This document shows positions 1 to 64,000 of a stretch of 64,000 nucleotides of DNA, one piece after another. The notes under the pieces are model-generated. The model ran no database searches. It saw nothing but the letters and a program-made list of their open reading frames with translations, and had not been told where the DNA came from. The stretch spans positions 33,777 to 97,776 of the forward strand of contig JANWWN010000001.1 in NCBI GenBank assembly GCA_025055435.1. The letters are read 5' to 3'. This DNA is from Cyclobacteriaceae bacterium. GTDB taxonomy: Bacteria; Bacteroidota; Bacteroidia; Cytophagales; Cyclobacteriaceae. Position 1 is the stretch's first letter; the number at the start of each line of letters is the position of its first letter. The translations under genes and the position numbers were made by a program.

Positions 1-1360
1 GCCAGGCTGCAGGCAGTAACCCTGTTTCGTTAAGCGTAGAATGGCCCATCAGTAACTGCCCCACGACACGCAGAATATAAACAGCCGTAATAACGATGGA
101 TGACACTGCAACAACAGTAAGCACGCGGTGAAACACATCCTCATGCTGCCACGCTCCAAAGAAAATGGTGAGCTCGGCCGCAAAGCCGCTCAATCCGGGT
201 AAGCCGAGCGAAGCGAGACCGGCAATCATATAACACACCGATAAAAACGGCATTACTTTCAGCAGTCCGCCCATTTCCGGTACCAGCCGGGTATGCGTTC
301 TTCCGTAAATCATTCCGATAAGGGCAAAGAAAAGGGCCGTCATCAAACCGTGGGAAACCATCTGCAGCACCGCACCGGTTAAAGCCGTTTCATTCAGCAT
401 GAGCAATGCAAACAGCACCAGTCCGCAATGACTCACCGATGAATAGGCATTGATATACTTCAGGTCGTTTTGCCCGATAACACCCAGTGCACCATATACT
501 ATCGAGATACCCGTGAGCAGCAAAAACATCCAGGCCTGGTCATGCGCGGCTTCGGGAAAGAGTCCTATGGCTACTTTCAGGCATCCGTAGCCACCGAGTT
601 TCATCAGTACGCCGGCATGCAGCATCGAAACGGCGGTAGGTGCTGAACTATGTCCGTCGGGCGACCAGGTGTGTAACGGAAACAATGCTCCAATTACGCC
701 AAAGCCCACAAACACAAACGGAAAAAATCGTTGTTGCACGTTGTAATCAAACTGCACGCTGAGTAAATCGGGAAGCGAGAAAGAGTGATGACCGTTAACA
801 TTGGAATAAAAATAGATTCCCAGTAATCCGATAATAAGAATGGCCGAGCCGCCCATCAGCATCAGTGTAAGTTTCATGGCGCTGTATTCTTTAGGTCCGC
901 TGCCCCAGATGCCGATGAGCAGATACATCGGAATGACGGCCAGTTCAAAAAACAAAAACATCACAAACAAATCCAGCGAAATAAAGAAACCAAACGTTCC
1001 GGTAGCGAGAATAATAAGCGATGCAAAGAATTCGCGGTAGCGGTACGTAACATCCCAACTGGCCAGCACACCTGTAAAAATTACGATGGCCGTGAGTACA
1101 ATCATGGCCACGGCAATGCCGTCAACACCTGTTTCAAAATGAATGTGTAAAGACGGGAACCAGCTTAAATTATGGTAAAACAAACACGGCTCGGTATTCC
1201 CTTCGCTCCGTGCAGTGAGGTAAGCATACAACAGATAAAAAGAAAGCACGAGCTGAACGCTCATACCGGTAAGGGCCGTAAGGCGTGCCTGCGCAGGTGT
1301 ACGTGTTACAACCACCGCAAGGGCAGTAAGCGCAGGAACGATGATTAATGCGTACAACAT
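1..1360 (-). CDS. nuoM: NADH-quinone oxidoreductase subunit M (partial, C-terminus off the left edge)
   Basis: Antiporter-like membrane subunit of complex I, part of the proton-pumping arm. The reading frame is open from the ATG at 1360 to the window edge, giving 453 codons; the stop lies outside. It is strongly hydrophobic throughout. The family signature is seen as PLHTWSPDGHSSAPT followed by LHAGVLMKLGGYG, which carries the conserved pump lysine; this is a variant of the more common WLPDAHVEAPT form. It starts one base after the nuoL stop, as the fifth gene of a nuoI-J-K-L-M run. nuoN would be expected just beyond the edge but is not seen. Confidence 0.93.
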   Translation of the reverse strand, partial: MLYALIIVPALTALAVVVTRTPAQARLTALTGMSVQLVLSFYLLYAYLTARSEGNTEPCLFYHNLSWFPSLHIHFETGVDGIAVAMIVLTAIVIFTGVLASWDVTYRYREFFASLIILATGTFGFFISLDLFVMFLFFELAVIPMYLLIGIWGSGPKEYSAMKLTLMLMGGSAILIIGLLGIYFYSNVNGHHSFSLPDLLSVQFDYNVQQRFFPFVFVGFGVIGALFPLHTWSPDGHSSAPTAVSMLHAGVLMKLGGYGCLKVAIGLFPEAAHDQAWMFLLLTGISIVYGALGVIGQNDLKYINAYSSVSHCGLVLFALLMLNETALTGAVLQMVSHGLMTALFFALIGMIYGRTHTRLVPEMGGLLKVMPFLSVCYMIAGLASLGLPGLSGFAAELTIFFGAWQHEDVFHRVLTVVAVSSIVITAVYILRVVGQLLMGHSTLNETGLLPAAW

Positions 1361-1361
1361 C

Positions 1362-3206
1362 TTAACGCACAATAAACATCAGCATAAAGATAAGTGCAGC
1401 CGCACCGGCCATGAATACCCAGGCATACTGTTGTACCTGACCGGATTGTAAAAATTTTATTTTCTGCGAGAATGACTGCGTCACCCGGGCCAGTGCATTC
1501 ATGAAGCCATCCACCACGTGCCGATCGAACCAGGCAATTGGAAATGCAATGCTTCGGAAGATAATGTTTTTGGTGACGAAGAGATACACTTCATCGATAT
1601 AAAATTTGTTTTGCACAACGCGATACAACAAAGGACGCTGTTCCGGTTTTTCTCTTTTTTTCAGGTAAAGCACTCCCGCCGTTGTTATACCGGTGAGGGC
1701 AACAATTACAGAGGTAAACGGTACCGTGAAATCATGATGACCGGCAAGTGGGTAAAACAGATTAAATCCTGTAAATCCTGTTATGACGGAAGCCACAGCC
1801 AGCACGATCATGGGTACCATCATAAGCACAGGTGCAGGGTGGGCATGCACTTCTTTCGATTGGTGCCAAAAGACTTTAAAATACAACCTGAACATGTAAA
1901 AAGCTGTTAATGCGGCACCGGTAAGGGCAACAGCGAAGTAAACTTTGGAATGGGCATAAACCGCAATCAGGATTTCATCCTTGCTGAAAAATCCGGCAAA
2001 AGGCGGTATGCCGGCAATGGCAAGGCAGGCGATGAGGAACAGCACATGCGTTACGGGCATGACTTTCCGTAAACCACCCATTTGCTCAATATGCTGGGTG
2101 TGCACCACGTGAATGATGGCGCCTGCACCGAGAAACAACAAGGCTTTAAAAAACGCATGGGTGAACAGATGAAACAACGAAGCCGCATAGCCACCCGCGC
2201 CTAATGCCAGCATCATATAACCGATTTGTGACATGGTGGAGAAAGCCAGTATGCGCTTGATGTCGGTTTGTGCGCACGCAATAATGGCGGCAAACAAAAG
2301 CGAAAACGCGCCAATAAGCGCAATGAAGTCGAGCGCCTGAGGTGCAAAAGCCTGGTACAAGGGAAACAGCCGGGCAACCAGAAACACACCGGCAACCACC
2401 ATGGTTGCTGCATGAATAAGTGCCGAAACGGGTGTAGGCCCCTCCATGGCATCAGGCAGCCAGATGTGCAACGGAAACATGGCCGACTTACCTGCGCCTC
2501 CTATGAAAATCAGTGCCATGGCCCAGGTTATGGAAGATAATCCGAGAAACGTTGCCTGTTGTGAAAAGAAATCCGGTATCCCGGAAAAATGGTTCAGTTC
2601 TTCAATTTGTATGGTTCCGGTTATTCCGGATAATAACAGGATGCCTGTAAGAAAACCAAAGTCGGCAAAGCGTGTGACGATGAAAGCTTTTTTGGCGGCA
2701 GCCACTGCTTCAGGCTTTTGATAATAAAAGCCGATAAGCAAATACGAAGATAAACCCACCAGCTCCCAGCACATATAAAGCTGAATTAAGTTAGGAGCTG
2801 CCACCAAACCTAACATGGAGAAACTGAACAAGGACAGAAAAGCAAAGAACCGTGCATAGCCTTGCTCGCCCTTCATGTAATCGATGCTGTAAAGGAAAAC
2901 CAGCAGGGATACGGTTGTTACCACAGCCATCATCATGAGCGAGAGCGGGTCAGTAAGAACGCCCGCTTTGATGGTAATCCTTGCGGTGATGTTCAGCCAG
3001 GTAAAAAAATGATGTTGATAGAATGCCGGTTCATCCAGTCGGACAAAGCGGTAAACTTCTATCCAGGTAATGACCGTTGCCGCGCCCATGGCCGTAACGG
3101 CAATCCAGCCGGGTGTGCGTCCGGGCAGGTGCTTGCCGATCAGGCCGTTGAGAATAAAAGCGCCCAGCGGAAGGATAAAAATCCATATCACCGTGTTTGC
3201 CTCCAT
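1362..3206 (-). CDS. nuoL: NADH-quinone oxidoreductase subunit L
   Basis: Largest antiporter-like subunit of complex I, 614 aa, usual length for the family, with the long C-terminal amphipathic extension expected to run along the membrane arm. Family hallmarks are visible: the glutamate in MCWELVGLSSYL (Glu148), the lysine in GGAGKSAMFPLHIWLPDAMEGP (Lys240) and the following ALIHAATMV helix. Transcribed from the minus strand directly after nuoK (one-residue spacing) and before nuoM, so translation is probably coupled. No anomaly seen. Confidence 0.97.
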   Translation of the reverse strand: MEANTVIWIFILPLGAFILNGLIGKHLPGRTPGWIAVTAMGAATVITWIEVYRFVRLDEPAFYQHHFFTWLNITARITIKAGVLTDPLSLMMMAVVTTVSLLVFLYSIDYMKGEQGYARFFAFLSLFSFSMLGLVAAPNLIQLYMCWELVGLSSYLLIGFYYQKPEAVAAAKKAFIVTRFADFGFLTGILLLSGITGTIQIEELNHFSGIPDFFSQQATFLGLSSITWAMALIFIGGAGKSAMFPLHIWLPDAMEGPTPVSALIHAATMVVAGVFLVARLFPLYQAFAPQALDFIALIGAFSLLFAAIIACAQTDIKRILAFSTMSQIGYMMLALGAGGYAASLFHLFTHAFFKALLFLGAGAIIHVVHTQHIEQMGGLRKVMPVTHVLFLIACLAIAGIPPFAGFFSKDEILIAVYAHSKVYFAVALTGAALTAFYMFRLYFKVFWHQSKEVHAHPAPVLMMVPMIVLAVASVITGFTGFNLFYPLAGHHDFTVPFTSVIVALTGITTAGVLYLKKREKPEQRPLLYRVVQNKFYIDEVYLFVTKNIIFRSIAFPIAWFDRHVVDGFMNALARVTQSFSQKIKFLQSGQVQQYAWVFMAGAAALIFMLMFIVR

Positions 3207-3521
3207 TTAATATTTCATCTCGTTTACTTTTTCCACATCTACCGATCTGATGTTGCGGTACAGGTTGATAAAGATGGCGATGGCAACAGCAGCTTCGGCT
3301 GCTGCTACGGCTATGACAAACATGGCGAAAAATAATCCATCGGTTTGCTTCGGATATACAAACCGGTCGATTACTACTAAATTAATGTTTACGGCATTCA
3401 ACATCAGTTCAATACCGATGAGCATGGTAACCAGGTTTTTACGTGTCAAAAAACCATACATGCCGATGAAGAACATCAGCGCCGAGAAGATGAGCAGGTG
3501 TTCAACAGGTATGCCGGTCAT
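3207..3521 (-). CDS. nuoK: NADH-quinone oxidoreductase subunit K
   Basis: Small complex I membrane subunit, 104 aa, three predicted transmembrane helices. It contains the conserved glutamates of the family in the stretches GIELMLNAVN and AAAEAAVAIAI, which form part of the proton path between NuoH and the antiporter subunits. The start overlaps the 3' end of nuoJ by four bases (3518-3521), the ATGA arrangement typical of translational coupling. Confidence 0.96.
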   Translation of the reverse strand: MTGIPVEHLLIFSALMFFIGMYGFLTRKNLVTMLIGIELMLNAVNINLVVIDRFVYPKQTDGLFFAMFVIAVAAAEAAVAIAIFINLYRNIRSVDVEKVNEMKY

Positions 3522-4036
3522 GTTGCAGGAGGATTACGTTTGGCAATTACGATGGCGCCGGCCAGCGCGGCAAGCAGTACAATGCTGATGACCTCAAAAG
3601 GCAAAACGTAGCCACCTTCCGAGTAGCTTAGCAGGGTTTTACCGACTTCGCGCATGGATAGTTTAGTTGGCGCATCACCGGATGGCATAAAATCAAAGTT
3701 ACTGATAACAAATGCAATGAGCCCGAACGAAGTTAGAACAAGTGCCAGTGAAGCCACCACTTTAAGCGGGGCCGGTTTCTCCATTTTTTCGTGGATGTCG
3801 GAGGTAAGCAAAATTGAAAAGATGATGAGCACTACTATTCCGCCGGCATATACCAGCAGTTGTACAGCTGCAAGGAAGAAGTAGTCAACCATAAAATAAA
3901 AAGCTGCGGTGCCAGCCAGGGCAAACAGCAGGTATACGGCAGCGCGCAGAATCCTTCGGGAGGTTACGGCAGCTATGGATGAAGCCAGCACCAGCGCAGC
4001 AAAAAAATAAAACAGATATGTGCCTGCGCTGCTCAT
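3518..4036 (-). CDS. nuoJ: NADH-quinone oxidoreductase subunit J
   Basis: Complex I membrane subunit of 172 aa with about five hydrophobic helices; the glycine-rich helix AAVQLLVYAGGIVVLIIF is the family's conserved region, containing the helix whose pi-bulge rearranges during turnover in known complex I structures. It overlaps nuoI by four bases (4033-4036) and nuoK by four bases, so the three genes look translationally coupled. Confidence 0.95.
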   Translation of the reverse strand: MSSAGTYLFYFFAALVLASSIAAVTSRRILRAAVYLLFALAGTAAFYFMVDYFFLAAVQLLVYAGGIVVLIIFSILLTSDIHEKMEKPAPLKVVASLALVLTSFGLIAFVISNFDFMPSGDAPTKLSMREVGKTLLSYSEGGYVLPFEVISIVLLAALAGAIVIAKRNPPAT

Positions 4037-4509
4037 TTGATGCCATCCATGATTTTAGAGCCGGGTTTGTTGAGAATTTTGGTAAGTTTCGATCGGTCGA
4101 ACACAGCATGTTCAAACGTGTTGGCCATCTTAATAGCGTCAGTAGGGCAGGCCGGTATGCACAAGCCACACATGGTGCACATCTGCAGGTGGTACACAAA
4201 CTTGTCGAGGGCTTTAACCTTTCGCCCGTCAACATCCACTTTTTTGGAAATGATTTCAATCGTGCCGTTCGGGCAGGCCACTTCGCAGGCCGAGCAGCCC
4301 GTGCAACGGTGCTCGTTGTTTTCGTTGTGGATAAGCACCACTTCACCCCGGAAGCGTTCGAACATCTTTAATGTATCACGGTTTTCCGGGTATTGCTGGG
4401 TGATGATTTCCTTGGGATGAACAAAATAATACCCGGTAACCGACAGTCCTTTGAGGAGTGACCGCAGACCGAACACAATATCACGAAAGTAATTTACAAT
4501 GACCCGCAT
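4033..4509 (-). CDS. nuoI: NADH-quinone oxidoreductase subunit I (2x[4Fe-4S])
   Basis: Peripheral-arm subunit that carries electrons through clusters N6a and N6b towards the quinone site. The 158 aa product has two classic ferredoxin motifs: CTGCSACEVACP (Cys69, 72, 75, 79) and CTMCGLCIPACP (Cys111, 114, 117, 121). The ATG at 4509 is preceded by about 190 bases without a gene and then by a divergent queD, so nuoI is the first gene of this transcript. That is unusual: nuoH normally precedes nuoI. A TAATTTTG element on the minus strand about 50 bases upstream could be the promoter. Confidence 0.96.
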   Translation of the reverse strand: MRVIVNYFRDIVFGLRSLLKGLSVTGYYFVHPKEIITQQYPENRDTLKMFERFRGEVVLIHNENNEHRCTGCSACEVACPNGTIEIISKKVDVDGRKVKALDKFVYHLQMCTMCGLCIPACPTDAIKMANTFEHAVFDRSKLTKILNKPGSKIMDGIK

Positions 4510-4560
4510 AACCGTTAAGATGACCTTTTAAATATACCAAATAGAAATCAACGCTCAAGG

Positions 4561-4568
4561 CAAAATTA
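4561..4568 (-). promoter_or_regulatory. Possible -7 promoter element for nuoIJKLM
   Basis: Reads TAATTTTG on the minus strand, matching the Bacteroidota -7 consensus TAnnTTTG, about 50 bases before the nuoI start. I find no clear TTG at the -33 distance, so this is a tentative call. Confidence 0.35.
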
Positions 4569-4697
4569 CTCGGTCTGTTTGGATTAGGTTTTACTTTCAC
4601 TTTAAACCGAAACTTTACTAGGGTGTCTGGAAAAGGCATTTCGATGCAAGGGCGCAATACTTAAGCATGCGGAATTTATCATTAACTTCGCGGCCTG

Positions 4698-5126
4698 ATG
4701 TTAAGTGTTACCAAGATATTCCGTTTCGAAGCGGCCCACGTCATTCACGGCTACCCGGGCAAATGTTCGCGTATTCACGGGCATTCCTACGAATTGCATG
4801 TTACGGTGGGCTTTCTTGATCCGGTACAGGGATTTATACCCGGCACCGGCATGGTAATGGACTTTGCCGATTTAAAGAAACTGGTTAATGAAAAGGTGAT
4901 CAATCGGCTGGACCATAAGTTTATTGTGTCGCATGCGTATTTGTCGGTTCGGAAAGAGTTTTCCGGTTTGGAAGAGCTGGTGGTGATGGATGCCGAGCCG
5001 ACTGCGGAGAATCTGTTGGAGTGGCTGAACCGGGAAATCAGCACCGTGCTTCCGCAAAATCTGAAACTTCAGCATCTTCGTTTATATGAAACGAAAGACT
5101 CGTTTGCCGAGTGGAGAGCCAAATAA
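4698..5126 (+). CDS. queD: 6-carboxytetrahydropterin synthase QueD
   Basis: Converts 7,8-dihydroneopterin triphosphate to 6-carboxy-5,6,7,8-tetrahydropterin, the second step towards queuosine. The 142 aa protein has the T-fold family signature: zinc ligands His14 (EAAH), His27 and His29 (RIHGHSYE), the catalytic Cys23 (GKCSR) and the LDH motif at 71-73, and ends with the conserved LYETKDSF glutamate region. It is divergent from nuoI. Another queuosine gene, queA, lies at 27676-28722 but is not linked. Some family members act as 6-pyruvoyltetrahydropterin synthases; the cysteine context favours QueD. Confidence 0.93.
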   Translation: MLSVTKIFRFEAAHVIHGYPGKCSRIHGHSYELHVTVGFLDPVQGFIPGTGMVMDFADLKKLVNEKVINRLDHKFIVSHAYLSVRKEFSGLEELVVMDAEPTAENLLEWLNREISTVLPQNLKLQHLRLYETKDSFAEWRAK

Positions 5127-5134
5127 GCATGTAA

Positions 5135-7282
5135 GTGGGAAGCAGAACTAATTTAGATGCTTTAAATGACAGGCAACGCGAGGCAGTTGTTAGCGATGAT
5201 AAGCGGTTACTCGTTTTAGCCGGTGCAGGCTCAGGAAAAACAAAAACATTACTACAAAAGATTATTTACCTGATTGAGGAGAAGGGAGTAAATCCCTATC
5301 AGATACTCGCAATAACGTTCACGAAGAATGCTGCAAACGAGATGATCGACCGGCTCATTATGTCGGCCGATGAATCAAAAGAATATGAAAAACAAATTTT
5401 CAAGAAAGGCCTTACGGCTAAAGATAAAAGAAACCTTCGCTTAGATTTTCAGCGCAAATACAGCTGGATTAGCCGACTTACGATTAAAACTTTTCATTCC
5501 TTTTGTTTTACAGTTCTGCGAACGCATGGTGTAAATGAATTTGATAATAAGTTTAAAATAATCGGAGAAGAAAAACGGGCAGAAGAAGATGATCTTTCTG
5601 TTTACCTGGCACCCATCACGGTATTTGAAGTATTTCATAAGTTACTTATTGAGCAATGCAGTGATACGGATTATCTTATCCGGCTCAAGCGGTATATTCT
5701 GGATTATTTTGTTGACCAGATACATATTCAAAACCACAATAAGGAAAATTTACCTAAAGACGGCAAGTACTACACGGCACTGAATGGAACGCGTGTACGC
5801 TCAAAGTCCGAACAATATATTGCCGACTGGCTTTATCGGCACAACATTAAGTTTGAGTACGAGCCAAAGGTCAACATCCGTGATTTCGAGTTTCATCCGG
5901 ACTTCTATATACCCGAGGCAAATCTTTATCTTGAACATGTAAGCAACCTGAGCGCGCCAACAGCAGGTAAAGAAGAGCAATTCAGAAAGGGGAACATTCA
6001 TTATGTGAAGACTTATGAGAGCATGGCGCGCGATTCAGCTTTATTTAATGCCGCATTGGATAAAATCATAAAAAGTCGGCTTCCGGCTAATTACTCCAAG
6101 ACAGTTGCTTTAAGTTATCAGGAGGCCTTTCATCGGTATCATGAACAGGTAACCGATTTTATTCAACAAGTTATGCGCGTGCTGGATATGATTAAGGTTG
6201 AGAATAAAGATATATCCGATGTTACGGAAAGGGCGCGCAAAGACCAGCACGAACGCGTAAGGCATTTTTATGAGCTGGCCCTGCCGGTTATGATAAAATT
6301 CAGGGACTATTGTGTTAATAAGTCTTTCCTGGATTTTAATGATCTGATAACACGTTGCATCTCGCTTTTCAGAAACTCTCCGGAAATCGCACAGATTTAT
6401 CGCGACCGCTATCGCTATATTCTTGTAGATGAATTTCAGGATGTGAACAGCCTTCAGGTGGATTTGCTAAAACTGCTGCTTACCGATTCATCCCAGTTAT
6501 TTTGTGTTGGCGATGACTGGCAAAGTATTTACGGATTTCGTGGTTCCAATGTTGGCTACATTGTTGAATTCGAAAAGCATTTCGATAACGCACGCACTGT
6601 AAAACTGAATTTGAATTACCGCAGTACACAACATATTGTCCAGGCCAGTAATGAAGTAATTAAAAACAATAAATTCAGAATTGACAAGGAGATTATCGCT
6701 TCAAAAAAATCGGAGCACAAAATCGTAATCTATGCAGGCAGGGATGAATGGGATAATGTTGAGTTTTGCGTTAAAAAGGTAAAAGAGTTAATTCAGGAAA
6801 ATGTTCCCGTTGATGAAATAACGTTTCTTTACCGGAGAAGCAAAATGTTTCAGGAATACAGCAAACGGTTCAAACTCGAGCAACTAAATGTTCAGGGCCG
6901 AACCATTCACGCTGCAAAAGGTTTGGAATCATCTGTGGTTTTCCTTATCGGATTAACAGAAGGAAGCGGAGGTTTTCCTGATATCTGGCTGGAAGATCGC
7001 ATTTTTCAGGTGGTAAAAAAGGCCAACTATGACTTGTTGATGGAAGAGGAGAGGCGTTTGTTTTACGTGGCGATTACCCGTGCCAAGGATAAGTTATTTC
7101 TGATTACCCGGCTCGGTCAGGAATCCAGTTTTCTCAGAGAGATACCCGAAATGTACACCGTTCGCGTGAGTGATTTATTAAAACCGGTTGTTGACCGTGT
7201 TATTATTTGTTCGCGTTGTTACAGCCAGCTGGAAAAGTTGTGGATAGTGTGTCCTTACTGCGGAAACCCTGTTCCGCAGTAA
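5135..7282 (+). CDS. UvrD/HelD-type superfamily I helicase with embedded PD-(D/E)XK-like domain and C-terminal zinc ribbon
   Basis: An SF1A helicase of 715 aa. Seen in order: Walker A GAGSGKTKT (30-38), motif Ia TFTKNAANEM (61-70), an insert at about 215-300, Walker B DEFQDVN, the motif YRSTQHIV, HAAKGLESS, and motif VI VAITRAKDK. The insert has SKSEQYIADWL, EYEP, HPDFYIP and LYLEH, the pattern of a PD-(D/E)XK nuclease fold of the kind found inside helicase IV-like proteins, although the catalytic lysine position reads His. The last 24 residues form a zinc ribbon (Cys692, 695, 706, 709). The only suitable start in frame is GTG at 5135, eight bases after queD. The gene looks more A+T-rich than its neighbours. 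Its role is probably DNA repair; the exact substrate is unknown. Confidence 0.88.
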   Translation: MGSRTNLDALNDRQREAVVSDDKRLLVLAGAGSGKTKTLLQKIIYLIEEKGVNPYQILAITFTKNAANEMIDRLIMSADESKEYEKQIFKKGLTAKDKRNLRLDFQRKYSWISRLTIKTFHSFCFTVLRTHGVNEFDNKFKIIGEEKRAEEDDLSVYLAPITVFEVFHKLLIEQCSDTDYLIRLKRYILDYFVDQIHIQNHNKENLPKDGKYYTALNGTRVRSKSEQYIADWLYRHNIKFEYEPKVNIRDFEFHPDFYIPEANLYLEHVSNLSAPTAGKEEQFRKGNIHYVKTYESMARDSALFNAALDKIIKSRLPANYSKTVALSYQEAFHRYHEQVTDFIQQVMRVLDMIKVENKDISDVTERARKDQHERVRHFYELALPVMIKFRDYCVNKSFLDFNDLITRCISLFRNSPEIAQIYRDRYRYILVDEFQDVNSLQVDLLKLLLTDSSQLFCVGDDWQSIYGFRGSNVGYIVEFEKHFDNARTVKLNLNYRSTQHIVQASNEVIKNNKFRIDKEIIASKKSEHKIVIYAGRDEWDNVEFCVKKVKELIQENVPVDEITFLYRRSKMFQEYSKRFKLEQLNVQGRTIHAAKGLESSVVFLIGLTEGSGGFPDIWLEDRIFQVVKKANYDLLMEEERRLFYVAITRAKDKLFLITRLGQESSFLREIPEMYTVRVSDLLKPVVDRVIICSRCYSQLEKLWIVCPYCGNPVPQ

Positions 7283-7284
7283 GG
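7253..7284. repeat. Perfect 13-bp inverted repeat across the helicase stop codon
   Basis: CCTTACTGCGGAA at 7253-7265 and its exact reverse complement at 7272-7284, with the 6-base loop ACCCTG. It covers the last codons and stop of the helicase and lies 12 bases before the end of the convergent prpD. It lacks a T-run on either side, so it may act as a stem protecting or terminating both convergent transcripts. Confidence 0.6.
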
Positions 7285-7296
7285 GCAGCCGTAACA

Positions 7297-8748
7297 TTAT
7301 ATCACCATCATATCCACGAATTCATGTACCGGCATGGCAGTTAGCCTGTTATAGTCCAATGCCGCATTCAAAATAGCCTGTTGTTGTTTTTCCGGGAACC
7401 GGCGGGCCAGGTTAGTCTTAAATTTATCCAACAGCACCGGTATGCCTTCTTCTCTTCTTCGCTTGTGTCCGATCGGGTATTCCACTACGACTTCGTTCAA
7501 TCGGGTGCCGTCGTTCAGCTCAACAGTCAGGGCATTGGCAATCGATCGCTTCTCCGGGTCGTGGTAGTCTTTTGTAAACTGCGGGTCTTCCACGCAGGTA
7601 ATCTTTTCCCGTAGTTCATCAATACGCGGGTCAACTGCAACATTATCCTCATAATCTGCGGCTGTCAGTCGTCCGAATATCAACGGCACGGCCACCATGT
7701 ACTGAATGCAATGGTCGCGGTCGGCCGGATTGTGCAATGGCCCCTTCTTATCAATGATCCGGATAGCGGCTTCGTGCGTGCGGATGGTTATACGCTTTAT
7801 GTCATCGCTCGATTTGCCTTTCGCTTTTAACTCCTGATGAATGGTCATGGCCGCTTCAACGGCCGTCTGGGCGTGAAACTCCGCAGGGAAGGAAATTTTA
7901 AACAACACGTTTTCCATTACATACGATCCGAAGTCGCGCTGCAGCCGGAAAGTATTTCCTTTGAACAGGACATCATAGAACCCCCAGGTTTTTGCGGTTA
8001 GCACGGAAGGGTATCCCATTTCGCCCGTTTTGGCGATGAGTGCCAGCCGGACGGCTCTGGAGGTGGCATCGCCTGCCGCCCACGACTTGCGGCTGCCGGT
8101 GTTGGGCGCATGGCGGTAGGTGCGCAGCGGATGTCCGTCAACAAAAGCATGCGACAGTGCGTTGATGAGCTCTTCGCGGGTTAAGCCAAGCAGTTTACCC
8201 ACCACCGCAGTTGATGCCAGTTTGACCAGTATAACATGGTCGAGCCCGACTTTATTGAAAGAATTCTCCAGCGCCATCACACCCTGCACTTCGTGGGCGC
8301 GTATCATCGCATCGAGCACGTCTTTCATCAGCATCGGTTTTTTCCCCATTGCTACTGCCGTACGCGACAGCCAGTCGGCCGTGGCCAATATGCCGCCCAG
8401 GTTGTCCGAAGGATGACCCCATTCGGCAGCCAGCCATGTATCGTTAAAATCGAGCCAGCGTACCATCGTTCCGATGTTGAATGCGGCCATCACCGGATCC
8501 AACTGGAATTGCGTGCCGGGTACTTTGGCTCCGTTCGGAACAACGGTGCCGTGAACAACCGGCCCCAACAACTTGGTGCAGGCGGGGTAGCTAAGTGCTT
8601 CAAAGCCGCAACCCAGTGTATCTAACAGGCAGTATTGTGCGGTTTTCCATGCCAGGTCGCTTTTAATCTCATAGTTTAGTACATAATCTGCGATGTCAAC
8701 CAAAATTTTATCAGGCTCCGGCCTGACGTTGGAGATATACGATGCCAT
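7297..8748 (-). CDS. prpD: 2-methylcitrate dehydratase (MmgE/PrpD family)
   Basis: Dehydrates 2-methylcitrate to 2-methyl-cis-aconitate in propionate catabolism. The 483 aa length and sequence match PrpD: an N-terminal helical domain with [15 protein letters not shown] and GHPSDNLGG, then the AVGKLLGL...[10 protein letters not shown] stretch, and a C-terminal lid domain with [19 protein letters not shown]. It is the last gene of prpB-C-D, 16 bases after prpC. The operon supplies methylisocitrate lyase and methylcitrate synthase, so the assignment is well supported by context. Confidence 0.94.
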
Positions 8749-8764
8749 AGAATAAAAAATTTAA

Positions 8765-9919
8765 TTAACGCTTTTCAATAGGTACAAACTTCAGCTCTTC
8801 CGGACCGGTATAATTAGCGCTTGGCCGGATGATTTTTCCATCCAGGCGTTGCTCAATAACATGGGCACTCCATCCTGTTACACGCGACATGACGAATATA
8901 GGAGTGAACATGGCCGTAGGTATGCCCATGCGGTGATAGGAAACAGCCGAAAACCAGTCAAGGTTGGGGAACATCTTTTTCTCATTCCACATCAGGGATT
9001 CGATGCGTTCGGCAATGTTATACAATAACATGTCGCCTGATTCTTCCGAAAGTTGTTTGGCTACTCTTTTGATGATTTCATTTCGCGGGTCGGAGATGGT
9101 GTAAACCGGATGACCAAAACCGATGATGATTTCTTTGTTGGCGATGCGTGCACGGATGTCGGCTTCGGCTTCATCGGGCGAGTGGTAACGGGCCTGAATT
9201 TCGAAAGCCACTTCATTGGCGCCACCATGCTTTGGGCCTCGCAGGGCCCCGATAGCGCCGCTGATGCTGGAATACATATCCGAACCCGTACCGGCAATTA
9301 CGCGGCCGGTAAATGTAGAGGCGTTAAACTCGTGCTCGGCATAAAGTATCAGTGAAATGTGCATCGCTTTTTCCCACGAGGCCGAAGGTTTGATGCCGTG
9401 CAGAAGATGAAGAAAATGTGCGCCAATGCTGTCGTCATCGGTCTCAACATCTATCATCCGGCCGTGGTGTGCATAATGATACCAGTAAAGTAATGCCGAC
9501 GGCAAAGAAGCCAACAGTTGGTCGGCAATGTTGCGCGCTCCGGCTACGCTGTGGTCATCTTTTTCAGGCAGGACGCAACCTAAGGCCGAAACAGCTGTGC
9601 GCAACACATCCATCGGGTGCGCGGAAGCCGGGAGTTGCTGTAACACGGTTTTAACTACAGCCGGTAAACCGCGCAACGATTTCAATTTATTTTTATATGC
9701 CCGAAGTTGCGCAGCAGAAGGGAGTTTTCCGTAGATAAGCAGATAAGCTACTTCTTCGAATTCGCAGTTTTCGGCCAGGTCATGGATATTGTAGCCGCGG
9801 TAGTGCAGCTCCTTACCGCTTCGGCCTACGGTACAAATAGCCGTGTTACCGGCAATAACGCCCGACAAGGCAACACTTTTTTTAGGCTTAAATGAGGGGT
9901 TTTGCGATTGCTCAGCCAT
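8765..9919 (-). CDS. prpC: 2-methylcitrate synthase / citrate synthase
   Basis: Condenses propionyl-CoA with oxaloacetate to give 2-methylcitrate. The 384 aa length is that of the short type II-like enzymes. Visible hallmarks are [19 protein letters not shown] near the N-terminus, the catalytic-histidine segment [13 protein letters not shown], the segment [11 protein letters not shown], and [14 protein letters not shown], a form typical of methylcitrate synthases. It overlaps prpB by eight bases and precedes prpD, which makes a dedicated propionate role more likely than the TCA-cycle role. Confidence 0.94.
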
Positions 9920-10829
9920 TTTTCTTTTGTTTAAAGAGTTCGTCTAATTTTTGTTCATACGTGTAGTATCCGATGCTTTGGTAAAGTTCTTCACGGGTTT
10001 GCATCGTATCTAACACCTGTTTTTGCGTACCATCGCGGCGGATATGCCGGTACACATTTAATGCGGCTTTGTTGGCAGCGCGAAATGCCGATAACGGATA
10101 AAGCACCAGTGCCACGCCAGCTTCTCTTAGCTCATCAAGGGTAAATAACGGAGTTAAACCAAATTCGGTGATATTAGCCAACACCGGTAATCCGGTTGCT
10201 TCAGCAAACCGGGTGTATTGGTTGAGTTCGGTTACGGCTTCGGCAAAAATAAAATCGGCACCGGCTTCTTTATAAGCTAATGCTCTCTCGATGGCCTTTT
10301 CCAGTCCTTCGCTTGCGATGGCATCGGTTCGCGCTCCGATAACAAAATGTTCATCAATGCGGGCATCGGCAGCGGCTTTAATCCGGTCGGTCATCTCTTC
10401 TTTACTTACCAGTTCCTTTCCCGGACGATGGCCACAGCGCTTGGCTCCCACCTGATCTTCCAGGTGAAGGGCGGCCGCACCTGCTTTGATAAGAGATTTC
10501 ACGGTACGTGCTATGTTAAAAGCAGATGGCCCAAATCCGGTATCTACATCAACCAGCAGCGGGGTATCGGTTACGTTGGTAATCCGGTTCACATCGGTCA
10601 AAACATCATCGAGTGTGGTGATGCCCAGATCGGGTATGCCCAGGGAACCGGCAGCCACGCCGCCACCCGAAAGGTATAAGGCGTTAAATCCGCTTTGTAC
10701 GGCCAGCAAGGCATGGTTGGCATTTATGGCACCTACAATTTGCAGGGGCTTTTCCTTTTTCATCGCTTCGCGGAAGCGAAGGCCGGCAGAACGATTATGG
10801 GGTGAATGCGCCATGAATTTGATTTTCAA
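9912..10829 (-). CDS. prpB: 2-methylisocitrate lyase
   Basis: Cleaves 2-methylisocitrate to pyruvate and succinate, the last step of the methylcitrate cycle. The 305 aa protein belongs to the isocitrate lyase/PEP mutase barrel family. It shows [14 protein letters not shown], the metal-site DVDTGFG, and the loop [13 protein letters not shown] with the catalytic cysteine. It is the first gene of prpBCD, with a TAGTTTTG promoter element 20 bases upstream. No PrpR-type regulator is encoded beside it. Confidence 0.96.
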
Positions 10830-10848
10830 GCAATGAACCTGAACGGTG

Positions 10849-10876
10849 CAAAACTAAAACAATTCAACTACTGCAA
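10849..10876 (-). promoter_or_regulatory. Candidate promoter of prpBCD
   Basis: On the minus strand the segment 10856-10849 reads TAGTTTTG, a match to TAnnTTTG, and a TTG lies at 10876-10874, 17 bases upstream, slightly short of the usual 19-21. Transcription would begin about 15 bases before the prpB ATG. Confidence 0.45.
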
Positions 10877-10927
10877 TGAAGTTTTTGTGAAGTGTTTGAA
10901 AAAAACGAAATGATATCGGACAGAACA

Positions 10928-11674
10928 CTAATGTCCGGCTAAAATTTTTCGGGCTCGTTCCGCATCTTCGGGCGAATCAATGCCCAGGGTTTCCAGGTTG
11001 GTTTCCAAAACAGTAATGGAATATCCGTTGTCCAGCCACCGCAACTGCTCCAGCGATTCGGTTTGTTCAAGTGCACTTACGGGAAGGTGCGTAAGCTGCT
11101 TTAAGATGTCGGTGCGGTAGGCATACATTCCGATATGTTTATAGCAATTGCCGTGGTTTATCCATTCGTTTTCGGGATAGTTGCGCAAATGTGGTATGGG
11201 CGAACGACTGAAATAAAGGGCCTTGCCCTTCACATTAAAAACCACCTTGACCACATTCGGGTTGAAGATGGAGGCCGGGTCATCTATTTTTTTTGCCAAA
11301 GTGGCTATTTCCACATTTCCATCCAGCGCTCCGGCCAACAGGTCAATCTGCTCCGGCTGAATGAAGGGTTCATCGCCCTGAACGTTTACGACATAATCAA
11401 ACGAACCTTTCAGTAACTGAAGCGCTTCATAGCAACGATCGGTACCGCTTACGTGATCTGCCCGGGTCATTACAGCATGACCACCAAACGACTGCACGTG
11501 ATTAAAAATACGTTCGTCATCGGTGGCCACCACCACTTCCTGTATGCGTGTTGCTTTCTGCGCTTGCTCAAACACGCGCTGAATCATGGTTTTACCGCCT
11601 AAGTCAATCAACGGTTTACCGGGAAAGCGGGTGGAGGCATATCGAGCCGGAATGATGGCGAGTATGGAATGCAT
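10928..11674 (-). CDS. kdsB: 3-deoxy-manno-octulosonate cytidylyltransferase
   Basis: Activates Kdo as CMP-Kdo for the inner core of lipopolysaccharide, in the cytoplasm. The 248 aa product has the nucleotidyltransferase start IIPARYASTRFPGKPL, then VVATDDERI, the magnesium-binding VNVQGDEPF, and SRSPIPHLR, all typical of KdsB. Its ATG shares the A of the preceding gene's stop (TAATG at 11676-11672), so it is translationally coupled to the ferredoxin reductase gene, with which it has no obvious functional link. Confidence 0.96.
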   Translation of the reverse strand: MHSILAIIPARYASTRFPGKPLIDLGGKTMIQRVFEQAQKATRIQEVVVATDDERIFNHVQSFGGHAVMTRADHVSGTDRCYEALQLLKGSFDYVVNVQGDEPFIQPEQIDLLAGALDGNVEIATLAKKIDDPASIFNPNVVKVVFNVKGKALYFSRSPIPHLRNYPENEWINHGNCYKHIGMYAYRTDILKQLTHLPVSALEQTESLEQLRWLDNGYSITVLETNLETLGIDSPEDAERARKILAGH

Positions 11675-12813
11675 TATCCGATTTCTATGATTACATCATC
11701 CGTAAGCGGGTGGCCCACGCAGGTAAGCACATAGCCTTCATCGCGTTCGGCCTGCGAAAGCCCTTCTTCTTCATCCAGTTTCACCTTTCCGGATATCGCT
11801 TTGCCGCGGCAGGCCGTGCATAAACCGCTCTGACAGGAATAAGGCAGGTCAATGCCCTGGTCGAGGGCCGTTTCCAGAATGGTGCGGTTGGGTTCTACCA
11901 TGATTTTGTATTCCTGGCCATCGTAGCGGATGGTCACCAAACGTGCTTTGTTTTCAGAGGCCGGTTCTTCCTGCTTTTTATCCTTATCCAGGATACCCTG
12001 AACAAAACTTTCTTTGAAGATTTTTTCCTTCGGGATGTTCCGCATTGCCAACAGGGTTTCTACGTTTTTCATCATCCCTTCAGGACCGCACATCAGGTAA
12101 GTGGTTTTATCAATGCCCCAGTCGGGTATGCGTTCAAACAGCTTGGTCAGCATATCGTGGTTCAGCAAACCGGAATAGCCCTGCCAGTTCATGGGTGCAT
12201 TATCGAGTACATGGATGACGTGCAGCCGTCCCTGGTAGTTGGTTTCCCATTTTGCCAGCTCGTCTTTAAAAATAATGCTGTCAATGTTGCGGTTGCAGTA
12301 AATCAGCGAGCAGATGCTTTCCGGTTCCTGGGTAAGAATGCTTTTGATGATGGACATCATGGGTGTAATGCCCGATCCGCCCGCAAACATGATGATGTGA
12401 CGTTTACGGTTTTTATCGTATTCGGTGGTGAACTGCCCCATGGGCTCCATCACCTTGATCACATCTCCGGGCTTGACGTTGTCGTTCAGCCAGTTGCTTA
12501 CCAGACCATTTTCCACGCGTTTTACGGTTACGGCCAGATCTTCATCGGTAAAGGGAGAGGAGCAGAGTGAATAGGCCCTGCGCACTTCTTTTCCGTTGAG
12601 GTTAAGAATAAGCGTAAGAAATTGTCCGGATTTGTACTGAATTTTGCCTGAAGGCGGGTGGGCAAAAACGATGGAAATAGCGTCCGCTGTTTCTCGGATT
12701 ACATTCTTAACGGTCAGATTAAAATAGTGCTGGGTTCGCTCGTCTTTCTTTTTAAATAATCCAAAAGCCACGGCAGAAAAATTTTGAGGCAAAGGTAAAA
12801 CAAATTGTATCAC
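11674..12813 (-). CDS. PaaE-like flavodoxin/ferredoxin-NADP reductase with C-terminal [2Fe-2S] domain
   Basis: Electron-transfer protein of 379 aa that would pass electrons from NAD(P)H through FAD to a plant-type iron-sulfur cluster. Domain order is FAD (RRAYSLCSSP, about 95-104), NAD(P) (AGGSGITPMMSI, about 144-155; MCGPEGMM) and then [2Fe-2S] with SCQSGLCTACRG and a distal LTCVGH. This order matches PaaE and similar oxygenase reductases and differs from NqrF, where the cluster comes first. No partner oxygenase is adjacent. The first 20 or so residues are poorly conserved in character, so the true start could be a little downstream. Confidence 0.85.
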   Translation of the reverse strand: MIQFVLPLPQNFSAVAFGLFKKKDERTQHYFNLTVKNVIRETADAISIVFAHPPSGKIQYKSGQFLTLILNLNGKEVRRAYSLCSSPFTDEDLAVTVKRVENGLVSNWLNDNVKPGDVIKVMEPMGQFTTEYDKNRKRHIIMFAGGSGITPMMSIIKSILTQEPESICSLIYCNRNIDSIIFKDELAKWETNYQGRLHVIHVLDNAPMNWQGYSGLLNHDMLTKLFERIPDWGIDKTTYLMCGPEGMMKNVETLLAMRNIPKEKIFKESFVQGILDKDKKQEEPASENKARLVTIRYDGQEYKIMVEPNRTILETALDQGIDLPYSCQSGLCTACRGKAISGKVKLDEEEGLSQAERDEGYVLTCVGHPLTDDVIIEIG

Positions 12814-12833
12814 GTAAAGTTTGTGGTTCAGAC

Positions 12834-15083
12834 TTAAATATTAAGCCAGTACGTGAGCTTGAGCACCAATGCGCGGTTTTTGCTGCCGAAGGGTGAGGGC
12901 AAATAATTTTCAGTATATACAATAAAGAAATCGGAAGCCGGCTGGAAGCGCCATTGAAATCTTGCATTGAGATTGATGTTATCCAACAGGTTATTATACT
13001 GTATAAAAGTGGTGAGAAAAATCTTGTTGGTAAACGTAACATCCAAACGCGGACCCAACAGAAAAAGCCGGCGCTTCCCGTATGCTTCGCCCAGGTCAAT
13101 GTCTTCGTAGGCAAAGCGTGCTGAAATACTCCCATAAGGCTGATAGCGATAATTGATTTCGCCGGAAGCGTTGAGCCGCCTACCCGTGTAAAATCCGCCA
13201 TAGCCGGTCTGCAGGTTGTAATTAAACAGCTTGCGGTTATCCGACTGATACTCGAGTTGAATTTGCTTCCACGTAAATTCATCACCTGACTGATAAGCCG
13301 GGCCGCCAATCGGATTAAAATCAAAAGTAAGGTATTGATAGGTATAACTGGTATAGAGCATCACGGAAGAAGTATTCAGAAAATCTACCGAATAACCCAA
13401 CTCAGCAATTTCATCCGTTCGCAGTCCGGAGGGAATCCAGCCCGCATTCAGTTCAACGTAAGGTCCGTAATTAGCAACCACTTTGCTTTTCGGATAGGTA
13501 AGATACTCCGAACGCATAAAGGCTCCGGTAAAACCCGGATAAACCGTAAGGTTCGGAACGAAACCGGCTTCGGCATTGAAGTTTTCTCCCAGCAGTTGTA
13601 CGCCACCCATTAACGAAAGCCTCCTGCCGAAATATCCGAGAAATGTTCCGGCTGAGTATGTGTTTTCGGAGTTGAATTCATCAAACGACCTGTGGTAATA
13701 AATGTCTCCGCGGAACTGGTTGTTTTTCGAGTTGATGTTAAAGTCAAATCCCGCTACGCGGTTGTAGTGATTAAAGCGATAGGTGGTATCGCTGCCGTTG
13801 ATGATTTCGCGCACCAGACCCGGCTGATAATAGACAGCCGGATTGTATTGGCCCAGTCCGAAAGACTGTTTGTTCACAACAAAAAAATCCACATTCGAGC
13901 GTTCCAGAATTTGCCGTTGAACAATGGCCATGGTATAGTTTTGATCGGGGAGACCCAGTTCTGATTTTTTACGGGTGTGAATGTTGAGCAGGCCTACGCG
14001 CCAGTCTTTACCCATTTTGCCGCTCAGGCGCGCACCATATAAAATGGGCACGCGCTGCAGGAATCCGCTGCTGTCGAAGGCCAGGCCAATGCGCCTGCTG
14101 AAGAATGGGCGTGAATCCGGAAAACCGGGTTGCGCAAACAGGTCGCTGTTCTCCAGGAAAAACTGGCGCAGTTCGGGAAACTGAAATTCAAATCGCGTAA
14201 GGTTAATTACCTGCCTGTCCACTTCCACCTGCGAAAAGTCAGGGTTAAAGGTTAAATCCAGATTGAGTGAAGGCGTAACGCCCACCTTGGCATCGAAGCC
14301 GGCAAGCAGGTCTGATGAGGTGGGTGTTAGTCTCTGATTGTCTTTGGAAAAAGAGGAAGCAACATAAGGTATAAACGAAATATTGGTACCTGCTTTCGGC
14401 AGTTCATCATCCCAGATTAGCTTACCGCTCCAGGCAAATGAAGCAGGCAGATACTGAACCGGTGTGGCAATCCAGCTGGAAACCTGATTGCGCTCCAGGT
14501 CGTTGCGCAGAATATTGAAATTCCATTCACCACGGTTATACCGGATTGATTTAAACGGTATGGCCAGCTCGGCTGTCCACTTTCCCGGTTCACGGGTTAC
14601 TGCACTGTACCACTTGTTATCCCAAAAAGCGGAATAGTCTTCCGGGTCAGCTCCTCCGTTGGCCATGAGCCCTTCGCGCTGCACGCCGTAAGGAGTGATG
14701 TTAAAATAAAATCCGTTGGTATAATCATTATACGGATCAAAATAAAAACCCACATTGTCATTGAACCGGAATTCAAAATCACGGCGCAGCGATTGTACAA
14801 CAGGGTCTTCACCATCATCTTCGCATTCAAATGCCAGATAGAGAAAGGTATCGTCAAAAGTTATACGAAAGGCAGTCTGATTTACGGGTGGCACCGAATC
14901 GTAAGGTTTGCTCATGAAAAATCCGCTTTCCACCCGGGCGCTTTGCCAGCTTTTTTCATTCAATATTCCGTCAATGGTAATCTTATCTGTTGCACGACGG
15001 GCGTGATAGGCTGTGCCGCGCGGATGTTGGGACCAGGCAGAGGTGGTTACCAGTAAAAAAAGAATAAGGGTTCGATAGAACAT
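12834..15083 (-). CDS. DUF5916 outer-membrane protein with N-terminal CBM9-like domain
   Basis: Exported protein of 749 aa. Residues 1-18 form a signal peptide (hydrophobic core then AWSQ). Residues about 25-215 resemble a carbohydrate-binding family 9-like domain (ITIDGILNEKSWQSA, FRITFDDTFLYLAFECED, IPFKSIRY). The rest has the alternating aromatic pattern of a beta-barrel and ends in a hydrophobic-aromatic strand (LTYWLNI), as in outer-membrane proteins. This architecture is the DUF5916 family, common in Bacteroidota; its substrate is not known. A TAGTTTTG element sits five bases before the ATG, hinting at a very short or absent leader. Confidence 0.85.
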   Translation of the reverse strand: MFYRTLILFLLVTTSAWSQHPRGTAYHARRATDKITIDGILNEKSWQSARVESGFFMSKPYDSVPPVNQTAFRITFDDTFLYLAFECEDDGEDPVVQSLRRDFEFRFNDNVGFYFDPYNDYTNGFYFNITPYGVQREGLMANGGADPEDYSAFWDNKWYSAVTREPGKWTAELAIPFKSIRYNRGEWNFNILRNDLERNQVSSWIATPVQYLPASFAWSGKLIWDDELPKAGTNISFIPYVASSFSKDNQRLTPTSSDLLAGFDAKVGVTPSLNLDLTFNPDFSQVEVDRQVINLTRFEFQFPELRQFFLENSDLFAQPGFPDSRPFFSRRIGLAFDSSGFLQRVPILYGARLSGKMGKDWRVGLLNIHTRKKSELGLPDQNYTMAIVQRQILERSNVDFFVVNKQSFGLGQYNPAVYYQPGLVREIINGSDTTYRFNHYNRVAGFDFNINSKNNQFRGDIYYHRSFDEFNSENTYSAGTFLGYFGRRLSLMGGVQLLGENFNAEAGFVPNLTVYPGFTGAFMRSEYLTYPKSKVVANYGPYVELNAGWIPSGLRTDEIAELGYSVDFLNTSSVMLYTSYTYQYLTFDFNPIGGPAYQSGDEFTWKQIQLEYQSDNRKLFNYNLQTGYGGFYTGRRLNASGEINYRYQPYGSISARFAYEDIDLGEAYGKRRLFLLGPRLDVTFTNKIFLTTFIQYNNLLDNINLNARFQWRFQPASDFFIVYTENYLPSPFGSKNRALVLKLTYWLNI

Positions 15084-15088
15084 GGTTC

Positions 15089-15096
15089 CAAAACTA
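15089..15096 (-). promoter_or_regulatory. -7-like element abutting the DUF5916 gene start
   Basis: Reads TAGTTTTG on the minus strand and ends five bases before the ATG at 15083. If used, the transcript would start at or next to the start codon. No TTG is found at the -33 distance, so chance occurrence is possible. Confidence 0.3.
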
Positions 15097-15166
15097 TGGA
15101 AAATACAAGGTTGCCCTATTCTTTTTGTATAAACTTTTATATAATAAAGGAGTTGAGTGCTTTGTT

Positions 15167-15174
15167 TATTTTTG
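15167..15174 (+). promoter_or_regulatory. Possible -7 element for purB
   Basis: Reads TATTTTTG, a match to TAnnTTTG, 17 bases before the purB GTG. There is no well-placed TTG upstream. Confidence 0.35.
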
Positions 15175-15191
15175 GGCTTTAATCAGCAATC

Positions 15192-16529
15192 GTGCAACTC
15201 CATCCGCTAACTGCCCTGTCACCGGTTGATGGCCGGTACTTTGGAATTACCCAACCACTTGCATCCTACTTTTCAGAGTACGGCCTGATGCGTTACCGCA
15301 TACGCGTAGAAGTGGAGTATTTTATCGCGCTTACCCGCACCCTTCCCGAACTTGCCGGCTTTCCACAAGCGCGGGAAGAAAAACTCCGTTCGCTTTATCT
15401 GAACTTTAATGAGCAGGAAGCCCAGTCTGTAAAGGAAATCGAAAAAACTACCAACCACGATGTGAAGGCCGTGGAGTATTATTTGAAAAGGAAGTTTGAT
15501 GATTACGGATGGGAGAAGCATAAGGAATTTATTCACTTTGGTCTTACTTCACAGGATATCAACAACACGGCTATTCCGCTTTCTTTAAAAGAATTTTTAA
15601 CTGACTGGTATTTACCCGGACTGGAAAAAATCATCAGCCGGCTTACGGAAATGGCCATTCAATGGAAGGATGTTCCCATGCTGGCGCGCACGCACGGTCA
15701 GCCGGCCTCGCCTACGCGGGTAGGAAAGGAAATTGATGTGTTTGTTGAAAGGCTGAAACGTCAAAAAGATTTATTTATCACAATTCCGCATGCGGCAAAA
15801 TTTGGCGGCGCTACCGGCAACTTCAATGCCCATCATGTGGCCTATCCGGATGTTAACTGGAAACAATTTGCTGATGCTTTTGTGCAGCAGCTGGGATTGA
15901 TACGGAGTGAACCCACAACGCAAATTGAACATTACGACAACCTGGCGGCACAGTGTGATGCTTTGAAGCGAATCAATACCATCTTACTGGACCTGTGTCG
16001 CGATATGTGGCACTACATTTCATTGGATTATTTTGTTCAGCAGGTTAATCCCAATGAAGTCGGCTCATCGGCCATGCCGCATAAAGTCAATCCGATTGAC
16101 TTTGAAAATGCCGAAGGTAATCTGGGCCTGGCCAATTCAATTTTTGAACATCTTTCTGTCAAACTGCCTGTATCGCGACTACAGCGTGACTTAACCGACA
16201 GCACGGTACTGCGCAATCTGGGCGTGCCGCTGGCACATACGTGGATTGCATTCAACTCCATCCTGCGCGGATTAAACAAAATCATATTAAATGATAAACG
16301 CCTGCGTGAAGATCTGGAGAACAACTGGGTGGTGATTGCCGAGGCCATTCAAACCATTTTGCGAAAGGAAGGTTACCCTAATCCTTATGAAGCGCTTAAG
16401 GAACTTACGCGCAAGAATGAGAAAATCGGTAAAGATGAATTCGATGCATTCATTAACGGCCTGGCCATTCCAGAGTCGCTGAAAGAAAAACTCAAAGCTA
16501 TTACGCCATTCAATTACACCGGTATATGA
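15192..16529 (+). CDS. purB: Adenylosuccinate lyase
   Basis: Catalyses two steps of purine synthesis: SAICAR to AICAR, and adenylosuccinate to AMP. The 445 aa protein has the long E. coli-type PurB features: LSPVDGRY at the N-terminus, TNHDVKAVEY, FGLTSQDINNTA, the HGQPASPT loop and the superfamily signature SSAMPHKVNPIDFENAEGN. The start is GTG at 15192; an in-frame stop begins at 15180, so no upstream start is possible. Single gene, divergent from the DUF5916 gene. Confidence 0.97.
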   Translation: MQLHPLTALSPVDGRYFGITQPLASYFSEYGLMRYRIRVEVEYFIALTRTLPELAGFPQAREEKLRSLYLNFNEQEAQSVKEIEKTTNHDVKAVEYYLKRKFDDYGWEKHKEFIHFGLTSQDINNTAIPLSLKEFLTDWYLPGLEKIISRLTEMAIQWKDVPMLARTHGQPASPTRVGKEIDVFVERLKRQKDLFITIPHAAKFGGATGNFNAHHVAYPDVNWKQFADAFVQQLGLIRSEPTTQIEHYDNLAAQCDALKRINTILLDLCRDMWHYISLDYFVQQVNPNEVGSSAMPHKVNPIDFENAEGNLGLANSIFEHLSVKLPVSRLQRDLTDSTVLRNLGVPLAHTWIAFNSILRGLNKIILNDKRLREDLENNWVVIAEAIQTILRKEGYPNPYEALKELTRKNEKIGKDEFDAFINGLAIPESLKEKLKAITPFNYTGI

Positions 16530-16708
16530 GGCTGGTGTTGTATCAATTTGAAAAAACATTTTCCCAAAACTGGCTACTTAATAACTCCTGCAAATTCTGA
16601 AACCAAATCTTCAACTGGACGGAAGCGATTTATTAAAAATTTATTTGGATAATGTTTTTAACGGCAAAATGATTATTTAATGAGCCGATCCAGCCTGTTT
16701 TTTGCTGT

Positions 16709-16716
16709 TATCTTTG
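16709..16716 (+). promoter_or_regulatory. Possible -7 element for the T9SS cargo gene
   Basis: TATCTTTG, 16 bases before the ATG at 16733, fits TAnnTTTG. The remaining intergenic stretch from 16530 shows no other clear feature. Confidence 0.4.
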
Positions 16717-16732
16717 CTGTTTTAATTGAAAA

Positions 16733-18199
16733 ATGAAACGCTTAATCCTGTTTTGTTCGATTCTTTTCTTATTGCTTGCCGGTGTTCAACTTTGGGCACA
16801 AAACTATACTTCAATAAACAGCGGTGCATGGACAACCGCTTCTAACTGGAATAATACTTCCGGATGGGGTCCCTCTACGCCACCGCTTACCTATACTTCG
16901 GGTACCATCAACGTTAATCACAACATGACCATATCGAGTGCTGCCAACTTTGGCGGTACCGGGTTTAACGTGGCAACAGGCGTAACTCTTACATCCAATG
17001 CCAACTTTACATTCTCCAATGGTACATCCAATGTTAACGGAACCATCAACGTAAATGGCAATTTCAGTGTAACCAACGGCACTACGAATATTTACGGAAC
17101 CGTAACTACTACGGGCAACCTTTCGGTTAGCGGCGGAGCCATCGTGAATGTTTACGGCACCTTGTACATCACCGGTAATGCAACCATTAATGCCAACCTG
17201 CGCATATTCCCCGGCGGAAAAGTAGTAGTTGAGGGTAACGTTACTGTGCAGAATTCAAACTACCTGACTATCGGTACCTCGGCTGCACCGCCACCGTATT
17301 CCGACATGGTAATATACGGCAATCTGATTCAGCAAAGCAGCGGAGATGTTACCATAAACCGAAACGGACGACTTGCCGTGTTTGGAAATGTAACCGACAG
17401 TGGAGGAGGAGGAACTTTTATGCAGATAAATAACGGCGGACAGGTTTATGTGCATGGAAACATAACTTACTCCGGTGGCGGCAGCTTTGTACAAAACAAT
17501 AACACCACCAATCCCTATGGATTATATGTTAACGGAACGGCAAGCTCAACCGGTGGCGGAGGCTCGATAACCAGCAACATTGGTAATCAGTCAACTATGT
17601 TTAGCACCAACCCCTCGTTTGCCAGCTGGGTGGCTTCGCAGCCCAACAGTCCATTGCCGGTAACGCTCCTATCTTTTAGTTTAAAAAGGACTGATAACGG
17701 AAGTGTCCTTGTCATGTGGTCAACTGCCTCCGAAACCGACTTTGATTATTTTGAAGTGGAACGCTCGCATAATGGCGCGGATTTTATATCGGTTGGTCGT
17801 ATTCAGGGTGCTGGTTATAACACCAACAAGGTTCAGCATTATTCCTTTACAGATACCGATCCGTTTATTGGGACCAGTTACTACCGGTTAAAGGCCGTTG
17901 ATCTGGATGGCTCGTCTGAATATTTTCAGATTTTGTCTATTGTCGTTACCGGTTCGAAGTCGTTCCATGTTTATCCGAACCCGTCTGATGGCGAGCAGGT
18001 AAATGTGGCTATAAACTTTGAGCCAATGGCCGGTGACCGGCTCATTGTGCGTGATGCGACAGGCCAGGTGGTGGTACAGCAACAGATTAATGCACAAATT
18101 CATAACCTGGTATTTGCTGAAAAACTGAGGCCAGGCATTTACCTGATTACCTACCAGTCGAAGGGCTTTTCGCACACGGAGAGGCTGGTAGTTAGGTGA
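16733..18199 (+). CDS. Secreted surface protein with type IX secretion sorting domain
   Basis: Exported protein of 488 aa. Residues 1-22 are a signal peptide ending VQLWAQ. Residues about 25-300 are Gly/Thr/Asn/Ser-rich, with short degenerate units of the type NGTxNVNGTINVNGN, suggesting a right-handed beta-helix or adhesin-like fold. Residues about 305-400 resemble a fibronectin III-like module (VLMWSTASETDFDYFEVERSHNGADF). The last 80 or so residues are a type A T9SS sorting domain: FHVYPNPSDGE, RDATGQVV and LRPGIYLITYQ. The protein is therefore predicted to cross the outer membrane through T9SS. Ligand unknown. Confidence 0.88.
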   Translation: MKRLILFCSILFLLLAGVQLWAQNYTSINSGAWTTASNWNNTSGWGPSTPPLTYTSGTINVNHNMTISSAANFGGTGFNVATGVTLTSNANFTFSNGTSNVNGTINVNGNFSVTNGTTNIYGTVTTTGNLSVSGGAIVNVYGTLYITGNATINANLRIFPGGKVVVEGNVTVQNSNYLTIGTSAAPPPYSDMVIYGNLIQQSSGDVTINRNGRLAVFGNVTDSGGGGTFMQINNGGQVYVHGNITYSGGGSFVQNNNTTNPYGLYVNGTASSTGGGGSITSNIGNQSTMFSTNPSFASWVASQPNSPLPVTLLSFSLKRTDNGSVLVMWSTASETDFDYFEVERSHNGADFISVGRIQGAGYNTNKVQHYSFTDTDPFIGTSYYRLKAVDLDGSSEYFQILSIVVTGSKSFHVYPNPSDGEQVNVAINFEPMAGDRLIVRDATGQVVVQQQINAQIHNLVFAEKLRPGIYLITYQSKGFSHTERLVVR

Positions 18200-18505
18200 G
18201 GCGTTACCTGCAACGGCCTGGGCTCCGAACCCGAAGAAATGGGCATGTCCGTCAATAAAACCCGGCACCAGTGTCTATCCTTTTAAGTCAACCATTACAG
18301 TGGATTTACCCTGTAGTTTGAGGGCTTCCTGCAGGCTTCCTGCGAAAGCGATATTTCCGTTTTGTACGGCAACCACTTCAACGTATTCGGGTTGTTCGCC
18401 TTCCATGGTGATCACGTCACCGCCGTAATAAATTGCATCAGCTTGCGCCTGATCTTGTTTTTCAGATGACGACTTGCACGAATACAGAATAACCACTTTG
18501 TCCAA
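18200..18505 (-). pseudogene. Remnant of an exported amidohydrolase (YtcJ-like), N-terminal part only
   Basis: On the minus strand, a frame reads VVILYSCKSSSEKQ, then ADAIYYGGDVITMEG and VAVQNGNIAFAG, then VDLKG, a TAG stop (18277-18275), and continues in the same frame with TLVPGFIDGHAHFFGFGAQAVAGN. This is the start of an amidohydrolase family 3 enzyme, whose metal-site HxH is in GHAHF. The TAG stands where the family has lysine, so one AAG-to-TAG change explains it. Homology ends near 18200, at the stop of the T9SS gene, so some 500 residues are missing. The lipoprotein-like N-terminus also lacks an ATG. Confidence 0.75.
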
Positions 18506-18752
18506 ATAGAAACTATCTACTTTCGGAGAAAGTCAGAGTTTAATTCACTCATTTTTTGATACAAATTCGTTCAAACGAATTTTTGCAACAGAAATTGCGA
18601 CTACATCATGATTTGATAGGTTGGAAATGATATTATAGGCAGCAACCTTTCCGCAACTTTAAAGTAGCCATAAATAAGAAAGTATGTAAAACTTTTTCTC
18701 TTGATCCCAGTGTTGTTACCTACTTTCTTTTTTCTTCCTACCTTTAACCACC
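18506..18752. other. Non-coding stretch between the pseudogene and fdhD
   Basis: A+T-rich DNA with no convincing gene or RNA. It contains a 20-base palindrome at 18563-18582 and, before fdhD, a TACCTTTA (18739-18746) that is one mismatch from the -7 consensus, with a TTG 23 bases upstream. It probably includes the decayed upstream region of the amidohydrolase gene. Confidence 0.5.
18563..18582. repeat. 20-base palindrome
   Basis: AAATTCGTT and AACGAATTT separated by CA form a perfect 9-bp inverted repeat, followed on the plus strand by TT and then G. It could be an operator or a weak hairpin. No regulator gene is adjacent. Confidence 0.4.
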
Positions 18753-19592
18753 ATGCCCCCGGTAAAAAATGCTTTGGTAAAACAAGTTACTACAGCCGGA
18801 AAGCCGGCAGATAAACCCGACCTGCTGGCGGTGGAGGAGCCACTCGAAATACGACTGGGCTTCGGGCCAGTCAGCGAACGCCAGCAACGCAGCCTGTCGG
18901 TAACGCTGCGCACCCCCGGCCACGACTTTGAGCTGGCCCTCGGCTTTCTTTTTACCGAAGGCATCATCAACTCCATGGACGATGTTGGGCAGGTAGCTTA
19001 TTGCCGCGATGTTGGCCGTCAGCAGCAGGATAACATCGTGCGTGTGGAACTGCAACCCCACATTGCACCCGACTGGCAAAAGCTTCAGCGCAACTTCTAC
19101 ACCACATCCAGTTGTGGTGTTTGCGGCAAGTCGTCTATTGAGGCCGTGCAGCAGCGCTGCAACGTGCTCGCGGATACTTTCACCCTCCCGGCCGGAATGA
19201 TTTATTCGTTACCCGAAGTAATGCGCACCTCACAACCGGTTTTTACCCATACGGGAGGACTGCATGCATCGGCTTTATTCTCAACCAAAGGTGAACTTAA
19301 AATATTACGCGAGGACGTGGGCCGCCACAACGCGTTGGATAAAGTGATCGGCGCCATGTTCATGCAAAACCGTTTGCCGCTATCGGATTACCTTTTACTG
19401 GTTAGCGGTCGTGCAGGTTTTGAGCTGGTACAAAAGGCCGTGATGGCAGGCCTTGCCGTGATGGTGGCCGTAGGAGCGCCTTCCAGTTTGGCTGTTGAGC
19501 TGGCCCAACAGTGCAATCTTACATTAATCGGCTTTGCCCGCGACAATAAATTCAATATCTATGCTGGTGCCCATCGGATAATTCTTTCATGA
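18753..19592 (+). CDS. fdhD: Formate dehydrogenase accessory sulfurtransferase FdhD
   Basis: Transfers sulfur from a cysteine desulfurase to the molybdenum cofactor so that formate dehydrogenase becomes active. The 279 aa protein shows the family motifs: EEPLEIRL, FELALGFLFTEGI, the catalytic cysteine pair in TSSCGVCGKSS (Cys121, Cys124), FTHTGGLHAS, REDVGRHNALDKVIG and SGRAGFELVQKA. It is first in a unit with a permease gene that overlaps its last four bases. No formate dehydrogenase or other molybdoenzyme gene is in the window. Confidence 0.95.
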   Translation: MPPVKNALVKQVTTAGKPADKPDLLAVEEPLEIRLGFGPVSERQQRSLSVTLRTPGHDFELALGFLFTEGIINSMDDVGQVAYCRDVGRQQQDNIVRVELQPHIAPDWQKLQRNFYTTSSCGVCGKSSIEAVQQRCNVLADTFTLPAGMIYSLPEVMRTSQPVFTHTGGLHASALFSTKGELKILREDVGRHNALDKVIGAMFMQNRLPLSDYLLLVSGRAGFELVQKAVMAGLAVMVAVGAPSSLAVELAQQCNLTLIGFARDNKFNIYAGAHRIILS

Positions 19593-20875
19593 GTCAGAAA
19601 AAAATCGGTCTGTTTACAAGCACCTCCCTGGTTATGGGTAACATGATTGCCAGCGGGTTGTTTATGTTGCCTGCATCGCTCGGTGTATTTGGCGGAATCA
19701 GTCTGGTAGGCTGGCTCATCTCCGGTGCCGGTGCCATGTGTCTGGCCATGGTATTTGGCTGGCTCAGTCGCCAGTTTCCTGCGGCTACGGGCGGACCGTA
19801 CGCCTACACGCGCGAAGGCCTCGGACCGTTTGCGGCATTTCTGGTAGCGTGGGGCTACTGGATTTCGTGCTGGAGCACCAACGCAGCCATTACGGTGGCG
19901 TTTGTCAGTTACCTGTCGGCTTTTATTCCGGAGTTAAATCATAACCCACTGTTAGCGGTACTAACCGGATTTTCAGCCATCTGGCTGCTCACCTGGGTCA
20001 ATGCACGCGGTATCCGCAAGGCGGGAGCCGTGCAGGTTATTACCACTATTCTCAAAATTGTGCCGCTGCTTATTGTTACGGTAGCCGGCCTTATCTATTT
20101 CAATACCGACCACTTTGTTCCGTTTAACGTGAGTAACCAATCCGACTGGTCGGCTGTGGCACAAGCCACCACGCTCACGTTGTTTGCCTTCCTCGGACTG
20201 GAAAGCGCAACCATTCCGTCGGCACATGTGCGCGACCCGGAGCGCACCATTCCGCGCGCTACACTCATTGGTACCGCACTCACCACAATATTATACACCA
20301 TCAGCACCGTTGCCGTGATGGGCCTGATACCACCCGACAGCCTGCACAGTTCGGCAGCACCCTTTGCCGATGCGGCCGCCAAAGTATTTGGCGAGCAGGG
20401 CAAATACCTGGTAGCTGCCGGCGCGGTGATATCTACCTTTGGTGCACTTAACGGCTGGATACTCATTCAGGCTCAGATGCCCTATGCTGCGGCACGCGAC
20501 CATCTGTTTCCGGCATTCTTTGCGCGCGTTAACCGCAGGGAAGTTCCGGTTCCCGGACTTATCTTTTCCGGATTGCTGGTTTCGGTGATGATGGGCATGA
20601 ACTTCAGCCGCAGCCTGGCCGATACCTATACCTTCATCATCCTGCTTAGTACGCTAAATACCCTGTTTGCTTTTCTAATGTCGGTTACTTCGTTTCTTAT
20701 TAAACAAAATGCCTTGGCCGATGGTAAATCCATCGGCAAGATTATTATTGCCATCGTGGCCTTTGTGTATTCCATGTGGGCGGTGATCGGATCGGGTATG
20801 GAAACGGTGTATTGGGGATTTATTCTGCTGATGGCCGGCTTACCTTTTTATGTGTGGATGCGAAAAATTCATTGA
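19589..20875 (+). CDS. APC-superfamily amino-acid permease/antiporter
   Basis: Inner-membrane transporter of 428 aa with about 12 hydrophobic helices. The first helix carries the APC substrate motif (GNMIASGLFMLPASLG), followed by PAATGGPYAYTREGLGP; FLGLESATIPSAHVRDPERTIPRAT in the middle is characteristic of the basic amino acid/polyamine antiporter branch (AdiC, PotE, ArcD-like). The start ATG overlaps the fdhD stop (ATGA at 19589-19592), and the next gene starts two bases after its stop, so the three genes form an operon. The substrate cannot be fixed from sequence. Confidence 0.88.
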   Translation: MSQKKIGLFTSTSLVMGNMIASGLFMLPASLGVFGGISLVGWLISGAGAMCLAMVFGWLSRQFPAATGGPYAYTREGLGPFAAFLVAWGYWISCWSTNAAITVAFVSYLSAFIPELNHNPLLAVLTGFSAIWLLTWVNARGIRKAGAVQVITTILKIVPLLIVTVAGLIYFNTDHFVPFNVSNQSDWSAVAQATTLTLFAFLGLESATIPSAHVRDPERTIPRATLIGTALTTILYTISTVAVMGLIPPDSLHSSAAPFADAAAKVFGEQGKYLVAAGAVISTFGALNGWILIQAQMPYAAARDHLFPAFFARVNRREVPVPGLIFSGLLVSVMMGMNFSRSLADTYTFIILLSTLNTLFAFLMSVTSFLIKQNALADGKSIGKIIIAIVAFVYSMWAVIGSGMETVYWGFILLMAGLPFYVWMRKIH

Positions 20876-20876
20876 C

Positions 20877-22526
20877 ATGAAAAAGTTAATTTATCTGAGT
20901 TTTGTTTTGCTCGTTTATTGTTCGCCTAACCAAAAGGACGCTGCAGCAACGTACCGCACACACGAAGAACTGGTTGACTTTTTCTTTCGCTGGCGTGAGT
21001 TTCAGAAACCGCCCATCGTAAACGGCCTGCCCGATTATTCGAAAGCCGCCATGCAGCGGCAGCACAATGAACTGAAAAACTGGCTTCAGCAACTCAACGC
21101 TTTTGATACCACCGGCTGGCCCGTTTCGCAACAGGTTGATTGGTATTTGATTTACGCCGAGATGAACGGTCTGGATTTTGACCATCGGGTGCTGCGACCG
21201 TGGGAGCGTGACCCGGCTTTTTACGTCTGGTTTTTCTCGTATCCTTCCGATGTGCCCGCACGCGAGGGACCGCACGTGTACGGAGCCATCGAACTGCCGG
21301 CTTTCAAACAACCGCTTTCACAGGAAGATGCGGAGCATATCCGTCAACAACTGCTGAAGGCGGAAGAACTGTTTCAGCAGGCGCGCGTAAATCTTACCGG
21401 TGATGCGCGTGATCTGTGGATTACAGGTATCCGCAGTGTGGTAGAAGGAGCATCGGACCTGGACGGCTTTGCACAATCTGTTCAAATGAATTATCCCGGG
21501 TTAGCTGAGGCTGCCTTGCAGGCCGCGAAGGCAACCCGCAACTTTGCCGAATGGTTGAAGGAGCAGGCACCCTCCCGGCAGGGACCGTCGGGAGTGGGTA
21601 AGGAAAACTATACCTGGTATTTGCGGCATGTGCATTTGTTGCCGTATTCGTGGGAAGATGAAGAACGCTTGCTGGAACGCGAACTTTATCGTGCCCACAG
21701 CACTTTGCGTTTGCTGGAACACCAGAACCGTAAGCTACCTCAGCTGGAAAAAGTTAAGACCGGGGACGCCCATCGGAAATTGCTGACCGATGGCGTGCAG
21801 GAATACATAAAATTTCTGGATGAGCAGGAGGTGATCACGGTTCATTCGTGGATGAAAGATGCGCTGATGGAACAAATCGGGAAGTTTATTCCGGGAGATG
21901 AACTGCTGAACTTCTTTTATGAAATTGAATACCGCGACCCGATGCCCATGCGGGCACATCATTTTCACTGGATTGACAAAGCCCGCGAGAAGATTCATCC
22001 CCAAGCCAGCGCGATCCGCAGAACGCCGCTGTTGTATAATATTTTCGACAGTCGTGCCGAAGGGCTGGCTACGGCCATGGAGGAGTTGGTGATGCACGCC
22101 GGCCTGCTGGAAAACCGGCCACGGGCTAAGGAATTGATGTACATCATGCTCATTCAGCGTGCGGCACGCGGACTGGGCGGATTGTATCAGCACAGCCAGG
22201 AAATGACCTTCGATGAGGCAACACGTTTTGCAAGTAAGTGGGTGCCGCGCGGACTGCTGCCGGCTGAAGGATCTACCATTCAACATGAAGAACAGTTTTA
22301 TCTGGAGCAACCCGCGTATGGCAGCTCGTATGTTATCGGCAAGCTGATGATTGATCAGCTTATAGCTGAATATGCCCGTCAGCGTAACGATCGGTTTGTA
22401 TTACGCGAGTTCATGGATGACTTCACCTCGCGCGGTATTATTCCGATGTCGTTATTATACTGGGAGATGACGGGCGATAAGTCGTTGCTGGAAAAGGCAA
22501 CGAGTGAAGCGGGCACTACTTTTTGA
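20877..22526 (+). CDS. DUF885-like exported lipoprotein, possible peptidase relative
   Basis: 549 aa from the ATG at 20877, chosen because it gives a lipoprotein signal (MKKLIYLSFVLLVYCSP, lipobox cysteine at about residue 15); a longer frame to 20850 has no signal-like start. The C-terminal third resembles DUF885 proteins: RAEGLATAMEELVMHAGLL, RAARGLGGLYQH, YGSSYVIGKLMIDQL, FMDDFTSRGIIPMSLLYWEM. However, the HEGxPGHH-type motif I would expect in a peptidase member is not evident, so catalytic function is doubtful. Last gene of the fdhD-permease unit; its end overlaps the convergent DMT gene by 11 bases. Confidence 0.7.
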   Translation: MKKLIYLSFVLLVYCSPNQKDAAATYRTHEELVDFFFRWREFQKPPIVNGLPDYSKAAMQRQHNELKNWLQQLNAFDTTGWPVSQQVDWYLIYAEMNGLDFDHRVLRPWERDPAFYVWFFSYPSDVPAREGPHVYGAIELPAFKQPLSQEDAEHIRQQLLKAEELFQQARVNLTGDARDLWITGIRSVVEGASDLDGFAQSVQMNYPGLAEAALQAAKATRNFAEWLKEQAPSRQGPSGVGKENYTWYLRHVHLLPYSWEDEERLLERELYRAHSTLRLLEHQNRKLPQLEKVKTGDAHRKLLTDGVQEYIKFLDEQEVITVHSWMKDALMEQIGKFIPGDELLNFFYEIEYRDPMPMRAHHFHWIDKAREKIHPQASAIRRTPLLYNIFDSRAEGLATAMEELVMHAGLLENRPRAKELMYIMLIQRAARGLGGLYQHSQEMTFDEATRFASKWVPRGLLPAEGSTIQHEEQFYLEQPAYGSSYVIGKLMIDQLIAEYARQRNDRFVLREFMDDFTSRGIIPMSLLYWEMTGDKSLLEKATSEAGTTF

Positions 22527-22887
22527 AGATGAAATAAACAGCCAGCACCAGAAAGAAGAAGCCGATAAGGTGATTCCACCGGAAGGTTTCGTTTTTGAAT
22601 ACCAGCAGTGAAAAAGCCACAAAAACAACCAGTGTGATTACTTCCTGCAAGACTTTAAGTTGCACCAGTGAAAACGGCCCGCCATAGGAACGAAAGCCGA
22701 TACGGTTTGCCGGTACCTGAAGCAGGTATTCGAAAAAGGCGATGCCCCAGCTGATGAGGATGATGGTAAAGAGCGGCAAGCTCTGGCTCCATTTCATTTC
22801 CTTAAATTTCAGGTGGCCGTACCAGGCAAAGGTCATGAACGTATTGGAGAGGATGAGGAGGAAAATAGTGAGAACAGCTTTGGGCAT
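22516..22887 (-). CDS. DMT-family small membrane protein (DUF486)
   Basis: 123 aa from the ATG at 22887, with four predicted transmembrane helices, matching DUF486: ILSNTFMTFAWYGHLKF, ILISWGIAFFEYLLQVPANRIG, LVQLKVLQEVITLVVF and GFFFLVLAVYFIF. The longer frame to 22926 would overlap the preceding gene and adds no conserved sequence. It follows the beta-propeller gene by four bases. Members resemble small drug/metabolite transporters, but no substrate is established. Confidence 0.87.
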   Translation of the reverse strand: MPKAVLTIFLLILSNTFMTFAWYGHLKFKEMKWSQSLPLFTIILISWGIAFFEYLLQVPANRIGFRSYGGPFSLVQLKVLQEVITLVVFVAFSLLVFKNETFRWNHLIGFFFLVLAVYFIFKK

Positions 22888-22891
22888 AGTT

Positions 22892-24562
22892 TTATTGATT
22901 GAAAAAAATCTCCTTAGGAGGATCAAAAAATTTTTTCTTCAATGAAGTAGCGATTGTGAATTTATAAATCGATTTGCTCTTCTGGTCAATGTACACAATA
23001 TCTGTTCGTTGCGGGTTGATGGACGGCATGGAAACGCCGGATAGCACTTTTTTCGATTTGTTTGTTCGTAAATCCAATTTCTTAACATCAAATCCCAGGA
23101 GATAGAATATCTCATCCTCACTTTCTCCGAAAAACGCGGTTTGTATATCCATGTAATCTTTTGTAATCCGTTCTTCCGCCAGGGTTTCCAGGTTAATCCG
23201 GAATAACTTAACGAATGTTTTCGAGTAGGGATCGCTCCGGGCAATAATCAGGTGTCTTTTGTCTTTTGATATATCAAAAATATACGCATCAATAAACGGC
23301 AGTATGTTGGTTTTTTTTGTGCCTTCATCAAACAATACCAGGTTATGTGTTTCGCCAAACGGATTCATTTGCTGCACCAAAAGTTTTTTTTCATTAATCC
23401 AGGTTATTGGGATGGCACGAACCAGCTCCGGGTATGGTTCACTCAAGGTATTGGTTTGCCAATTCCATTCCAGTATTTGTAAGTTATTTCCGGGATTGAG
23501 TTTACCTACCGTAACTACCGGCTTATCGTAACGCGGGACGGGATGATGCAGGTAATAGCTCTTTGCATACGAAATGCTACTGAATTTATTGTTGTAATAG
23601 CCCAACCAGGGCGTAACTGCATTTAAGGATTGAAACAGAAAATCGGAACAATCGTTAGAAGCGCAGACGATATTGCTTTGCGAAGTCAGCAGGAAACCAT
23701 TAATTACCCGACCCGATTGATCAAGCCGGTACATCAACGCAGGCATTTGGTGCGTGAACACATAATTCAAATAACTACTCGGCGTGAACGCATGTTGAAA
23801 GAGAACGTACTGTCCATCGGGTGACCAGCCCAACTTGTTTCCTGAACTTTTTAGTTGTAGCATTTTTGGAAAGGCTGCTTCATAGGGACCTCTTCTGCTA
23901 ACCGGCATCGAAAATAAAATCTGGCCGTAGGGTGTGATACTTTCTGTTTGTGGTATTGAATTGATTTTGCAGTCTCCTTTACGGCAATAATAAAATGGAA
24001 TGGTAAATCTTACCGGCACTTCAACTCCTTTGTGCAATGCAGGTATCCATAATGCCGGGGCCGTTTCAAATCCATTTAAAAAAATCCTGTCGATGATTGC
24101 GGTGTTGTTGCCATAAAGCGAATTCACTGTGGGGTTAGCAGCTCTACCATGGGTATCCACTTCAAACGACAACCAGAATATTTCTTCATGTATCTTTTTA
24201 AGCTGATCATTGATTTCCAGTTCCCGGGCCAGAAACATGGAAACGTTTTTATGATAATGATAAATCAAATCGTTTAAGCTTCCCAAATAGCGTGCGGGTC
24301 GTTGAACATTAGTGATAACCCATTTATCGGAGAGGAAGATTTCCTGTGTTGAACTTTTTACTTTTTGATACAGTAAGGCTCCATTGTCATAATTAACAAC
24401 CAGTGACACTTCTCCCGGTTCATCAAAGTAATTCCAAATGCCAACGGGTTTCCCGGTTGAGTCAAACCTCCCGATTTCGTATAAGGTTAACTTTACAATA
24501 TGTTTCTGTGCCTGGGCAAAAAGGGTAGATAGTGTAAAGCCGATGATTGGCAGTAACCGCAT
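22892..24562 (-). CDS. Exported protein with TonB-C-like segment and PD40 beta-propeller
   Basis: 556 aa from the ATG at 24562, chosen because it begins a signal peptide (MRLLPIIGFTLSTLFAQAQ) and lies one base after the ettA stop; the longer frame runs back into ettA. Residues about 25-75 look like an imperfect MORN/YwqK-type repeat (IGRFDSTGKPVGIWNYFD). Residues about 120-190 resemble a TonB C-terminal domain (FEVDTHGRAANPTV, APALWIPALHKGVEVPVRFTIPF). From about 235 it has TolB/PD40-like propeller blades (LGWSPDGQYVLFQHA; IFDISKDKRHLIIARSD). Function unknown; probably periplasmic or surface-attached. Confidence 0.65.
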   Translation of the reverse strand: MRLLPIIGFTLSTLFAQAQKHIVKLTLYEIGRFDSTGKPVGIWNYFDEPGEVSLVVNYDNGALLYQKVKSSTQEIFLSDKWVITNVQRPARYLGSLNDLIYHYHKNVSMFLARELEINDQLKKIHEEIFWLSFEVDTHGRAANPTVNSLYGNNTAIIDRIFLNGFETAPALWIPALHKGVEVPVRFTIPFYYCRKGDCKINSIPQTESITPYGQILFSMPVSRRGPYEAAFPKMLQLKSSGNKLGWSPDGQYVLFQHAFTPSSYLNYVFTHQMPALMYRLDQSGRVINGFLLTSQSNIVCASNDCSDFLFQSLNAVTPWLGYYNNKFSSISYAKSYYLHHPVPRYDKPVVTVGKLNPGNNLQILEWNWQTNTLSEPYPELVRAIPITWINEKKLLVQQMNPFGETHNLVLFDEGTKKTNILPFIDAYIFDISKDKRHLIIARSDPYSKTFVKLFRINLETLAEERITKDYMDIQTAFFGESEDEIFYLLGFDVKKLDLRTNKSKKVLSGVSMPSINPQRTDIVYIDQKSKSIYKFTIATSLKKKFFDPPKEIFFNQ

Positions 24563-24563
24563 A

Positions 24564-26246
24564 TTAACTAACCAGTTTTTTATACTTAATCCGGTGCGGC
24601 TGGTCATCGCCCAGGCGTTTTTTCTTGTTTTCCTCGTATTCGCTGAAGGTTCCTTCAAACCAATATACCTGGGAATTACCTTCAAATGCAAGTATGTGCG
24701 TGCATACGCGGTCTAAAAACCACCGGTCGTGTGAAATAATCACGGCACAACCGGCAAAATTTTCCAATGCTTCTTCCAATGCCCGCAGGGTGTTGACGTC
24801 TAAATCGTTGGTGGGTTCGTCCAACAAGAGCAGATTGCCACCCTGCTTGAGGGCGATGGCCAGGTGAACGCGGTTGCGCATTCCGCCCGACAGTTCGCGG
24901 ATTTTACGCTGTTGGTCAGTTCCGCTGAAATTGAACTTGCCCACGTAGGCCCGGGAGTTTATTTCACGGCCGCCCAGCATAATGATATCGTGTCCTCCGG
25001 TAATGGCCTGCCATACCGTATCATCAGGTTTCAGGTCATCGTGTTCCTGATCCACGTAAGCAATCTTCACCGTCTCACCCACTTCAAATGTGCCCGAGTC
25101 GGGTTTCTCCTTGCCGATAATCATTTTAAACAAAGTAGTTTTACCGGCACCGTTCGGGCCTATTACGCCTACGATTCCGGCAGGCGGGAGTGAAAAGGTA
25201 AGATTTTCCATGAGCAGCTTATCGCCAAAGGCTTTGCTCACATTTTTGGCTTCGATTACCTTATTACCCAGTCGCGGACCTGGCGGAATGTAAAGCTCCA
25301 GTTTTTCTTCGCGCTCCTTTACTTCCTGATTCAAAAGCTTTTCATAGGCCGATAAGCGGGCTTTGGCTTTGGCATGACGGCCCTTCGGGCTCATGCGCAC
25401 CCATTCCAGTTCGCGCTCCAGTGTTTTCTGGCGCTTCGATTCGGTTTTTTCTTCCTGCGCCAGACGTTTTTGTTTCTGTTCAAGCCACGAAGAATAGTTT
25501 CCTTTCCATGGAATGCCTTCACCGCGGTCAAGCTCCAGTATCCATCCGGCTACGTTGTCCAGAAAATAACGATCGTGCGTAACGGCAATTACCGTTCCTT
25601 TGTATTGCTGCAGGTGCTGCTCCAGCCACAACACCGATTCGGCATCAAGGTGGTTGGTTGGTTCATCGAGTAACAGCACATCGGGTTGCTGAAGTAAAAG
25701 GCGGCACAAGGCAACCCTTCTCTTTTCACCACCCGAAAGGTGTTCAATTTTTGCATCAGGCGGCGGGCAGCGCAGGGCATCCATGGCCCGCTCCAGTTTA
25801 TGGTCAAGTTCCCAGGCACCCAGCGCATCGAGCTTCTCCTGAATCTCGCCCTGCCGGGTGATGAGTTTTTCCATGGCATCGGGGTCTTCCATCACGGCCG
25901 GGTCGGCAAACTTTTCATTAACTGCTTCAAACTCTTTCAACAGGGCAACCGTATCTTTCACGCCTTCTTCTACCACCTCGCGTACGGTCTTGGATTTGTC
26001 GAGCTGCGGTTCCTGTTCCAGCAGTCCTACTGTATAGGAAAGATCGGATACCACTTCGCCCTGGTAGTCTTTATCGATGCCGGCAATGATGCGAAGCAGC
26101 GTAGATTTGCCCGAGCCGTTCAGTCCGAGCACGCCGATTTTGGCTCCGTAAAAGAAGGAGAGGTAGATGTCTTTGAGGACTTGTTTATTGGGCGGGTAAA
26201 TTTTGCTTACACCCGCCATGGAAAAAATAATTTTTTCGTCAGCCAT
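24564..26246 (-). CDS. ettA: Energy-dependent translational throttle protein EttA (ABC-F)
   Basis: ABC-F ATPase of 560 aa that binds the ribosomal E site and gates the first peptide bond according to ATP/ADP level. Two ABC domains are complete: Walker A GLNGSGKST and GPNGAGKTT, signatures LSGGEKRRVALCRLLL and LSGGMRNRVHLAIAL, and Walker B LLLDEPTNHLDAESV and LLLDEPTNDLDVNTL. The linker between them is the charged PtIM segment (KRLAQEEKTESKRQ...). No membrane domain, as expected. It is the first gene of a three-gene minus-strand unit. Confidence 0.96.
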   Translation of the reverse strand: MADEKIIFSMAGVSKIYPPNKQVLKDIYLSFFYGAKIGVLGLNGSGKSTLLRIIAGIDKDYQGEVVSDLSYTVGLLEQEPQLDKSKTVREVVEEGVKDTVALLKEFEAVNEKFADPAVMEDPDAMEKLITRQGEIQEKLDALGAWELDHKLERAMDALRCPPPDAKIEHLSGGEKRRVALCRLLLQQPDVLLLDEPTNHLDAESVLWLEQHLQQYKGTVIAVTHDRYFLDNVAGWILELDRGEGIPWKGNYSSWLEQKQKRLAQEEKTESKRQKTLERELEWVRMSPKGRHAKAKARLSAYEKLLNQEVKEREEKLELYIPPGPRLGNKVIEAKNVSKAFGDKLLMENLTFSLPPAGIVGVIGPNGAGKTTLFKMIIGKEKPDSGTFEVGETVKIAYVDQEHDDLKPDDTVWQAITGGHDIIMLGGREINSRAYVGKFNFSGTDQQRKIRELSGGMRNRVHLAIALKQGGNLLLLDEPTNDLDVNTLRALEEALENFAGCAVIISHDRWFLDRVCTHILAFEGNSQVYWFEGTFSEYEENKKKRLGDDQPHRIKYKKLVS

Positions 26247-26381
26247 GGGAATTTTTTTAAAAACCTTGCAGTTAATGCGGCTGCAAATATGGTGCTTTTT
26301 GGCTTACGGGCCGCGAACCAGGCGGTTACCGTAACGGTTTAGCTAAGATGAAATACCGGGCAATGCACCCGTTTGGTGGTG

Positions 26382-26411
26382 TTGCCCTGCATTGGTTTAA
26401 TTTTATTTTTG
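26382..26411 (+). promoter_or_regulatory. Bacteroidota-type promoter of the DUF2795 gene
   Basis: TTG at 26382-26384, 19 bases, then TATTTTTG at 26404-26411: a full match to the TTG-N19-TAnnTTTG consensus. Transcription would begin about 20 bases before the start codon. Confidence 0.7.
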
Positions 26412-26423
26412 CGGAAAATTAAA

Positions 26424-26431
26424 AAAGGAGG
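26424..26431 (+). promoter_or_regulatory. Strong Shine-Dalgarno sequence
   Basis: AAAGGAGG, extended by T to nine bases complementary to the canonical 16S rRNA 3' end, seven bases before the ATG at 26439. It decides the start of the DUF2795 gene. Most other genes in the window lack any such site. Confidence 0.85.
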
Positions 26432-26438
26432 TTTGCCT

Positions 26439-26660
26439 ATGTACTGGACACTTGAACTTGCCTCGTATCTGGAAGATGCGCCCTGGCCGGCGACCAAAGA
26501 CGAACTGATTGACTACTCCATCCGGTCGGGAGCTCCGCTGGAAGTGGTGGAAAACCTTCAGGAACTGGAAGATGACGGCCAGCCTTACGAAAGCATCGAA
26601 GAAATCTGGCCCGATTATCCGACTAAGGAAGATTTCTTCTTCAATGAAGACGAGTACTAA
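26439..26660 (+). CDS. DUF2795 domain protein
   Basis: Small acidic cytoplasmic protein of 73 aa. The start is fixed by the strong Shine-Dalgarno sequence seven bases upstream; the longer frame to 26373 has no support. It matches DUF2795: YWTLELASYLEDAPWPATKDEL, then RSGAPLEVVENLQELEDDG and the acidic tail IWPDYPTKEDFFFNEDEY, which is strongly conserved in Bacteroidota. No biochemical role is established that I can name. It is a single-gene unit between a consensus promoter and an intrinsic terminator. Confidence 0.88.
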   Translation: MYWTLELASYLEDAPWPATKDELIDYSIRSGAPLEVVENLQELEDDGQPYESIEEIWPDYPTKEDFFFNEDEY

Positions 26661-26694
26661 GTAATGACATAAAAGCTTTATGAATTTTAATGTG

Positions 26695-26722
26695 AAGCCG
26701 GTGAATGCCGGCTTTTATTTTT
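26695..26722 (+). terminator. Intrinsic terminator after the DUF2795 gene
   Basis: AAGCCGG (26695-26701) pairs with CCGGCTT (26708-26714) around the loop TGAATG, followed by TTATTTTTT. It overlaps the 3' end of the convergent ispD. Confidence 0.8.
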
Positions 26723-27395
26723 TATGTGATTGTAAGAGGGCATCAGCTATAACCAGATCTTCGGCTGTGGTAATCTTGATGTTTTCATAACTGCCTTCAA
26801 ACAACGATATGGTGTGTCCTGCGCGTTCGGCAACGGAAGCGTCATCGGTCAGGCTGCTGTCTTCTTTAACCTGATAAGCTTTTTTAATCAAATCCGATTG
26901 AAAAGTTTGAGGCGTTTGAATTAACCGGAACCGGGAGCGGTCCAGGGCCTGTGTTTTATCCTGATCAATCATGCGGATGGATTCTTTCAGTCGCACGGCC
27001 GCTACTGCCGAACCGTGGATGGCGGCCAGGCGGAACGAAGCGGCAATCAGGTTTTCGTGAACCAGCGGCCGCACGCCATCGTGTATGCATACCAGGCTGT
27101 TATCGGGCACCTGTTCCAATCCTTTTTTTACCGACTGAAAACGCGTTTCGCCACCTGCCTGCAAACGATGCGGCAACTGGAAATCATACCGTTGGCACAA
27201 ATCCTTCCATAATCCAAAATCATCTTCCGGCAGAACCAGTATGATTTGAACTGTTGATGAATACCGGTTAAAAGCATGCAGGGTGTGCATCAGAACAGGA
27301 AGGCCGGCAACCTCTAAAAACTGCTTTGGCAGGTGACTTTTAATGCGGGTTCCCTTGCCTCCGGCAACAACCAGCGCGTATTCTTCCATCTTCAT
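26715..27395 (-). CDS. ispD: 2-C-methyl-D-erythritol 4-phosphate cytidylyltransferase
   Basis: Third step of the MEP pathway of isoprenoid synthesis: CTP plus MEP gives CDP-ME. The ATG at 27395 gives 226 aa, the family's usual length; the longer frame to 27611 crosses the divergent membrane-protein gene and is rejected. Motifs: ALVVAGGKGTRIKSHLPKQF (CTP loop), ILVLPEDDF, AGGETRFQSVKKGLE, VCIHDGVRPLV, and TQTPQTF-like LIQTPQTFQSDLI, ending TTAEDLVIADALL. It is divergent from the small membrane protein gene, with 33 bases between starts. Confidence 0.95.
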   Translation of the reverse strand: MKMEEYALVVAGGKGTRIKSHLPKQFLEVAGLPVLMHTLHAFNRYSSTVQIILVLPEDDFGLWKDLCQRYDFQLPHRLQAGGETRFQSVKKGLEQVPDNSLVCIHDGVRPLVHENLIAASFRLAAIHGSAVAAVRLKESIRMIDQDKTQALDRSRFRLIQTPQTFQSDLIKKAYQVKEDSSLTDDASVAERAGHTISLFEGSYENIKITTAEDLVIADALLQSHKK

Positions 27396-27428
27396 ATCTT
27401 GTCTGAAAATTACAACTTTATTAAGGTT

Positions 27429-27674
27429 ATGATTCGTCTGCTTGTTATCGCTTTTAATGTAGTGGTGGTTACCTATCTGGTTTACCGTCTCTTTATGGTC
27501 ATACAGGAACCGATAGTGCGGTGGAAAAAGATGCTGGTTGTAGCGGCCGGGTTGATCTTGCTGTTTTCGCCGGTAAGCATGTTCATCGGGACGTTTCGTC
27601 CCGGCATGCAATATTTCTTACTCTACCCTGTGGCGATTCTTATTTTTTTGTATTTGATACGGGAAGTAAAATAG
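27429..27674 (+). CDS. Small membrane protein of unknown function
   Basis: 81 aa from the ATG at 27429, which starts directly in a hydrophobic helix (MIRLLVIAFNVVVVTYLVY). Two further hydrophobic segments follow (MLVVAAGLILLFSPVSMFIG and YFLLYPVAILIFLYLI), giving three predicted helices. I do not recognise the family. It is divergent from ispD and ends one base before the end of convergent queA. The compact placement and clean hydrophobic pattern favour a real gene. Confidence 0.6.
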   Translation: MIRLLVIAFNVVVVTYLVYRLFMVIQEPIVRWKKMLVVAAGLILLFSPVSMFIGTFRPGMQYFLLYPVAILIFLYLIREVK

Positions 27675-27675
27675 A

Positions 27676-28722
27676 TTACAGGATGAGCATACAATCACCG
27701 TAGGTGAGGAATTTATACTTTTCCTTTTTGGCTATTTTGTACGCTTCCATGATCAATTCATATCCGCCAAAGGCGGCAGCCATCATCAGCAAGGTGGATT
27801 CGGGAGCATGGAAGTTGGTGATGAGTGCGTTGCAGATTTTAAAGTCGTAAGGAGGGAAGATAAATTTATCTGTCCAGCCTTCCTTGGCTTTTAGTTTGTT
27901 AGTAGCCGATACGGACGATTCGAGGGCGCGTGCCACCGTAGTTCCTATCGCACAAACACGCTTTTTGCTGTCCAGTGCTTTGTTCACGATTTCAACACAT
28001 TCCGGACCTACCCGGAAGTTTTCCGAGTCCATCTTATGCTTGGTCAGGTCTTCCACATCCACACTGCGGAAGGTGCCCAGCCCCACATGGAGGGTTATAA
28101 AGGCCATGTTTACACCTTTTATTTCGAGGCGTTTAACCAGCTGTTTGGTGAAGTGCAGGCCGGCTGTGGGTGCAGCCACAGCGCCCTTGTGTTTTGCGAA
28201 GATGGTTTGAAAGCGCTCGCGGTCTTCGGGCTCAACTTTTCTTTTGATATACTTCGGCAGCGGTGTTTCGCCCAACTGGTCAATTACTTTATCGAAGGCG
28301 GCTGAGTCGCCATCAAATAAAAACCGGATGGTTCGTCCGCGCGAAGTGGTATTGTCGATGACTTCAGCCACCAAATCGCCATTACCAAAATACAACTTGT
28401 TGCCTACCCGAATTTTCCGGGCCGGGTCAACCAGCACATCCCAGAGGTGCATTTCCGGATTAAGTTCGCGAAGCAGGAATACTTCGATTTTGGCTCCGGT
28501 TTTTTCTTTTCGGCCATAGAGGCGGGCCGGGAAAACCATGGTGTCGTTGGCTACCATCACATCGCCTTTGTCGAAGTACTCAACAATGTCTTTAAATATC
28601 CGGTGTTCGATCTTGCCGGTGTCACGGTGAATCACCATCATACGAGCTTCATCACGGTTTTCGGCAGGTCGTTGGGCTATGAGTGTGCTGGGTAATTCGA
28701 ACTTAAATTCGGATAACTTCAT
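27676..28722 (-). CDS. queA: S-adenosylmethionine:tRNA ribosyltransferase-isomerase
   Basis: Transfers and isomerises the ribose of SAM onto preQ1 in tRNA, giving epoxyqueuosine. 348 aa, usual length. Visible motifs: [90 protein letters not shown] and [20 protein letters not shown]. Together with queD at 4698 it shows that the organism makes queuosine, with the genes dispersed. A TATTTTTG element lies 32 bases upstream of the start on the minus strand. Confidence 0.96.
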
Positions 28723-28753
28723 AAATTTATAGGCCGGGCTGAAATTAAGGTTG

Positions 28754-28761
28754 CAAAAATA
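28754..28761 (-). promoter_or_regulatory. Possible -7 element of queA
   Basis: TATTTTTG on the minus strand, 32 bases before the queA ATG, matching TAnnTTTG. No TTG is well placed upstream. Confidence 0.35.
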
Positions 28762-28769
28762 AGGCAGAA

Positions 28770-28800
28770 ACGGGTATTTGCGAAGTTACCCGTATTTTTT
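28770..28800 (+). terminator. Terminator-like hairpin in the queA/permease gap
   Basis: ACGGGTA (28770-28776) pairs with TACCCGT (28787-28793), followed by A and a run of T to 28800. It faces plus-strand transcription, although the gene before it on that strand ends more than 1 kb upstream. Confidence 0.5.
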
Positions 28801-28806
28801 GTTAGG

Positions 28807-28821
28807 GGTTGATTATCAACC
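28807..28821. promoter_or_regulatory. 15-base palindrome, possible operator
   Basis: GGTTGAT-T-ATCAACC is a perfect 7-bp inverted repeat around one base, 64 bases upstream of the permease ATG and between divergent genes. A second, looser inverted repeat (TTACCG at 28855, CGGTAA at 28869) lies closer to the start. Confidence 0.4.
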
Positions 28822-28884
28822 GGAAAGACCTGCCGGCGTAATTACACCAGGGTTTTACCGACTAACCGCGGTAAGTAACTCATC

Positions 28885-30150
28885 ATGTTTGTGCTGCGTC
28901 AGATACTGGAAAGCTTCAGGTTTGCCTGGAGGGCATTGAAATCAAATTTACTGCGTACCATTCTCAGCCTGCTGGGTGTAACGATCGGAATATTTTCCAT
29001 TATCACGGTATTGACGTTGGTTGATTCGCTGGAGAAAGGCATTAAAGACAGCCTTAACTTTATTGGTAGTGGTGTCATTTACGTGGAAAAGTGGCCATGG
29101 CTGGCCGATAATGACGGGCAGTACAAATGGTGGGAGTTCTGGCGCAGACCCACGCCTTCGTTTGCCGAGTACAAAACGTTGCAACAAAATCTGAAACACG
29201 CCAGCGCCATATGTATTACGGCTGATCGTAATAATGTTTTGGTGAAGCGTGAAAACAACAGCCTCGGACAAGTACGCCTGGTAGGTGGGAGCGAGAACTA
29301 CGATAAAATATTTGATGTGCCGGTAGAACTCGGTCGTTACCTTACGCCGGATGAGCTGGCAGCCGGAAGAAATGTAGCGGTTATCGGTTATGAAGTTGCT
29401 CAAGCACTTTTTCCAAATGCTGAAGACCCGTTGGGTAAATACATTAAAGTGCGCGATGTGCAGTTTGCCGTTGTGGGTACCATAAAAAAGGAGGGGGCAG
29501 GTTTATTCGGGAACAGCAGCAACGATTATGCCGTAATTATTCCTTACAACACCTTCCGGAAGATGTATCAGACCGGTACAGGCCGATGGAACGAAACGGA
29601 ATCAACAATAGGAATAAAAGGCTATGATAGCGATGTGGGTTTGGTGGAATTGGAGAACGAAGTACGAGGTATGCTACGCAGCAAGCGTGGTCTGCGGCCT
29701 ACGCAAAAGGATAACTTTGCCATAAACCGCCCGGAAGCTGTGATGGCTATTGTTACGGGTCTGTTTAACGGTGTCAGCATTGCGGGCTGGATTATCGGAG
29801 GGTTTGCCATGCTGGTTGGTGGCTTCGGAATTGCTAACATTATGTTTGTATCGGTTAAAGAGCGGACGCCTTTAATCGGTTTACAGAAGTCGGTTGGGGC
29901 CAAGAACTATTTTATTCTTTCGCAATTTCTTTTCGAGGCGGTGTTTCTCAGTATGATAGGAGGATTGGCAGGTCTGTTGCTTACGTACGCCATTACCTTC
30001 CTTCCTTTTGGCAGCCTGGAAGTAACGTTATCGTTTAAAAATATTGTGCTGGGTTTGGGAGTGGCCAGTGTAATCGGACTTATTTCGGGTATAGTGCCTG
30101 CCGCGGTAGCGGCCCGCATGGACCCGGTAATTGCCATACGGGCTACCTAA
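28885..30150 (+). CDS. MacB-type ABC transporter permease
   Basis: 421 aa inner-membrane protein with the MacB/LolE topology: one N-terminal helix (LLRTILSLLGVTIGIFSIITVLTLV), a large periplasmic MacB-PCD domain at about 50-270, then three C-terminal FtsX helices (AMLVGGFGIANIMFVSVKERT, FLFEAVFLSMIGGLAGLLLTY, GLGVASVIGLISGIVPAAVAARMDPV). Such permeases work as dimers with an ATPase to move lipoproteins, peptides or drugs. No ATPase gene is adjacent, so it must pair with one encoded elsewhere. Substrate unknown. Confidence 0.87.
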   Translation: MFVLRQILESFRFAWRALKSNLLRTILSLLGVTIGIFSIITVLTLVDSLEKGIKDSLNFIGSGVIYVEKWPWLADNDGQYKWWEFWRRPTPSFAEYKTLQQNLKHASAICITADRNNVLVKRENNSLGQVRLVGGSENYDKIFDVPVELGRYLTPDELAAGRNVAVIGYEVAQALFPNAEDPLGKYIKVRDVQFAVVGTIKKEGAGLFGNSSNDYAVIIPYNTFRKMYQTGTGRWNETESTIGIKGYDSDVGLVELENEVRGMLRSKRGLRPTQKDNFAINRPEAVMAIVTGLFNGVSIAGWIIGGFAMLVGGFGIANIMFVSVKERTPLIGLQKSVGAKNYFILSQFLFEAVFLSMIGGLAGLLLTYAITFLPFGSLEVTLSFKNIVLGLGVASVIGLISGIVPAAVAARMDPVIAIRAT

Positions 30151-30194
30151 ATCCGGCCTACTCCCTTTTGTATTCCTGCACCAGGTGCTTGTAA

Positions 30195-31214
30195 TTAATC
30201 CGTTGACCGCGCCGGGACAGGCGGCATGAGTTTTTCCTTAATTTTTCTTTCCAGCTCTTCCATCAGTTCCGGATTATCTTCAATGAGTTGTTTTACGGCA
30301 TCGCGGCCCTGTCCCAGTTTGTTGCCCTCATAGGAGAACCACGAACCCGATTTCTGCAGAATGTTCAGCTCAACCCCCAAATCAACGATCTCGCCCGATT
30401 TGGAAATACCTTTTCCATACATGATGTCGAACTCCACCACTTTAAATGGCGGGGCTACTTTGTTTTTTACCACTTTTACCTTAACGCGGTTACCTGTCAC
30501 ATCATCGGCACCTTCTTTAATCTGGCCGATTCTGCGAATATCTAACCGCACTGAGGCATAAAACTTTAAAGCATTACCACCTGTTGTGGTTTCCGGATTG
30601 CCGAACATTACACCGATTTTTTCGCGCAACTGGTTAATGAATACGCAGGCACAGCCGGTTTTGCTTATGGTTCCGGTAAGTTTACGCAGCGCCTGCGACA
30701 TCAGGCGCGCCTGAAGGCCCATCTTGCTGTCGCCCATTTCGCCTTCCAGTTCGCCTTTCGGCACGAGGGCCGCTACCGAGTCAATCACGATAATATCGAT
30801 GGCTCCCGAGCGAATCAGGTGGTCGGCAATTTCCAGGGCCTGTTCGCCATTGTCGGGTTGCGAGATGAGCAGGTTTTCGGTGTCAATGCCCAGCTTCTCG
30901 GCATAGGCTTTATCAAAAGCGTGTTCGGCATCAATAAATGCAGCCAGGCCGCCCTTCTTTTGAGCTTCGGCAATCATGTGCAGCGTGAGGGTGGTTTTAC
31001 CCGATGACTCCGGGCCATAGATTTCCGTAATACGTCCGCGCGGAATACCGCCTACGCCCAGTGCTATATCCAAACCGATAGAACCCGTGGAAATGGCAGG
31101 TATATCGGCAATCTTTTCATCGCTTAATTTCATCACCGTGCCCTTGCCGTACGTCTTTTCCAGTTTGTCGATGGTAAGCTGAAGGGCTTTTAATTTTTCT
31201 TTGGCGTCGCTCAT
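30195..31214 (-). CDS. recA: Recombinase RecA
   Basis: Strand-exchange and SOS coprotease protein. The ATG at 31214 gives 339 aa ([12 protein letters not shown]...), the normal N-terminus; the longer frame adds nine unconserved residues. Motifs: Walker [15 protein letters not shown], the Walker B-like [12 protein letters not shown], the L1/L2 loop regions ([37 protein letters not shown]). It is a single gene; I could not identify a LexA-type operator in the upstream 120 bases. Confidence 0.98.
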
Positions 31215-31336
31215 ATAGTTGATTTTCGAATCGGGGCTCAAATTACGATGATGCTATCCAAATTCAAATGAAAAGATTTAAACCCTGACATGGTCTGACA
31301 GTTTTGCCGGATGGGTTTAAATACGATTTTTACCGC

Positions 31337-32371
31337 ATGCGCAAAATGCTGAAAAAAATATTTCTTATCGTCCTGATGCTACTGGCACTTACTGCCATCT
31401 GGCATGCCGATTTGTTGCTTTATGCTGCGCGCCAGGGCGCCGGACAATTTTTATTGATCTGGAATGCCCGCCCCGTTAAGGAAGTTGTGGCCGATCCTTC
31501 CGTGCCCGATTCGGTAAAACAGAAGCTCATGTTGGTTGACGAAATCCGGCAGTTTGCCATCAACTCTCTTGGGCTAAAAGATACCCGCAGCTACCGGAAA
31601 CTGTACGACCAGCAGGGCAGGGAAGTGCTATGGGTGGTTACAGCCTGTAAGCCTTTTGAGCTTGTTGAAAAGCGATGGAGGTTTCCGATAGTTGGTGAAG
31701 TTCCCTATAAGGGATTTTTCAATCCTGCACATGCGGAAGCAGAAAAACATAAGCTGGAGGCCGAAGGATGGGATGTAAGTGTACGCAACCCGGGCGGCTG
31801 GTCAACTTTAGGTTGGTTTGAAGACCCTTTACTCAGCAGCATGCTCTTTCGCAGCGAGGGCGACCTGGCCAGTTTGATAATCCATGAGATGGTTCATGCC
31901 ACGTTGTATGTGAAAGACAGTGCCGACCTGAACGAAAATCTGGCTTCGTTTATTGGCGATCGCGGCGCAGAATTTTTTCTTAACTGGAAATATGGCAAAC
32001 ACAGTGATGAACTCCGGCAATACCGGGAAGAAGATATGGAATACCGCAAGCTCAGCGACCATATGCTGCGCGGATATGATCTGCTCGATAGTTTATATAA
32101 AGGCATGGAAGGTTTTTCAGATGAACAAAAAGTTACTCTGAAAAGAAAAGTAATCCGAAACATCATTTCAGCTACCGATACCCTGAAACTGAAATGGTTG
32201 CGCAGTCCGGCGAAAACATATAGCGACTCATTACCTAACAATACCTACTTCATGAATTTTAAACGATATCAGTCGCGACAGGACAACTTTGAAAAAGAGT
32301 GGCAAAGCCGTTTTCGCGGAGATCTGCAGTTATACATTACCTACTTAAAAGAAAAATACCCTTCGCCTTAA
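31337..32371 (+). CDS. Membrane-anchored zinc aminopeptidase (Aminopep family, PF10023-like)
   Basis: 344 aa from the ATG at 31337 (a second ATG at 31346 is also possible). Residues about 5-25 form a signal anchor (IFLIVLMLLALTAIWHA). The metal-binding motif HEMVHATLYV is clear, with the downstream glutamate in NENLASFIGDRGAEFF, as in the predicted aminopeptidase family COG4324. GWSTLGWFEDPLLSS is another family signature. The active domain would face the periplasm. Its stop codon touches the repeat array that precedes the response regulator gene. Natural substrate unknown. Confidence 0.85.
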   Translation: MRKMLKKIFLIVLMLLALTAIWHADLLLYAARQGAGQFLLIWNARPVKEVVADPSVPDSVKQKLMLVDEIRQFAINSLGLKDTRSYRKLYDQQGREVLWVVTACKPFELVEKRWRFPIVGEVPYKGFFNPAHAEAEKHKLEAEGWDVSVRNPGGWSTLGWFEDPLLSSMLFRSEGDLASLIIHEMVHATLYVKDSADLNENLASFIGDRGAEFFLNWKYGKHSDELRQYREEDMEYRKLSDHMLRGYDLLDSLYKGMEGFSDEQKVTLKRKVIRNIISATDTLKLKWLRSPAKTYSDSLPNNTYFMNFKRYQSRQDNFEKEWQSRFRGDLQLYITYLKEKYPSP

Positions 32372-32373
32372 TG

Positions 32374-32422
32374 TTTACGGATTTTTAAGGATTTGTTAAA
32401 ATGGCTTAACGGATTTTTAAAG
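32374..32422 (+). promoter_or_regulatory. Five 11-bp-phased TTAA-type repeats, Pho-box-like array
   Basis: Hexamers TTTACG (32374), TTAAGG (32385), TTAAAA (32396), TTAACG (32406) and TTAAAG (32417) recur every 11, 11, 10 and 11 bases; the first, second and fourth are followed by GATTT-type bases. The array ends 15 bases before a TACTTTTG -7 element. One-turn direct repeats of this kind are how OmpR/PhoB-family regulators bind, so the following gene may be autoregulated. Confidence 0.55.
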
Positions 32423-32436
32423 CCTCATTTTCTGCC

Positions 32437-32444
32437 TACTTTTG
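32437..32444 (+). promoter_or_regulatory. -7 promoter element of the response regulator gene
   Basis: TACTTTTG matches TAnnTTTG, 20 bases before the ATG at 32465. The -33 region has no TTG and is occupied by the repeat array, as expected for an activator-dependent promoter. Confidence 0.5.
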
Positions 32445-32464
32445 TTACGCGATTATCAGGTTTT

Positions 32465-33151
32465 ATGGCTAACAAAACGGCACACCGGGTATTGGTGGTT
32501 GATGACGAAGAACCCATTCAGGAACTGCTTCGCTACAACCTGGAAAAGAGTGGTTATGAGGTAAAAACAGCGGGAGATGGCTTCAAGGCCATTGAAGTGG
32601 CACGCAAATTCCAACCCGACCTGGTACTGCTCGACATCATGATGCCCAAGATGGATGGTGTGGAAACCTGCCGCCAATTGCGCGAATTACCCTCTTTACA
32701 AAACACCTTTATCATATTTCTCACGGCCCGCTCAGAAGAATATTCCGAAGTTGCGGCATTCGATGTGGGTGCCGATGATTACATCACCAAGCCCATTAAA
32801 CCGAGAGCCCTTTTAAGTCGCATTGCTGCATTATTCCGTCGCGACACCAAGAAGACCGGTAATAATGTAATTACCATCGGAGATTTGGTAATTGACCGCG
32901 ACAGCTATACGGTTAAAGTGCAGGGGCGTGAAGTAAGCTTACCTAAAAAAGAGTTTGAACTCCTTTTCTTCCTGGCGCAAAACCCTAACAAAGTGTTCAG
33001 CCGTGAAGATTTGCTGCAAAACATTTGGGGCTCCGACGTGTATGTGCTGGCCCGCACAGTTGATGTTCACATCCGAAAGGTACGCGAAAAAATAGGCGAA
33101 GATTACATCACTACGGTAAAGGGAGTGGGATATAAGTTTGGTGCGGCTTAA
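32465..33151 (+). CDS. OmpR/PhoB-family response regulator
   Basis: 228 aa from the ATG at 32465; the frame extends upstream to 32393 but only through the repeat array. Receiver domain at about 7-120: acidic pair VVDDEEP (13-14), phosphoacceptor Asp57 in DLVLLDIMMPKMDG, and the lysine in YITKPIKPR. Winged-helix domain at about 135-228 with LPKKEFELLFFLAQNPNKVFSREDLLQNIWG and RTVDVHIRKVREKIG. It pairs with the histidine kinase 128 bases downstream. The pair resembles PhoB-PhoR, but no phosphate transport gene is near, so the signal is uncertain. Confidence 0.93.
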   Translation: MANKTAHRVLVVDDEEPIQELLRYNLEKSGYEVKTAGDGFKAIEVARKFQPDLVLLDIMMPKMDGVETCRQLRELPSLQNTFIIFLTARSEEYSEVAAFDVGADDYITKPIKPRALLSRIAALFRRDTKKTGNNVITIGDLVIDRDSYTVKVQGREVSLPKKEFELLFFLAQNPNKVFSREDLLQNIWGSDVYVLARTVDVHIRKVREKIGEDYITTVKGVGYKFGAA

Positions 33152-33279
33152 CGGTAGGATTTGATTTTTTTTTAGCATGTGCAGGTTTTGCGCTCGATGC
33201 ATCACTGCTTAAATTTTTATTTGTATAAGTCCATATTCCCGATTATTTGCTGAACTTTGAGCTTGCCTGAATAACCGCC

Positions 33280-34326
33280 ATGGTATATTCTTCCCGCACG
33301 CTTGCGTTGTTGTTGGCTATCAGCATCGCATTGGTCACTACGGCCTTTCTTTCGCTGTTGGACGTAAAGTCGTCTGCCTTGCTGGTGGCATTGTTTATTA
33401 GTTTTTCTGTTTCCTATCTGCTTGTTTTTGTAGTACTTGAGTTTCTCATCTTTCGTGAAATCAATAAAATTAACAAGCTCATCAGTAAGCTCCGCAAAAA
33501 AGAACTGAACCGCATTACACGCCATAAATCGTCTTTGCTTAATCCTTTGAAAGGAATTAACGAAGAGATTTATTCATTTGCCGAACTGAAGCAGAAGGAA
33601 ATTGACGAACTGAAAAAACTGGAGGCCTTTCGCAGGGAGTTCATTGCCGATGTTTCGCACGAACTGAAAACACCCATATTTGCCGCACAGGGTTTTGTAC
33701 ATACACTGCTCGATGGTGCGGTGAACGATAAGTCGGTGCGGACAAAATTTCTGAAAAAAGCTGCCAAGAGTCTGGATGGTCTCGATGCCCTGGTGCAGGA
33801 TTTACTTACACTTTCGCAAATCGAAACCGGGCAAATCAAGATGCACTTTGAAAGCATTGACCTGGTAAAACTTACTGAAGAGGTGTTCGAGCAATTGGAA
33901 GACAAGGCCAAAAAGCGAAACGTCCGCCTGCGAATTGACACCGAAACCCGGCCGGTGATTGTATATGCTGACTGGCAACGGATTTTTCAGGTGATATCCA
34001 ATCTGGTATCCAATGCCATCAAACATTCCTATGAAGGAGGCGAAGTGATCGTGTGGTTTGAAATCGGCAAAAAAAACGTTACTACCCATGTACGCGACTA
34101 TGGCGAGGGTATTCCGGCCGAGCACCTGCCCCGTATTTTCGAACGGTTTTACCGCGTGGATAAAAGCCGCAGCCGCGAAAAAGGAGGCACAGGCCTGGGG
34201 CTGGCCATCGTGAAGCATATTTTGGAAAATCATAATACCAAAGCCGAGGTGAAAAGCGAACCGGAAAAAGGCTCCGACTTCTTTTTTAAACTGCCACGCT
34301 TTAAACCGGGCGAAGAAAAAGAATAA
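33280..34326 (+). CDS. Sensor histidine kinase (PhoR-like)
   Basis: 348 aa. Two hydrophobic helices at about 7-27 and 33-58 with almost no periplasmic loop, so it has no obvious external sensor domain. A basic, coiled linker follows, then the DHp helix with phosphoacceptor His127 (FIADVSHELKTPIFAAQG), and the ATPase domain with N box NLVSNAIKHS, G1 DYGEGIP, F box RIFERFYRVDKSRS and G2 GGTGLGLAIVKH. Partner of the response regulator just upstream. Its stop overlaps the next ATG by one base (TAATG). Confidence 0.93.
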   Translation: MVYSSRTLALLLAISIALVTTAFLSLLDVKSSALLVALFISFSVSYLLVFVVLEFLIFREINKINKLISKLRKKELNRITRHKSSLLNPLKGINEEIYSFAELKQKEIDELKKLEAFRREFIADVSHELKTPIFAAQGFVHTLLDGAVNDKSVRTKFLKKAAKSLDGLDALVQDLLTLSQIETGQIKMHFESIDLVKLTEEVFEQLEDKAKKRNVRLRIDTETRPVIVYADWQRIFQVISNLVSNAIKHSYEGGEVIVWFEIGKKNVTTHVRDYGEGIPAEHLPRIFERFYRVDKSRSREKGGTGLGLAIVKHILENHNTKAEVKSEPEKGSDFFFKLPRFKPGEEKE

Positions 34327-35042
34327 TGAAATCTTCCTTTTTTGAAGAATACTTGTTGTGGGAGGACGAAAACTGGGTGGCAATCAACAAACCACCGGGT
34401 ATTTCCACTTTAGCCGACCGGGCCAGTGACTTGAATATGCTGGAACTGATTCGAAAGCGATATCCCGATGCGCAGGCATGTCATCGCCTGGATAAGGAAA
34501 CTTCCGGAGTTCTGATTTTTGCCAGGAACCCGGAAGCCTACCGCCACTTAAGTCTGCAATTTCAGAATCGTCAGGTAGAAAAATTATACCATGCAGTGGT
34601 GCATGGCGTGCACCGGTATGAAAATTTTACCATTGATGCGGCATTGGATACGCGGGATGCTCCTCCGGTAAAAGTTGTATCCCGCGGTAAGAAGTCAGTC
34701 ACGGTGGTCAGTACCATCAATGTTTATCGTCAGCATACCCTGGTTGCCTGCCGACCGTTCACGGGGCGAATGCATCAGATTCGCGTTCATTTGGCTTACG
34801 CGGGGACTCCGATTGCAGGCGACACACTATATGGCGGAAGTCCGGTTTATTTGTCGGCCTTAAAACCGGGTTTTCGATTGAAGAAGGGCACATTGGAGCA
34901 GCCTTTAATGGGTAGGGCCGCACTCCACGCCCTTACTTTGGATTTTAAGGATTTTGAAGGAAAGCAGATTAGAATGGAGGCCCCTTATCCAAAAGATTTC
35001 CGCGCATTGGTTCGTCAGCTTGAGCTAACCAAAGGCTCCTAA
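34326..35042 (+). CDS. RluA-family pseudouridine synthase
   Basis: Isomerises uridine in rRNA or tRNA. 238 aa, without an S4 domain at the N-terminus. Motifs: WVAINKPPGISTL, catalytic HRLDKETSGVLIFAR (aspartate in RLD), QNRQVEKLYHAVV, FTGRMHQIRVHLAYAGTPIAGDTLYGG, and RAALHALTLDF. It shares one base with the histidine kinase stop and is therefore translated with it. The target position cannot be set from sequence; RluA, RluC/D and TruC-like enzymes share these motifs. Confidence 0.9.
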   Translation: MKSSFFEEYLLWEDENWVAINKPPGISTLADRASDLNMLELIRKRYPDAQACHRLDKETSGVLIFARNPEAYRHLSLQFQNRQVEKLYHAVVHGVHRYENFTIDAALDTRDAPPVKVVSRGKKSVTVVSTINVYRQHTLVACRPFTGRMHQIRVHLAYAGTPIAGDTLYGGSPVYLSALKPGFRLKKGTLEQPLMGRAALHALTLDFKDFEGKQIRMEAPYPKDFRALVRQLELTKGS

Positions 35043-35072
35043 GCAAATCGCGAAAGGCTTTTTTAAACTCAT

Positions 35073-35103
35073 TTGTATTTAAAAACCCTTCCGCTTACCT
35101 TTG
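35073..35103 (+). promoter_or_regulatory. Bacteroidota-type promoter of rplM-rpsI-rpsB
   Basis: TTG at 35073-35075, 20 bases, then TACCTTTG at 35096-35103: both elements match. The predicted start point is about 45 bases before the rplM GTG. Confidence 0.75.
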
Positions 35104-35127
35104 TGTCCCTTTTTAAAACAGGGTACA
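35104..35127 (+). promoter_or_regulatory. Leader hairpin of the rplM transcript
   Basis: TGTCCCT (35104-35110) pairs with AGGGTACA (35120-35127) with one bulged T and a 9-base loop. It sits at the predicted 5' end and could be a site of ribosomal protein feedback or simply a stabilising stem. Confidence 0.35.
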
Positions 35128-35152
35128 AAAAGCACGTTTAACCATAGCAAAA

Positions 35153-35596
35153 GTGAAGGCTGAAAGTTATAAGACCATTGTTCCCAGCCAGGCATCGTAT
35201 CAAAAAGCCTGGTATGTGGTGGACGCCCGTGATCAGGTATTGGGTCGTCTTGCCAGTCGCGTAGCGCACCTTATTAAGGGAAAACACAAAACCAGCTACG
35301 CGCCCAACATGGATTGCGGTGATCATGTAATTGTTATCAATGCCGATAAAGTGCGCATGACCGGGAAAAAATGGACTAGGCGGGTAATTTTTACCCATTC
35401 CGGGTACCCGGGCAGCCAGCGCGAGCTTACACCGGCTTATATCCATTCCAAAAGACCGGAACGCCTCATTGAACATGCAGTCCGCGGAATGCTTCCCAAG
35501 AACCGCCTTGGCCGGCAGCTGTTCCGCAGTCTTCATGTGTATGCTGGTCCCGAGCATCCGCATGCCGCACAACAACCTCAAGCAATTAATTTCTGA
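35153..35596 (+). CDS. rplM: 50S ribosomal protein L13
   Basis: 147 aa, usual length, from a GTG at 35153. Family motifs: WYVVDARDQVLGRLASRVAHLIKGKHKTSYAPNMDCGDHVIVINADKV split across positions 20-65, then GYPGSQRELT and VRGMLPKNRLGRQLFRSLHVYAG near the end. It starts the ribosomal cluster rplM-rpsI-rpsB, five bases before rpsI. A consensus promoter and a short hairpin leader precede it. Confidence 0.97.
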   Translation: MKAESYKTIVPSQASYQKAWYVVDARDQVLGRLASRVAHLIKGKHKTSYAPNMDCGDHVIVINADKVRMTGKKWTRRVIFTHSGYPGSQRELTPAYIHSKRPERLIEHAVRGMLPKNRLGRQLFRSLHVYAGPEHPHAAQQPQAINF

Positions 35597-35601
35597 ACTT
35601 C

Positions 35602-35988
35602 ATGGAAATCATCAACGCAACAGGAAGAAGAAAAACATCCATAGCGCGGGTTTACCTTAAACCGGGAAAAGGTGAAATTCTGATTAACCAGCGCCCGCTT
35701 TCCGATTACTTTCATTCCGAAATTCATCAGTCGTTAATAAAATATCCGTTGCAGGTTGCCAAAGCAGATGGCCAGTACGATGTGCGGGTGAATGTTGAAG
35801 GCGGAGGTATCAAGGGTCAGGCCGAGGCCATCCGTTTGGGTATTGCCCGTGCGCTCGTTCAGGTTAACGAAGAAAATAAAACAACCCTTCGGAAGGAAGG
35901 TTTATTAACCCGCGACAGCCGTATGGTTGAGCGGAAGAAATACGGACGCAGAAAAGCACGCAGAAGATTCCAGTTCAGCAAACGTTAA
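35602..35988 (+). CDS. rpsI: 30S ribosomal protein S9
   Basis: 128 aa, the usual short form. It begins INATGRRKTSIARVYLKPGKGEI, has the glycine-rich VNVEGGGIKGQAEAIRLGIARAL, and ends in the basic tail KKYGRRKARRRFQFSKR, whose last residues reach the P-site tRNA in known ribosomes. Eight bases separate it from rpsB. Confidence 0.98.
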   Translation: MEIINATGRRKTSIARVYLKPGKGEILINQRPLSDYFHSEIHQSLIKYPLQVAKADGQYDVRVNVEGGGIKGQAEAIRLGIARALVQVNEENKTTLRKEGLLTRDSRMVERKKYGRRKARRRFQFSKR

Positions 35989-35996
35989 AATTCATC

Positions 35997-36773
35997 ATGC
36001 CAAGAAAACTTACCTATCAGGAATTATTGGAAGCCGGAGTACACTTCGGTCACCTTACCCGCAAATGGAACCCGAAGATGGCCGAGTACATCTTCATGGA
36101 AAACAACGGCATCCACCTCATTGATTTGAATAAAACCCTGGAATGCCTGGATGAGGCAGCCTATGCCCTGAAAAACATCGTGCGTTCCGGAAGGAAAATC
36201 ATGTTTGTTGCAACGAAAAAGCAGGCAAAAGATATTGTTACCGAGGAGGCCAAGCGACTCAACATGCCTTATGTAACCGAGCGTTGGCTTGGAGGCATGC
36301 TGACCAACTTTGCCACCATACGCAAATCGCTGAAAAAGCTCTCCCAGATTGAAAAGCTTCTGAAGGACGAGTCGGCACAACAGGGTTTGCAGAAGAAGGA
36401 ACGCCTGATGCTGGCTCGCGAAAAGGCAAAACTCGAGCGTCAGCTTGGCGGCATTGTTGATTTGAACCGCCTGCCGGCAGCCCTTTTTGTTATTGACGTA
36501 AAACGCGAACATATCGCTGTGGCCGAAGCGCAGAAACTTAATATTCCGGTTTTTGCGATGGTTGATACCAACTCCGATCCTACGCTGGTGGATTTCCCAA
36601 TACCGGCCAATGACGACGCCTTCAAATCCATAGCCCTCATCACCAAATATATTGGTGAAGTTATTGAAGAAGGTTTGATGGAGCGCAAAAAGGACAAGGA
36701 AGAAGCAAGCCTCAAAAAAGAAGAGGAAGAAAAACGTAAGATTGACGAGGCAGCCGTTGAAGAAAGCAAGTAA
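35997..36773 (+). CDS. rpsB: 30S ribosomal protein S2
   Basis: 258 aa. Family motifs: LLEAGVHFGHLTRKWNPKMAEYIF, LIDLNKTLECL, FVATKKQAKDIV, RWLGGMLTNFATIRKS and PVFAMVDTNSDPTLVDFPIPANDDAFKSI (split here for length in the middle and C-terminal thirds). The C-terminus is a long charged Lys/Glu tail typical of Bacteroidota. A clear terminator follows, before tsf. Confidence 0.97.
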   Translation: MPRKLTYQELLEAGVHFGHLTRKWNPKMAEYIFMENNGIHLIDLNKTLECLDEAAYALKNIVRSGRKIMFVATKKQAKDIVTEEAKRLNMPYVTERWLGGMLTNFATIRKSLKKLSQIEKLLKDESAQQGLQKKERLMLAREKAKLERQLGGIVDLNRLPAALFVIDVKREHIAVAEAQKLNIPVFAMVDTNSDPTLVDFPIPANDDAFKSIALITKYIGEVIEEGLMERKKDKEEASLKKEEEEKRKIDEAAVEESK

Positions 36774-36801
36774 CTTGTCTGTCAGATATTAAACTTCAGA
36801 T

Positions 36802-36834
36802 GAACATCGGCTGCGCAGGCCGATGTTCTTTTTT
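36802..36834 (+). terminator. Intrinsic terminator between rpsB and tsf
   Basis: GAACATCGGC (36802-36811) and GCCGATGTTC (36819-36828) form a perfect 10-bp stem with a 7-base loop, followed by six T. It should end or attenuate transcription before tsf. Confidence 0.9.
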
Positions 36835-36872
36835 AAATGTGAACTTAACCGATTAATTAAACAACCATAACT

Positions 36873-37706
36873 ATGATTTCAGCACAGGATGTTAACAAAC
36901 TCCGGCAGATGACCGGTGCCGGCATGATGGATTGTAAAAAGGCGCTTACCGAAGCCAATGGTGATTTTGAAAAGGCCATCGAGATTTTACGCAAAAAAGG
37001 GCAGAAAGTATCTGCTTCCAGGATGGATAAAGAGGCCCGGGAAGGTGCCGTGTTTGTAAAAGTAAGCGATGATAACCGGGAGGCCGTTTTAATAGCCCTG
37101 AATTGTGAAACCGATTTTGTAGCCAAAAACGAAGAATTTCAGAATCTGGGAAAACTAATTGCTGAAGCAGCCTTTACGCATAAACCCGCTGATAAGGAAG
37201 CCTTACTGACCCTTACATCAGGTAATCTCACCATTCAGGATAAGATCATTGAACTGGTGGGTAAGATTGGCGAAAAAATTGAAGTTTCAGAGTATGTACG
37301 CTTGACTGGTGAACCCGTTGTTGCCTATATTCATGCTGGAGCCAAACTGGGAGTGCTGGTGGCTTTGAAAGGAGCTAACGGAGTGTCTGAGGCAGTGCTG
37401 GCAGCCGGTAAAGATGTGGGGATGCAGATTGCAGCTATGAATCCGGTTGCAGTTGATGAGCACTCGGTTGATAAAAGCCTGATAGACAAGGAAATGGAAA
37501 TAGCCCGCGCACAGGTGTTGGCCGAGGGTAAACCTGAAAACATGGTGGAGAAAATTGCGCAGGGCAAAGTGAATAAATTCCTCAAAGAAAATACCTTATT
37601 GGCCCAGGCTTTCGTTAAGGATAATAACAAAACCGTGGGACAGTATCTGAACGATGTGAGTAAGGGACTTTCGGTTGCCGCTTTTAAGCGTGTTTCAATT
37701 GGATAA
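36873..37706 (+). CDS. tsf: Elongation factor Ts
   Basis: Nucleotide-exchange factor for EF-Tu; 277 aa. The N-terminal UBA-like signature is clear (VNKLRQMTGAGMMDCKKALTEANGD), followed by FEKAIEILRKKG, LNCETDFVAKNEEFQ, YIHAGAKLGVLVALKG and the AMNPVAVDE region. It follows rpsB after a terminator, so expression probably depends on read-through or its own promoter; I see no good TAnnTTTG in the short gap after the terminator. Confidence 0.98.
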   Translation: MISAQDVNKLRQMTGAGMMDCKKALTEANGDFEKAIEILRKKGQKVSASRMDKEAREGAVFVKVSDDNREAVLIALNCETDFVAKNEEFQNLGKLIAEAAFTHKPADKEALLTLTSGNLTIQDKIIELVGKIGEKIEVSEYVRLTGEPVVAYIHAGAKLGVLVALKGANGVSEAVLAAGKDVGMQIAAMNPVAVDEHSVDKSLIDKEMEIARAQVLAEGKPENMVEKIAQGKVNKFLKENTLLAQAFVKDNNKTVGQYLNDVSKGLSVAAFKRVSIG

Positions 37707-37747
37707 CTTCAAAACAGGATGAGGCTTCAACAAAAATTAGAATAAAT

Positions 37748-38503
37748 ATGCAAGTCTTAAGGAGCCGGTATATTCCTCTGGTGCTGCTCTGGATTTGTTT
37801 TAATGGATTATGCCAAAATCCGGAAAAGCCCAAGCGCACTTACATGGAAACGAAATATACGTTGGAGCGACTTGCCAGATTAGGCAGTGATGATCCGACT
37901 GCTTTAGGGACAGTACAATCACTGCCTATGCCTCCTCCTGATGTTAAAGGCAGCGACTTACTTAATCCGGGTTACAATGCTTCCACTTTTCTGCTCAACG
38001 ACAGTTCTTTACTTAATAACCTTCCCGCTAAGTATTATGTATTACGAAATGAGTTCGATGTAAAAACGCCACAAGGTATTCGCACGTTGAAAGGAGATCG
38101 CGTGAAGAGTTTTATGTGGGTTGACAGCGCTTCAAAAAAGACTGAGTTCTTTGTTAACATGAAAGAGTACCAGGGAGCGAATGGCTCCCCCGGTTCAGGG
38201 TTTATGCAGATTCTTTCAGAGGGAAAAATCACCCTGCTTAAGCAAACTGAAGTGATTTTTAAAAAGGCCAATTACCATGTCGCCATGCATGTAGGCAGTC
38301 CCGATCATGAGTTTATCCGAAAAACACATTTGTTTTACCTCACAGGCAAAACTTTTCAACCACTACCCGGAAAAAAGAAATTGTTGACCGTTTTTCCCGA
38401 CCATCAGGATGAACTGCAGCGATTTATTAAAGTCAATCAACTGGATTTAAATCTTGAACATCATATTCAGATACTGGTGGATTATTACAACTCACTTAAA
38501 TAG
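37748..38503 (+). CDS. Exported protein of unknown family, tandem paralogue A
   Basis: 251 aa with a signal peptide at about 1-24 (IPLVLLWICFNGLCQ). I do not recognise the family. The product is clearly paralogous to the next gene: both have YxLER near residue 40, TVQxLPMxPPxVxGxDLLN, then NxxTFLLNDSSLL, YYxxRNEFDVKT, RTLKGDRVKSFxWxDSA, FVNMKEY, GFMQIL, and LLKQTEVIFKxANYHVA, and both end DYYNSL. Three lysine-rich beta-type segments suggest a compact beta-rich fold. The genes follow tsf but are probably an independent pair, perhaps periplasmic or surface proteins. Confidence 0.7.
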   Translation: MQVLRSRYIPLVLLWICFNGLCQNPEKPKRTYMETKYTLERLARLGSDDPTALGTVQSLPMPPPDVKGSDLLNPGYNASTFLLNDSSLLNNLPAKYYVLRNEFDVKTPQGIRTLKGDRVKSFMWVDSASKKTEFFVNMKEYQGANGSPGSGFMQILSEGKITLLKQTEVIFKKANYHVAMHVGSPDHEFIRKTHLFYLTGKTFQPLPGKKKLLTVFPDHQDELQRFIKVNQLDLNLEHHIQILVDYYNSLK

Positions 38504-38532
38504 ATTTTTGAAACACAAGCAACCCGGACAAT

Positions 38533-39276
38533 ATGAAAATTAATTCTAAACTACCTGCGTTTGTTTTTGCCTTTTTGCAGGTAATTGCGCTGAAAGCCCA
38601 GCAGACTTCTTCAACCCGCAACTTCATGCAAAACCGGTACTTGCTGGAGCGCATGTCCAGCACCGAACAGTTGGCTATGGGTACCGTTCAGACCTTACCA
38701 ATGGCTCCACCCGAAGTATTGGGCACTGACCTTCTGAACCGGAATTACAATCGTGCAACGTTTTTGCTTAACGACAGCTCTCTTCTTGAAGGTCTGCCGG
38801 CGCGGTATTACATCATGAGAAATGAATTCGATGTGAAGACCGGGCAGGGAGTACGTACCCTTAAAGGTGATCGTGTAAAAAGTTTTGTGTGGCTTGACAG
38901 CGCTACCAGCAAGCCACAGGTTTTTGTGAACATGAAAGAATATAAAAGAGATGATGGTACACCGGGCGCGGGTTTTATGCAGATTTTGTGCGAAGGAAAA
39001 ATCGGCCTGCTTAAACAAACCGAAGTAATCTTTAAAGAGGCCAACTATCATGTTGCCCTCAATGTTGGCAGCCGCGATCACCAATTCATTACAAAAACTC
39101 ACCTTTATTACCTCATAGGTTCTACGTTCCGGCTTTTGCCGCCGAAAAAGAAAATGCTTTTTTTATTTAACGACCATCAGGCAGAAATTCAACGCTTTGT
39201 CAAGATTAATGAGCTCGACCTGACTAACGAATATCACGTTCAGGCCCTTTTTGATTATTACAACTCACTTCAATAG
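38533..39276 (+). CDS. Exported protein of unknown family, tandem paralogue B
   Basis: 247 aa with a signal peptide at about 1-22 (FVFAFLQVIALKAQ). It shares the motif series of the gene 29 bases upstream (LPMAPPEV, FLLNDSSLLEGLPARYY, FDVKTGQGVRTLKGDRVKSF, NMKEYKRDDGTPGAGFMQIL), at a level that suggests an old but not ancient duplication. The first 45 residues and the lysine-rich segment KKKMLFLFNDHQAEIQRF differ most. Function unknown. It ends four bases from the convergent acyltransferase gene. Confidence 0.7.
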   Translation: MKINSKLPAFVFAFLQVIALKAQQTSSTRNFMQNRYLLERMSSTEQLAMGTVQTLPMAPPEVLGTDLLNRNYNRATFLLNDSSLLEGLPARYYIMRNEFDVKTGQGVRTLKGDRVKSFVWLDSATSKPQVFVNMKEYKRDDGTPGAGFMQILCEGKIGLLKQTEVIFKEANYHVALNVGSRDHQFITKTHLYYLIGSTFRLLPPKKKMLFLFNDHQAEIQRFVKINELDLTNEYHVQALFDYYNSLQ

Positions 39277-39279
39277 GAG

Positions 39280-41031
39280 CTACATCTGGAATTCCTTTTG
39301 CAGGTTTTCGATGGTCGTGCGGTTTACATGACGGAAGTCAAGAATCATCAGTCCGTCTAACGCTTGGTTGAATTTTGGGTCAACGTTAAATCCGATTATC
39401 CGTGCATTTTGCTGGATATATTTTTTAAGCAGAACGGGAGCTGAGCGTATGGCAGGCTCGATATCATCAATAATTTTATCCAGCTTTCGCAGGTCTTTCC
39501 CGGTACCCTTCAGCATCAGTTCGGCTTCCTGCAGTATGGAAGACGGAATTCTGAATTTTTTACGCGGCTCAATAAAAGCAGCCAGTTCGTTATCAAAGTA
39601 ATTGCGTTGAATAAAAGCCACAATCACGCCTTTGCTCACCTTGGAATAATAATTACTGATACTTACAGGGCCGATGATGTAATTATACTCAGGGTGGCGT
39701 ATCAGCACGGTGAGTATGCCACGCCATAACAAAAACAAAGGGAGTCGTTTGTTTTGGTATTCGGGAATAATGAACGACCGGCCCAGCTCAATGGCTTCGT
39801 TTAAAATGGGAATGAAGCCATCTTTCATTTTAAAAAGCGAATAGGTGTAAAATCCTTTTCGCCCGAAACGCCGAATAATTTCCCTTCCTAACCCGATGCG
39901 GTATGCGCCAACTAAGCAGTCCGCTTCGCGGTCGTATAAAAAAAGATGCCGGTAAAAGCTGTCGTACTTGTCTAAATCAATTTCCTTGTTGGTTCCTTCG
40001 CCTTCCTGCCGGAAAGTAATCTCCCTCAGTCGGCCGATTTCATGCAAAATGTGAGGCAATTCATGAGCTTCGGTCAGGTACACATCAAACTGTTGTTGGG
40101 AAAATAATTTTCGATGTTGAATGCTGCTCAGGTCCTGTTGAATCAGTTCAGGGTCGGTGGCTCCGGGTACGGCTGAAGGTTTAATTAATTTCGGAAGTTT
40201 AACCCTGTTTCGGGAAGCATCCAGTACTTTGCCCAGGGCGTAGGTACGGGTGCGCAGAAACTTCCCGGTTTGTTCAACATCACTAAACACGTTGTACTCC
40301 TCCGGCTGGATGGGATGGCCGATACGAATGCGCAGGTTAATGTCGCGAATGCGTGCCAGTTCATGAGGTAGTCTTAATGTGCGCAGGGAAGGATGAATCT
40401 GGCCAAGGATATGAAACGACCACGAATTGTGCCCGTAAAAATAAATGGGTATCACCGGAACGTTAACCTTTTGAATCAGTTTAATGGCCGGCTTTTGCCA
40501 CTCGCGGTCGGTTATCTGATTTAGTTTTCTTCTCGTTGAGGAAACCTCACCGGCAGGAAACATGCCCAGCCCTCCGCCCGACTGCAGATGCTGAATAGCC
40601 TCCTTCATCCCTGCTGCGCTGGAATATGCCTGCTTGTATTCTTCAAGGGGGTTTACACCAATGAAGTAGTCCTTGATGGGTTCGATTTTTTTTAACAGAA
40701 AGTTGGCCATTACTTTGAAATCCTTACGTCTGCGGCTAATCAGTTCAATCAATGCAAGGCCATCCAGACCGCCGTAGGGATGATTGGAAACCGTGATAAA
40801 AGCTCCTTTTGCCGGTATGCGTAACAACTCCGATTCGTCCACTTCAATCACAATGTTTTTGCGCTTCAAAAGTGCGTGAATGAAGTCAAGTCCCTGATGA
40901 TTCTGAATTTCCGCGTAGAGCTTGTTCAAATCGGCAATGCCGGAAAATTTCATTAAGCCGGAGGCAATAATACGGTTTCGGATTCCGGTTGCTTTCGAAA
41001 AATCGCTAACACTTACAAGTTGCTTCTTCAT
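39280..41031 (-). CDS. OlsF-like bifunctional acyltransferase (PlsC-like plus OlsB/GNAT-like)
   Basis: 583 aa protein with two acyltransferase halves. Residues about 55-270 are PlsC-like: NHPYGGLDG (His84, Asp90), GLGMFPAGEVSS (about 150-165) and VPVIPIYFYG. The His and Asp are five residues apart rather than the textbook HX4D. Residues about 310-500 resemble the OlsB/GNAT N-acyltransferases (LREITFRQEGE, DREADCLVGAYRIGLG, LGRSFIIPEYQ, ILGPVSISNYY-like IIGPVSISNYYS). Fusions of this order (OlsF) make ornithine or related aminolipids in some bacteria including Bacteroidota; a glycine-lipid role is equally possible. Cytoplasmic face of the inner membrane. Confidence 0.82.
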   Translation of the reverse strand: MKKQLVSVSDFSKATGIRNRIIASGLMKFSGIADLNKLYAEIQNHQGLDFIHALLKRKNIVIEVDESELLRIPAKGAFITVSNHPYGGLDGLALIELISRRRKDFKVMANFLLKKIEPIKDYFIGVNPLEEYKQAYSSAAGMKEAIQHLQSGGGLGMFPAGEVSSTRRKLNQITDREWQKPAIKLIQKVNVPVIPIYFYGHNSWSFHILGQIHPSLRTLRLPHELARIRDINLRIRIGHPIQPEEYNVFSDVEQTGKFLRTRTYALGKVLDASRNRVKLPKLIKPSAVPGATDPELIQQDLSSIQHRKLFSQQQFDVYLTEAHELPHILHEIGRLREITFRQEGEGTNKEIDLDKYDSFYRHLFLYDREADCLVGAYRIGLGREIIRRFGRKGFYTYSLFKMKDGFIPILNEAIELGRSFIIPEYQNKRLPLFLLWRGILTVLIRHPEYNYIIGPVSISNYYSKVSKGVIVAFIQRNYFDNELAAFIEPRKKFRIPSSILQEAELMLKGTGKDLRKLDKIIDDIEPAIRSAPVLLKKYIQQNARIIGFNVDPKFNQALDGLMILDFRHVNRTTIENLQKEFQM

Positions 41032-41052
41032 TCGATGCCTTTCCCTGGTACT

Positions 41053-41325
41053 TTATTTGTTCCGCTTTGAAAAAGCAGTTTTCATGGCGTGTTCCAATTC
41101 TTTTCCTGCCCGTTTCAGGCTTTCTTCCACTTCTTTCCAGCGTTCCTTGTCGGTAGCCTCCTGACGGAGCTTTTCAGCCGATTTGCGCAATTCTTCATAG
41201 CGGTCTTCAAACTCTTTTTCCATGCGCTCACCGGCTTGTTTCAGTTCGGCAACGAATTCATCAATTTTTTTACCCAGATTTTTGAGTGCCTTTTCAGCTT
41301 TTCCTTCATCTTTTTCCGATTTCAT
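41053..41325 (-). CDS. Small charged coiled-coil protein
   Basis: 90 aa from the ATG at 41325, almost entirely Lys/Glu/Ala-rich with heptad spacing (FVAELKQAGERMEKEFEDRYEEL; LKRAGKELEHAMKTAF), so a single long amphipathic helix or coiled coil is predicted. No signal peptide or membrane segment. It lies 21 bases before the acyltransferase gene on the same strand and may be its cotranscribed partner. I do not recognise a named family. Confidence 0.6.
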   Translation of the reverse strand: MKSEKDEGKAEKALKNLGKKIDEFVAELKQAGERMEKEFEDRYEELRKSAEKLRQEATDKERWKEVEESLKRAGKELEHAMKTAFSKRNK

Positions 41326-41374
41326 AGTTGCAGCGTTTAAAAGTTTGTACATTCAGGTTTGTTAACGCAAGGTT

Positions 41375-42061
41375 ATGGAAAACAATCCCGATCACATCGC
41401 CTATATTACGAAACTTCTCGAAACTAAGTCATCGGCCAAGCAAAAAACTTACCGGCATTTACTGGATGCTTTTAGTGTGTTGCGTTCGGAGTCCGGGCGC
41501 ATCACGGCAGAACTGGCCAGCCGGGCGCAATCGACAGACCCGGAGGTTACCATCGAATTCAAAGAAATCGGGCCGCACGAGTTTCATGTAAAACTGGCGG
41601 GCGACCTGCTTATCTTCGTACTGCATACCAACATTGTAACCTTTGATGACCAGCATTTCGCCATGCAGGATCCGTACATCAGGGAAAATGAATGCAACCG
41701 GTATTTCGGCCAGATCATGATTTATAATTTCATGGCGGATTCGCTGAAGTTTAACCGTGTAAACGATCCGGGCTATTTGTTGGCGCGGTTAATGATTAAT
41801 CATGAAAATCGTTTTTTTGTGGAAGGGGAGGGGCCGTTGGCGTATTTGTTCAATCGCATTTCAGAAGGTCCTTTAACGCCGGTATTTTTGAACGGTCTGG
41901 TAAAGATGGCGCTGGCCATTGCAATTGAAAATGATTTGATGGCTCCGCCTTATCCGCAGGTTAAGTTCATTACATTGTATCAAAAGATGGAGCATACGCC
42001 TGATTTAGGTGGTGGCCAGAAAATTGGATTCCGGATGAAGCATCAGGATAAATCCGGCTAA
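41375..42061 (+). CDS. Conserved hypothetical protein
   Basis: 228 aa, soluble, no signal peptide. N-terminal helix (DHIAYITKLLETKSSAKQKTYRHLLDAF), then a mixed alpha/beta segment with FKEIGPHEFHVKLAGDLLIFVLHTNIV and RENECNRYFGQIMIYNFMADSLKFNRVNDPGYLLARLMIN split across 100-150. It has the look of proteins conserved in Bacteroidota, but I cannot assign a domain. Divergent from the coiled-coil gene and followed by a tiny lipoprotein gene. Confidence 0.7.
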   Translation: MENNPDHIAYITKLLETKSSAKQKTYRHLLDAFSVLRSESGRITAELASRAQSTDPEVTIEFKEIGPHEFHVKLAGDLLIFVLHTNIVTFDDQHFAMQDPYIRENECNRYFGQIMIYNFMADSLKFNRVNDPGYLLARLMINHENRFFVEGEGPLAYLFNRISEGPLTPVFLNGLVKMALAIAIENDLMAPPYPQVKFITLYQKMEHTPDLGGGQKIGFRMKHQDKSG

Positions 42062-42107
42062 ATAGGATTATACATCATAACACTGTTATATTGCCGCCAA
42101 ATCAGCT

Positions 42108-42230
42108 ATGCGAAGTAAGACTCTTTTCATCGTTCTTCTTTCTGTTTTTGTTCTGTCTTGCGCATCATCCGGTAAGCCGAAGAAGTTAAAACCCGGTAAA
42201 CCCATTCCCTGTCCGGTAAAAGACTGTTAG
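42108..42230 (+). CDS. 40-residue lipoprotein
   Basis: The ATG at 42108 opens a 40-codon frame ending at the TAG at 42228-42230. It has a type II signal peptide (MRSKTLFIVLLSVFVLSC, lipobox LSC with Cys18) and a mature part of only 23 residues, SSGKPKKLKPGKPIPCPVKDC after the alanine, with two more cysteines. It sits in an otherwise empty gap and ends two bases before cmk. The intact lipobox and tight spacing support a real gene; function unknown. Confidence 0.6.
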   Translation: MRSKTLFIVLLSVFVLSCASSGKPKKLKPGKPIPCPVKDC

Positions 42231-42232
42231 AC

Positions 42233-42919
42233 ATGCTGAAGCGCCTTATCATTGCTATTGATGGTTATTCGGCTTGCGGAAAGAGTACAACGGCACGTGC
42301 CGTAGCCCGCATTTTGGGGTACCGCTACATTGATACGGGAGCCATGTATCGTGCGGTTACACTTTACTTTCTGGACCATCACGTTGCCATTACCAACCCG
42401 AAAGAAGTAGCCAGGGCACTGGATAACATTACCATCTCTTTTCGCGTTAACCCGGCCGGAGACAGTGACACCTACCTCAACGGATTAAATGTTGAGCAGG
42501 AAATCCGTGAGTTACGGGTTGCAGAGTCTGTTAGTCAGGTAAGTGCCTTAAAACCGGTGCGCGAGAAGCTGGTACAACAACAGCGGAAAATAGGTAAGGA
42601 TAAAGGAATAGTTATGGATGGTCGTGATATTGGTACGGTGGTGTTTCCGGATGCTGACTTGAAATTTTTTATGACAGCTGATATTACTGTACGTGCTGAG
42701 CGCAGGCAGCGCGAATTGCTTGAAAAGAATATACTGGCTGATCTGGATTCCGTAATTCAAAACATAATGGAACGCGACCGGATTGACACCACCCGCTCCG
42801 AAAGTCCGCTGCGCCAGGCACCCGATGCCATTGTGCTGGATACGACGCATCTGACCATTGATGAGCAGGTGGACGAGGTGGTACGCCGGGCGGTTTCACT
42901 GATGTTAAAACCGCGTTAA
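42233..42919 (+). CDS. cmk: (d)CMP kinase
   Basis: Phosphorylates CMP and dCMP. 228 aa. Motifs: P-loop IAIDGYSACGKSTTAR, RYIDTGAMYRAVT, VMDGRDIGTVVFPDADLKFFM (phosphate and base recognition), RERQREL-like ERRQRELLEKN lid, and the C-terminal LDTTHLTIDEQVDEV. It lies between the tiny lipoprotein gene and the nqr operon. Confidence 0.97.
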   Translation: MLKRLIIAIDGYSACGKSTTARAVARILGYRYIDTGAMYRAVTLYFLDHHVAITNPKEVARALDNITISFRVNPAGDSDTYLNGLNVEQEIRELRVAESVSQVSALKPVREKLVQQQRKIGKDKGIVMDGRDIGTVVFPDADLKFFMTADITVRAERRQRELLEKNILADLDSVIQNIMERDRIDTTRSESPLRQAPDAIVLDTTHLTIDEQVDEVVRRAVSLMLKPR

Positions 42920-43003
42920 ACGCTTATTCGGAAAACCTTTTTATTGTCAGATTTATCCTTAATTTTGCCACCGTTCAAAAAAACACCTAATCGCATATTC
43001 TGC

Positions 43004-44368
43004 ATGGGCCGATTCATCCGGTTAAAAAAAGGTTTTGATATTCATCTTGCCGGTAAAGCTGAACCCCGCATTGCTTCGGTTGATCAACCTGAAACTTTCG
43101 TAATTAAGCCCACGGACTTTCATGGGATTTACATGCCCAAGCCAGTGGTAAAGGAAGGCGATGTCGTAAAAGCGGGTTCGGTACTGTTTCATGACAAGCG
43201 CAATGAAAAAATCGTATTCACCGCTCCGGTGAGTGGTGAAATTGTTGAGGTAAAGCGGGGAGAAAAACGCAAACTCCTCGAAATAAAAATCCTGGCCGAC
43301 AAAACGGTTGAACACCTCAACTTTTCCAAATATTCAGTTTCCGATCTGGCCAACTTAACGCGCGAAAAAGCCATCGAACAGTTGCTGGAAAGTGGTGTAT
43401 GGGTTAACATTGTTCAACGTCCTTTTGGCATTGTTGCCGATCCGAACGAGAAACCCAAATCCATTTTCATATCTGCTTTCGACTCGGCACCGCTTGCCCC
43501 GGATTACAACGTATTATTTAAAGGTCAGGAACAATATTTTCAGGCTGGTATTGATGTACTGAAAAAGTTAACATCCGGCCCGGTTCATGTAAATGTTCAT
43601 GCCGAGCGCGAAATTTCATCTGTATTCTCACAGGCCAAAGGTGTTGAACTCAACAAATTTTCAGGGCCTCATCCTTCCGGCTGTGTGGGTGTTCAGATTC
43701 ATCACATTGATCCTATTAATAAAGGTGATGTGGTGTGGACCATTCAGCCGCAGGGCGTTATTCAAATCGGAAAATTATTTCTGAACGGTATATATGATGC
43801 CTCACGGATTATCGCACTGGCCGGTTCGGAAGTGAAGCAACCGCAGTATTATAAAACCTACACCGGTGCATCGGTGAAAAAGTTTATAGCCAACAACATC
43901 AAGAGTGAGCACGTGCGGGTTATTTCAGGCAATGTCCTTACCGGCACGAATGTGGGTAAAGAGGGGCATCTTGGATTTTTTGATCATCTCATAACGGTAA
44001 TTCCGGAAGGGGATTATTATGAATTTCTGGGTTGGATCAAACCCAGTTTCAATAAGCTAAGTTTACATCGTGCTTTCGGTCTGCTGTCGTTCCTGAATCC
44101 GAAAAAGGAATACGTTGTTGACAGCAATACCCATGGTGAGCCCCGTGCATTTGTACAAACCGGCGTGTTCGAAAAAGTTACACCCATGGACATTTTGCCT
44201 ACTTATTTGTTAAAAGCAATAATTGCAGAAGATTTTGACGAGATGGAGGCGCTGGGTATTTACGAGGTAATTGAAGAGGACCTTGCGCTATGTGAATTTG
44301 TAGATGTAAGCAAACATAACGTGCAGGAACTTGTTCGGGAAGGAATAGAACTGATTATGAACAGCTGA
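43004..44368 (+). CDS. nqrA: Na+-translocating NADH:quinone reductase subunit A
   Basis: 454 aa from the ATG at 43004 (MGRFIRLKKGFDIHLAG), which matches the family's IKIKKGLDL-type start; the frame runs back to a TTG at 42944 without conserved sequence. NqrA is the large cytoplasmic subunit, implicated in quinone interaction. Motifs: FHGIYMPKPVVKEGDVVKAGSVLFHDKRN, FTAPVSGEIVEVKRGEKR, SGPHPSGCVGVQIHHIDPIN-like GPHPSGCVGVQIH, and GNVLTGTNVGKEGHLGFF. First gene of nqrA-B-C-D-E. Confidence 0.96.
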   Translation: MGRFIRLKKGFDIHLAGKAEPRIASVDQPETFVIKPTDFHGIYMPKPVVKEGDVVKAGSVLFHDKRNEKIVFTAPVSGEIVEVKRGEKRKLLEIKILADKTVEHLNFSKYSVSDLANLTREKAIEQLLESGVWVNIVQRPFGIVADPNEKPKSIFISAFDSAPLAPDYNVLFKGQEQYFQAGIDVLKKLTSGPVHVNVHAEREISSVFSQAKGVELNKFSGPHPSGCVGVQIHHIDPINKGDVVWTIQPQGVIQIGKLFLNGIYDASRIIALAGSEVKQPQYYKTYTGASVKKFIANNIKSEHVRVISGNVLTGTNVGKEGHLGFFDHLITVIPEGDYYEFLGWIKPSFNKLSLHRAFGLLSFLNPKKEYVVDSNTHGEPRAFVQTGVFEKVTPMDILPTYLLKAIIAEDFDEMEALGIYEVIEEDLALCEFVDVSKHNVQELVREGIELIMNS

Positions 44369-44372
44369 TGCT

Positions 44373-45563
44373 ATGAAATTTTTACGTGACCTATTCGATA
44401 AAGCCAAACCTCATTTCGAGCGAGGAGGAAAGTACCACAAGTACTTTTACCTGTTTGAAGCGCTCGATACGTTTCACTTTTCACCTAATACGGTAACACC
44501 GGTTAAAGGCGCGCAGATACGCGATGCCATTGACCTGAAGCGATTGATGATGACGGTGGTTATCGCCATGCTGCCATGCCTTGCTTTTGGCATTTGGAAT
44601 GTTGGTCATCAGCACTTCCTGGCAACCGGTGTAGCGGCAACCGAAGGCCAAAAAATATGGATAGGCCTGGTTCAGGTTATACCTATCGTCCTGGTTAGTT
44701 ACGTATCCGGAGGTTTGGTTGAGGTAATTTTTGCCATCATCCGTAAGCACCCGATAAATGAAGGTTTTCTGGTGACCGGCTTACTCATTCCGCTGGTCAT
44801 GCCACCTGATATTCCCTTGTGGCAGGTAGCCGTGGCCACCGTGTTTGCCGTTGTATTTGCCAAGGAAGCTTTTGGTGGTACCGGTATGAATGTGGTTAAT
44901 GTAGCACTCACTGCACGGGCATTTTTGTATTTTGCTTACCCCACCGACATTTCGGGTGAAGTTTGGACTTACCTGGGTGATGCCAAAACCGTAGCCGGCT
45001 ATTCGGGTGCCACTCCGCTTGCCGTGGCTGCTGCTTCGACTACCAGTGTTGTGCAGGATTTAAACGCGTTTGGCGCCGGTTGGGCAGATAATCTGTACAG
45101 TTGGGAAAATCTTTTCCTTGGCATTATACCCGGCTGTATTGGCGAAACGAGCACGCTGATGTGTTTGATCGGTGCAGCGATTTTGATAATTACCGGCGTA
45201 GGTAGCTGGAAAATTATTCTGAGCGTATTTGCCGGTGCATATGGTATGGGCTTGTTCCTTAACCTGCTGGGTACCAATGTCTTTATGCAAATGCCAGCCC
45301 ACTATCATCTGGTGATGGGCGGACTGGCTTTTGGAGCTGTATTTATGGCCACCGATCCGGTTACTGCTGCTCAAACCGAACTGGGTAAGTGGTTTTATGG
45401 TTTACTGATTGGTATTCTTACCGTACTTATCCGGGTATTTAACCCGGCTTATCCGGAGGGTATCATGCTGGCAATTTTGCTGATGAACGTGATGGCTCCG
45501 CTCATTGATTACGCAGTAGTTAGTGCAAACAAAAAACGCAGATTAAAACGTGCGACAGTCTAA
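44373..45563 (+). CDS. nqrB: Na+-translocating NADH:quinone reductase subunit B
   Basis: 396 aa membrane subunit with about ten helices that binds covalent FMN and riboflavin and forms part of the sodium path. The FMN attachment threonine is in GYSGATPLAVAA. Other marks: the cytoplasmic N-terminal segment FEALDTFHFSPNTVTP, AFGGTGMNVVNVALTARAFLYFAYP and HYHLVMGGLAFGAVFMATDPVT. It starts four bases after nqrA and overlaps nqrC by 14 bases. Confidence 0.97.
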   Translation: MKFLRDLFDKAKPHFERGGKYHKYFYLFEALDTFHFSPNTVTPVKGAQIRDAIDLKRLMMTVVIAMLPCLAFGIWNVGHQHFLATGVAATEGQKIWIGLVQVIPIVLVSYVSGGLVEVIFAIIRKHPINEGFLVTGLLIPLVMPPDIPLWQVAVATVFAVVFAKEAFGGTGMNVVNVALTARAFLYFAYPTDISGEVWTYLGDAKTVAGYSGATPLAVAAASTTSVVQDLNAFGAGWADNLYSWENLFLGIIPGCIGETSTLMCLIGAAILIITGVGSWKIILSVFAGAYGMGLFLNLLGTNVFMQMPAHYHLVMGGLAFGAVFMATDPVTAAQTELGKWFYGLLIGILTVLIRVFNPAYPEGIMLAILLMNVMAPLIDYAVVSANKKRRLKRATV

Positions 45564-46275
45564 TTTGTATATTTTGCTTTACGCTGCAGGCATTACTATT
45601 GTTTGTGGCGGATTACTGGCGCTTGCATCCGAAGGGCTCAAAGAGCGTCAACAGGCTAATATTGAACTGGAACGCAAAGCCAACATCCTTTCAACTGTGA
45701 TGAACATAGAGGATGGGGTGAACGTTGCCGAAGTGTACAATAAGCGCGTAAAGTCATACGTAGTTGATTTTAACGGGAACATGGTTGACGGTGTAGATGC
45801 CGCCTCGGTGAATGTCGAAGCCGAGTACAAAAAAGCGCCCGAAAAAAGACTGCTTCCGGTTTATGAGTTCCGCAGCGAAAGCAATCCGGATAAACTGGAG
45901 TTTATTGTTGTGCCGGTGCATGGTTTTGGTTTGTGGGATAAAATTTGGGGGTATGTTGCCCTTCAGGCGGACCTAAACACGGTACAAGGTGTGATTTTTC
46001 AGCACAAGGGCGAAACGCCCGGGTTAGGAGCGCGGATAGCTTCGGAAGATATTCAAAACCGTTACCGAGGAAAGAAGGTTTTCGAAGGAAATGAACTGGT
46101 TTCGGTTGTTATGATGAAGGGCGAAGGCTTTGATTATTCCGATGACCCGCACAAGGTTGACGGGATGTCGGGCGCGACTTTAACCGGGAAGGGAGTGAAT
46201 AACATGCTGAAGGATTACCTCAGTTGTTATGTAAACTATTTCAATAAGTTAAAACAACAACAGGCTGGCGTATGA
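45550..46275 (+). CDS. nqrC: Na+-translocating NADH:quinone reductase subunit C
   Basis: 241 aa, one N-terminal transmembrane helix and a periplasmic FMN domain. The covalent FMN site is in [14 protein letters not shown] (Thr in SGAT). [22 protein letters not shown] is the other family signature. It starts with GTG inside the 3' end of nqrB and overlaps nqrD by four bases. Confidence 0.96.
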
Positions 46276-46934
46276 GTACTGCAACTGCTGAAGCTGTAGT
46301 GGAGAAAAAGCGGGAACCGCTGCTCTCCAAAAAGAACCGTAAATTAATTACCCACCCACTGGATATTAATAACCCGATTACGGTGCAGGTTTTGGGTATC
46401 TGTAGTGCGTTGGCAGTAACTACCCAATTAAAACCGGCATTCATCATGGCGCTCAGCCTGATGGTAGTAACGGCCAGCTCCAATGTGGTTATTTCATTGA
46501 TGCGCAACACCATTCCTTCACGCATCCGCATTATCGTTCAGCTGGCCATTGTGGCAACGTGGGTAATTCTGGTCGATCAGGTTTTGAAAGCGTATGTCTA
46601 TGACGTTTCGAAGCAGCTTAGTGTGTTTGTGGGCCTCATTATTACCAACTGTATTGTAATGGGGCGCCTGGAAGCCTTTGCCATGGGTAATCCGGTTGGT
46701 CCTTCCTTGCTCGATGGCATTGGTAATGGCATGGGTTATGGCGTCATCCTGCTCATTATTGCATTCTTCCGCGAGTTGTTGGGTTCAGGAGCGTTGTTTG
46801 GCTTCAAGATTTTTGAAGCCATCGGCTTGCACTATACCGGCAATGGTCTGATGTTGCTCCCGGCAGGTGCCTGTATTATTGTTGGAATAATTATTTGGGT
46901 ACAGCGTTACCTCAATGGCTATCGTGAAGCGTAA
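46272..46934 (+). CDS. nqrD: Na+-translocating NADH:quinone reductase subunit D
   Basis: 220 aa integral membrane subunit with six helices, homologous to NqrE and to RnfE. It contains the half-helix cysteine motif in [18 protein letters not shown], part of the intramembrane iron-sulfur site, and [19 protein letters not shown]. The extended N-terminus (residues 1-30, charged) precedes the usual [17 protein letters not shown]. Start overlaps nqrC by ATGA. Confidence 0.96.
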
Positions 46935-46944
46935 TTCTTGAATT

Positions 46945-47559
46945 ATGGAAAATCTTATCAGCATCGGCGTTCGCTCAATTTTTGTTGACAACATGATATT
47001 TGCCTACTTCCTGGGCATGTGCTCTTATCTGGCCGTTTCCAAAAAAGTAAAAACCGCTTTCGGGCTTGGCCTGGCAGTCGTGTTTGTGTTGGGAATTACA
47101 ATTCCCATTAACTGGCTGATTCAGAATTACATTTTGAACGCAGGGGCTTTGGCGTGGATCAGCCCCGAATTTTCATCGGTTGATCTCGGCTTCTTGCAGT
47201 TTATCGTGTTTATTGCCGTAATCGCGGCGATGGTACAGTTAACCGAAATGGCGGTTGAGAAATTTTCTCCCGCCCTTTACGGATCGTTGGGAATTTTCCT
47301 CCCGCTTATTGCCGTGAATTGTTCAATACTCGGAGGTTCGCTGTTTATGGTTGGTCGCTCGTACACGCTTGCCGAGGCCACGATGTTCGGGTTGGGCAGC
47401 GGTATAGGTTGGTTGCTGGCCATTGTAGCGCTGGCTGGTGTGCGCGAGAAGATGAAATACTCGAATGTTCCCGGACCGCTCAGAGGCCTGGGTATAACGT
47501 TTATTCTGGTAGGCCTGATGTCGCTTGGCTTTTTGAGTTTTCTCGGCTTCTCGATATAA
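46945..47559 (+). CDS. nqrE: Na+-translocating NADH:quinone reductase subunit E
   Basis: 204 aa integral membrane subunit with six helices, paired with NqrD around the intramembrane cluster. Cysteine motifs: [15 protein letters not shown] and [15 protein letters not shown]. It also has GITIPINWL and the [23 protein letters not shown] segment. It is the last gene here: a terminator follows and nqrF, which carries NADH oxidation, is missing from this locus. Confidence 0.96.
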
Positions 47560-47580
47560 TGTTTCAGCTGATACACCCGA

Positions 47581-47609
47581 AACCTTCCGCATAAACGGAA
47601 GGTTTTTTT
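47581..47609 (+). terminator. Intrinsic terminator after nqrE
   Basis: AACCTTCCG (47581-47589) pairs with CGGAAGGTT (47596-47604) around CATAAA, followed by further T to 47609. It closes the nqr operon and confirms that no nqrF follows on the same transcript. Confidence 0.92.
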
Positions 47610-47628
47610 ATATCTAAACCAAACAGGC

Positions 47629-48183
47629 ATGAAACAAATCGTATCCCTATTTGCCCGTTATTTTTTTAACGGCACTCTTTTTATTGTTCCACTGGTCGCC
47701 ACCATTTATTTTATTGTTGAAGCATTTAATTGGCTGGATTCGCGACTTAATCTGCCCTATCCCGGTGTTGGATTCTTAATCATCATCAGTGGAATAACGC
47801 TGTTCGGATACTTTACCACTAATTTTGCTTTCCGCACGCTTTCCGAATGGTTTGAGCAGGTTATCGGACGCATTCCATTGGTTAAACTCGTGTACTCGTC
47901 CATCAAGGATTTAATGGCTGCTTTTGTCGGGGAAAAGAAAAAATTCGACCGGCCGGTTTTGGTTACCATCGATTTGGCAAATAATCTTCACCGAATCGGT
48001 TTCATAACACAGGACGATTTGTCGCGCTTTGGTTTGCAGGATATGGTGGTGGTGTACTTTCCGCAGTCGTATGCCGTGGCTGGTGATCATTTTGTTGTTC
48101 CACGCGATCGCGTTAAGCCTTTACCTGTTAGTGGAACCATGGCCATGAAGTTCATTGTATCCGGTGGAGTGAGCGGATTGTGA
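47629..48183 (+). CDS. DUF502 family membrane protein
   Basis: 184 aa with two N-terminal transmembrane helices (YFFNGTLFIVPLVATIYFIVEA and GVGFLIIISGITLFGYFTT) and a soluble C-terminal domain. DUF502 motifs: IPLVKLVYSSIKDLMAAF, FDRPVLVTI, RIGFITQDD and VVVYFPQSYAVAGDHFVVPRDRV. Distantly similar to plant COV1-like proteins. Function not established in bacteria. It starts after the nqr terminator and is convergent with murA. Confidence 0.9.
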   Translation: MKQIVSLFARYFFNGTLFIVPLVATIYFIVEAFNWLDSRLNLPYPGVGFLIIISGITLFGYFTTNFAFRTLSEWFEQVIGRIPLVKLVYSSIKDLMAAFVGEKKKFDRPVLVTIDLANNLHRIGFITQDDLSRFGLQDMVVVYFPQSYAVAGDHFVVPRDRVKPLPVSGTMAMKFIVSGGVSGL

Positions 48184-48189
48184 GTAATC

Positions 48190-49497
48190 TTAAGGTATTC
48201 GTTCAATTTTAGCACCCAGCACATTCAGGCGCTCATCAATGCGTTCGTAACCGCGGTCGATTTGATCGATGTTGGAGATTTCGCTGATACCTTCGGCAGA
48301 GAGTGCGGCAATCAATAAAGCTACGCCTGCCCGTATATCGGGAGAGGCCATTTTTATTCCACGTAATGGTTGTTTGCGATTGAGGCCTATTACGGTGGCA
48401 CGATGAGGGTCGCATAAGATAATCTGTGCGCCCATCTCAATCAGCTTATCAACAAAAAACAACCGGCTTTCAAACATCTTCTGATGAATGAGCACGGTGC
48501 CCTGCGCCTGGGTAGCCGTAACCAAAACAACGCTCAGCAGGTCGGGTGTAAAGCCGGGCCAGGGGGCATCGGCTATGGTAAGGATGGAGCCATCTATAAA
48601 ATTTTCTATCGAATAGCTATCCTGCGGCAGAATGCGGATGTCATCGCCCTGAATGTCCAAGGCAATGCCCAGTCTGCGGAAAACATCGGGAATTATACCC
48701 AGCATGTCCACCCGACAATTTTTGATGGTAAGATCGGATCGGGTCATGGCAGCCATTCCGATAAAGCTGCCTACTTCGATCATGTCGGGCAAAAGGGTAT
48801 GTTCGGTGCCACGCAATCCGGTTACGCCTTCAATGGTGAGCAGGTTCGAACCGATTCCACTGATGCGTGCCCCCATGCGGTTAAGCATGTGGCAAAGTTG
48901 CTGCACATAGGGTTCGCATGCGGCATTGTAAATGACGGTCGTTCCCTTTGCCAACACTGCTGCCATAATAATGTTGGCGGTACCGGTAACCGAAGCTTCA
49001 TCCAGCAACATGTAGGTTCCGGATAACTGACGGGCATCAACGGAGAAAAAGTGTTCGGCAGTGTCAAACTGAAAGCGGGCTCCGAGTTTCTGAAAACCGA
49101 GAAAGTGTGTGTCCAATCGCCTGCGTCCTATTTTATCACCGCCGGGCTTGGGCAAACGGGCTTTTCCGAACCGGGCCAGGATAGGGCCAAGGAGCATGAC
49201 GGAGCCGCGCAGTGCAGACGCTTTATGCCGATATGCCTCCGACTCCAAATAAGTGAGGTTGACCTCCTTTGCCGTGATGGTCCAGGAATGGTGACCGGTC
49301 TTTTCAACGGTACAACCCAGCTCAGCTATGAGCTCCAATAATTTGTTGACATCGCGAATGTCGGGGACGTTATGGAGTGTAACGGGATGTGGTGTGAGCA
49401 GGGTAGCGCAAATAACCTGCAGGGCCTCGTTTTTGGCGCCTTTGGGTTCAATAGTGCCATACAGGCTGTTACCGCCACGAATGCGGAAGGTGCTCAT
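48190..49497 (-). CDS. murA: UDP-N-acetylglucosamine 1-carboxyvinyltransferase with Cys-to-Asp active site
   Basis: First committed step of peptidoglycan synthesis: enolpyruvyl transfer from PEP to UDP-GlcNAc. 435 aa. It has the substrate-binding Lys22-Asn23 (EPKGAKNEALQ) and the active-site loop KPGGDKIGRRRLDTH, where the usual catalytic cysteine is Asp121. Enzymes with Asp here are active but not alkylated by fosfomycin, so intrinsic fosfomycin resistance is expected. It starts two bases after the stop of the DUF4290 gene. Confidence 0.96.
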   Translation of the reverse strand: MSTFRIRGGNSLYGTIEPKGAKNEALQVICATLLTPHPVTLHNVPDIRDVNKLLELIAELGCTVEKTGHHSWTITAKEVNLTYLESEAYRHKASALRGSVMLLGPILARFGKARLPKPGGDKIGRRRLDTHFLGFQKLGARFQFDTAEHFFSVDARQLSGTYMLLDEASVTGTANIIMAAVLAKGTTVIYNAACEPYVQQLCHMLNRMGARISGIGSNLLTIEGVTGLRGTEHTLLPDMIEVGSFIGMAAMTRSDLTIKNCRVDMLGIIPDVFRRLGIALDIQGDDIRILPQDSYSIENFIDGSILTIADAPWPGFTPDLLSVVLVTATQAQGTVLIHQKMFESRLFFVDKLIEMGAQIILCDPHRATVIGLNRKQPLRGIKMASPDIRAGVALLIAALSAEGISEISNIDQIDRGYERIDERLNVLGAKIERIP

Positions 49498-49499
49498 GC

Positions 49500-50165
49500 T
49501 TAATTGTTATCCCTGCGCTTACGGAACATTTTTTTATGGCGGTGACGGTGCCCTCCGTTGCGGTGACCGTTTTCGGTAACAGGCTTTAGTTTTTTCCGGT
49601 CACGGTATAACTTTTCAAACAGGTTATCTTCCCGAACTTTATCGATATCCAGACTCAGCCGGCCACCTGACATGGCTTTGATGTCGTTGAGTATGACGGA
49701 ATCATCCAGGGTTTCTTTGTTCCAGTTGCTATAGAAAGTCTTCATCAGTTTACCCAGATAGATAACCGCATCTTCGCGCTCCTGCGGGTCTTCTTTTTTC
49801 ATGGCTTCCTGCACCAGCCGCTCAATATTTTTTCCGTAGTGTTTGTAGCGGATGTCGGTTTGCGGGTATTCCATTTTCTGAGGCTTCTTAAACAAAACAT
49901 CGCGTTCCGGCACAGGATAGGGGTTGTTTAGTTCCAGGTTGAAATCGGCCATGATGTACAAATCATCCCACAGCCGCTGATCGTTTTCGGGTTGTTCCTT
50001 CAGACTGGGTGTAAGCTGTTTTATCAGTTCGATGAGTGTGCGTGCCAGCTCGGTACGCTTCTCTTTGTCAGGGATGGTGCGGAGGTACTCCACCAGTTTC
50101 TGCACGTTGCGCCCGTACTCTTTCAGGATAATCTGCGGACGTTGGGTATTGTATTCACCAATCAT
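49500..50165 (-). CDS. DUF4290 domain protein
   Basis: 221 aa soluble protein matching DUF4290, a Bacteroidota family: EYNTQRPQIILKEYGRNVQKLVEYL, IPDKEKRTELARTLIELIKQL, DLYIMADFNLELNNPYP, YKHYGKNIERLV and SNWNKETLDDSVIL. The C-terminus is very basic and histidine-rich (NGHRNGGHRHRHKKMFRKRR), suggesting nucleic-acid or metal contact. It directly precedes murA on the same strand, an association worth noting, but its function is unknown. Confidence 0.88.
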   Translation of the reverse strand: MIGEYNTQRPQIILKEYGRNVQKLVEYLRTIPDKEKRTELARTLIELIKQLTPSLKEQPENDQRLWDDLYIMADFNLELNNPYPVPERDVLFKKPQKMEYPQTDIRYKHYGKNIERLVQEAMKKEDPQEREDAVIYLGKLMKTFYSNWNKETLDDSVILNDIKAMSGGRLSLDIDKVREDNLFEKLYRDRKKLKPVTENGHRNGGHRHRHKKMFRKRRDNN

Positions 50166-50212
50166 GAAAATGGATTAAAAAAGGGAATCTAATGGGACAA
50201 ATAATTATGTAA

Positions 50213-52468
50213 TTAGCTATGAATTTTAAGCTTCGCAAAGCTAAGTAATAAGGTTTTCTCGCCAAAATCATCAAAGTGGATTTTGGCTTTTCGTTCGGGT
50301 ACGTCTGCATCAACTTGAACAACAGTTCCGAAGCCAAAACGCGGGTGCTCCACCCGCATACCTTCTTTCAGATTTCGCGTATCACTGGGTGTAAAGTCGG
50401 GTGGAGGCGTGTAGGTTGAGGTGCGCTGTGGTGCGGCAGCTTTTCGCTGGCGACTGATTCCGTTTATCAGGGTTTTTGCATAACCGGACGCCGGGGGCGG
50501 GGCTGACTGTAAACCGGTGAAACGTTTGCTGGTGCGTATATAGGAGGGATCAATCTCATTGAGAAACCGGCTGGGCGAGCAATCCTGAAGCCGTCCGTAG
50601 TTGTAACGCATCAATGCGTAGGATAAAAACAATCTTTTACGTGCGCGGGTGATGGCCACGTAAAACAACCGGCGTTCTTCTTCGAGGTCAGCTCGACTGC
50701 TCAGCATCATTTGTGAAGGGAAGAGATTCTCTTCCATACCTACCACATATACATATTTAAACTCCAGGCCTTTGGCCATGTGGATGGTCATAAGCGTAAC
50801 TTTATCCGATCCGGTGTCTTTATCTTCATCCTGTCCGGTGAGCAGGCTTACTTCCTGCAAAAAGGCTGTTAATGATTTATCCTCCCGTTCATCATCGTCC
50901 ACAAATTCGCGGATGGCATTGAACAATTCCTGAACGTTTTCGTATCGGTTTATGCCTTCATCGGTTTTATCGGCATGAAGCTCGCGCAGAAGGCCCGAGG
51001 CGCGGGCTATTTCCAACGCAGCTTCATAGGCATTTTTTCGCTGTACTTCCAGTTCACATCGCTTAATGAGTGTAACAAAGTTTTCCACCGGACCGGCCGA
51101 CCGATTGCCTAAAAAGTGTGATGCATTTTGCAGCACTTCCCATAGGGAAATGCCGTGGTCGTTGGCGGCTACTACAATCTTATCAACGGTGGTATCGCCT
51201 ATACCTCGCTTGGGCAGGTTTACGATGCGCCTGAATGAAGCTTCGTCATCGTGATTTAAGGTGAAACGCAGGTATGCGAGGAGGTCCTTGATTTCCTTGC
51301 GCTGATAAAACGATAAACCGCCTACGATTTTATACGGTATGTTTGCCCTGCGAAGGGCTTCCTCAAACGACCGGGACTGAACGTTCTTACGGTACAATAC
51401 GGCAAAGTCGCTGTATCGCAGCTGATTCTGCATTTTTTCTTCAAAGATGCTGGTAGCAATCAACCTTCCTTCTTCGTTGTCGCTTACAGCTTTAATCAGT
51501 TCAATATATGAGCCCGGTTCATTTTGTGTCCAAATTCGTTTGGGGATCTGAGCCTTGTTATGCCGAATTACCGAGTTGGCTGCTTCTACAATAACCTGCG
51601 TGGAGCGGTAGTTTTGTTCAAGCTTGAATATTTTCAGGTCCGGATAGTCGCGTTCAAAATTCAGGATGTTCGCAATGGTGGCACCCCGGAATGCATAAAT
51701 ACTTTGTGCATCATCGCCCACAACGCAAATATTCTGATGAACATTAGCCAGCTTTCGGATGATGTAATACTGGCACAGGTTGGTGTCCTGAAATTCATCA
51801 ACCATAATGTAATGAATCCGGTATTGGTATTTATTCAATACTTCCAGGTGTTCGGTAAATAAGCGGTGTGTGTTGAGCAGGAGGTCATCAAAATCCATTG
51901 CACCCGATTTGTAGCAACGCTGGGCATAAGCTTTATAGATGCGGCCGATTTCGGGGCGTTGCTGTTCGCGGTCCTGCTCAAGCAGTTCAGGATTGGCCAG
52001 ATACTGTTCCCAGGTGATAAGCTGATTTTTGGCGGCGGAAATGCGGCCGTACAACACATTGGGCTTATAGGTGTTTTCGTCCAGATTAAGCTCCTTGACG
52101 ATGGTTTTCAGCAGGGCTTTGGTGTCGTCTGTATCGTAAATGGTGAAGTTGTGCGGGTAACCGATATGGTGCGCCTCTGCACGAAGGATGCGGGCAAATA
52201 CCGAGTGGAAAGTTCCCATCCAGATGTTCCGTGCATCGGTGCCTGCGATCGGCTCAATACGGTCGCGCATTTCGCGGGCAGCCTTGTTGGTAAAGGTTAA
52301 TGCCATGATATTGAATGCATCAACACCCTGGGCTTTTATCAGATGGGCAATGCGGTAAGTCAAAACGCGCGTTTTACCGGAGCCGGCACCGGCTATAATC
52401 ATGGCTGGTCCTTCCGTATGCAACACCGCCTCGCGTTGTGCATCATTCAGTTCGTTCAGATAATCCAT
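50213..52468 (-). CDS. pcrA: UvrD/PcrA-family DNA helicase
   Basis: Superfamily I 3'-5' helicase of repair and replication, 751 aa from the ATG at 52468 (MDYLNELNDAQREAVLHTEG), the normal start; the frame to 52543 adds nothing conserved. Motifs: AGAGSGKTRVLTYRIAHLI, TFTNKAAREMRDRI, VDEFQDTN, GDDAQSIYAFRGA, LEQNYRST, TIHMAKGLEFKYVYV and VAITRARKRLFLSY. The C-terminal 60 residues form a Tudor-like PcrA tail (MRVEHPRFGFGTVVQV) known to contact RNA polymerase in relatives. The choice between the names uvrD and pcrA is conventional. Confidence 0.94.
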   Translation of the reverse strand: MDYLNELNDAQREAVLHTEGPAMIIAGAGSGKTRVLTYRIAHLIKAQGVDAFNIMALTFTNKAAREMRDRIEPIAGTDARNIWMGTFHSVFARILRAEAHHIGYPHNFTIYDTDDTKALLKTIVKELNLDENTYKPNVLYGRISAAKNQLITWEQYLANPELLEQDREQQRPEIGRIYKAYAQRCYKSGAMDFDDLLLNTHRLFTEHLEVLNKYQYRIHYIMVDEFQDTNLCQYYIIRKLANVHQNICVVGDDAQSIYAFRGATIANILNFERDYPDLKIFKLEQNYRSTQVIVEAANSVIRHNKAQIPKRIWTQNEPGSYIELIKAVSDNEEGRLIATSIFEEKMQNQLRYSDFAVLYRKNVQSRSFEEALRRANIPYKIVGGLSFYQRKEIKDLLAYLRFTLNHDDEASFRRIVNLPKRGIGDTTVDKIVVAANDHGISLWEVLQNASHFLGNRSAGPVENFVTLIKRCELEVQRKNAYEAALEIARASGLLRELHADKTDEGINRYENVQELFNAIREFVDDDEREDKSLTAFLQEVSLLTGQDEDKDTGSDKVTLMTIHMAKGLEFKYVYVVGMEENLFPSQMMLSSRADLEEERRLFYVAITRARKRLFLSYALMRYNYGRLQDCSPSRFLNEIDPSYIRTSKRFTGLQSAPPPASGYAKTLINGISRQRKAAAPQRTSTYTPPPDFTPSDTRNLKEGMRVEHPRFGFGTVVQVDADVPERKAKIHFDDFGEKTLLLSFAKLKIHS

Positions 52469-52534
52469 AACCCAACGCAAGTTAAGCGCCCGAAAGGAAA
52501 GTTTGTTGGCTAATTTGAAATTTATACTTGGTTG

Positions 52535-52565
52535 TTGGTTCAACCGTCTGGCAACTGTACCTTTG
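52535..52565 (+). promoter_or_regulatory. Bacteroidota-type promoter of the TcmP-like/DUF3109 pair
   Basis: TTG at 52535-52537, 20 bases, then TACCTTTG at 52558-52565, a full consensus match. The predicted start point leaves only about ten bases before the TTG start codon of the next gene. Confidence 0.7.
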
Positions 52566-52580
52566 TCAAACCGTTAACCC

Positions 52581-53420
52581 TTGACGCTTCAATCTTTTCC
52601 TGATGACGATTTAGTTTGCACTGCTGCCGAACCGTGGTTTATTCATAAAACAGGCATTATCAGGCAGTCGGCCGGATTATTCATCAGCAAGCTGGCAGCC
52701 CATACGGATGAGTTCATCCTGATTGATTTATTTGCCGGGAGCGGGTTTTACACCATAGGCAACAAAAAGGAACGATACGCTGGCATTGCGTTGGAGCTAA
52801 TGCGGGCCGGACTTCCGTTTAACCGTTGGATTTTGTGCGAGCGGGATAAGAACAGTGCCCATGCGTTGCGTGTTCGTACACGAAGATTTTTCCGGGATAA
52901 ACAGGTGCTCATACTTGAAGATGCTTTGCGTATCCTTCCCGAAAAGCTGTCGTGGTACATACCGCGAAGCTCTCGGAGGCATCGCGTCTCTGCTCTTTGC
53001 ATCGTTGATTCGTTTTCGTTTGAGTTTCCATTTGAATTTGTCGTGCAGACCCTTCCGCTGGGAATCAACTTCATCATACCATTTACTTTTTGTCTGAATG
53101 ATCAGCACAACTGGCAGTTTTATCTGCATGAGCAGCGCGACAAGCTGGAGCGTTATCTGGGCCGCTCATCCAAAGGTACCAAACTGGAAACCGTTACCGA
53201 TAACCGTAACTTTTACAAACACCTGGTCCGGTTATACCATCAGGAAATGTTGATGCAGGGCATAGGCGGTTCGTTGTCAGTTCACTCGCTTGATTCTGGT
53301 TTAATGGAGCTGCCATCGTACTATGTCGGAATGTTTACTGCTATCCCGGCTGTTCGTAATGTTCAGCGCGAAGTACAGCAGCAAATGTTTACTCAATTTA
53401 CTTTGTTCGATACACCATGA
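52581..53420 (+). CDS. TcmP-like (three-Cys-motif partner-like) protein
   Basis: 279 aa from a TTG at 52581; the promoter just upstream rules out a much earlier start. It resembles the TcmP family: [11 protein letters not shown] near 19-28, the Rossmann-like [10 protein letters not shown] (47-56) and [15 protein letters not shown] (85-99). The usual downstream DPYG-type motif is replaced by [13 protein letters not shown] (140-152). TcmP proteins are linked by annotation to cysteine-motif partners but lack a firm function. The stop overlaps the start of a DUF3109 gene (ATGA at 53417-53420), so the two are co-translated. A methyltransferase-like or nucleic-acid role is only a guess. Confidence 0.65.
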
Positions 53421-53989
53421 TTCGCGTAGGCAATATTCTCGTATCCGATGAAATTGCAGAAAATGATTTTGTCTGCAATCTGGAAAAATGCAAGGGTGCC
53501 TGTTGTGTGGAGGGCGAGCTGGGTGCGCCACTGGAAGAAGACGAGCTGGATATTTTGAGGGCCATATACGAGGATGTAAAGCCTTTTCTTACATCCGAAG
53601 GGATAAAAGCCATCGAAGACCAGGGTTTGTACATTTTAGATGAGGATGGCGATTATTCTACACCCACGATTGGCGGACGCGAATGTGCTTATGCCGTTTA
53701 TGATGAGCGTGGAGTATTACAATGCGGAATTGAGCGGGCCTATAATGCGGGTAAGATAAACTGGAAGAAACCGATTTCGTGTCATTTATATCCGATCAGG
53801 GTTTTAAAAAAAAGAAATCTGGAAGCATTAAATTATCACCGGTGGGAAATCTGCTCGCCTGCCTGCGAGTTAGGTAAACAACTGAAAGTGCCGGTGTACC
53901 GGTTTTTGAGAGAAGCATTAATCCGAAAGTACGGAGAAGCATGGTACTCCGAACTCGAAGCCCAAATTAATGAACGCCTGGCTCAATAA
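53417..53989 (+). CDS. DUF3109 cysteine-rich protein
   Basis: 190 aa soluble protein with a set of conserved cysteines: [17 protein letters not shown] (Cys20, 25, 29, 30), [28 protein letters not shown] and [11 protein letters not shown]. This fits DUF3109, related in pattern to the YkgJ-type putative metal or Fe-S proteins. It overlaps the TcmP-like gene by four bases, so the two products probably work together. Function not established. Confidence 0.88.
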
Positions 53990-54003
53990 AATTGAAGTTC
54001 GGA

Positions 54004-55353
<1,350 letters not shown>

Positions 55354-55423
55354 GGTGTTCGGTTTTTAACGGTACGAAATTAATTCAGCCGAAATTTTTT
55401 ATTCCGGCAACAAGACCACAATA

Positions 55424-55990
55424 TTAATCCGGTTCTACTTCAAACAAAGGTTGGTCGTATTCCACGGGCGAGGCGTTCTCGACCAATACTTTTACAATGG
55501 TACCCGATACTTCCGATTCAATTTCATTAAATAGTTTCATGGCTTCGATTATGCACACCGTTTGCCCTTTGGAAACCTTATCGCCCACGGAAACGAAAGG
55601 AGGAGAATCCGGGTTGGACGAACGGTAAAAGGTACCAATCATGGGTGATTTGATTTGAATGGTACTTTTGCCAGGGGCGGGCTGTTCCACTGCGGCGGGC
55701 TTGGGAGCCGGCTGAGGCGCAGGAGGTGCGGGTACCGGCGCAGGCATTGGTGCAGTAACCGGTGCGGCAACGGGAGCTGCTACTACCGGTGCGGCTGATT
55801 TTATGATTTTTTGGTCGGGTTCGCGTTTAACGTGCAATTTCAGTTCGCTGGTTTCGATGTTCACTTCATTGAGTCCGGATTTGGAAATGAAGTCGATCAG
55901 GTCCCGGATTTCTGCGGTTTTCATGGTTTCAGCTTTAGAGGTTGTACGGGCTGTTTTTTTATTGTCGTTTCGTTTAGGCAAACTTGTCAT
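55424..55990 (-). CDS. accB: Biotin carboxyl carrier protein of acetyl-CoA carboxylase
   Basis: Carries carboxybiotin between AccC and the carboxyltransferase. 188 aa from the ATG at 55990; an internal ATG at 55924 ([17 protein letters not shown]) gives 166 aa, the more usual N-terminus, and either could be used. A long Pro/Ala linker (about 68-105) joins it to the biotinyl domain, with the biotinylated lysine in [10 protein letters not shown] (Lys152 counting from 55990). The first ATG lies five bases after efp. Confidence 0.95.
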
Positions 55991-55995
55991 GATGG

Positions 55996-56559
55996 TTATT
56001 TAACTCGTTCTACATATTCGCCGGTGCGGGTATCTACTTTTACGTTATCACCGGTGTTGATGAATAAAGGTACGCGAATTTCGGTACCGTTTTCAAGGGT
56101 GGCCGGTTTTAACGTGCGCGTGGCTGTATCGCCCTGAATACCAGGCTCGGTATATTGTACTTGCATTACCACGTGAGGAGGCGCCTGGGCGGTAATGGGT
56201 GTTGTTCCGTTTTCAAACGTTATTAAAAGGGTAGTGCCTTCCTTAATGTATTTCAGACTTTCTCCAAGTAATTCTTTATCGATGTAAATCTGATCGAAGG
56301 TGTTGTTGTCCATACACACCAGGCTTTCGCCATCGCTGTAGAGGTATTGGTATTCGCGGGTTTCAACATTCAGTCGATCTACCTCGTCTCCTGGACGAAA
56401 ACGGTTTTCTACAATCTTACCGTTTCGAACGTTGCGCATCTTAACCTGATAAAAAGCCCGCAGGTTGCCGGGCGTGCGATGCTGGAGTTCTTCAATCTGT
56501 ACAATTTCTCCGTTGTATCGAATGTAATTTCCTCTGCTCAGATCGGATATGGTTGCCAT
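55996..56559 (-). CDS. efp: Elongation factor P
   Basis: Relieves ribosome stalling at polyproline. 187 aa, three beta-barrel domains: KOW-like N-domain ([25 protein letters not shown]), the middle OB domain, and the C-terminal signature [29 protein letters not shown]. The modification loop at about 28-36 reads QHRTPGNLR, so the tip residue is not the KxxR lysine of E. coli type; the mode of modification, if any, is unclear. Fifteen bases after fabH, five before accB. Confidence 0.96.
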
Positions 56560-56574
56560 ATTTATCGAAAAATA

Positions 56575-57597
56575 TTAAAAGTTGGTTTTACGTGTAAAAT
56601 GAATTCCATCATAGGCCCAGCGCAGGTACGATGCGCCCCAGGTAAATCCTCCGCCAAAGGCGGCAAAAATAAGATTATCACCTTTTTTCAGCTGTCCTTC
56701 ATAATCCCATAATAAAAGGGGAAGCGTGCCGGCTGTGGTGTTGCCGTAGCGCTCAATGTTCATCATGACTTTATCGCTGTTCAGACCGATGCGGGCCGCT
56801 GTGGCATCAATAATGCGTTTATTGGCCTGATGCGGAACAAGCCAGTCGATATCTTCGCCCGATAAATGATTGCGTTCGGCAATTTCTGCGGCTACTTCGG
56901 CCATTTTGGTTACGGCAAACTTGAATACGGGCTGGCCGTCCTGAAATACATAATGGAGGTTGGCATCAACGGATGCATGCGATGCCGGGATGCGGCTTCC
57001 GCCGGCTTTCATGTTCAGATATACAGCGCCTGATCCATCGCTTCGAAGAATGGAATCAATTAAACCCAGGTCTTCGTAATTCGGCTCGAGTAAAACCGCA
57101 CCGGCACCATCGCCAAATATCACACAGGTGGTGCGGTCCTTGTAGTTGATGATGGAGGACATTTTATCGCCACCGGCAACGATTACCTTTTTATAGGTAC
57201 CGGCTTCAATAAACTTGGCACCGGTGGTCAGGGCATACAAGAAACCCGAACAGGCTGCGGCCAGATCGTAGCTAAAAGCATTGACAGCGCCAACTTCATC
57301 GGCCACGAGGTTAGCGGTAGCCGGAAAAGGCATATCCGGTGTTATGGTGGCTACAATAATGAGGTCGATTTCTTCCGGGCGGGTCCGGGTTTTATCGAGT
57401 AATTCCTTTACCGCTTTAGAAACCATGAAGGACGTTCCCAGGCCTTCGCCTTTTAAAATCCTTCGCTCTTTAATACCGGTTCGTGTGGTTATCCACTCAT
57501 CGCTGGTATCGACCATTTTTTCCAGTTCCTGATTGGTGAGTATGTAATCGGGTACGTACCCACCTACACCGGTAATGGCAGCGCGTATGCGACTCAT
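56575..57597 (-). CDS. fabH: 3-oxoacyl-ACP synthase III
   Basis: Initiates fatty-acid synthesis by condensing acetyl-CoA (or a branched acyl-CoA) with malonyl-ACP. 340 aa. Catalytic triad visible: Cys116 in [11 protein letters not shown], His in [12 protein letters not shown] and Asn in [11 protein letters not shown]. Other motifs: [18 protein letters not shown] and [11 protein letters not shown]. It lies nine bases after rpmF. The final tail ([10 protein letters not shown]) is slightly longer than usual. Confidence 0.97.
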
Positions 57598-57606
57598 GAC
57601 TTAGCT

Positions 57607-57798
57607 TCAGGCGAGCACTTCTTTTTCCAGCACTACTTTGCCGTTGTAGTACAGCTTACCTTCGTGCCAATAGGCGCGATGTGGCAGGTGGTGTTCGCCT
57701 GTTACGGGACAAACAACCAGTTGGTGTGCCTCGGCTTTGTAGTGCGTTCTGCGCTTATCTCTGCGTGTTTTGGACGTTTTACGTTTCGGATTGGGCAT
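57607..57798 (-). CDS. rpmF: 50S ribosomal protein L32
   Basis: 63 aa, usual length, beginning [22 protein letters not shown] and continuing [18 protein letters not shown]. It has only one cysteine, where zinc-binding L32 proteins have four, so this is a zinc-independent (C-) form. Located between yceD and fabH, as in many bacteria. Confidence 0.97.
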
Positions 57799-57820
57799 AG
57801 TTCAATAGAATTAAGTTGTA

Positions 57821-58312
57821 TTAATTGTCTTTCAGTCCTTTTAAAATATCCCATGTAGAATCCGTTTCCGGATCGCGGGTTGAATAAATGATGCCGTCGG
57901 GCCCGGTATCGTCATCATAACGCGGGTGAAGTTTTTTTAAGGGCACTTCCAGTCCGATAAATTCATACATGAACTGGCCCAACTCCAACGACTCGGTTCC
58001 CCAGGTAATCATCTGCACTTCCTCATCTATTTCCCGATCGGCATCTCCATACTTGAAGATGATTTTCCGGTTAATTTCCATCGGGTAATCAAATTCATCG
58101 AGACTACGGTCGCATATCAGGCTCACCGTGCCGGACAGGCGAAAGGAGGCTTCGATAAATGTATCATGTTTATCCAGGGCAATATCGGCCCGGAAACTGC
58201 CCTTTTCAACCAGGGCGGTACCGTAATGCCTGAAGAACTCATCGCCAAACTGATAGTGAAAATGATGAATGGTGTTGCTCAGGCCCTGAATATGAACACG
58301 ATATAAGTCCAC
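57821..58312 (-). CDS. YceD/DUF177 family protein
   Basis: 163 aa. It matches DUF177: FHYQFGDEFF, ADIALDKHDTFIEASFRLSGTVSLICDRSLDEFDYPM split across the centre (with the CDR cysteine), and the acidic ITWGTESLELGQFMYEFIGLEVPL. In several bacteria this gene is coupled to rpmF and the family is tied to 23S rRNA or large-subunit maturation. A TAAATTTG element 20 bases upstream is a candidate promoter for the whole cluster. Confidence 0.9.
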   Translation of the reverse strand: MDLYRVHIQGLSNTIHHFHYQFGDEFFRHYGTALVEKGSFRADIALDKHDTFIEASFRLSGTVSLICDRSLDEFDYPMEINRKIIFKYGDADREIDEEVQMITWGTESLELGQFMYEFIGLEVPLKKLHPRYDDDTGPDGIIYSTRDPETDSTWDILKGLKDN

Positions 58313-58331
58313 TGTATCAAAAACAGGACGG

Positions 58332-58339
58332 CAAATTTA
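58332..58339 (-). promoter_or_regulatory. Possible -7 element of the yceD-rpmF-fabH-efp-acc cluster
   Basis: TAAATTTG on the minus strand, about 20 bases before the yceD ATG, matches TAnnTTTG. No TTG is correctly spaced upstream. Confidence 0.4.
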
Positions 58340-58380
58340 TGAGATTTTGGCTGATTGTAAAAAGCAGGATTTTAAGCCTG

Positions 58381-58767
58381 TTAAACGTATTCTGTCAGGG
58401 CTATTCGCTTAAACTCCTCCCGGCTTTTCTTTTGATACTGATCGATAAAATAGTCAATTACGGCCTTCTTAAAGCCCAGCTTAATGGCTATGTTCTTTGC
58501 AAAAATTACCTCGCTTTCAAAGACATTGTGGTCGGCAAAGATGAGTTCAATGCATGACATCAGGTAATCGAACTTTTGATCCGGAGATAATGCGCCAAGG
58601 GTTTCGATGGGTTGGGGGTTGCGAATAAGCTGGATTACCTGTTCTTCCGGAAAATTCCTTTCGCGTGCAATACGCATGATCATATCGCGTTCAACCCGGG
58701 CAAAATGCTTATCGGCTTCAGCAAGCTGAATAAGTACATTCAGTTGTGCCTGGGTTACGATGTCCAT
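58381..58767 (-). CDS. TerB-like domain protein
   Basis: 128 aa all-helical protein resembling the TerB fold: LNVLIQLAEADKHFARVERDMIMRIARE and FADHNVFESEVIFAKNIAIKLGF both carry the acidic AxADxxxxxxE pattern typical of TerB metal-binding helices. No signal peptide or membrane segment. It is on the same strand as pdxA and yceD but separated from each by about 70-90 bases. Tellurite resistance should not be assumed. Confidence 0.75.
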   Translation of the reverse strand: MDIVTQAQLNVLIQLAEADKHFARVERDMIMRIARERNFPEEQVIQLIRNPQPIETLGALSPDQKFDYLMSCIELIFADHNVFESEVIFAKNIAIKLGFKKAVIDYFIDQYQKKSREEFKRIALTEYV

Positions 58768-58855
58768 CTTGATTACCAGCCGAAGTAAAGATAAGGTTTA
58801 AAGTTTTACTTTCATGAGCTACGTTAGTTTCGCGTAATATTTTTGCCGATTTTGC

Positions 58856-59884
58856 TCAGTTTGAATCGGTCATGCCTCTGCGAACATTTAAAATATCAAC
58901 AGCCGTGAAGATGGCCTGTCGCATTGAAGATTCGTTTGCCGCGTTTTTACCTGCGAGTGAATAGGCTGTTCCATGGTCGGGCGAGGTGCGGACGACTGGC
59001 AGGCCGGCTGTAAGATTTACTCCGCTTTCGAATGATATGGTTTTAAAAGGAATGAGTCCCTGATCGTGATACATGGCCAGAATGCCATCAAAACGGCAGT
59101 ATTGTCCGGAAGCAAAAAAGCCATCGGCCGGAAAAGGTCCAAATACCAGTTTACCTTTATTTTTCAGGTCATCAATTACCGGTTTAATCAGCTGGTCATC
59201 TTCGGTGCCCAGCAATCCGCCATCGCCTGCATGTGGGTTAAGCCCCAGTACCGCCATGCGCGGTTTATTGATTCCGAACTCCCTGCGCAGGGTTTGTTCC
59301 ATAATCAGTAATTTAGTTTGGATGCGATCTTTAGAAATGAACAACGGTACTTCCTTTAAAGGAATGTGCTCAGTTACCAAACCCACCCGAAGCTGTTCGC
59401 TGACCATAAACATCAGATAATCCGTAACCGAAAAGTAGTCGGCCAGGAATTCTGTATGTCCGCGGAAAGGGAATTCCGATCCATGGATAACATGTTTGTT
59501 AATCGGTGCGGTTACCAACGCTTCAATTATACCCGATTTGAGGTCAGCGGCAGCCTGTTTCAGACTAAGCAAAGCTGCCCGTCCAGCTTCTGTATCGGGT
59601 TTTCCGGGTTGTATTTCAATTGCTTCCTCCCAGCAGTTTATCACGTTAATGGCTTTGGGCACAAACTGACCCGGTGTTTTTACCTGACCATAGGAAAAAT
59701 CTTCCAGGCTGAGCAGTTTTTTATAGTACGAAAGTACGCGCGTGGAGCCGTAAATAACCGGAGTAATGAGATTAAGCATGCGCGCATCGAGCAGCGCCTT
59801 CATCACTACTTCGGGTCCTATGCCGTTAATGTCGCCCAGCGTAATGCCGATGCGCGGTTTGCCGGTTTTCGGGGTATGCGTCAT
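58856..59884 (-). CDS. pdxA: 4-hydroxythreonine-4-phosphate dehydrogenase
   Basis: NAD-dependent step of the DXP-dependent pyridoxal phosphate pathway. 342 aa from the ATG at 59884 (MTHTPKTGKPRIGITLGDINGIGPEV); the frame to 59902 adds six residues. Motifs: VTAPINKHVI, FRGHTEFLADYF (metal-binding His), LGLNPHAGDGGLLGTEDD and MYHDQGLIPFKTISF. A TATTTTTG element ends six bases before the ATG, suggesting a very short leader. Divergent from rsmA. Confidence 0.96.
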   Translation of the reverse strand: MTHTPKTGKPRIGITLGDINGIGPEVVMKALLDARMLNLITPVIYGSTRVLSYYKKLLSLEDFSYGQVKTPGQFVPKAINVINCWEEAIEIQPGKPDTEAGRAALLSLKQAAADLKSGIIEALVTAPINKHVIHGSEFPFRGHTEFLADYFSVTDYLMFMVSEQLRVGLVTEHIPLKEVPLFISKDRIQTKLLIMEQTLRREFGINKPRMAVLGLNPHAGDGGLLGTEDDQLIKPVIDDLKNKGKLVFGPFPADGFFASGQYCRFDGILAMYHDQGLIPFKTISFESGVNLTAGLPVVRTSPDHGTAYSLAGKNAANESSMRQAIFTAVDILNVRRGMTDSN

Positions 59885-59890
59885 GGCGGG

Positions 59891-59898
59891 CAAAAATA
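59891..59898 (-). promoter_or_regulatory. -7-like element abutting pdxA
   Basis: TATTTTTG on the minus strand ends six bases before the pdxA ATG. If used, the mRNA would be leaderless or nearly so. No well-spaced TTG upstream. Confidence 0.3.
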
Positions 59899-59937
59899 TC
59901 AAATGTTTTACAGTACTTTACGCATTCACAAAAGGTC

Positions 59938-60738
59938 ATGCAATCGGTAAGGGCTAAAAAACACCTCGGCCAGCATTTTTTACACGACCGGAATATTGCC
60001 AGACGTATTGTTGATGCCTTGCGGATATCCGAAACTACCGAATATGTTCTGGAGATTGGCCCGGGCACCGGTATACTTACAGGATACTTGCTTCAAAAGC
60101 CCGAAATTGTGCTTCGGGCAGTTGAACTGGATAAAGAATCCGTGGCTTATTTACGCGAACACTATCCGTCGCTTAATTTAAGCGAAGGCGATTTTTTAAG
60201 TATGAATCTTTCCGGTTTGTTTCCGGGCCGTTTCAGTATCATAGGAAATTTTCCTTATAACATCAGTTCTCCGATTTTTTTTACGGTTTTGCATCATCGG
60301 CACCAGGTAAAACAGGTGGTGGGCATGGTGCAGCGGGAAGTGGGCGAGCGCATAGCCGCCGGGTCCGGCAGCAAGACCTATGGCCTGCTAAGTGTTTTAC
60401 TGCAAACTTTTTATCAGGTTGAACTGCTTTTTCGGGTTGCACCCGGAGCTTTTATTCCTCCTCCCAAGGTGCAATCGGTAGTGGTGCGACTTACGCGTAA
60501 CGAACGCATAACACTGCCGTGCGATGAAAACCTTTTCTTTACTTTGGTTAAACAGGCATTTCATACACGAAGGAAGACCTTGCGCAACGCATTGAAAAGT
60601 CTAACTTTGCCCGCCTGTGAAAATGACTCCACCTGGCATCAGTTTAGCAACCTGCGGGCTGAACAATTATCGGTGGACGATTTTATTGCCCTAACAACTT
60701 TAATTGAAAGATGCCGTGCAGCCGACCGTACAGTTTGA
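59938..60738 (+). CDS. rsmA: 16S rRNA (adenine1518/1519-N6)-dimethyltransferase
   Basis: Dimethylates two adjacent adenines in helix 45 of 16S rRNA. 266 aa. Motifs: KKHLGQHFLHDRNIARRIV, SAM-binding LEIGPGTGILTGYLL, IIGNFPYNISSPI (catalytic NFPY), MVQREVGERIAA and the C-terminal PPPKVQSVVVRL. Divergent from pdxA, an arrangement that echoes the pdxA-ksgA link in other bacteria. Its end overlaps the start of mgtE. Confidence 0.97.
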   Translation: MQSVRAKKHLGQHFLHDRNIARRIVDALRISETTEYVLEIGPGTGILTGYLLQKPEIVLRAVELDKESVAYLREHYPSLNLSEGDFLSMNLSGLFPGRFSIIGNFPYNISSPIFFTVLHHRHQVKQVVGMVQREVGERIAAGSGSKTYGLLSVLLQTFYQVELLFRVAPGAFIPPPKVQSVVVRLTRNERITLPCDENLFFTLVKQAFHTRRKTLRNALKSLTLPACENDSTWHQFSNLRAEQLSVDDFIALTTLIERCRAADRTV

Positions 60739-62071
60739 ACTGACCCGCGAATTTGTTGAATACTTCCGTCAACTGGTAGAAGCCCGCAACAGTGCTGCTA
60801 TCCGCGAGGTGTTGAATGAAGTGAAGCCTGCCGACATTTCGGCCCTCTTATATGAATTCGACTCGGAGGAATCGAAATATGTGCTCGATTTGCTTCCGAT
60901 AGAAGTGCAGGCAGAAATCATTAATGATCTGGACGAAGAAACGCGGAAACGGTTTCTTAAAATTTACCCAGCAGGCGAGATAGTCAAGATTGTAAACCTG
61001 CTTAACTCCGATGACGCAGCCGACCTGCTCAATGAACTTCCGGTAAAAACACGCGAAGAAGTGTTAGGCGGCATGGATGCCCAACTTCGCGCTCAGGTAA
61101 TTGACCTGCTGCGGTTTGAAGAAAACGTGGCCGGAGGCCTGATGGCCAAAGAACTCATTAAGGTGCGCCACAACTGGTCGGTAGCCCAATGTCTGGAAGA
61201 AGTGCGTAAACAGGCTGAGGAAGTTGATAAATTTTACGCTGTCTATGTTGTGGATGAGCAGGATAAACTGGTGGGTAGGGTGTCGTTGAAAGACCTGGTA
61301 TTGTCGCATCCGTCAAAGCTGGTTTCCGAAATATGTGAAACGGATATTGTATCGGTGGATACGTTTTTACCCGATCGGGATGTTGCGGAAATCATGCGCA
61401 AATACGATCTGGAGTCGGTGCCGGTTGTGAATGTTAACGGCCAGCTGGTAGGACGCATCACCATTGATGATGTGGTGGATGTAATTACCGAACAGGCCGA
61501 AGAGGAACGGCAACTGATGTCGGGTATAAGCGAAGACGTAGAGGAAGACGACTCGGTGTGGCGTAACACCCGCGCACGCTTGCCGTGGCTGTTGATTGGT
61601 ATAGCCGGCGGATTGCTGAATGCCAAGTTCATGGGCTTTTTTGAAAGCGAGCTGGCACGTGTTACGGCCATTGCCTTTTTCACTCCGCTTATTCAGGCCA
61701 CCGGGGGTAACGTTGGCATCCAGTCATCTGCCCTTATTGTTCAGAGCCTGGCCCATCCCGGCTTTGTTTACGAAGGATTGCTTGGACGCCTTACCAAAGT
61801 ATTTTTGATTGCGCTGCTTAATGGCTTGTTCCTTTCTTTGCTGGTGTATGGAGCAAATATTTTGTTGTTCAAAGAGATGCGCTTATCGCTGATTGTATCC
61901 GTTGCCCTATTCAGTGTAGTGGTTTTCGCATCATTTGTTGGCACGTTCACACCCTTGGTATTAAACAAACTCGGATACAATCCTGCACTTGCCAGCGGTC
62001 CGTTCATTACCACCATCAATGATTTGCTGGGTCTTACCGTCTATTTTCTAACGGTCCACTTTCTGCTGTAA
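60716..62071 (+). CDS. mgtE: Magnesium transporter MgtE
   Basis: 451 aa from the GTG at 60716; a TTG at 60704 is the other candidate and both overlap rsmA, so translation may be coupled. Domains: MgtE N superhelix at about 20-125 (LLYEFDSEESKYVLDLLPIEVQAEI; LNSDDAADLLNELPV), two CBS domains at about 130-255 (FYAVYVVDEQDKLVGRVSLKDLV; VPVVNVNGQLVGRITIDDVVDVI), and five helices from about 285 with the pore motif in TPLIQATGGNVGIQSSALIVQSLA. A magnesium-gated channel of the inner membrane. Confidence 0.95.
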   Translation: MQPTVQFELTREFVEYFRQLVEARNSAAIREVLNEVKPADISALLYEFDSEESKYVLDLLPIEVQAEIINDLDEETRKRFLKIYPAGEIVKIVNLLNSDDAADLLNELPVKTREEVLGGMDAQLRAQVIDLLRFEENVAGGLMAKELIKVRHNWSVAQCLEEVRKQAEEVDKFYAVYVVDEQDKLVGRVSLKDLVLSHPSKLVSEICETDIVSVDTFLPDRDVAEIMRKYDLESVPVVNVNGQLVGRITIDDVVDVITEQAEEERQLMSGISEDVEEDDSVWRNTRARLPWLLIGIAGGLLNAKFMGFFESELARVTAIAFFTPLIQATGGNVGIQSSALIVQSLAHPGFVYEGLLGRLTKVFLIALLNGLFLSLLVYGANILLFKEMRLSLIVSVALFSVVVFASFVGTFTPLVLNKLGYNPALASGPFITTINDLLGLTVYFLTVHFLL

Positions 62072-62164
62072 GCCCTTCGGGTGTACAGAATGGTGTAAGT
62101 TTAAGGAACATTTTGATTTGTTCCGATTGATGGTTTTAATGTTAATTTGAATTCCGAAAAACAA

Positions 62165-63013
62165 ATGGAAGGAAAACCCAAAAAGTGGTCGGAACGGCTT
62201 ACCGAGAAATTTAACTCCGTTATTGAAAAGCCGCTGCTTACTTCCACACTGGTGTTGGTGATGATCACCATACTGGTGTTGTCTTTAAGTCTGAAATATT
62301 ATCTGCAGGATTTCGACTCGTTCTGGGCACAGGTGCTTGCCGAAGCCCATGGCATGATATTCGACATTGCCGTAATCGGTATTTTAATTTTCTGGCTGAA
62401 TGAGAACGGTCAAACCCGGCAGCGCATTCGTTTTTATAAAGATGAAATTGACGACTTCCGGTTGTGGGAATCGGAAGAAGCCGCATTCCGAACAGTAGGT
62501 AATATTAAGCGTCTGAATCGCCACAAGATTTATGAAATCAATCTGGTTAACTGTTTTCTGTCGCGTACCAACCTTAACTACGTTAACCTGAAAGGCTCCA
62601 ACCTTAACTCAGCCAATGTATCGCAGTCATCCCTTATTGAAGCTAACTTAGAAAACACCCGATTAAATCAAACCAATTTCGAAAACTCCAATCTGAATCA
62701 GGCAAATTTTAAAGGTGCCTACGCCAGTGGTGCAAATTTTAAAGATGCTTTTCTGATAAAGGCCCAGTTTGAAAATGCCTTTCTTATCAAAGCTAATTTC
62801 AATAATGCCTATCTGATGGAAGCAAACCTGCGCAACAGTTACCTGATGGGTGCCGACTTTGAAAATGCCAGCTTATATAAAGCTGATTTTCGTGGAGCCA
62901 AAGGACTAACTGTTGATCAACTGGCTAAAGCAAAAACACTTTATCTGGCCCGGTTTGATGACGATTTGCAGAGTCAGATCATTCAAACTCTTCCCGAGCT
63001 GGTTGGCGCTTAA
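62165..63013 (+). CDS. Membrane-anchored pentapeptide-repeat protein
   Basis: 282 aa from the ATG at 62165. Two hydrophobic segments at about 25-45 (LLTSTLVLVMITILVLSLSL) and 58-78 (HGMIFDIAVIGILIFWL), then a charged linker (RQRIRFYKDEIDDFRLWESEEAAF). Residues about 135-260 are pentapeptide repeats of the A(N/D)(L/F)xx type: NLKGSNLNSANVSQSSLIEANLENT and similar, near 25 units, forming a quadrilateral beta-helix. The domain probably faces the cytoplasm. Such proteins can mimic DNA or act as scaffolds, but no function is known here. It lies between mgtE and greA. Confidence 0.85.
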   Translation: MEGKPKKWSERLTEKFNSVIEKPLLTSTLVLVMITILVLSLSLKYYLQDFDSFWAQVLAEAHGMIFDIAVIGILIFWLNENGQTRQRIRFYKDEIDDFRLWESEEAAFRTVGNIKRLNRHKIYEINLVNCFLSRTNLNYVNLKGSNLNSANVSQSSLIEANLENTRLNQTNFENSNLNQANFKGAYASGANFKDAFLIKAQFENAFLIKANFNNAYLMEANLRNSYLMGADFENASLYKADFRGAKGLTVDQLAKAKTLYLARFDDDLQSQIIQTLPELVGA

Positions 63014-63043
63014 TGAAGTAGTGCAGTCACGGTCCGGCTTTTA

Positions 63044-63075
63044 TTGGAAGTATTAATCGAAAAATCCTACCTTTG
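63044..63075 (+). promoter_or_regulatory. Bacteroidota-type promoter of greA
   Basis: TTG at 63044-63046, 21 bases, then TACCTTTG at 63068-63075, both matching the consensus. Predicted start at about 63082. Confidence 0.7.
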
Positions 63076-63084
63076 CAAAACCTG

Positions 63085-63120
63085 ACAACGGTCGGCCTGC
63101 CCGTCCGTTGTTTCTTTTTT
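63085..63120 (+). terminator. Terminator-like hairpin in the greA leader
   Basis: ACAACGG (63085-63091) pairs with CCGTTGT (63105-63111), followed by TTCTTTTTT to 63120. It lies downstream of the greA promoter and 32 bases before the ATG, so it could attenuate greA and yield a very short leader RNA, or serve to end upstream transcripts. Confidence 0.65.
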
Positions 63121-63152
63121 ACTGAACGTATCATCAAATAAAAATATAGTTT

Positions 63153-63629
63153 ATGTCCCGTAAGATTTCTTACTACACCAAAGAGGGTCTGGAGAAACTG
63201 AAAAGTGAGCTGGCCGAACTGAAAGGAAAAGGCCGCGCGGAGATTGCCCGACAGATTGCCGAGGCACGCGATAAAGGCGACCTGAGTGAAAATGCCGAGT
63301 ACGATGCGGCTAAAGATGCCCAGGGACATCTGGAAGCAAAAATTGCGCAGCTGGAGGAGTTGCTGGCCAACGCCCGCCTGCTGGATGAAACCAACATCGA
63401 CACATCTAAAGTGAGTATTCTTTCGCGCGTAACGATTAAAAACACGCGGAACGGAGCCACATTTACGTACACGTTGGTTTCAGAAGAAGAAGCCGATTTG
63501 AAATCTGGAAAAATTTCAACGCTTTCGCCAATAGGTAAAGGACTGTTGGGAAAGAAAAAAGGCGATACGGCTGTAATAAAAACACCTGCCGGTGAAATGA
63601 CTTTTGAGATTGTTGATATCAGCATCTGA
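63153..63629 (+). CDS. greA: Transcription elongation factor GreA
   Basis: Rescues backtracked RNA polymerase by stimulating transcript cleavage. 158 aa. The N-terminal coiled coil (YYTKEGLEKLKSELAELKGKGRAEIARQIAEA) includes the acidic tip DKGDLSENAEYDAAKD; the C-terminal FKBP-like domain has ISTLSPIGKGLLGKKKGDTAVI. Its leader carries a terminator-like hairpin. The HIT gene follows after 17 bases. Confidence 0.97.
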   Translation: MSRKISYYTKEGLEKLKSELAELKGKGRAEIARQIAEARDKGDLSENAEYDAAKDAQGHLEAKIAQLEELLANARLLDETNIDTSKVSILSRVTIKNTRNGATFTYTLVSEEEADLKSGKISTLSPIGKGLLGKKKGDTAVIKTPAGEMTFEIVDISI

Positions 63630-63646
63630 AAAACCGAGAGCTTGTT

Positions 63647-64000
63647 ATGGCATCCGTTTTCACCAGGATTATCAACCGCGAAATTCCGGGGCATATTGTA
63701 GCCGAAGATGAAAACTATATCGCTTTTCTCGATATCATGCCTTTGGTACCCGGGCATGTGCTGGTAGTTCCCAAAAAGGAAGTGGATTACATTTTTGATC
63801 TGGATAATGCAACACTTTCCGGACTAACCTGCTTTGCCAAAAATGTGGCAACTGCTATGAAAAAAGTTATTCCGTGCAGGCGCATAGGCGTGGCAGTTAT
63901 CGGCCTGGAGGTGCCTCACGTTCATATTCACCTGGTTCCGATGAATTCAATGGACGACCTGAATTTTACCCGTCCGAAACTCAAACCGGCTTCGGAAGAA
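63647..64000 (+). CDS. HIT family hydrolase (partial, C-terminus off the right edge)
   Basis: 118 codons of an open frame from the ATG at 63647 to the window edge. It matches the Hint branch of the histidine-triad family: FTRIINREIPGHIVAEDENYIAFLDIMPLVPGHVLVVPKKE and the catalytic triad HVHIHLVPM. These enzymes hydrolyse nucleoside phosphoramidates and related compounds. It lies directly after greA, a pairing seen in other Bacteroidota. The last residues of the protein are outside the window. Confidence 0.92.
   Translation, partial: MASVFTRIINREIPGHIVAEDENYIAFLDIMPLVPGHVLVVPKKEVDYIFDLDNATLSGLTCFAKNVATAMKKVIPCRRIGVAVIGLEVPHVHIHLVPMNSMDDLNFTRPKLKPASEE

Follow-up and report, generated by a model that had tools for sequence, protein, structure and literature searches.

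The stretch in front of the PhoB-type response regulator gene of this Cyclobacteriaceae genome is, on comparative sequence evidence, very probably a Pho box, and the protein that binds it would be this regulator, encoded next to it. This conclusion is drawn from the combination of a two-box core conserved throughout the genus, matches of the derived site matrix before Pst operons of relatives, and similar arrays before PlcP-like genes. With a probability of roughly four in five, we regard positions 32374-32422 as a helically phased operator of this regulator, the regulator-kinase pair as autoregulated, and the same family of boxes as governing a Pho regulon. Array and regulator would probably constitute a Bacteroidota version of the known phosphate-starvation switch.

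The box array and its genomic context

In the window, by which we mean the whole 64-kb stretch of DNA analysed here, boxes start at positions 32374, 32385, 32396, 32406 and 32417 and thus follow each other in steps of 11, 11, 10 and 11 bases. Direct reading of the letters bears out the array of helically spaced boxes that a sequence-only reading had placed before a PhoB-like gene. Its description as five TTAA-type boxes holds for four of them, all at the positions given; the box at 32374 reads TTTACG and contains no TTAA. The array begins right after the upstream gene, whose stop codon ends 2 bases ahead of box 1. The following features are relevant to our analysis:

31304..32371, + strand: upstream gene, putative aminopeptidase (PF10023, by Pfam); start codon uncertain
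32374..32379, + strand: box 1, TTTACG; the weakest box, no TTAA, unconserved in the genus alignment
32385..32390, + strand: box 2, TTAAGG; belongs to the conserved core as its first half, with the TTAAGGA column block identical in 17/17 genus promoters
32385..32399, - strand: two-box core TTAAGGATTTGTTAA, on the other strand TTAACAAATCCTTAA; at the best matrix site of the window, conserved in the genus alignment
32396..32401, + strand: box 3, TTAAAA; belongs to the conserved core as its second half, with TTGTTAA identical in 17/17 genus promoters
32406..32411, + strand: box 4, TTAACG; unconserved across the genus
32417..32422, + strand: box 5, TTAAAG; occupies the place of the -33 element, a T-rich proximal box being mostly kept in the genus
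32437..32444, + strand: promoter element TACTTTTG of the Bacteroidota -7 type; TAc.TTTg in the genus alignment
32465..33151, + strand: PhoB-type response regulator, 228 aa; receiver domain PF00072 and Trans_reg_C PF00486; ATG at 32465
33280..34326, + strand: PhoR/PnpS-type histidine kinase, 348 aa; PF00512 and PF02518; best NCBIfam model PnpS with 276.9 bits, under its cut-off of 400

The element TACTTTTG fits what we take to be the Bacteroidota -7 promoter consensus, TAnnTTTG. Between the end of box 5 (32422) and this element (32437-32444) lie 14 bases, and the -33 TTG is indeed missing, as had been noticed earlier, there being no TTG within 32410-32425. The gene behind the array was rightly assigned to the OmpR/PhoB group: its product combines a receiver domain (PF00072, 112.4 bits) with a winged-helix Trans_reg_C domain (PF00486, 90.4 bits), both above cut-off. 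It scores below the cut-offs of the PhoB equivalog models TIGR02154 (240.7 vs 296.2 bits) and NF053854 (225.5 vs 270 bits). Further downstream, the tandem open reading frames 37748-38503 and 38533-39276 (251 and 247 aa) resemble each other by eye and are apparently a duplication.

The TTAA boxes at 32385, 32396, 32406 and 32417 are the sole chain of four at steps of 10-11 bases in the window. When 60 sequences of this length (64 kb) were simulated with an order-2 Markov model, their longest chains had two members in 56 cases and three in four cases, and never four. The pattern TTAAN{6,7}TTAAN{6,7}TTAA was found at three places in the genome from which the window derives (G000; 2.79 Mb, 97% complete), two of them inside the array, vs five per strand in the reversed control. 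Triplets are consequently not rare, but four boxes in a row are. The proposal to find the regulon by scanning for three TTAA units has accordingly failed, since in its own genome such a scan returns the array and one other place, a yield below the control count. The search motif TTAANNNNTTGTTAA with one mismatch was discarded as well (118 matches vs 115 control matches). When one mismatch was allowed to TTAAGGAATTGTTAA, the phoB site was retrieved in 17/17 genomes of the genus, and the other matches were few and near the control rate. A better unit than the literal TTAA is a [TGA]TAACA-like box at an 11-base pitch.

Conservation in the genus and in relatives

Homologs of the regulator were collected from 29 further genomes and from 80 contigs, two sets that may overlap. 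Of the resulting 110 ortholog loci, one was too short, and the 109 upstream regions that were used include the window and many close relatives. TTAAN7TTAA is present in 89 of these 109 regions, and the distances between TTAA units peak sharply at 11 bases (136 pairs vs 12 at 10 bases and five at 12 bases), with lesser peaks at 22 bases (57 pairs) and 17 bases (47 pairs).

Within the genus, the two-box core TTAAGGA[A/T]TTGTTAA precedes the regulator ortholog in all 17 genomes; the exact 15-mer is TTAAGGAATTGTTAA in 15 of them, and G000 and G013 carry TTAAGGATTTGTTAA. Alignment of the 17 promoters yields TTAAGGAaTTGTTAA, then a T-rich proximal box at -33, and then TAc.TTTg. As boxes 1 and 4 are not common to the genus and the core is, the five-box appearance is local to the window. 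Conserved boxes thus stand before the regulator's own gene in 17/17 genus genomes, as is characteristic of an autoregulated phoBR promoter. In 16 of these genomes, no strong match exists besides the regulator copy that carries the box; the remaining one, G003, has a second match that is 47% identical.

Matches before Pst operons

The site matrix comprises 19 columns and was derived from 28 phoB promoter sites, with identical sites collapsed, G031 left out, and the training search covering the strand along transcription only. Its best site in the window, with 23.3 bits, is 32383-32401, and the runner-up scores 15.6 bits at 50918. The matrix was run over the 300 bases ahead of pstS, and likewise over those ahead of the gene preceding it. 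Of 34 stretches around pstB, L227 was set aside, as were L225, L229 and L230, in which no pstS was found, so that 30 operons were available. The upstream regions of 131 other open reading frames from the same stretches, unmatched in A-T content, served as controls. The operons were divided by a protein motif of PstS into GSST-type and other pst-like operons, a split that was chosen after a first look at the data and in which "phosphate-type" is our own reading.

Sites of at least 12 bits occur in 9/15 GSST-type Pst operons and in 1/131 control upstream regions (Fisher 7e-10, uncorrected for relatedness). The other pst-like operons, with a site in one out of 15, were dropped as candidate targets; without the split, the count is 10/30 operons vs 1/131 controls. 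At 14 bits or more, 7/15 GSST-type operons contrast with 0/131 controls, and laxer thresholds shrink the difference: at 6, 8, 10 and 12 bits, 13, 10, 9 and 9 of the 15 GSST-type operons and 22, 14, 6 and 1 of the 131 controls have a site, so that the comparison at 8 bits is 10/15 vs 14/131. None of 200 column-permuted matrices reached nine GSST-type operons. Six of the 15 GSST-type operons have no site at 12 bits. The simpler count of TTAAN7TTAA gives 10/31 operons vs 4/149 controls, and two genomes (L176, L212) carry the exact core TTAACAATTCCTTAA ahead of pstS, in reversed orientation. The expectation that related sites precede phosphate genes is hence supported in relatives, and the idea that the array provides a motif for finding a regulon survives in the form of the phoB-promoter matrix, not in that of literal triplets. 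What defines a Pho box array, tandem boxes at about 11 bases before phosphate genes, is present, its Pst part in relatives only.

A search for PstB itself at E <= 1e-60 found it in 0/17 genomes of the genus, with control rings positive in 13/14, and the genus consequently gives no sign, by this marker and threshold, of a classical Pho regulon with Pst-PhoU signalling. All 17 genomes have kept a PhoB/PhoR-type pair despite this lack of PstB (E <= 1e-60). Across the order, 25 of 148 genomes contain PstB (E <= 1e-80), as do 5/26 of the genomes reached through the loci. A porin target in the window's own genome was rejected, there being no PF07396 match in G000; 13/17 genus genomes have one, and most of these porins lack an array. 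Two OprO-like porins (L182, L183) carry TTAAGCCAATGTTAA.

A regulator homolog is present in each of the 16 Pst-bearing genomes that were checked. The scoring of its copies extended over 22 loci except L356 and L357, the two third copies not being among those scored. Sites of at least 12 bits lie upstream of 2/16 main copies and of 4/4 second copies (G104, G118, G157, G196), counts that, like those for the Pst operons, are not independent, since G157 and G196 represent one genus. In Pst-bearing genomes, the direct ortholog is therefore not necessarily the copy to which the box belongs. The second phoB copies of G157 and G196 are located 3.6 kb upstream of the porin-pst genes, and before each of them the exact core TTAACAATTCCTTAA precedes a TA[CT]TTTTA.

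A PlcP-like gene and other candidate targets

A sequence model of the sites ranked the phoB promoter first in 16 of the 17 genus genomes and second in one, a circular result because such sites had trained the model. Its secondary sites pointed to a metallophosphoesterase gene (PF12850) at G000:C3. Four of the 17 PlcP-like sites were among the matches listed in this search and prompted the choice of the gene, three of them being taken up; the remaining 13 were not among the matches listed, though they come from close kin. When the regions upstream of target genes were scored, L297, L298, L299 and L302 were without a gene start, and L304-L308 and L336 were left out.

Four boxes at an exact 11-base pitch lie before TACnTTTG upstream of the PlcP-like gene in 17/17 genus genomes. 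In the gap-free alignment of 16/16 promoters, TAACA, TAA, TGA and TAA stand at 0, 11, 22 and 33, with TACnTTTG 14 bases past the start of the last box; G012, the 17th, has the same layout. The matrix reaches 12 bits or more at 14/17 of these loci, and where it scores low (L284, 0.4; L287, 6.0; L303, 8.7 bits), the four-box array is still visible by eye and, for L284 and L287, in the alignment. In the source organism (L268), the PlcP-like gene runs with its stop codon into the start of a gene for a glycosyltransferase (PF13528), and this adjoining of metallophosphoesterase (PF12850) and glycosyltransferase is the arrangement known from PlcP lipid remodelling. The metallophosphoesterase may be a PlcP with phospholipase C activity or, alternatively, an LpxH relative. 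In marine bacteria, PlcP next to a glycosyltransferase is described as a lipid module that saves phosphorus and has putative Pho boxes, and phosphorus starvation induces plcP there, in a flavobacterium among others (PMC4796936).

Several further loci were observed along the way. G003 (L285) has the PlcP-like gene, a glycosyltransferase-like open reading frame and its second PhoB-like regulator (47% identical) side by side, and in G051, G143 and G088 (L207, L210, L214) an open reading frame with a PlcP-like start is seen by eye about 2 kb upstream of pstS. PhoH was rejected as a genus-wide target, as sites of at least 12 bits occur in 4/17 genus loci only, the window's genome not among them; the PIN-PhoH gene has a site in G002 and G011 (L309, L310) and weaker ones at L314 and L316, the other 13 loci scoring under 12 bits. 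Sites TGTTACGAAATTGTTA precede a TonB-dependent receptor gene (Plug domain) in G004, G007, G015 and G016 (loci L255, L261, L262, L266, L278). Secondary matches were found before genes for a FabH-type synthase, a TonB receptor (both names Pfam-based), a 253-262-aa gene and a 152-aa protein, in two to four genomes each. A second dense TTAA/TTAACA array, at G000:C56:34397-34462 (L116, L117, L180), is flanked by a divergent gene of 257 aa that has no Pfam match and by a gene for an aldehyde dehydrogenase. A similar site occurs at the counterpart locus in G013 (L154), and another before a gene of similar size in G015 (L249), a likeness judged by eye.

Proposed mode of action and alternative interpretations

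The data lend themselves to a model in which phosphorylated PhoB-type dimers would occupy pairs of boxes one helical turn apart; every box would accommodate a single DNA-binding domain, and all domains would face the same side of the helix. The last box, at -33 of a TAnnTTTG promoter, would substitute for the missing TTG and let the regulator meet the sigma factor, and occupancy of the array would render the regulator-kinase pair autoregulated. In relatives, the same family of boxes would govern extra phoB copies along with pstS and porin genes; in the genus, it would govern the PlcP-like gene, together with the glycosyltransferase gene that overlaps it in the source organism. From the pitch, conservation and distribution of the sites we infer binding by the encoded protein, phosphate as the signal and recruitment of RNA polymerase.

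Judging from the position of the conserved boxes, autoregulation of the pair is likely; the earlier claim went further and proposed self-activation. Boxes do stand before the regulator's own gene in 17/17 genomes, but control through them may be positive or negative, because the orientation of the core differs from that at pstS and PlcP-like genes. The core TTAAGGAATTGTTAA runs along transcription at phoB of genus and family, and is reversed at 7/7 GSST-type pstS sites of at least 12 bits, at the PlcP-like genes, and at the four second phoB copies. An inverted array over the -33 region might hence block its own promoter, with boxes of opposite orientation activating pstS and the PlcP-like gene, and the placement of the proximal box on the -33 position would suit such autorepression. 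The promoter, however, lacks a -33 TTG just as activated promoters do, the porin sites of at least 12 bits face both ways (three forward, two reverse), and PhoB of Flavobacterium johnsoniae rises under Pi depletion in the data used here (PMC8115612). We therefore consider autorepression unlikely, albeit the strongest of the competing explanations.

Somewhat less probable still is that box and regulator are real but in this Pst-less genus answer another cue, from envelope or lipids, and that phosphate control is kept only in the Pst-bearing relatives, there perhaps through a second copy. The absence of PstB from 17/17 genus genomes (E <= 1e-60) and the preference of the box for second over main copies would agree with this, as would the scores of the regulator with the YycF model (221 bits, NCBIfam) and of the kinase with the WalK model (236 bits). 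In Riemerella anatipestifer, direct PhoP targets lie mainly on the membrane (PMC9603813), and deletion of phoPR raises pstS mRNA 8-fold (PMC5399024); the latter is a poor fit to a plain activator. Against another cue speak the best NCBIfam models of the pair, PhoB for the regulator and PnpS/PhoR for the kinase, and the induction of plcP by phosphorus starvation reported for marine bacteria (PMC4796936) and F. johnsoniae (PMC8115612).

It is improbable that a different member of the OmpR/PhoB family, with an ArcA-like motif, binds the array. ArcA of Escherichia coli does use two to five direct repeats with a spacing of mostly 11 bases (PMC3798270), and the motif of Riemerella PhoP has been described as resembling that of ArcA (PMC9603813), but the site precedes the regulator's gene in 17/17 genus genomes and second phoB copies in four Pst-bearing genomes. 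An A-T rich, UP-like promoter upstream sequence, or mere chance, can practically be dismissed, for although an A-T rich region begins just past the stop codon, the 15-mer is conserved, the pitch is 11 bases, and simulations gave no chain of four. The reading as a Pho box of the adjacent regulator is thus the one that we prefer, and the initial interpretation is supported in part, by the conservation, the regulator gene, and the Pst and PlcP-like sites; the triplet scan and the sign of activation are the parts that are not.

Comparison with known systems

The Pho box of E. coli PhoB has a TGTCA-type core and works at a sigma-70 promoter; the array shares with it the 11-base pitch, the box that replaces the -35 element, and probably autoregulation. 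The boxes of Bacillus subtilis PhoP are TTAACA direct repeats about 11 bases apart, and the array shares this type of repeat and spacing, the B. subtilis promoters being of the sigma-A kind. The repeats of the E. coli box are given as 8 bp with a 3-bp linker, and the same architecture is reported for the cyanobacterial SphR box, CTTAACCT in tandem (PMC1906773). SphR shares TTAA-centred boxes and the 11-base pitch, taken as three boxes before pst genes, but differs in the flanks and in that autoregulation is exceptional there (PMC1906773). E. coli ArcA has the regulator family in common with our system, as well as arrays of two to five repeats whose centres are mostly 11 bases apart; it differs in its redox regulon and in the unconserved location and orientation of its sites (PMC3798270).

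Closest in taxonomy are systems from the same phylum. For R. anatipestifer PhoP, DAP-seq gave TTTAACA as the most conserved letters, and in EMSA the protein bound DNA ahead of its own operon; phylum, an OmpR-family regulator with a PhoR-type kinase and a TTAACA-type motif are shared, and own-operon binding would be as well (PMC9603813). This motif supports our type of box and lowers its novelty. The paper likens it to that of ArcA and stresses aerotolerance, PhoP being a possible ortholog of our regulator, and the part of it used here reports no pst or plcP array (PMC9603813). In F. johnsoniae, Pi depletion raised the transcripts of PhoB (FC 3.06), PlcP (8.59) and a glycosyltransferase of the PhoBR operon (5.42), genes likened to ours by name; "Pho box", "motif" and "promoter" each occur zero times in that text (PMC8115612). 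PhoB of Bacteroides fragilis binds the pstC promoter in EMSA, with no motif given in the part of the report used (PMC3547664). Our literature search returned no Pho box for Cytophagales among the matches listed, which is weak evidence, as subscription journals lay mostly outside its reach.

Tentatively, and with the odds somewhat against it, the Pst-less genus might have reduced its Pho regulon to autoregulation, a PlcP-like/glycosyltransferase operon that saves phospholipid, and some targets particular to single lineages. The operator at the regulator's own promoter, being inverted, would possibly repress it, and phosphate sensing would be independent of Pst. Our findings provide a usable Pho-box model for environmental Bacteroidota, [TGA]TAACA-like units at an 11-base pitch, two to four in number and the last near -33 of TAnnTTTG, and they draw attention to the remodelling of membrane lipids as a target in bacteria that lack the Pst transporter. 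Seen against the known systems, this is an ordinary kind of element that was rightly spotted; it yields a useful refinement of the motif and hints at a Pho regulon that does without Pst.
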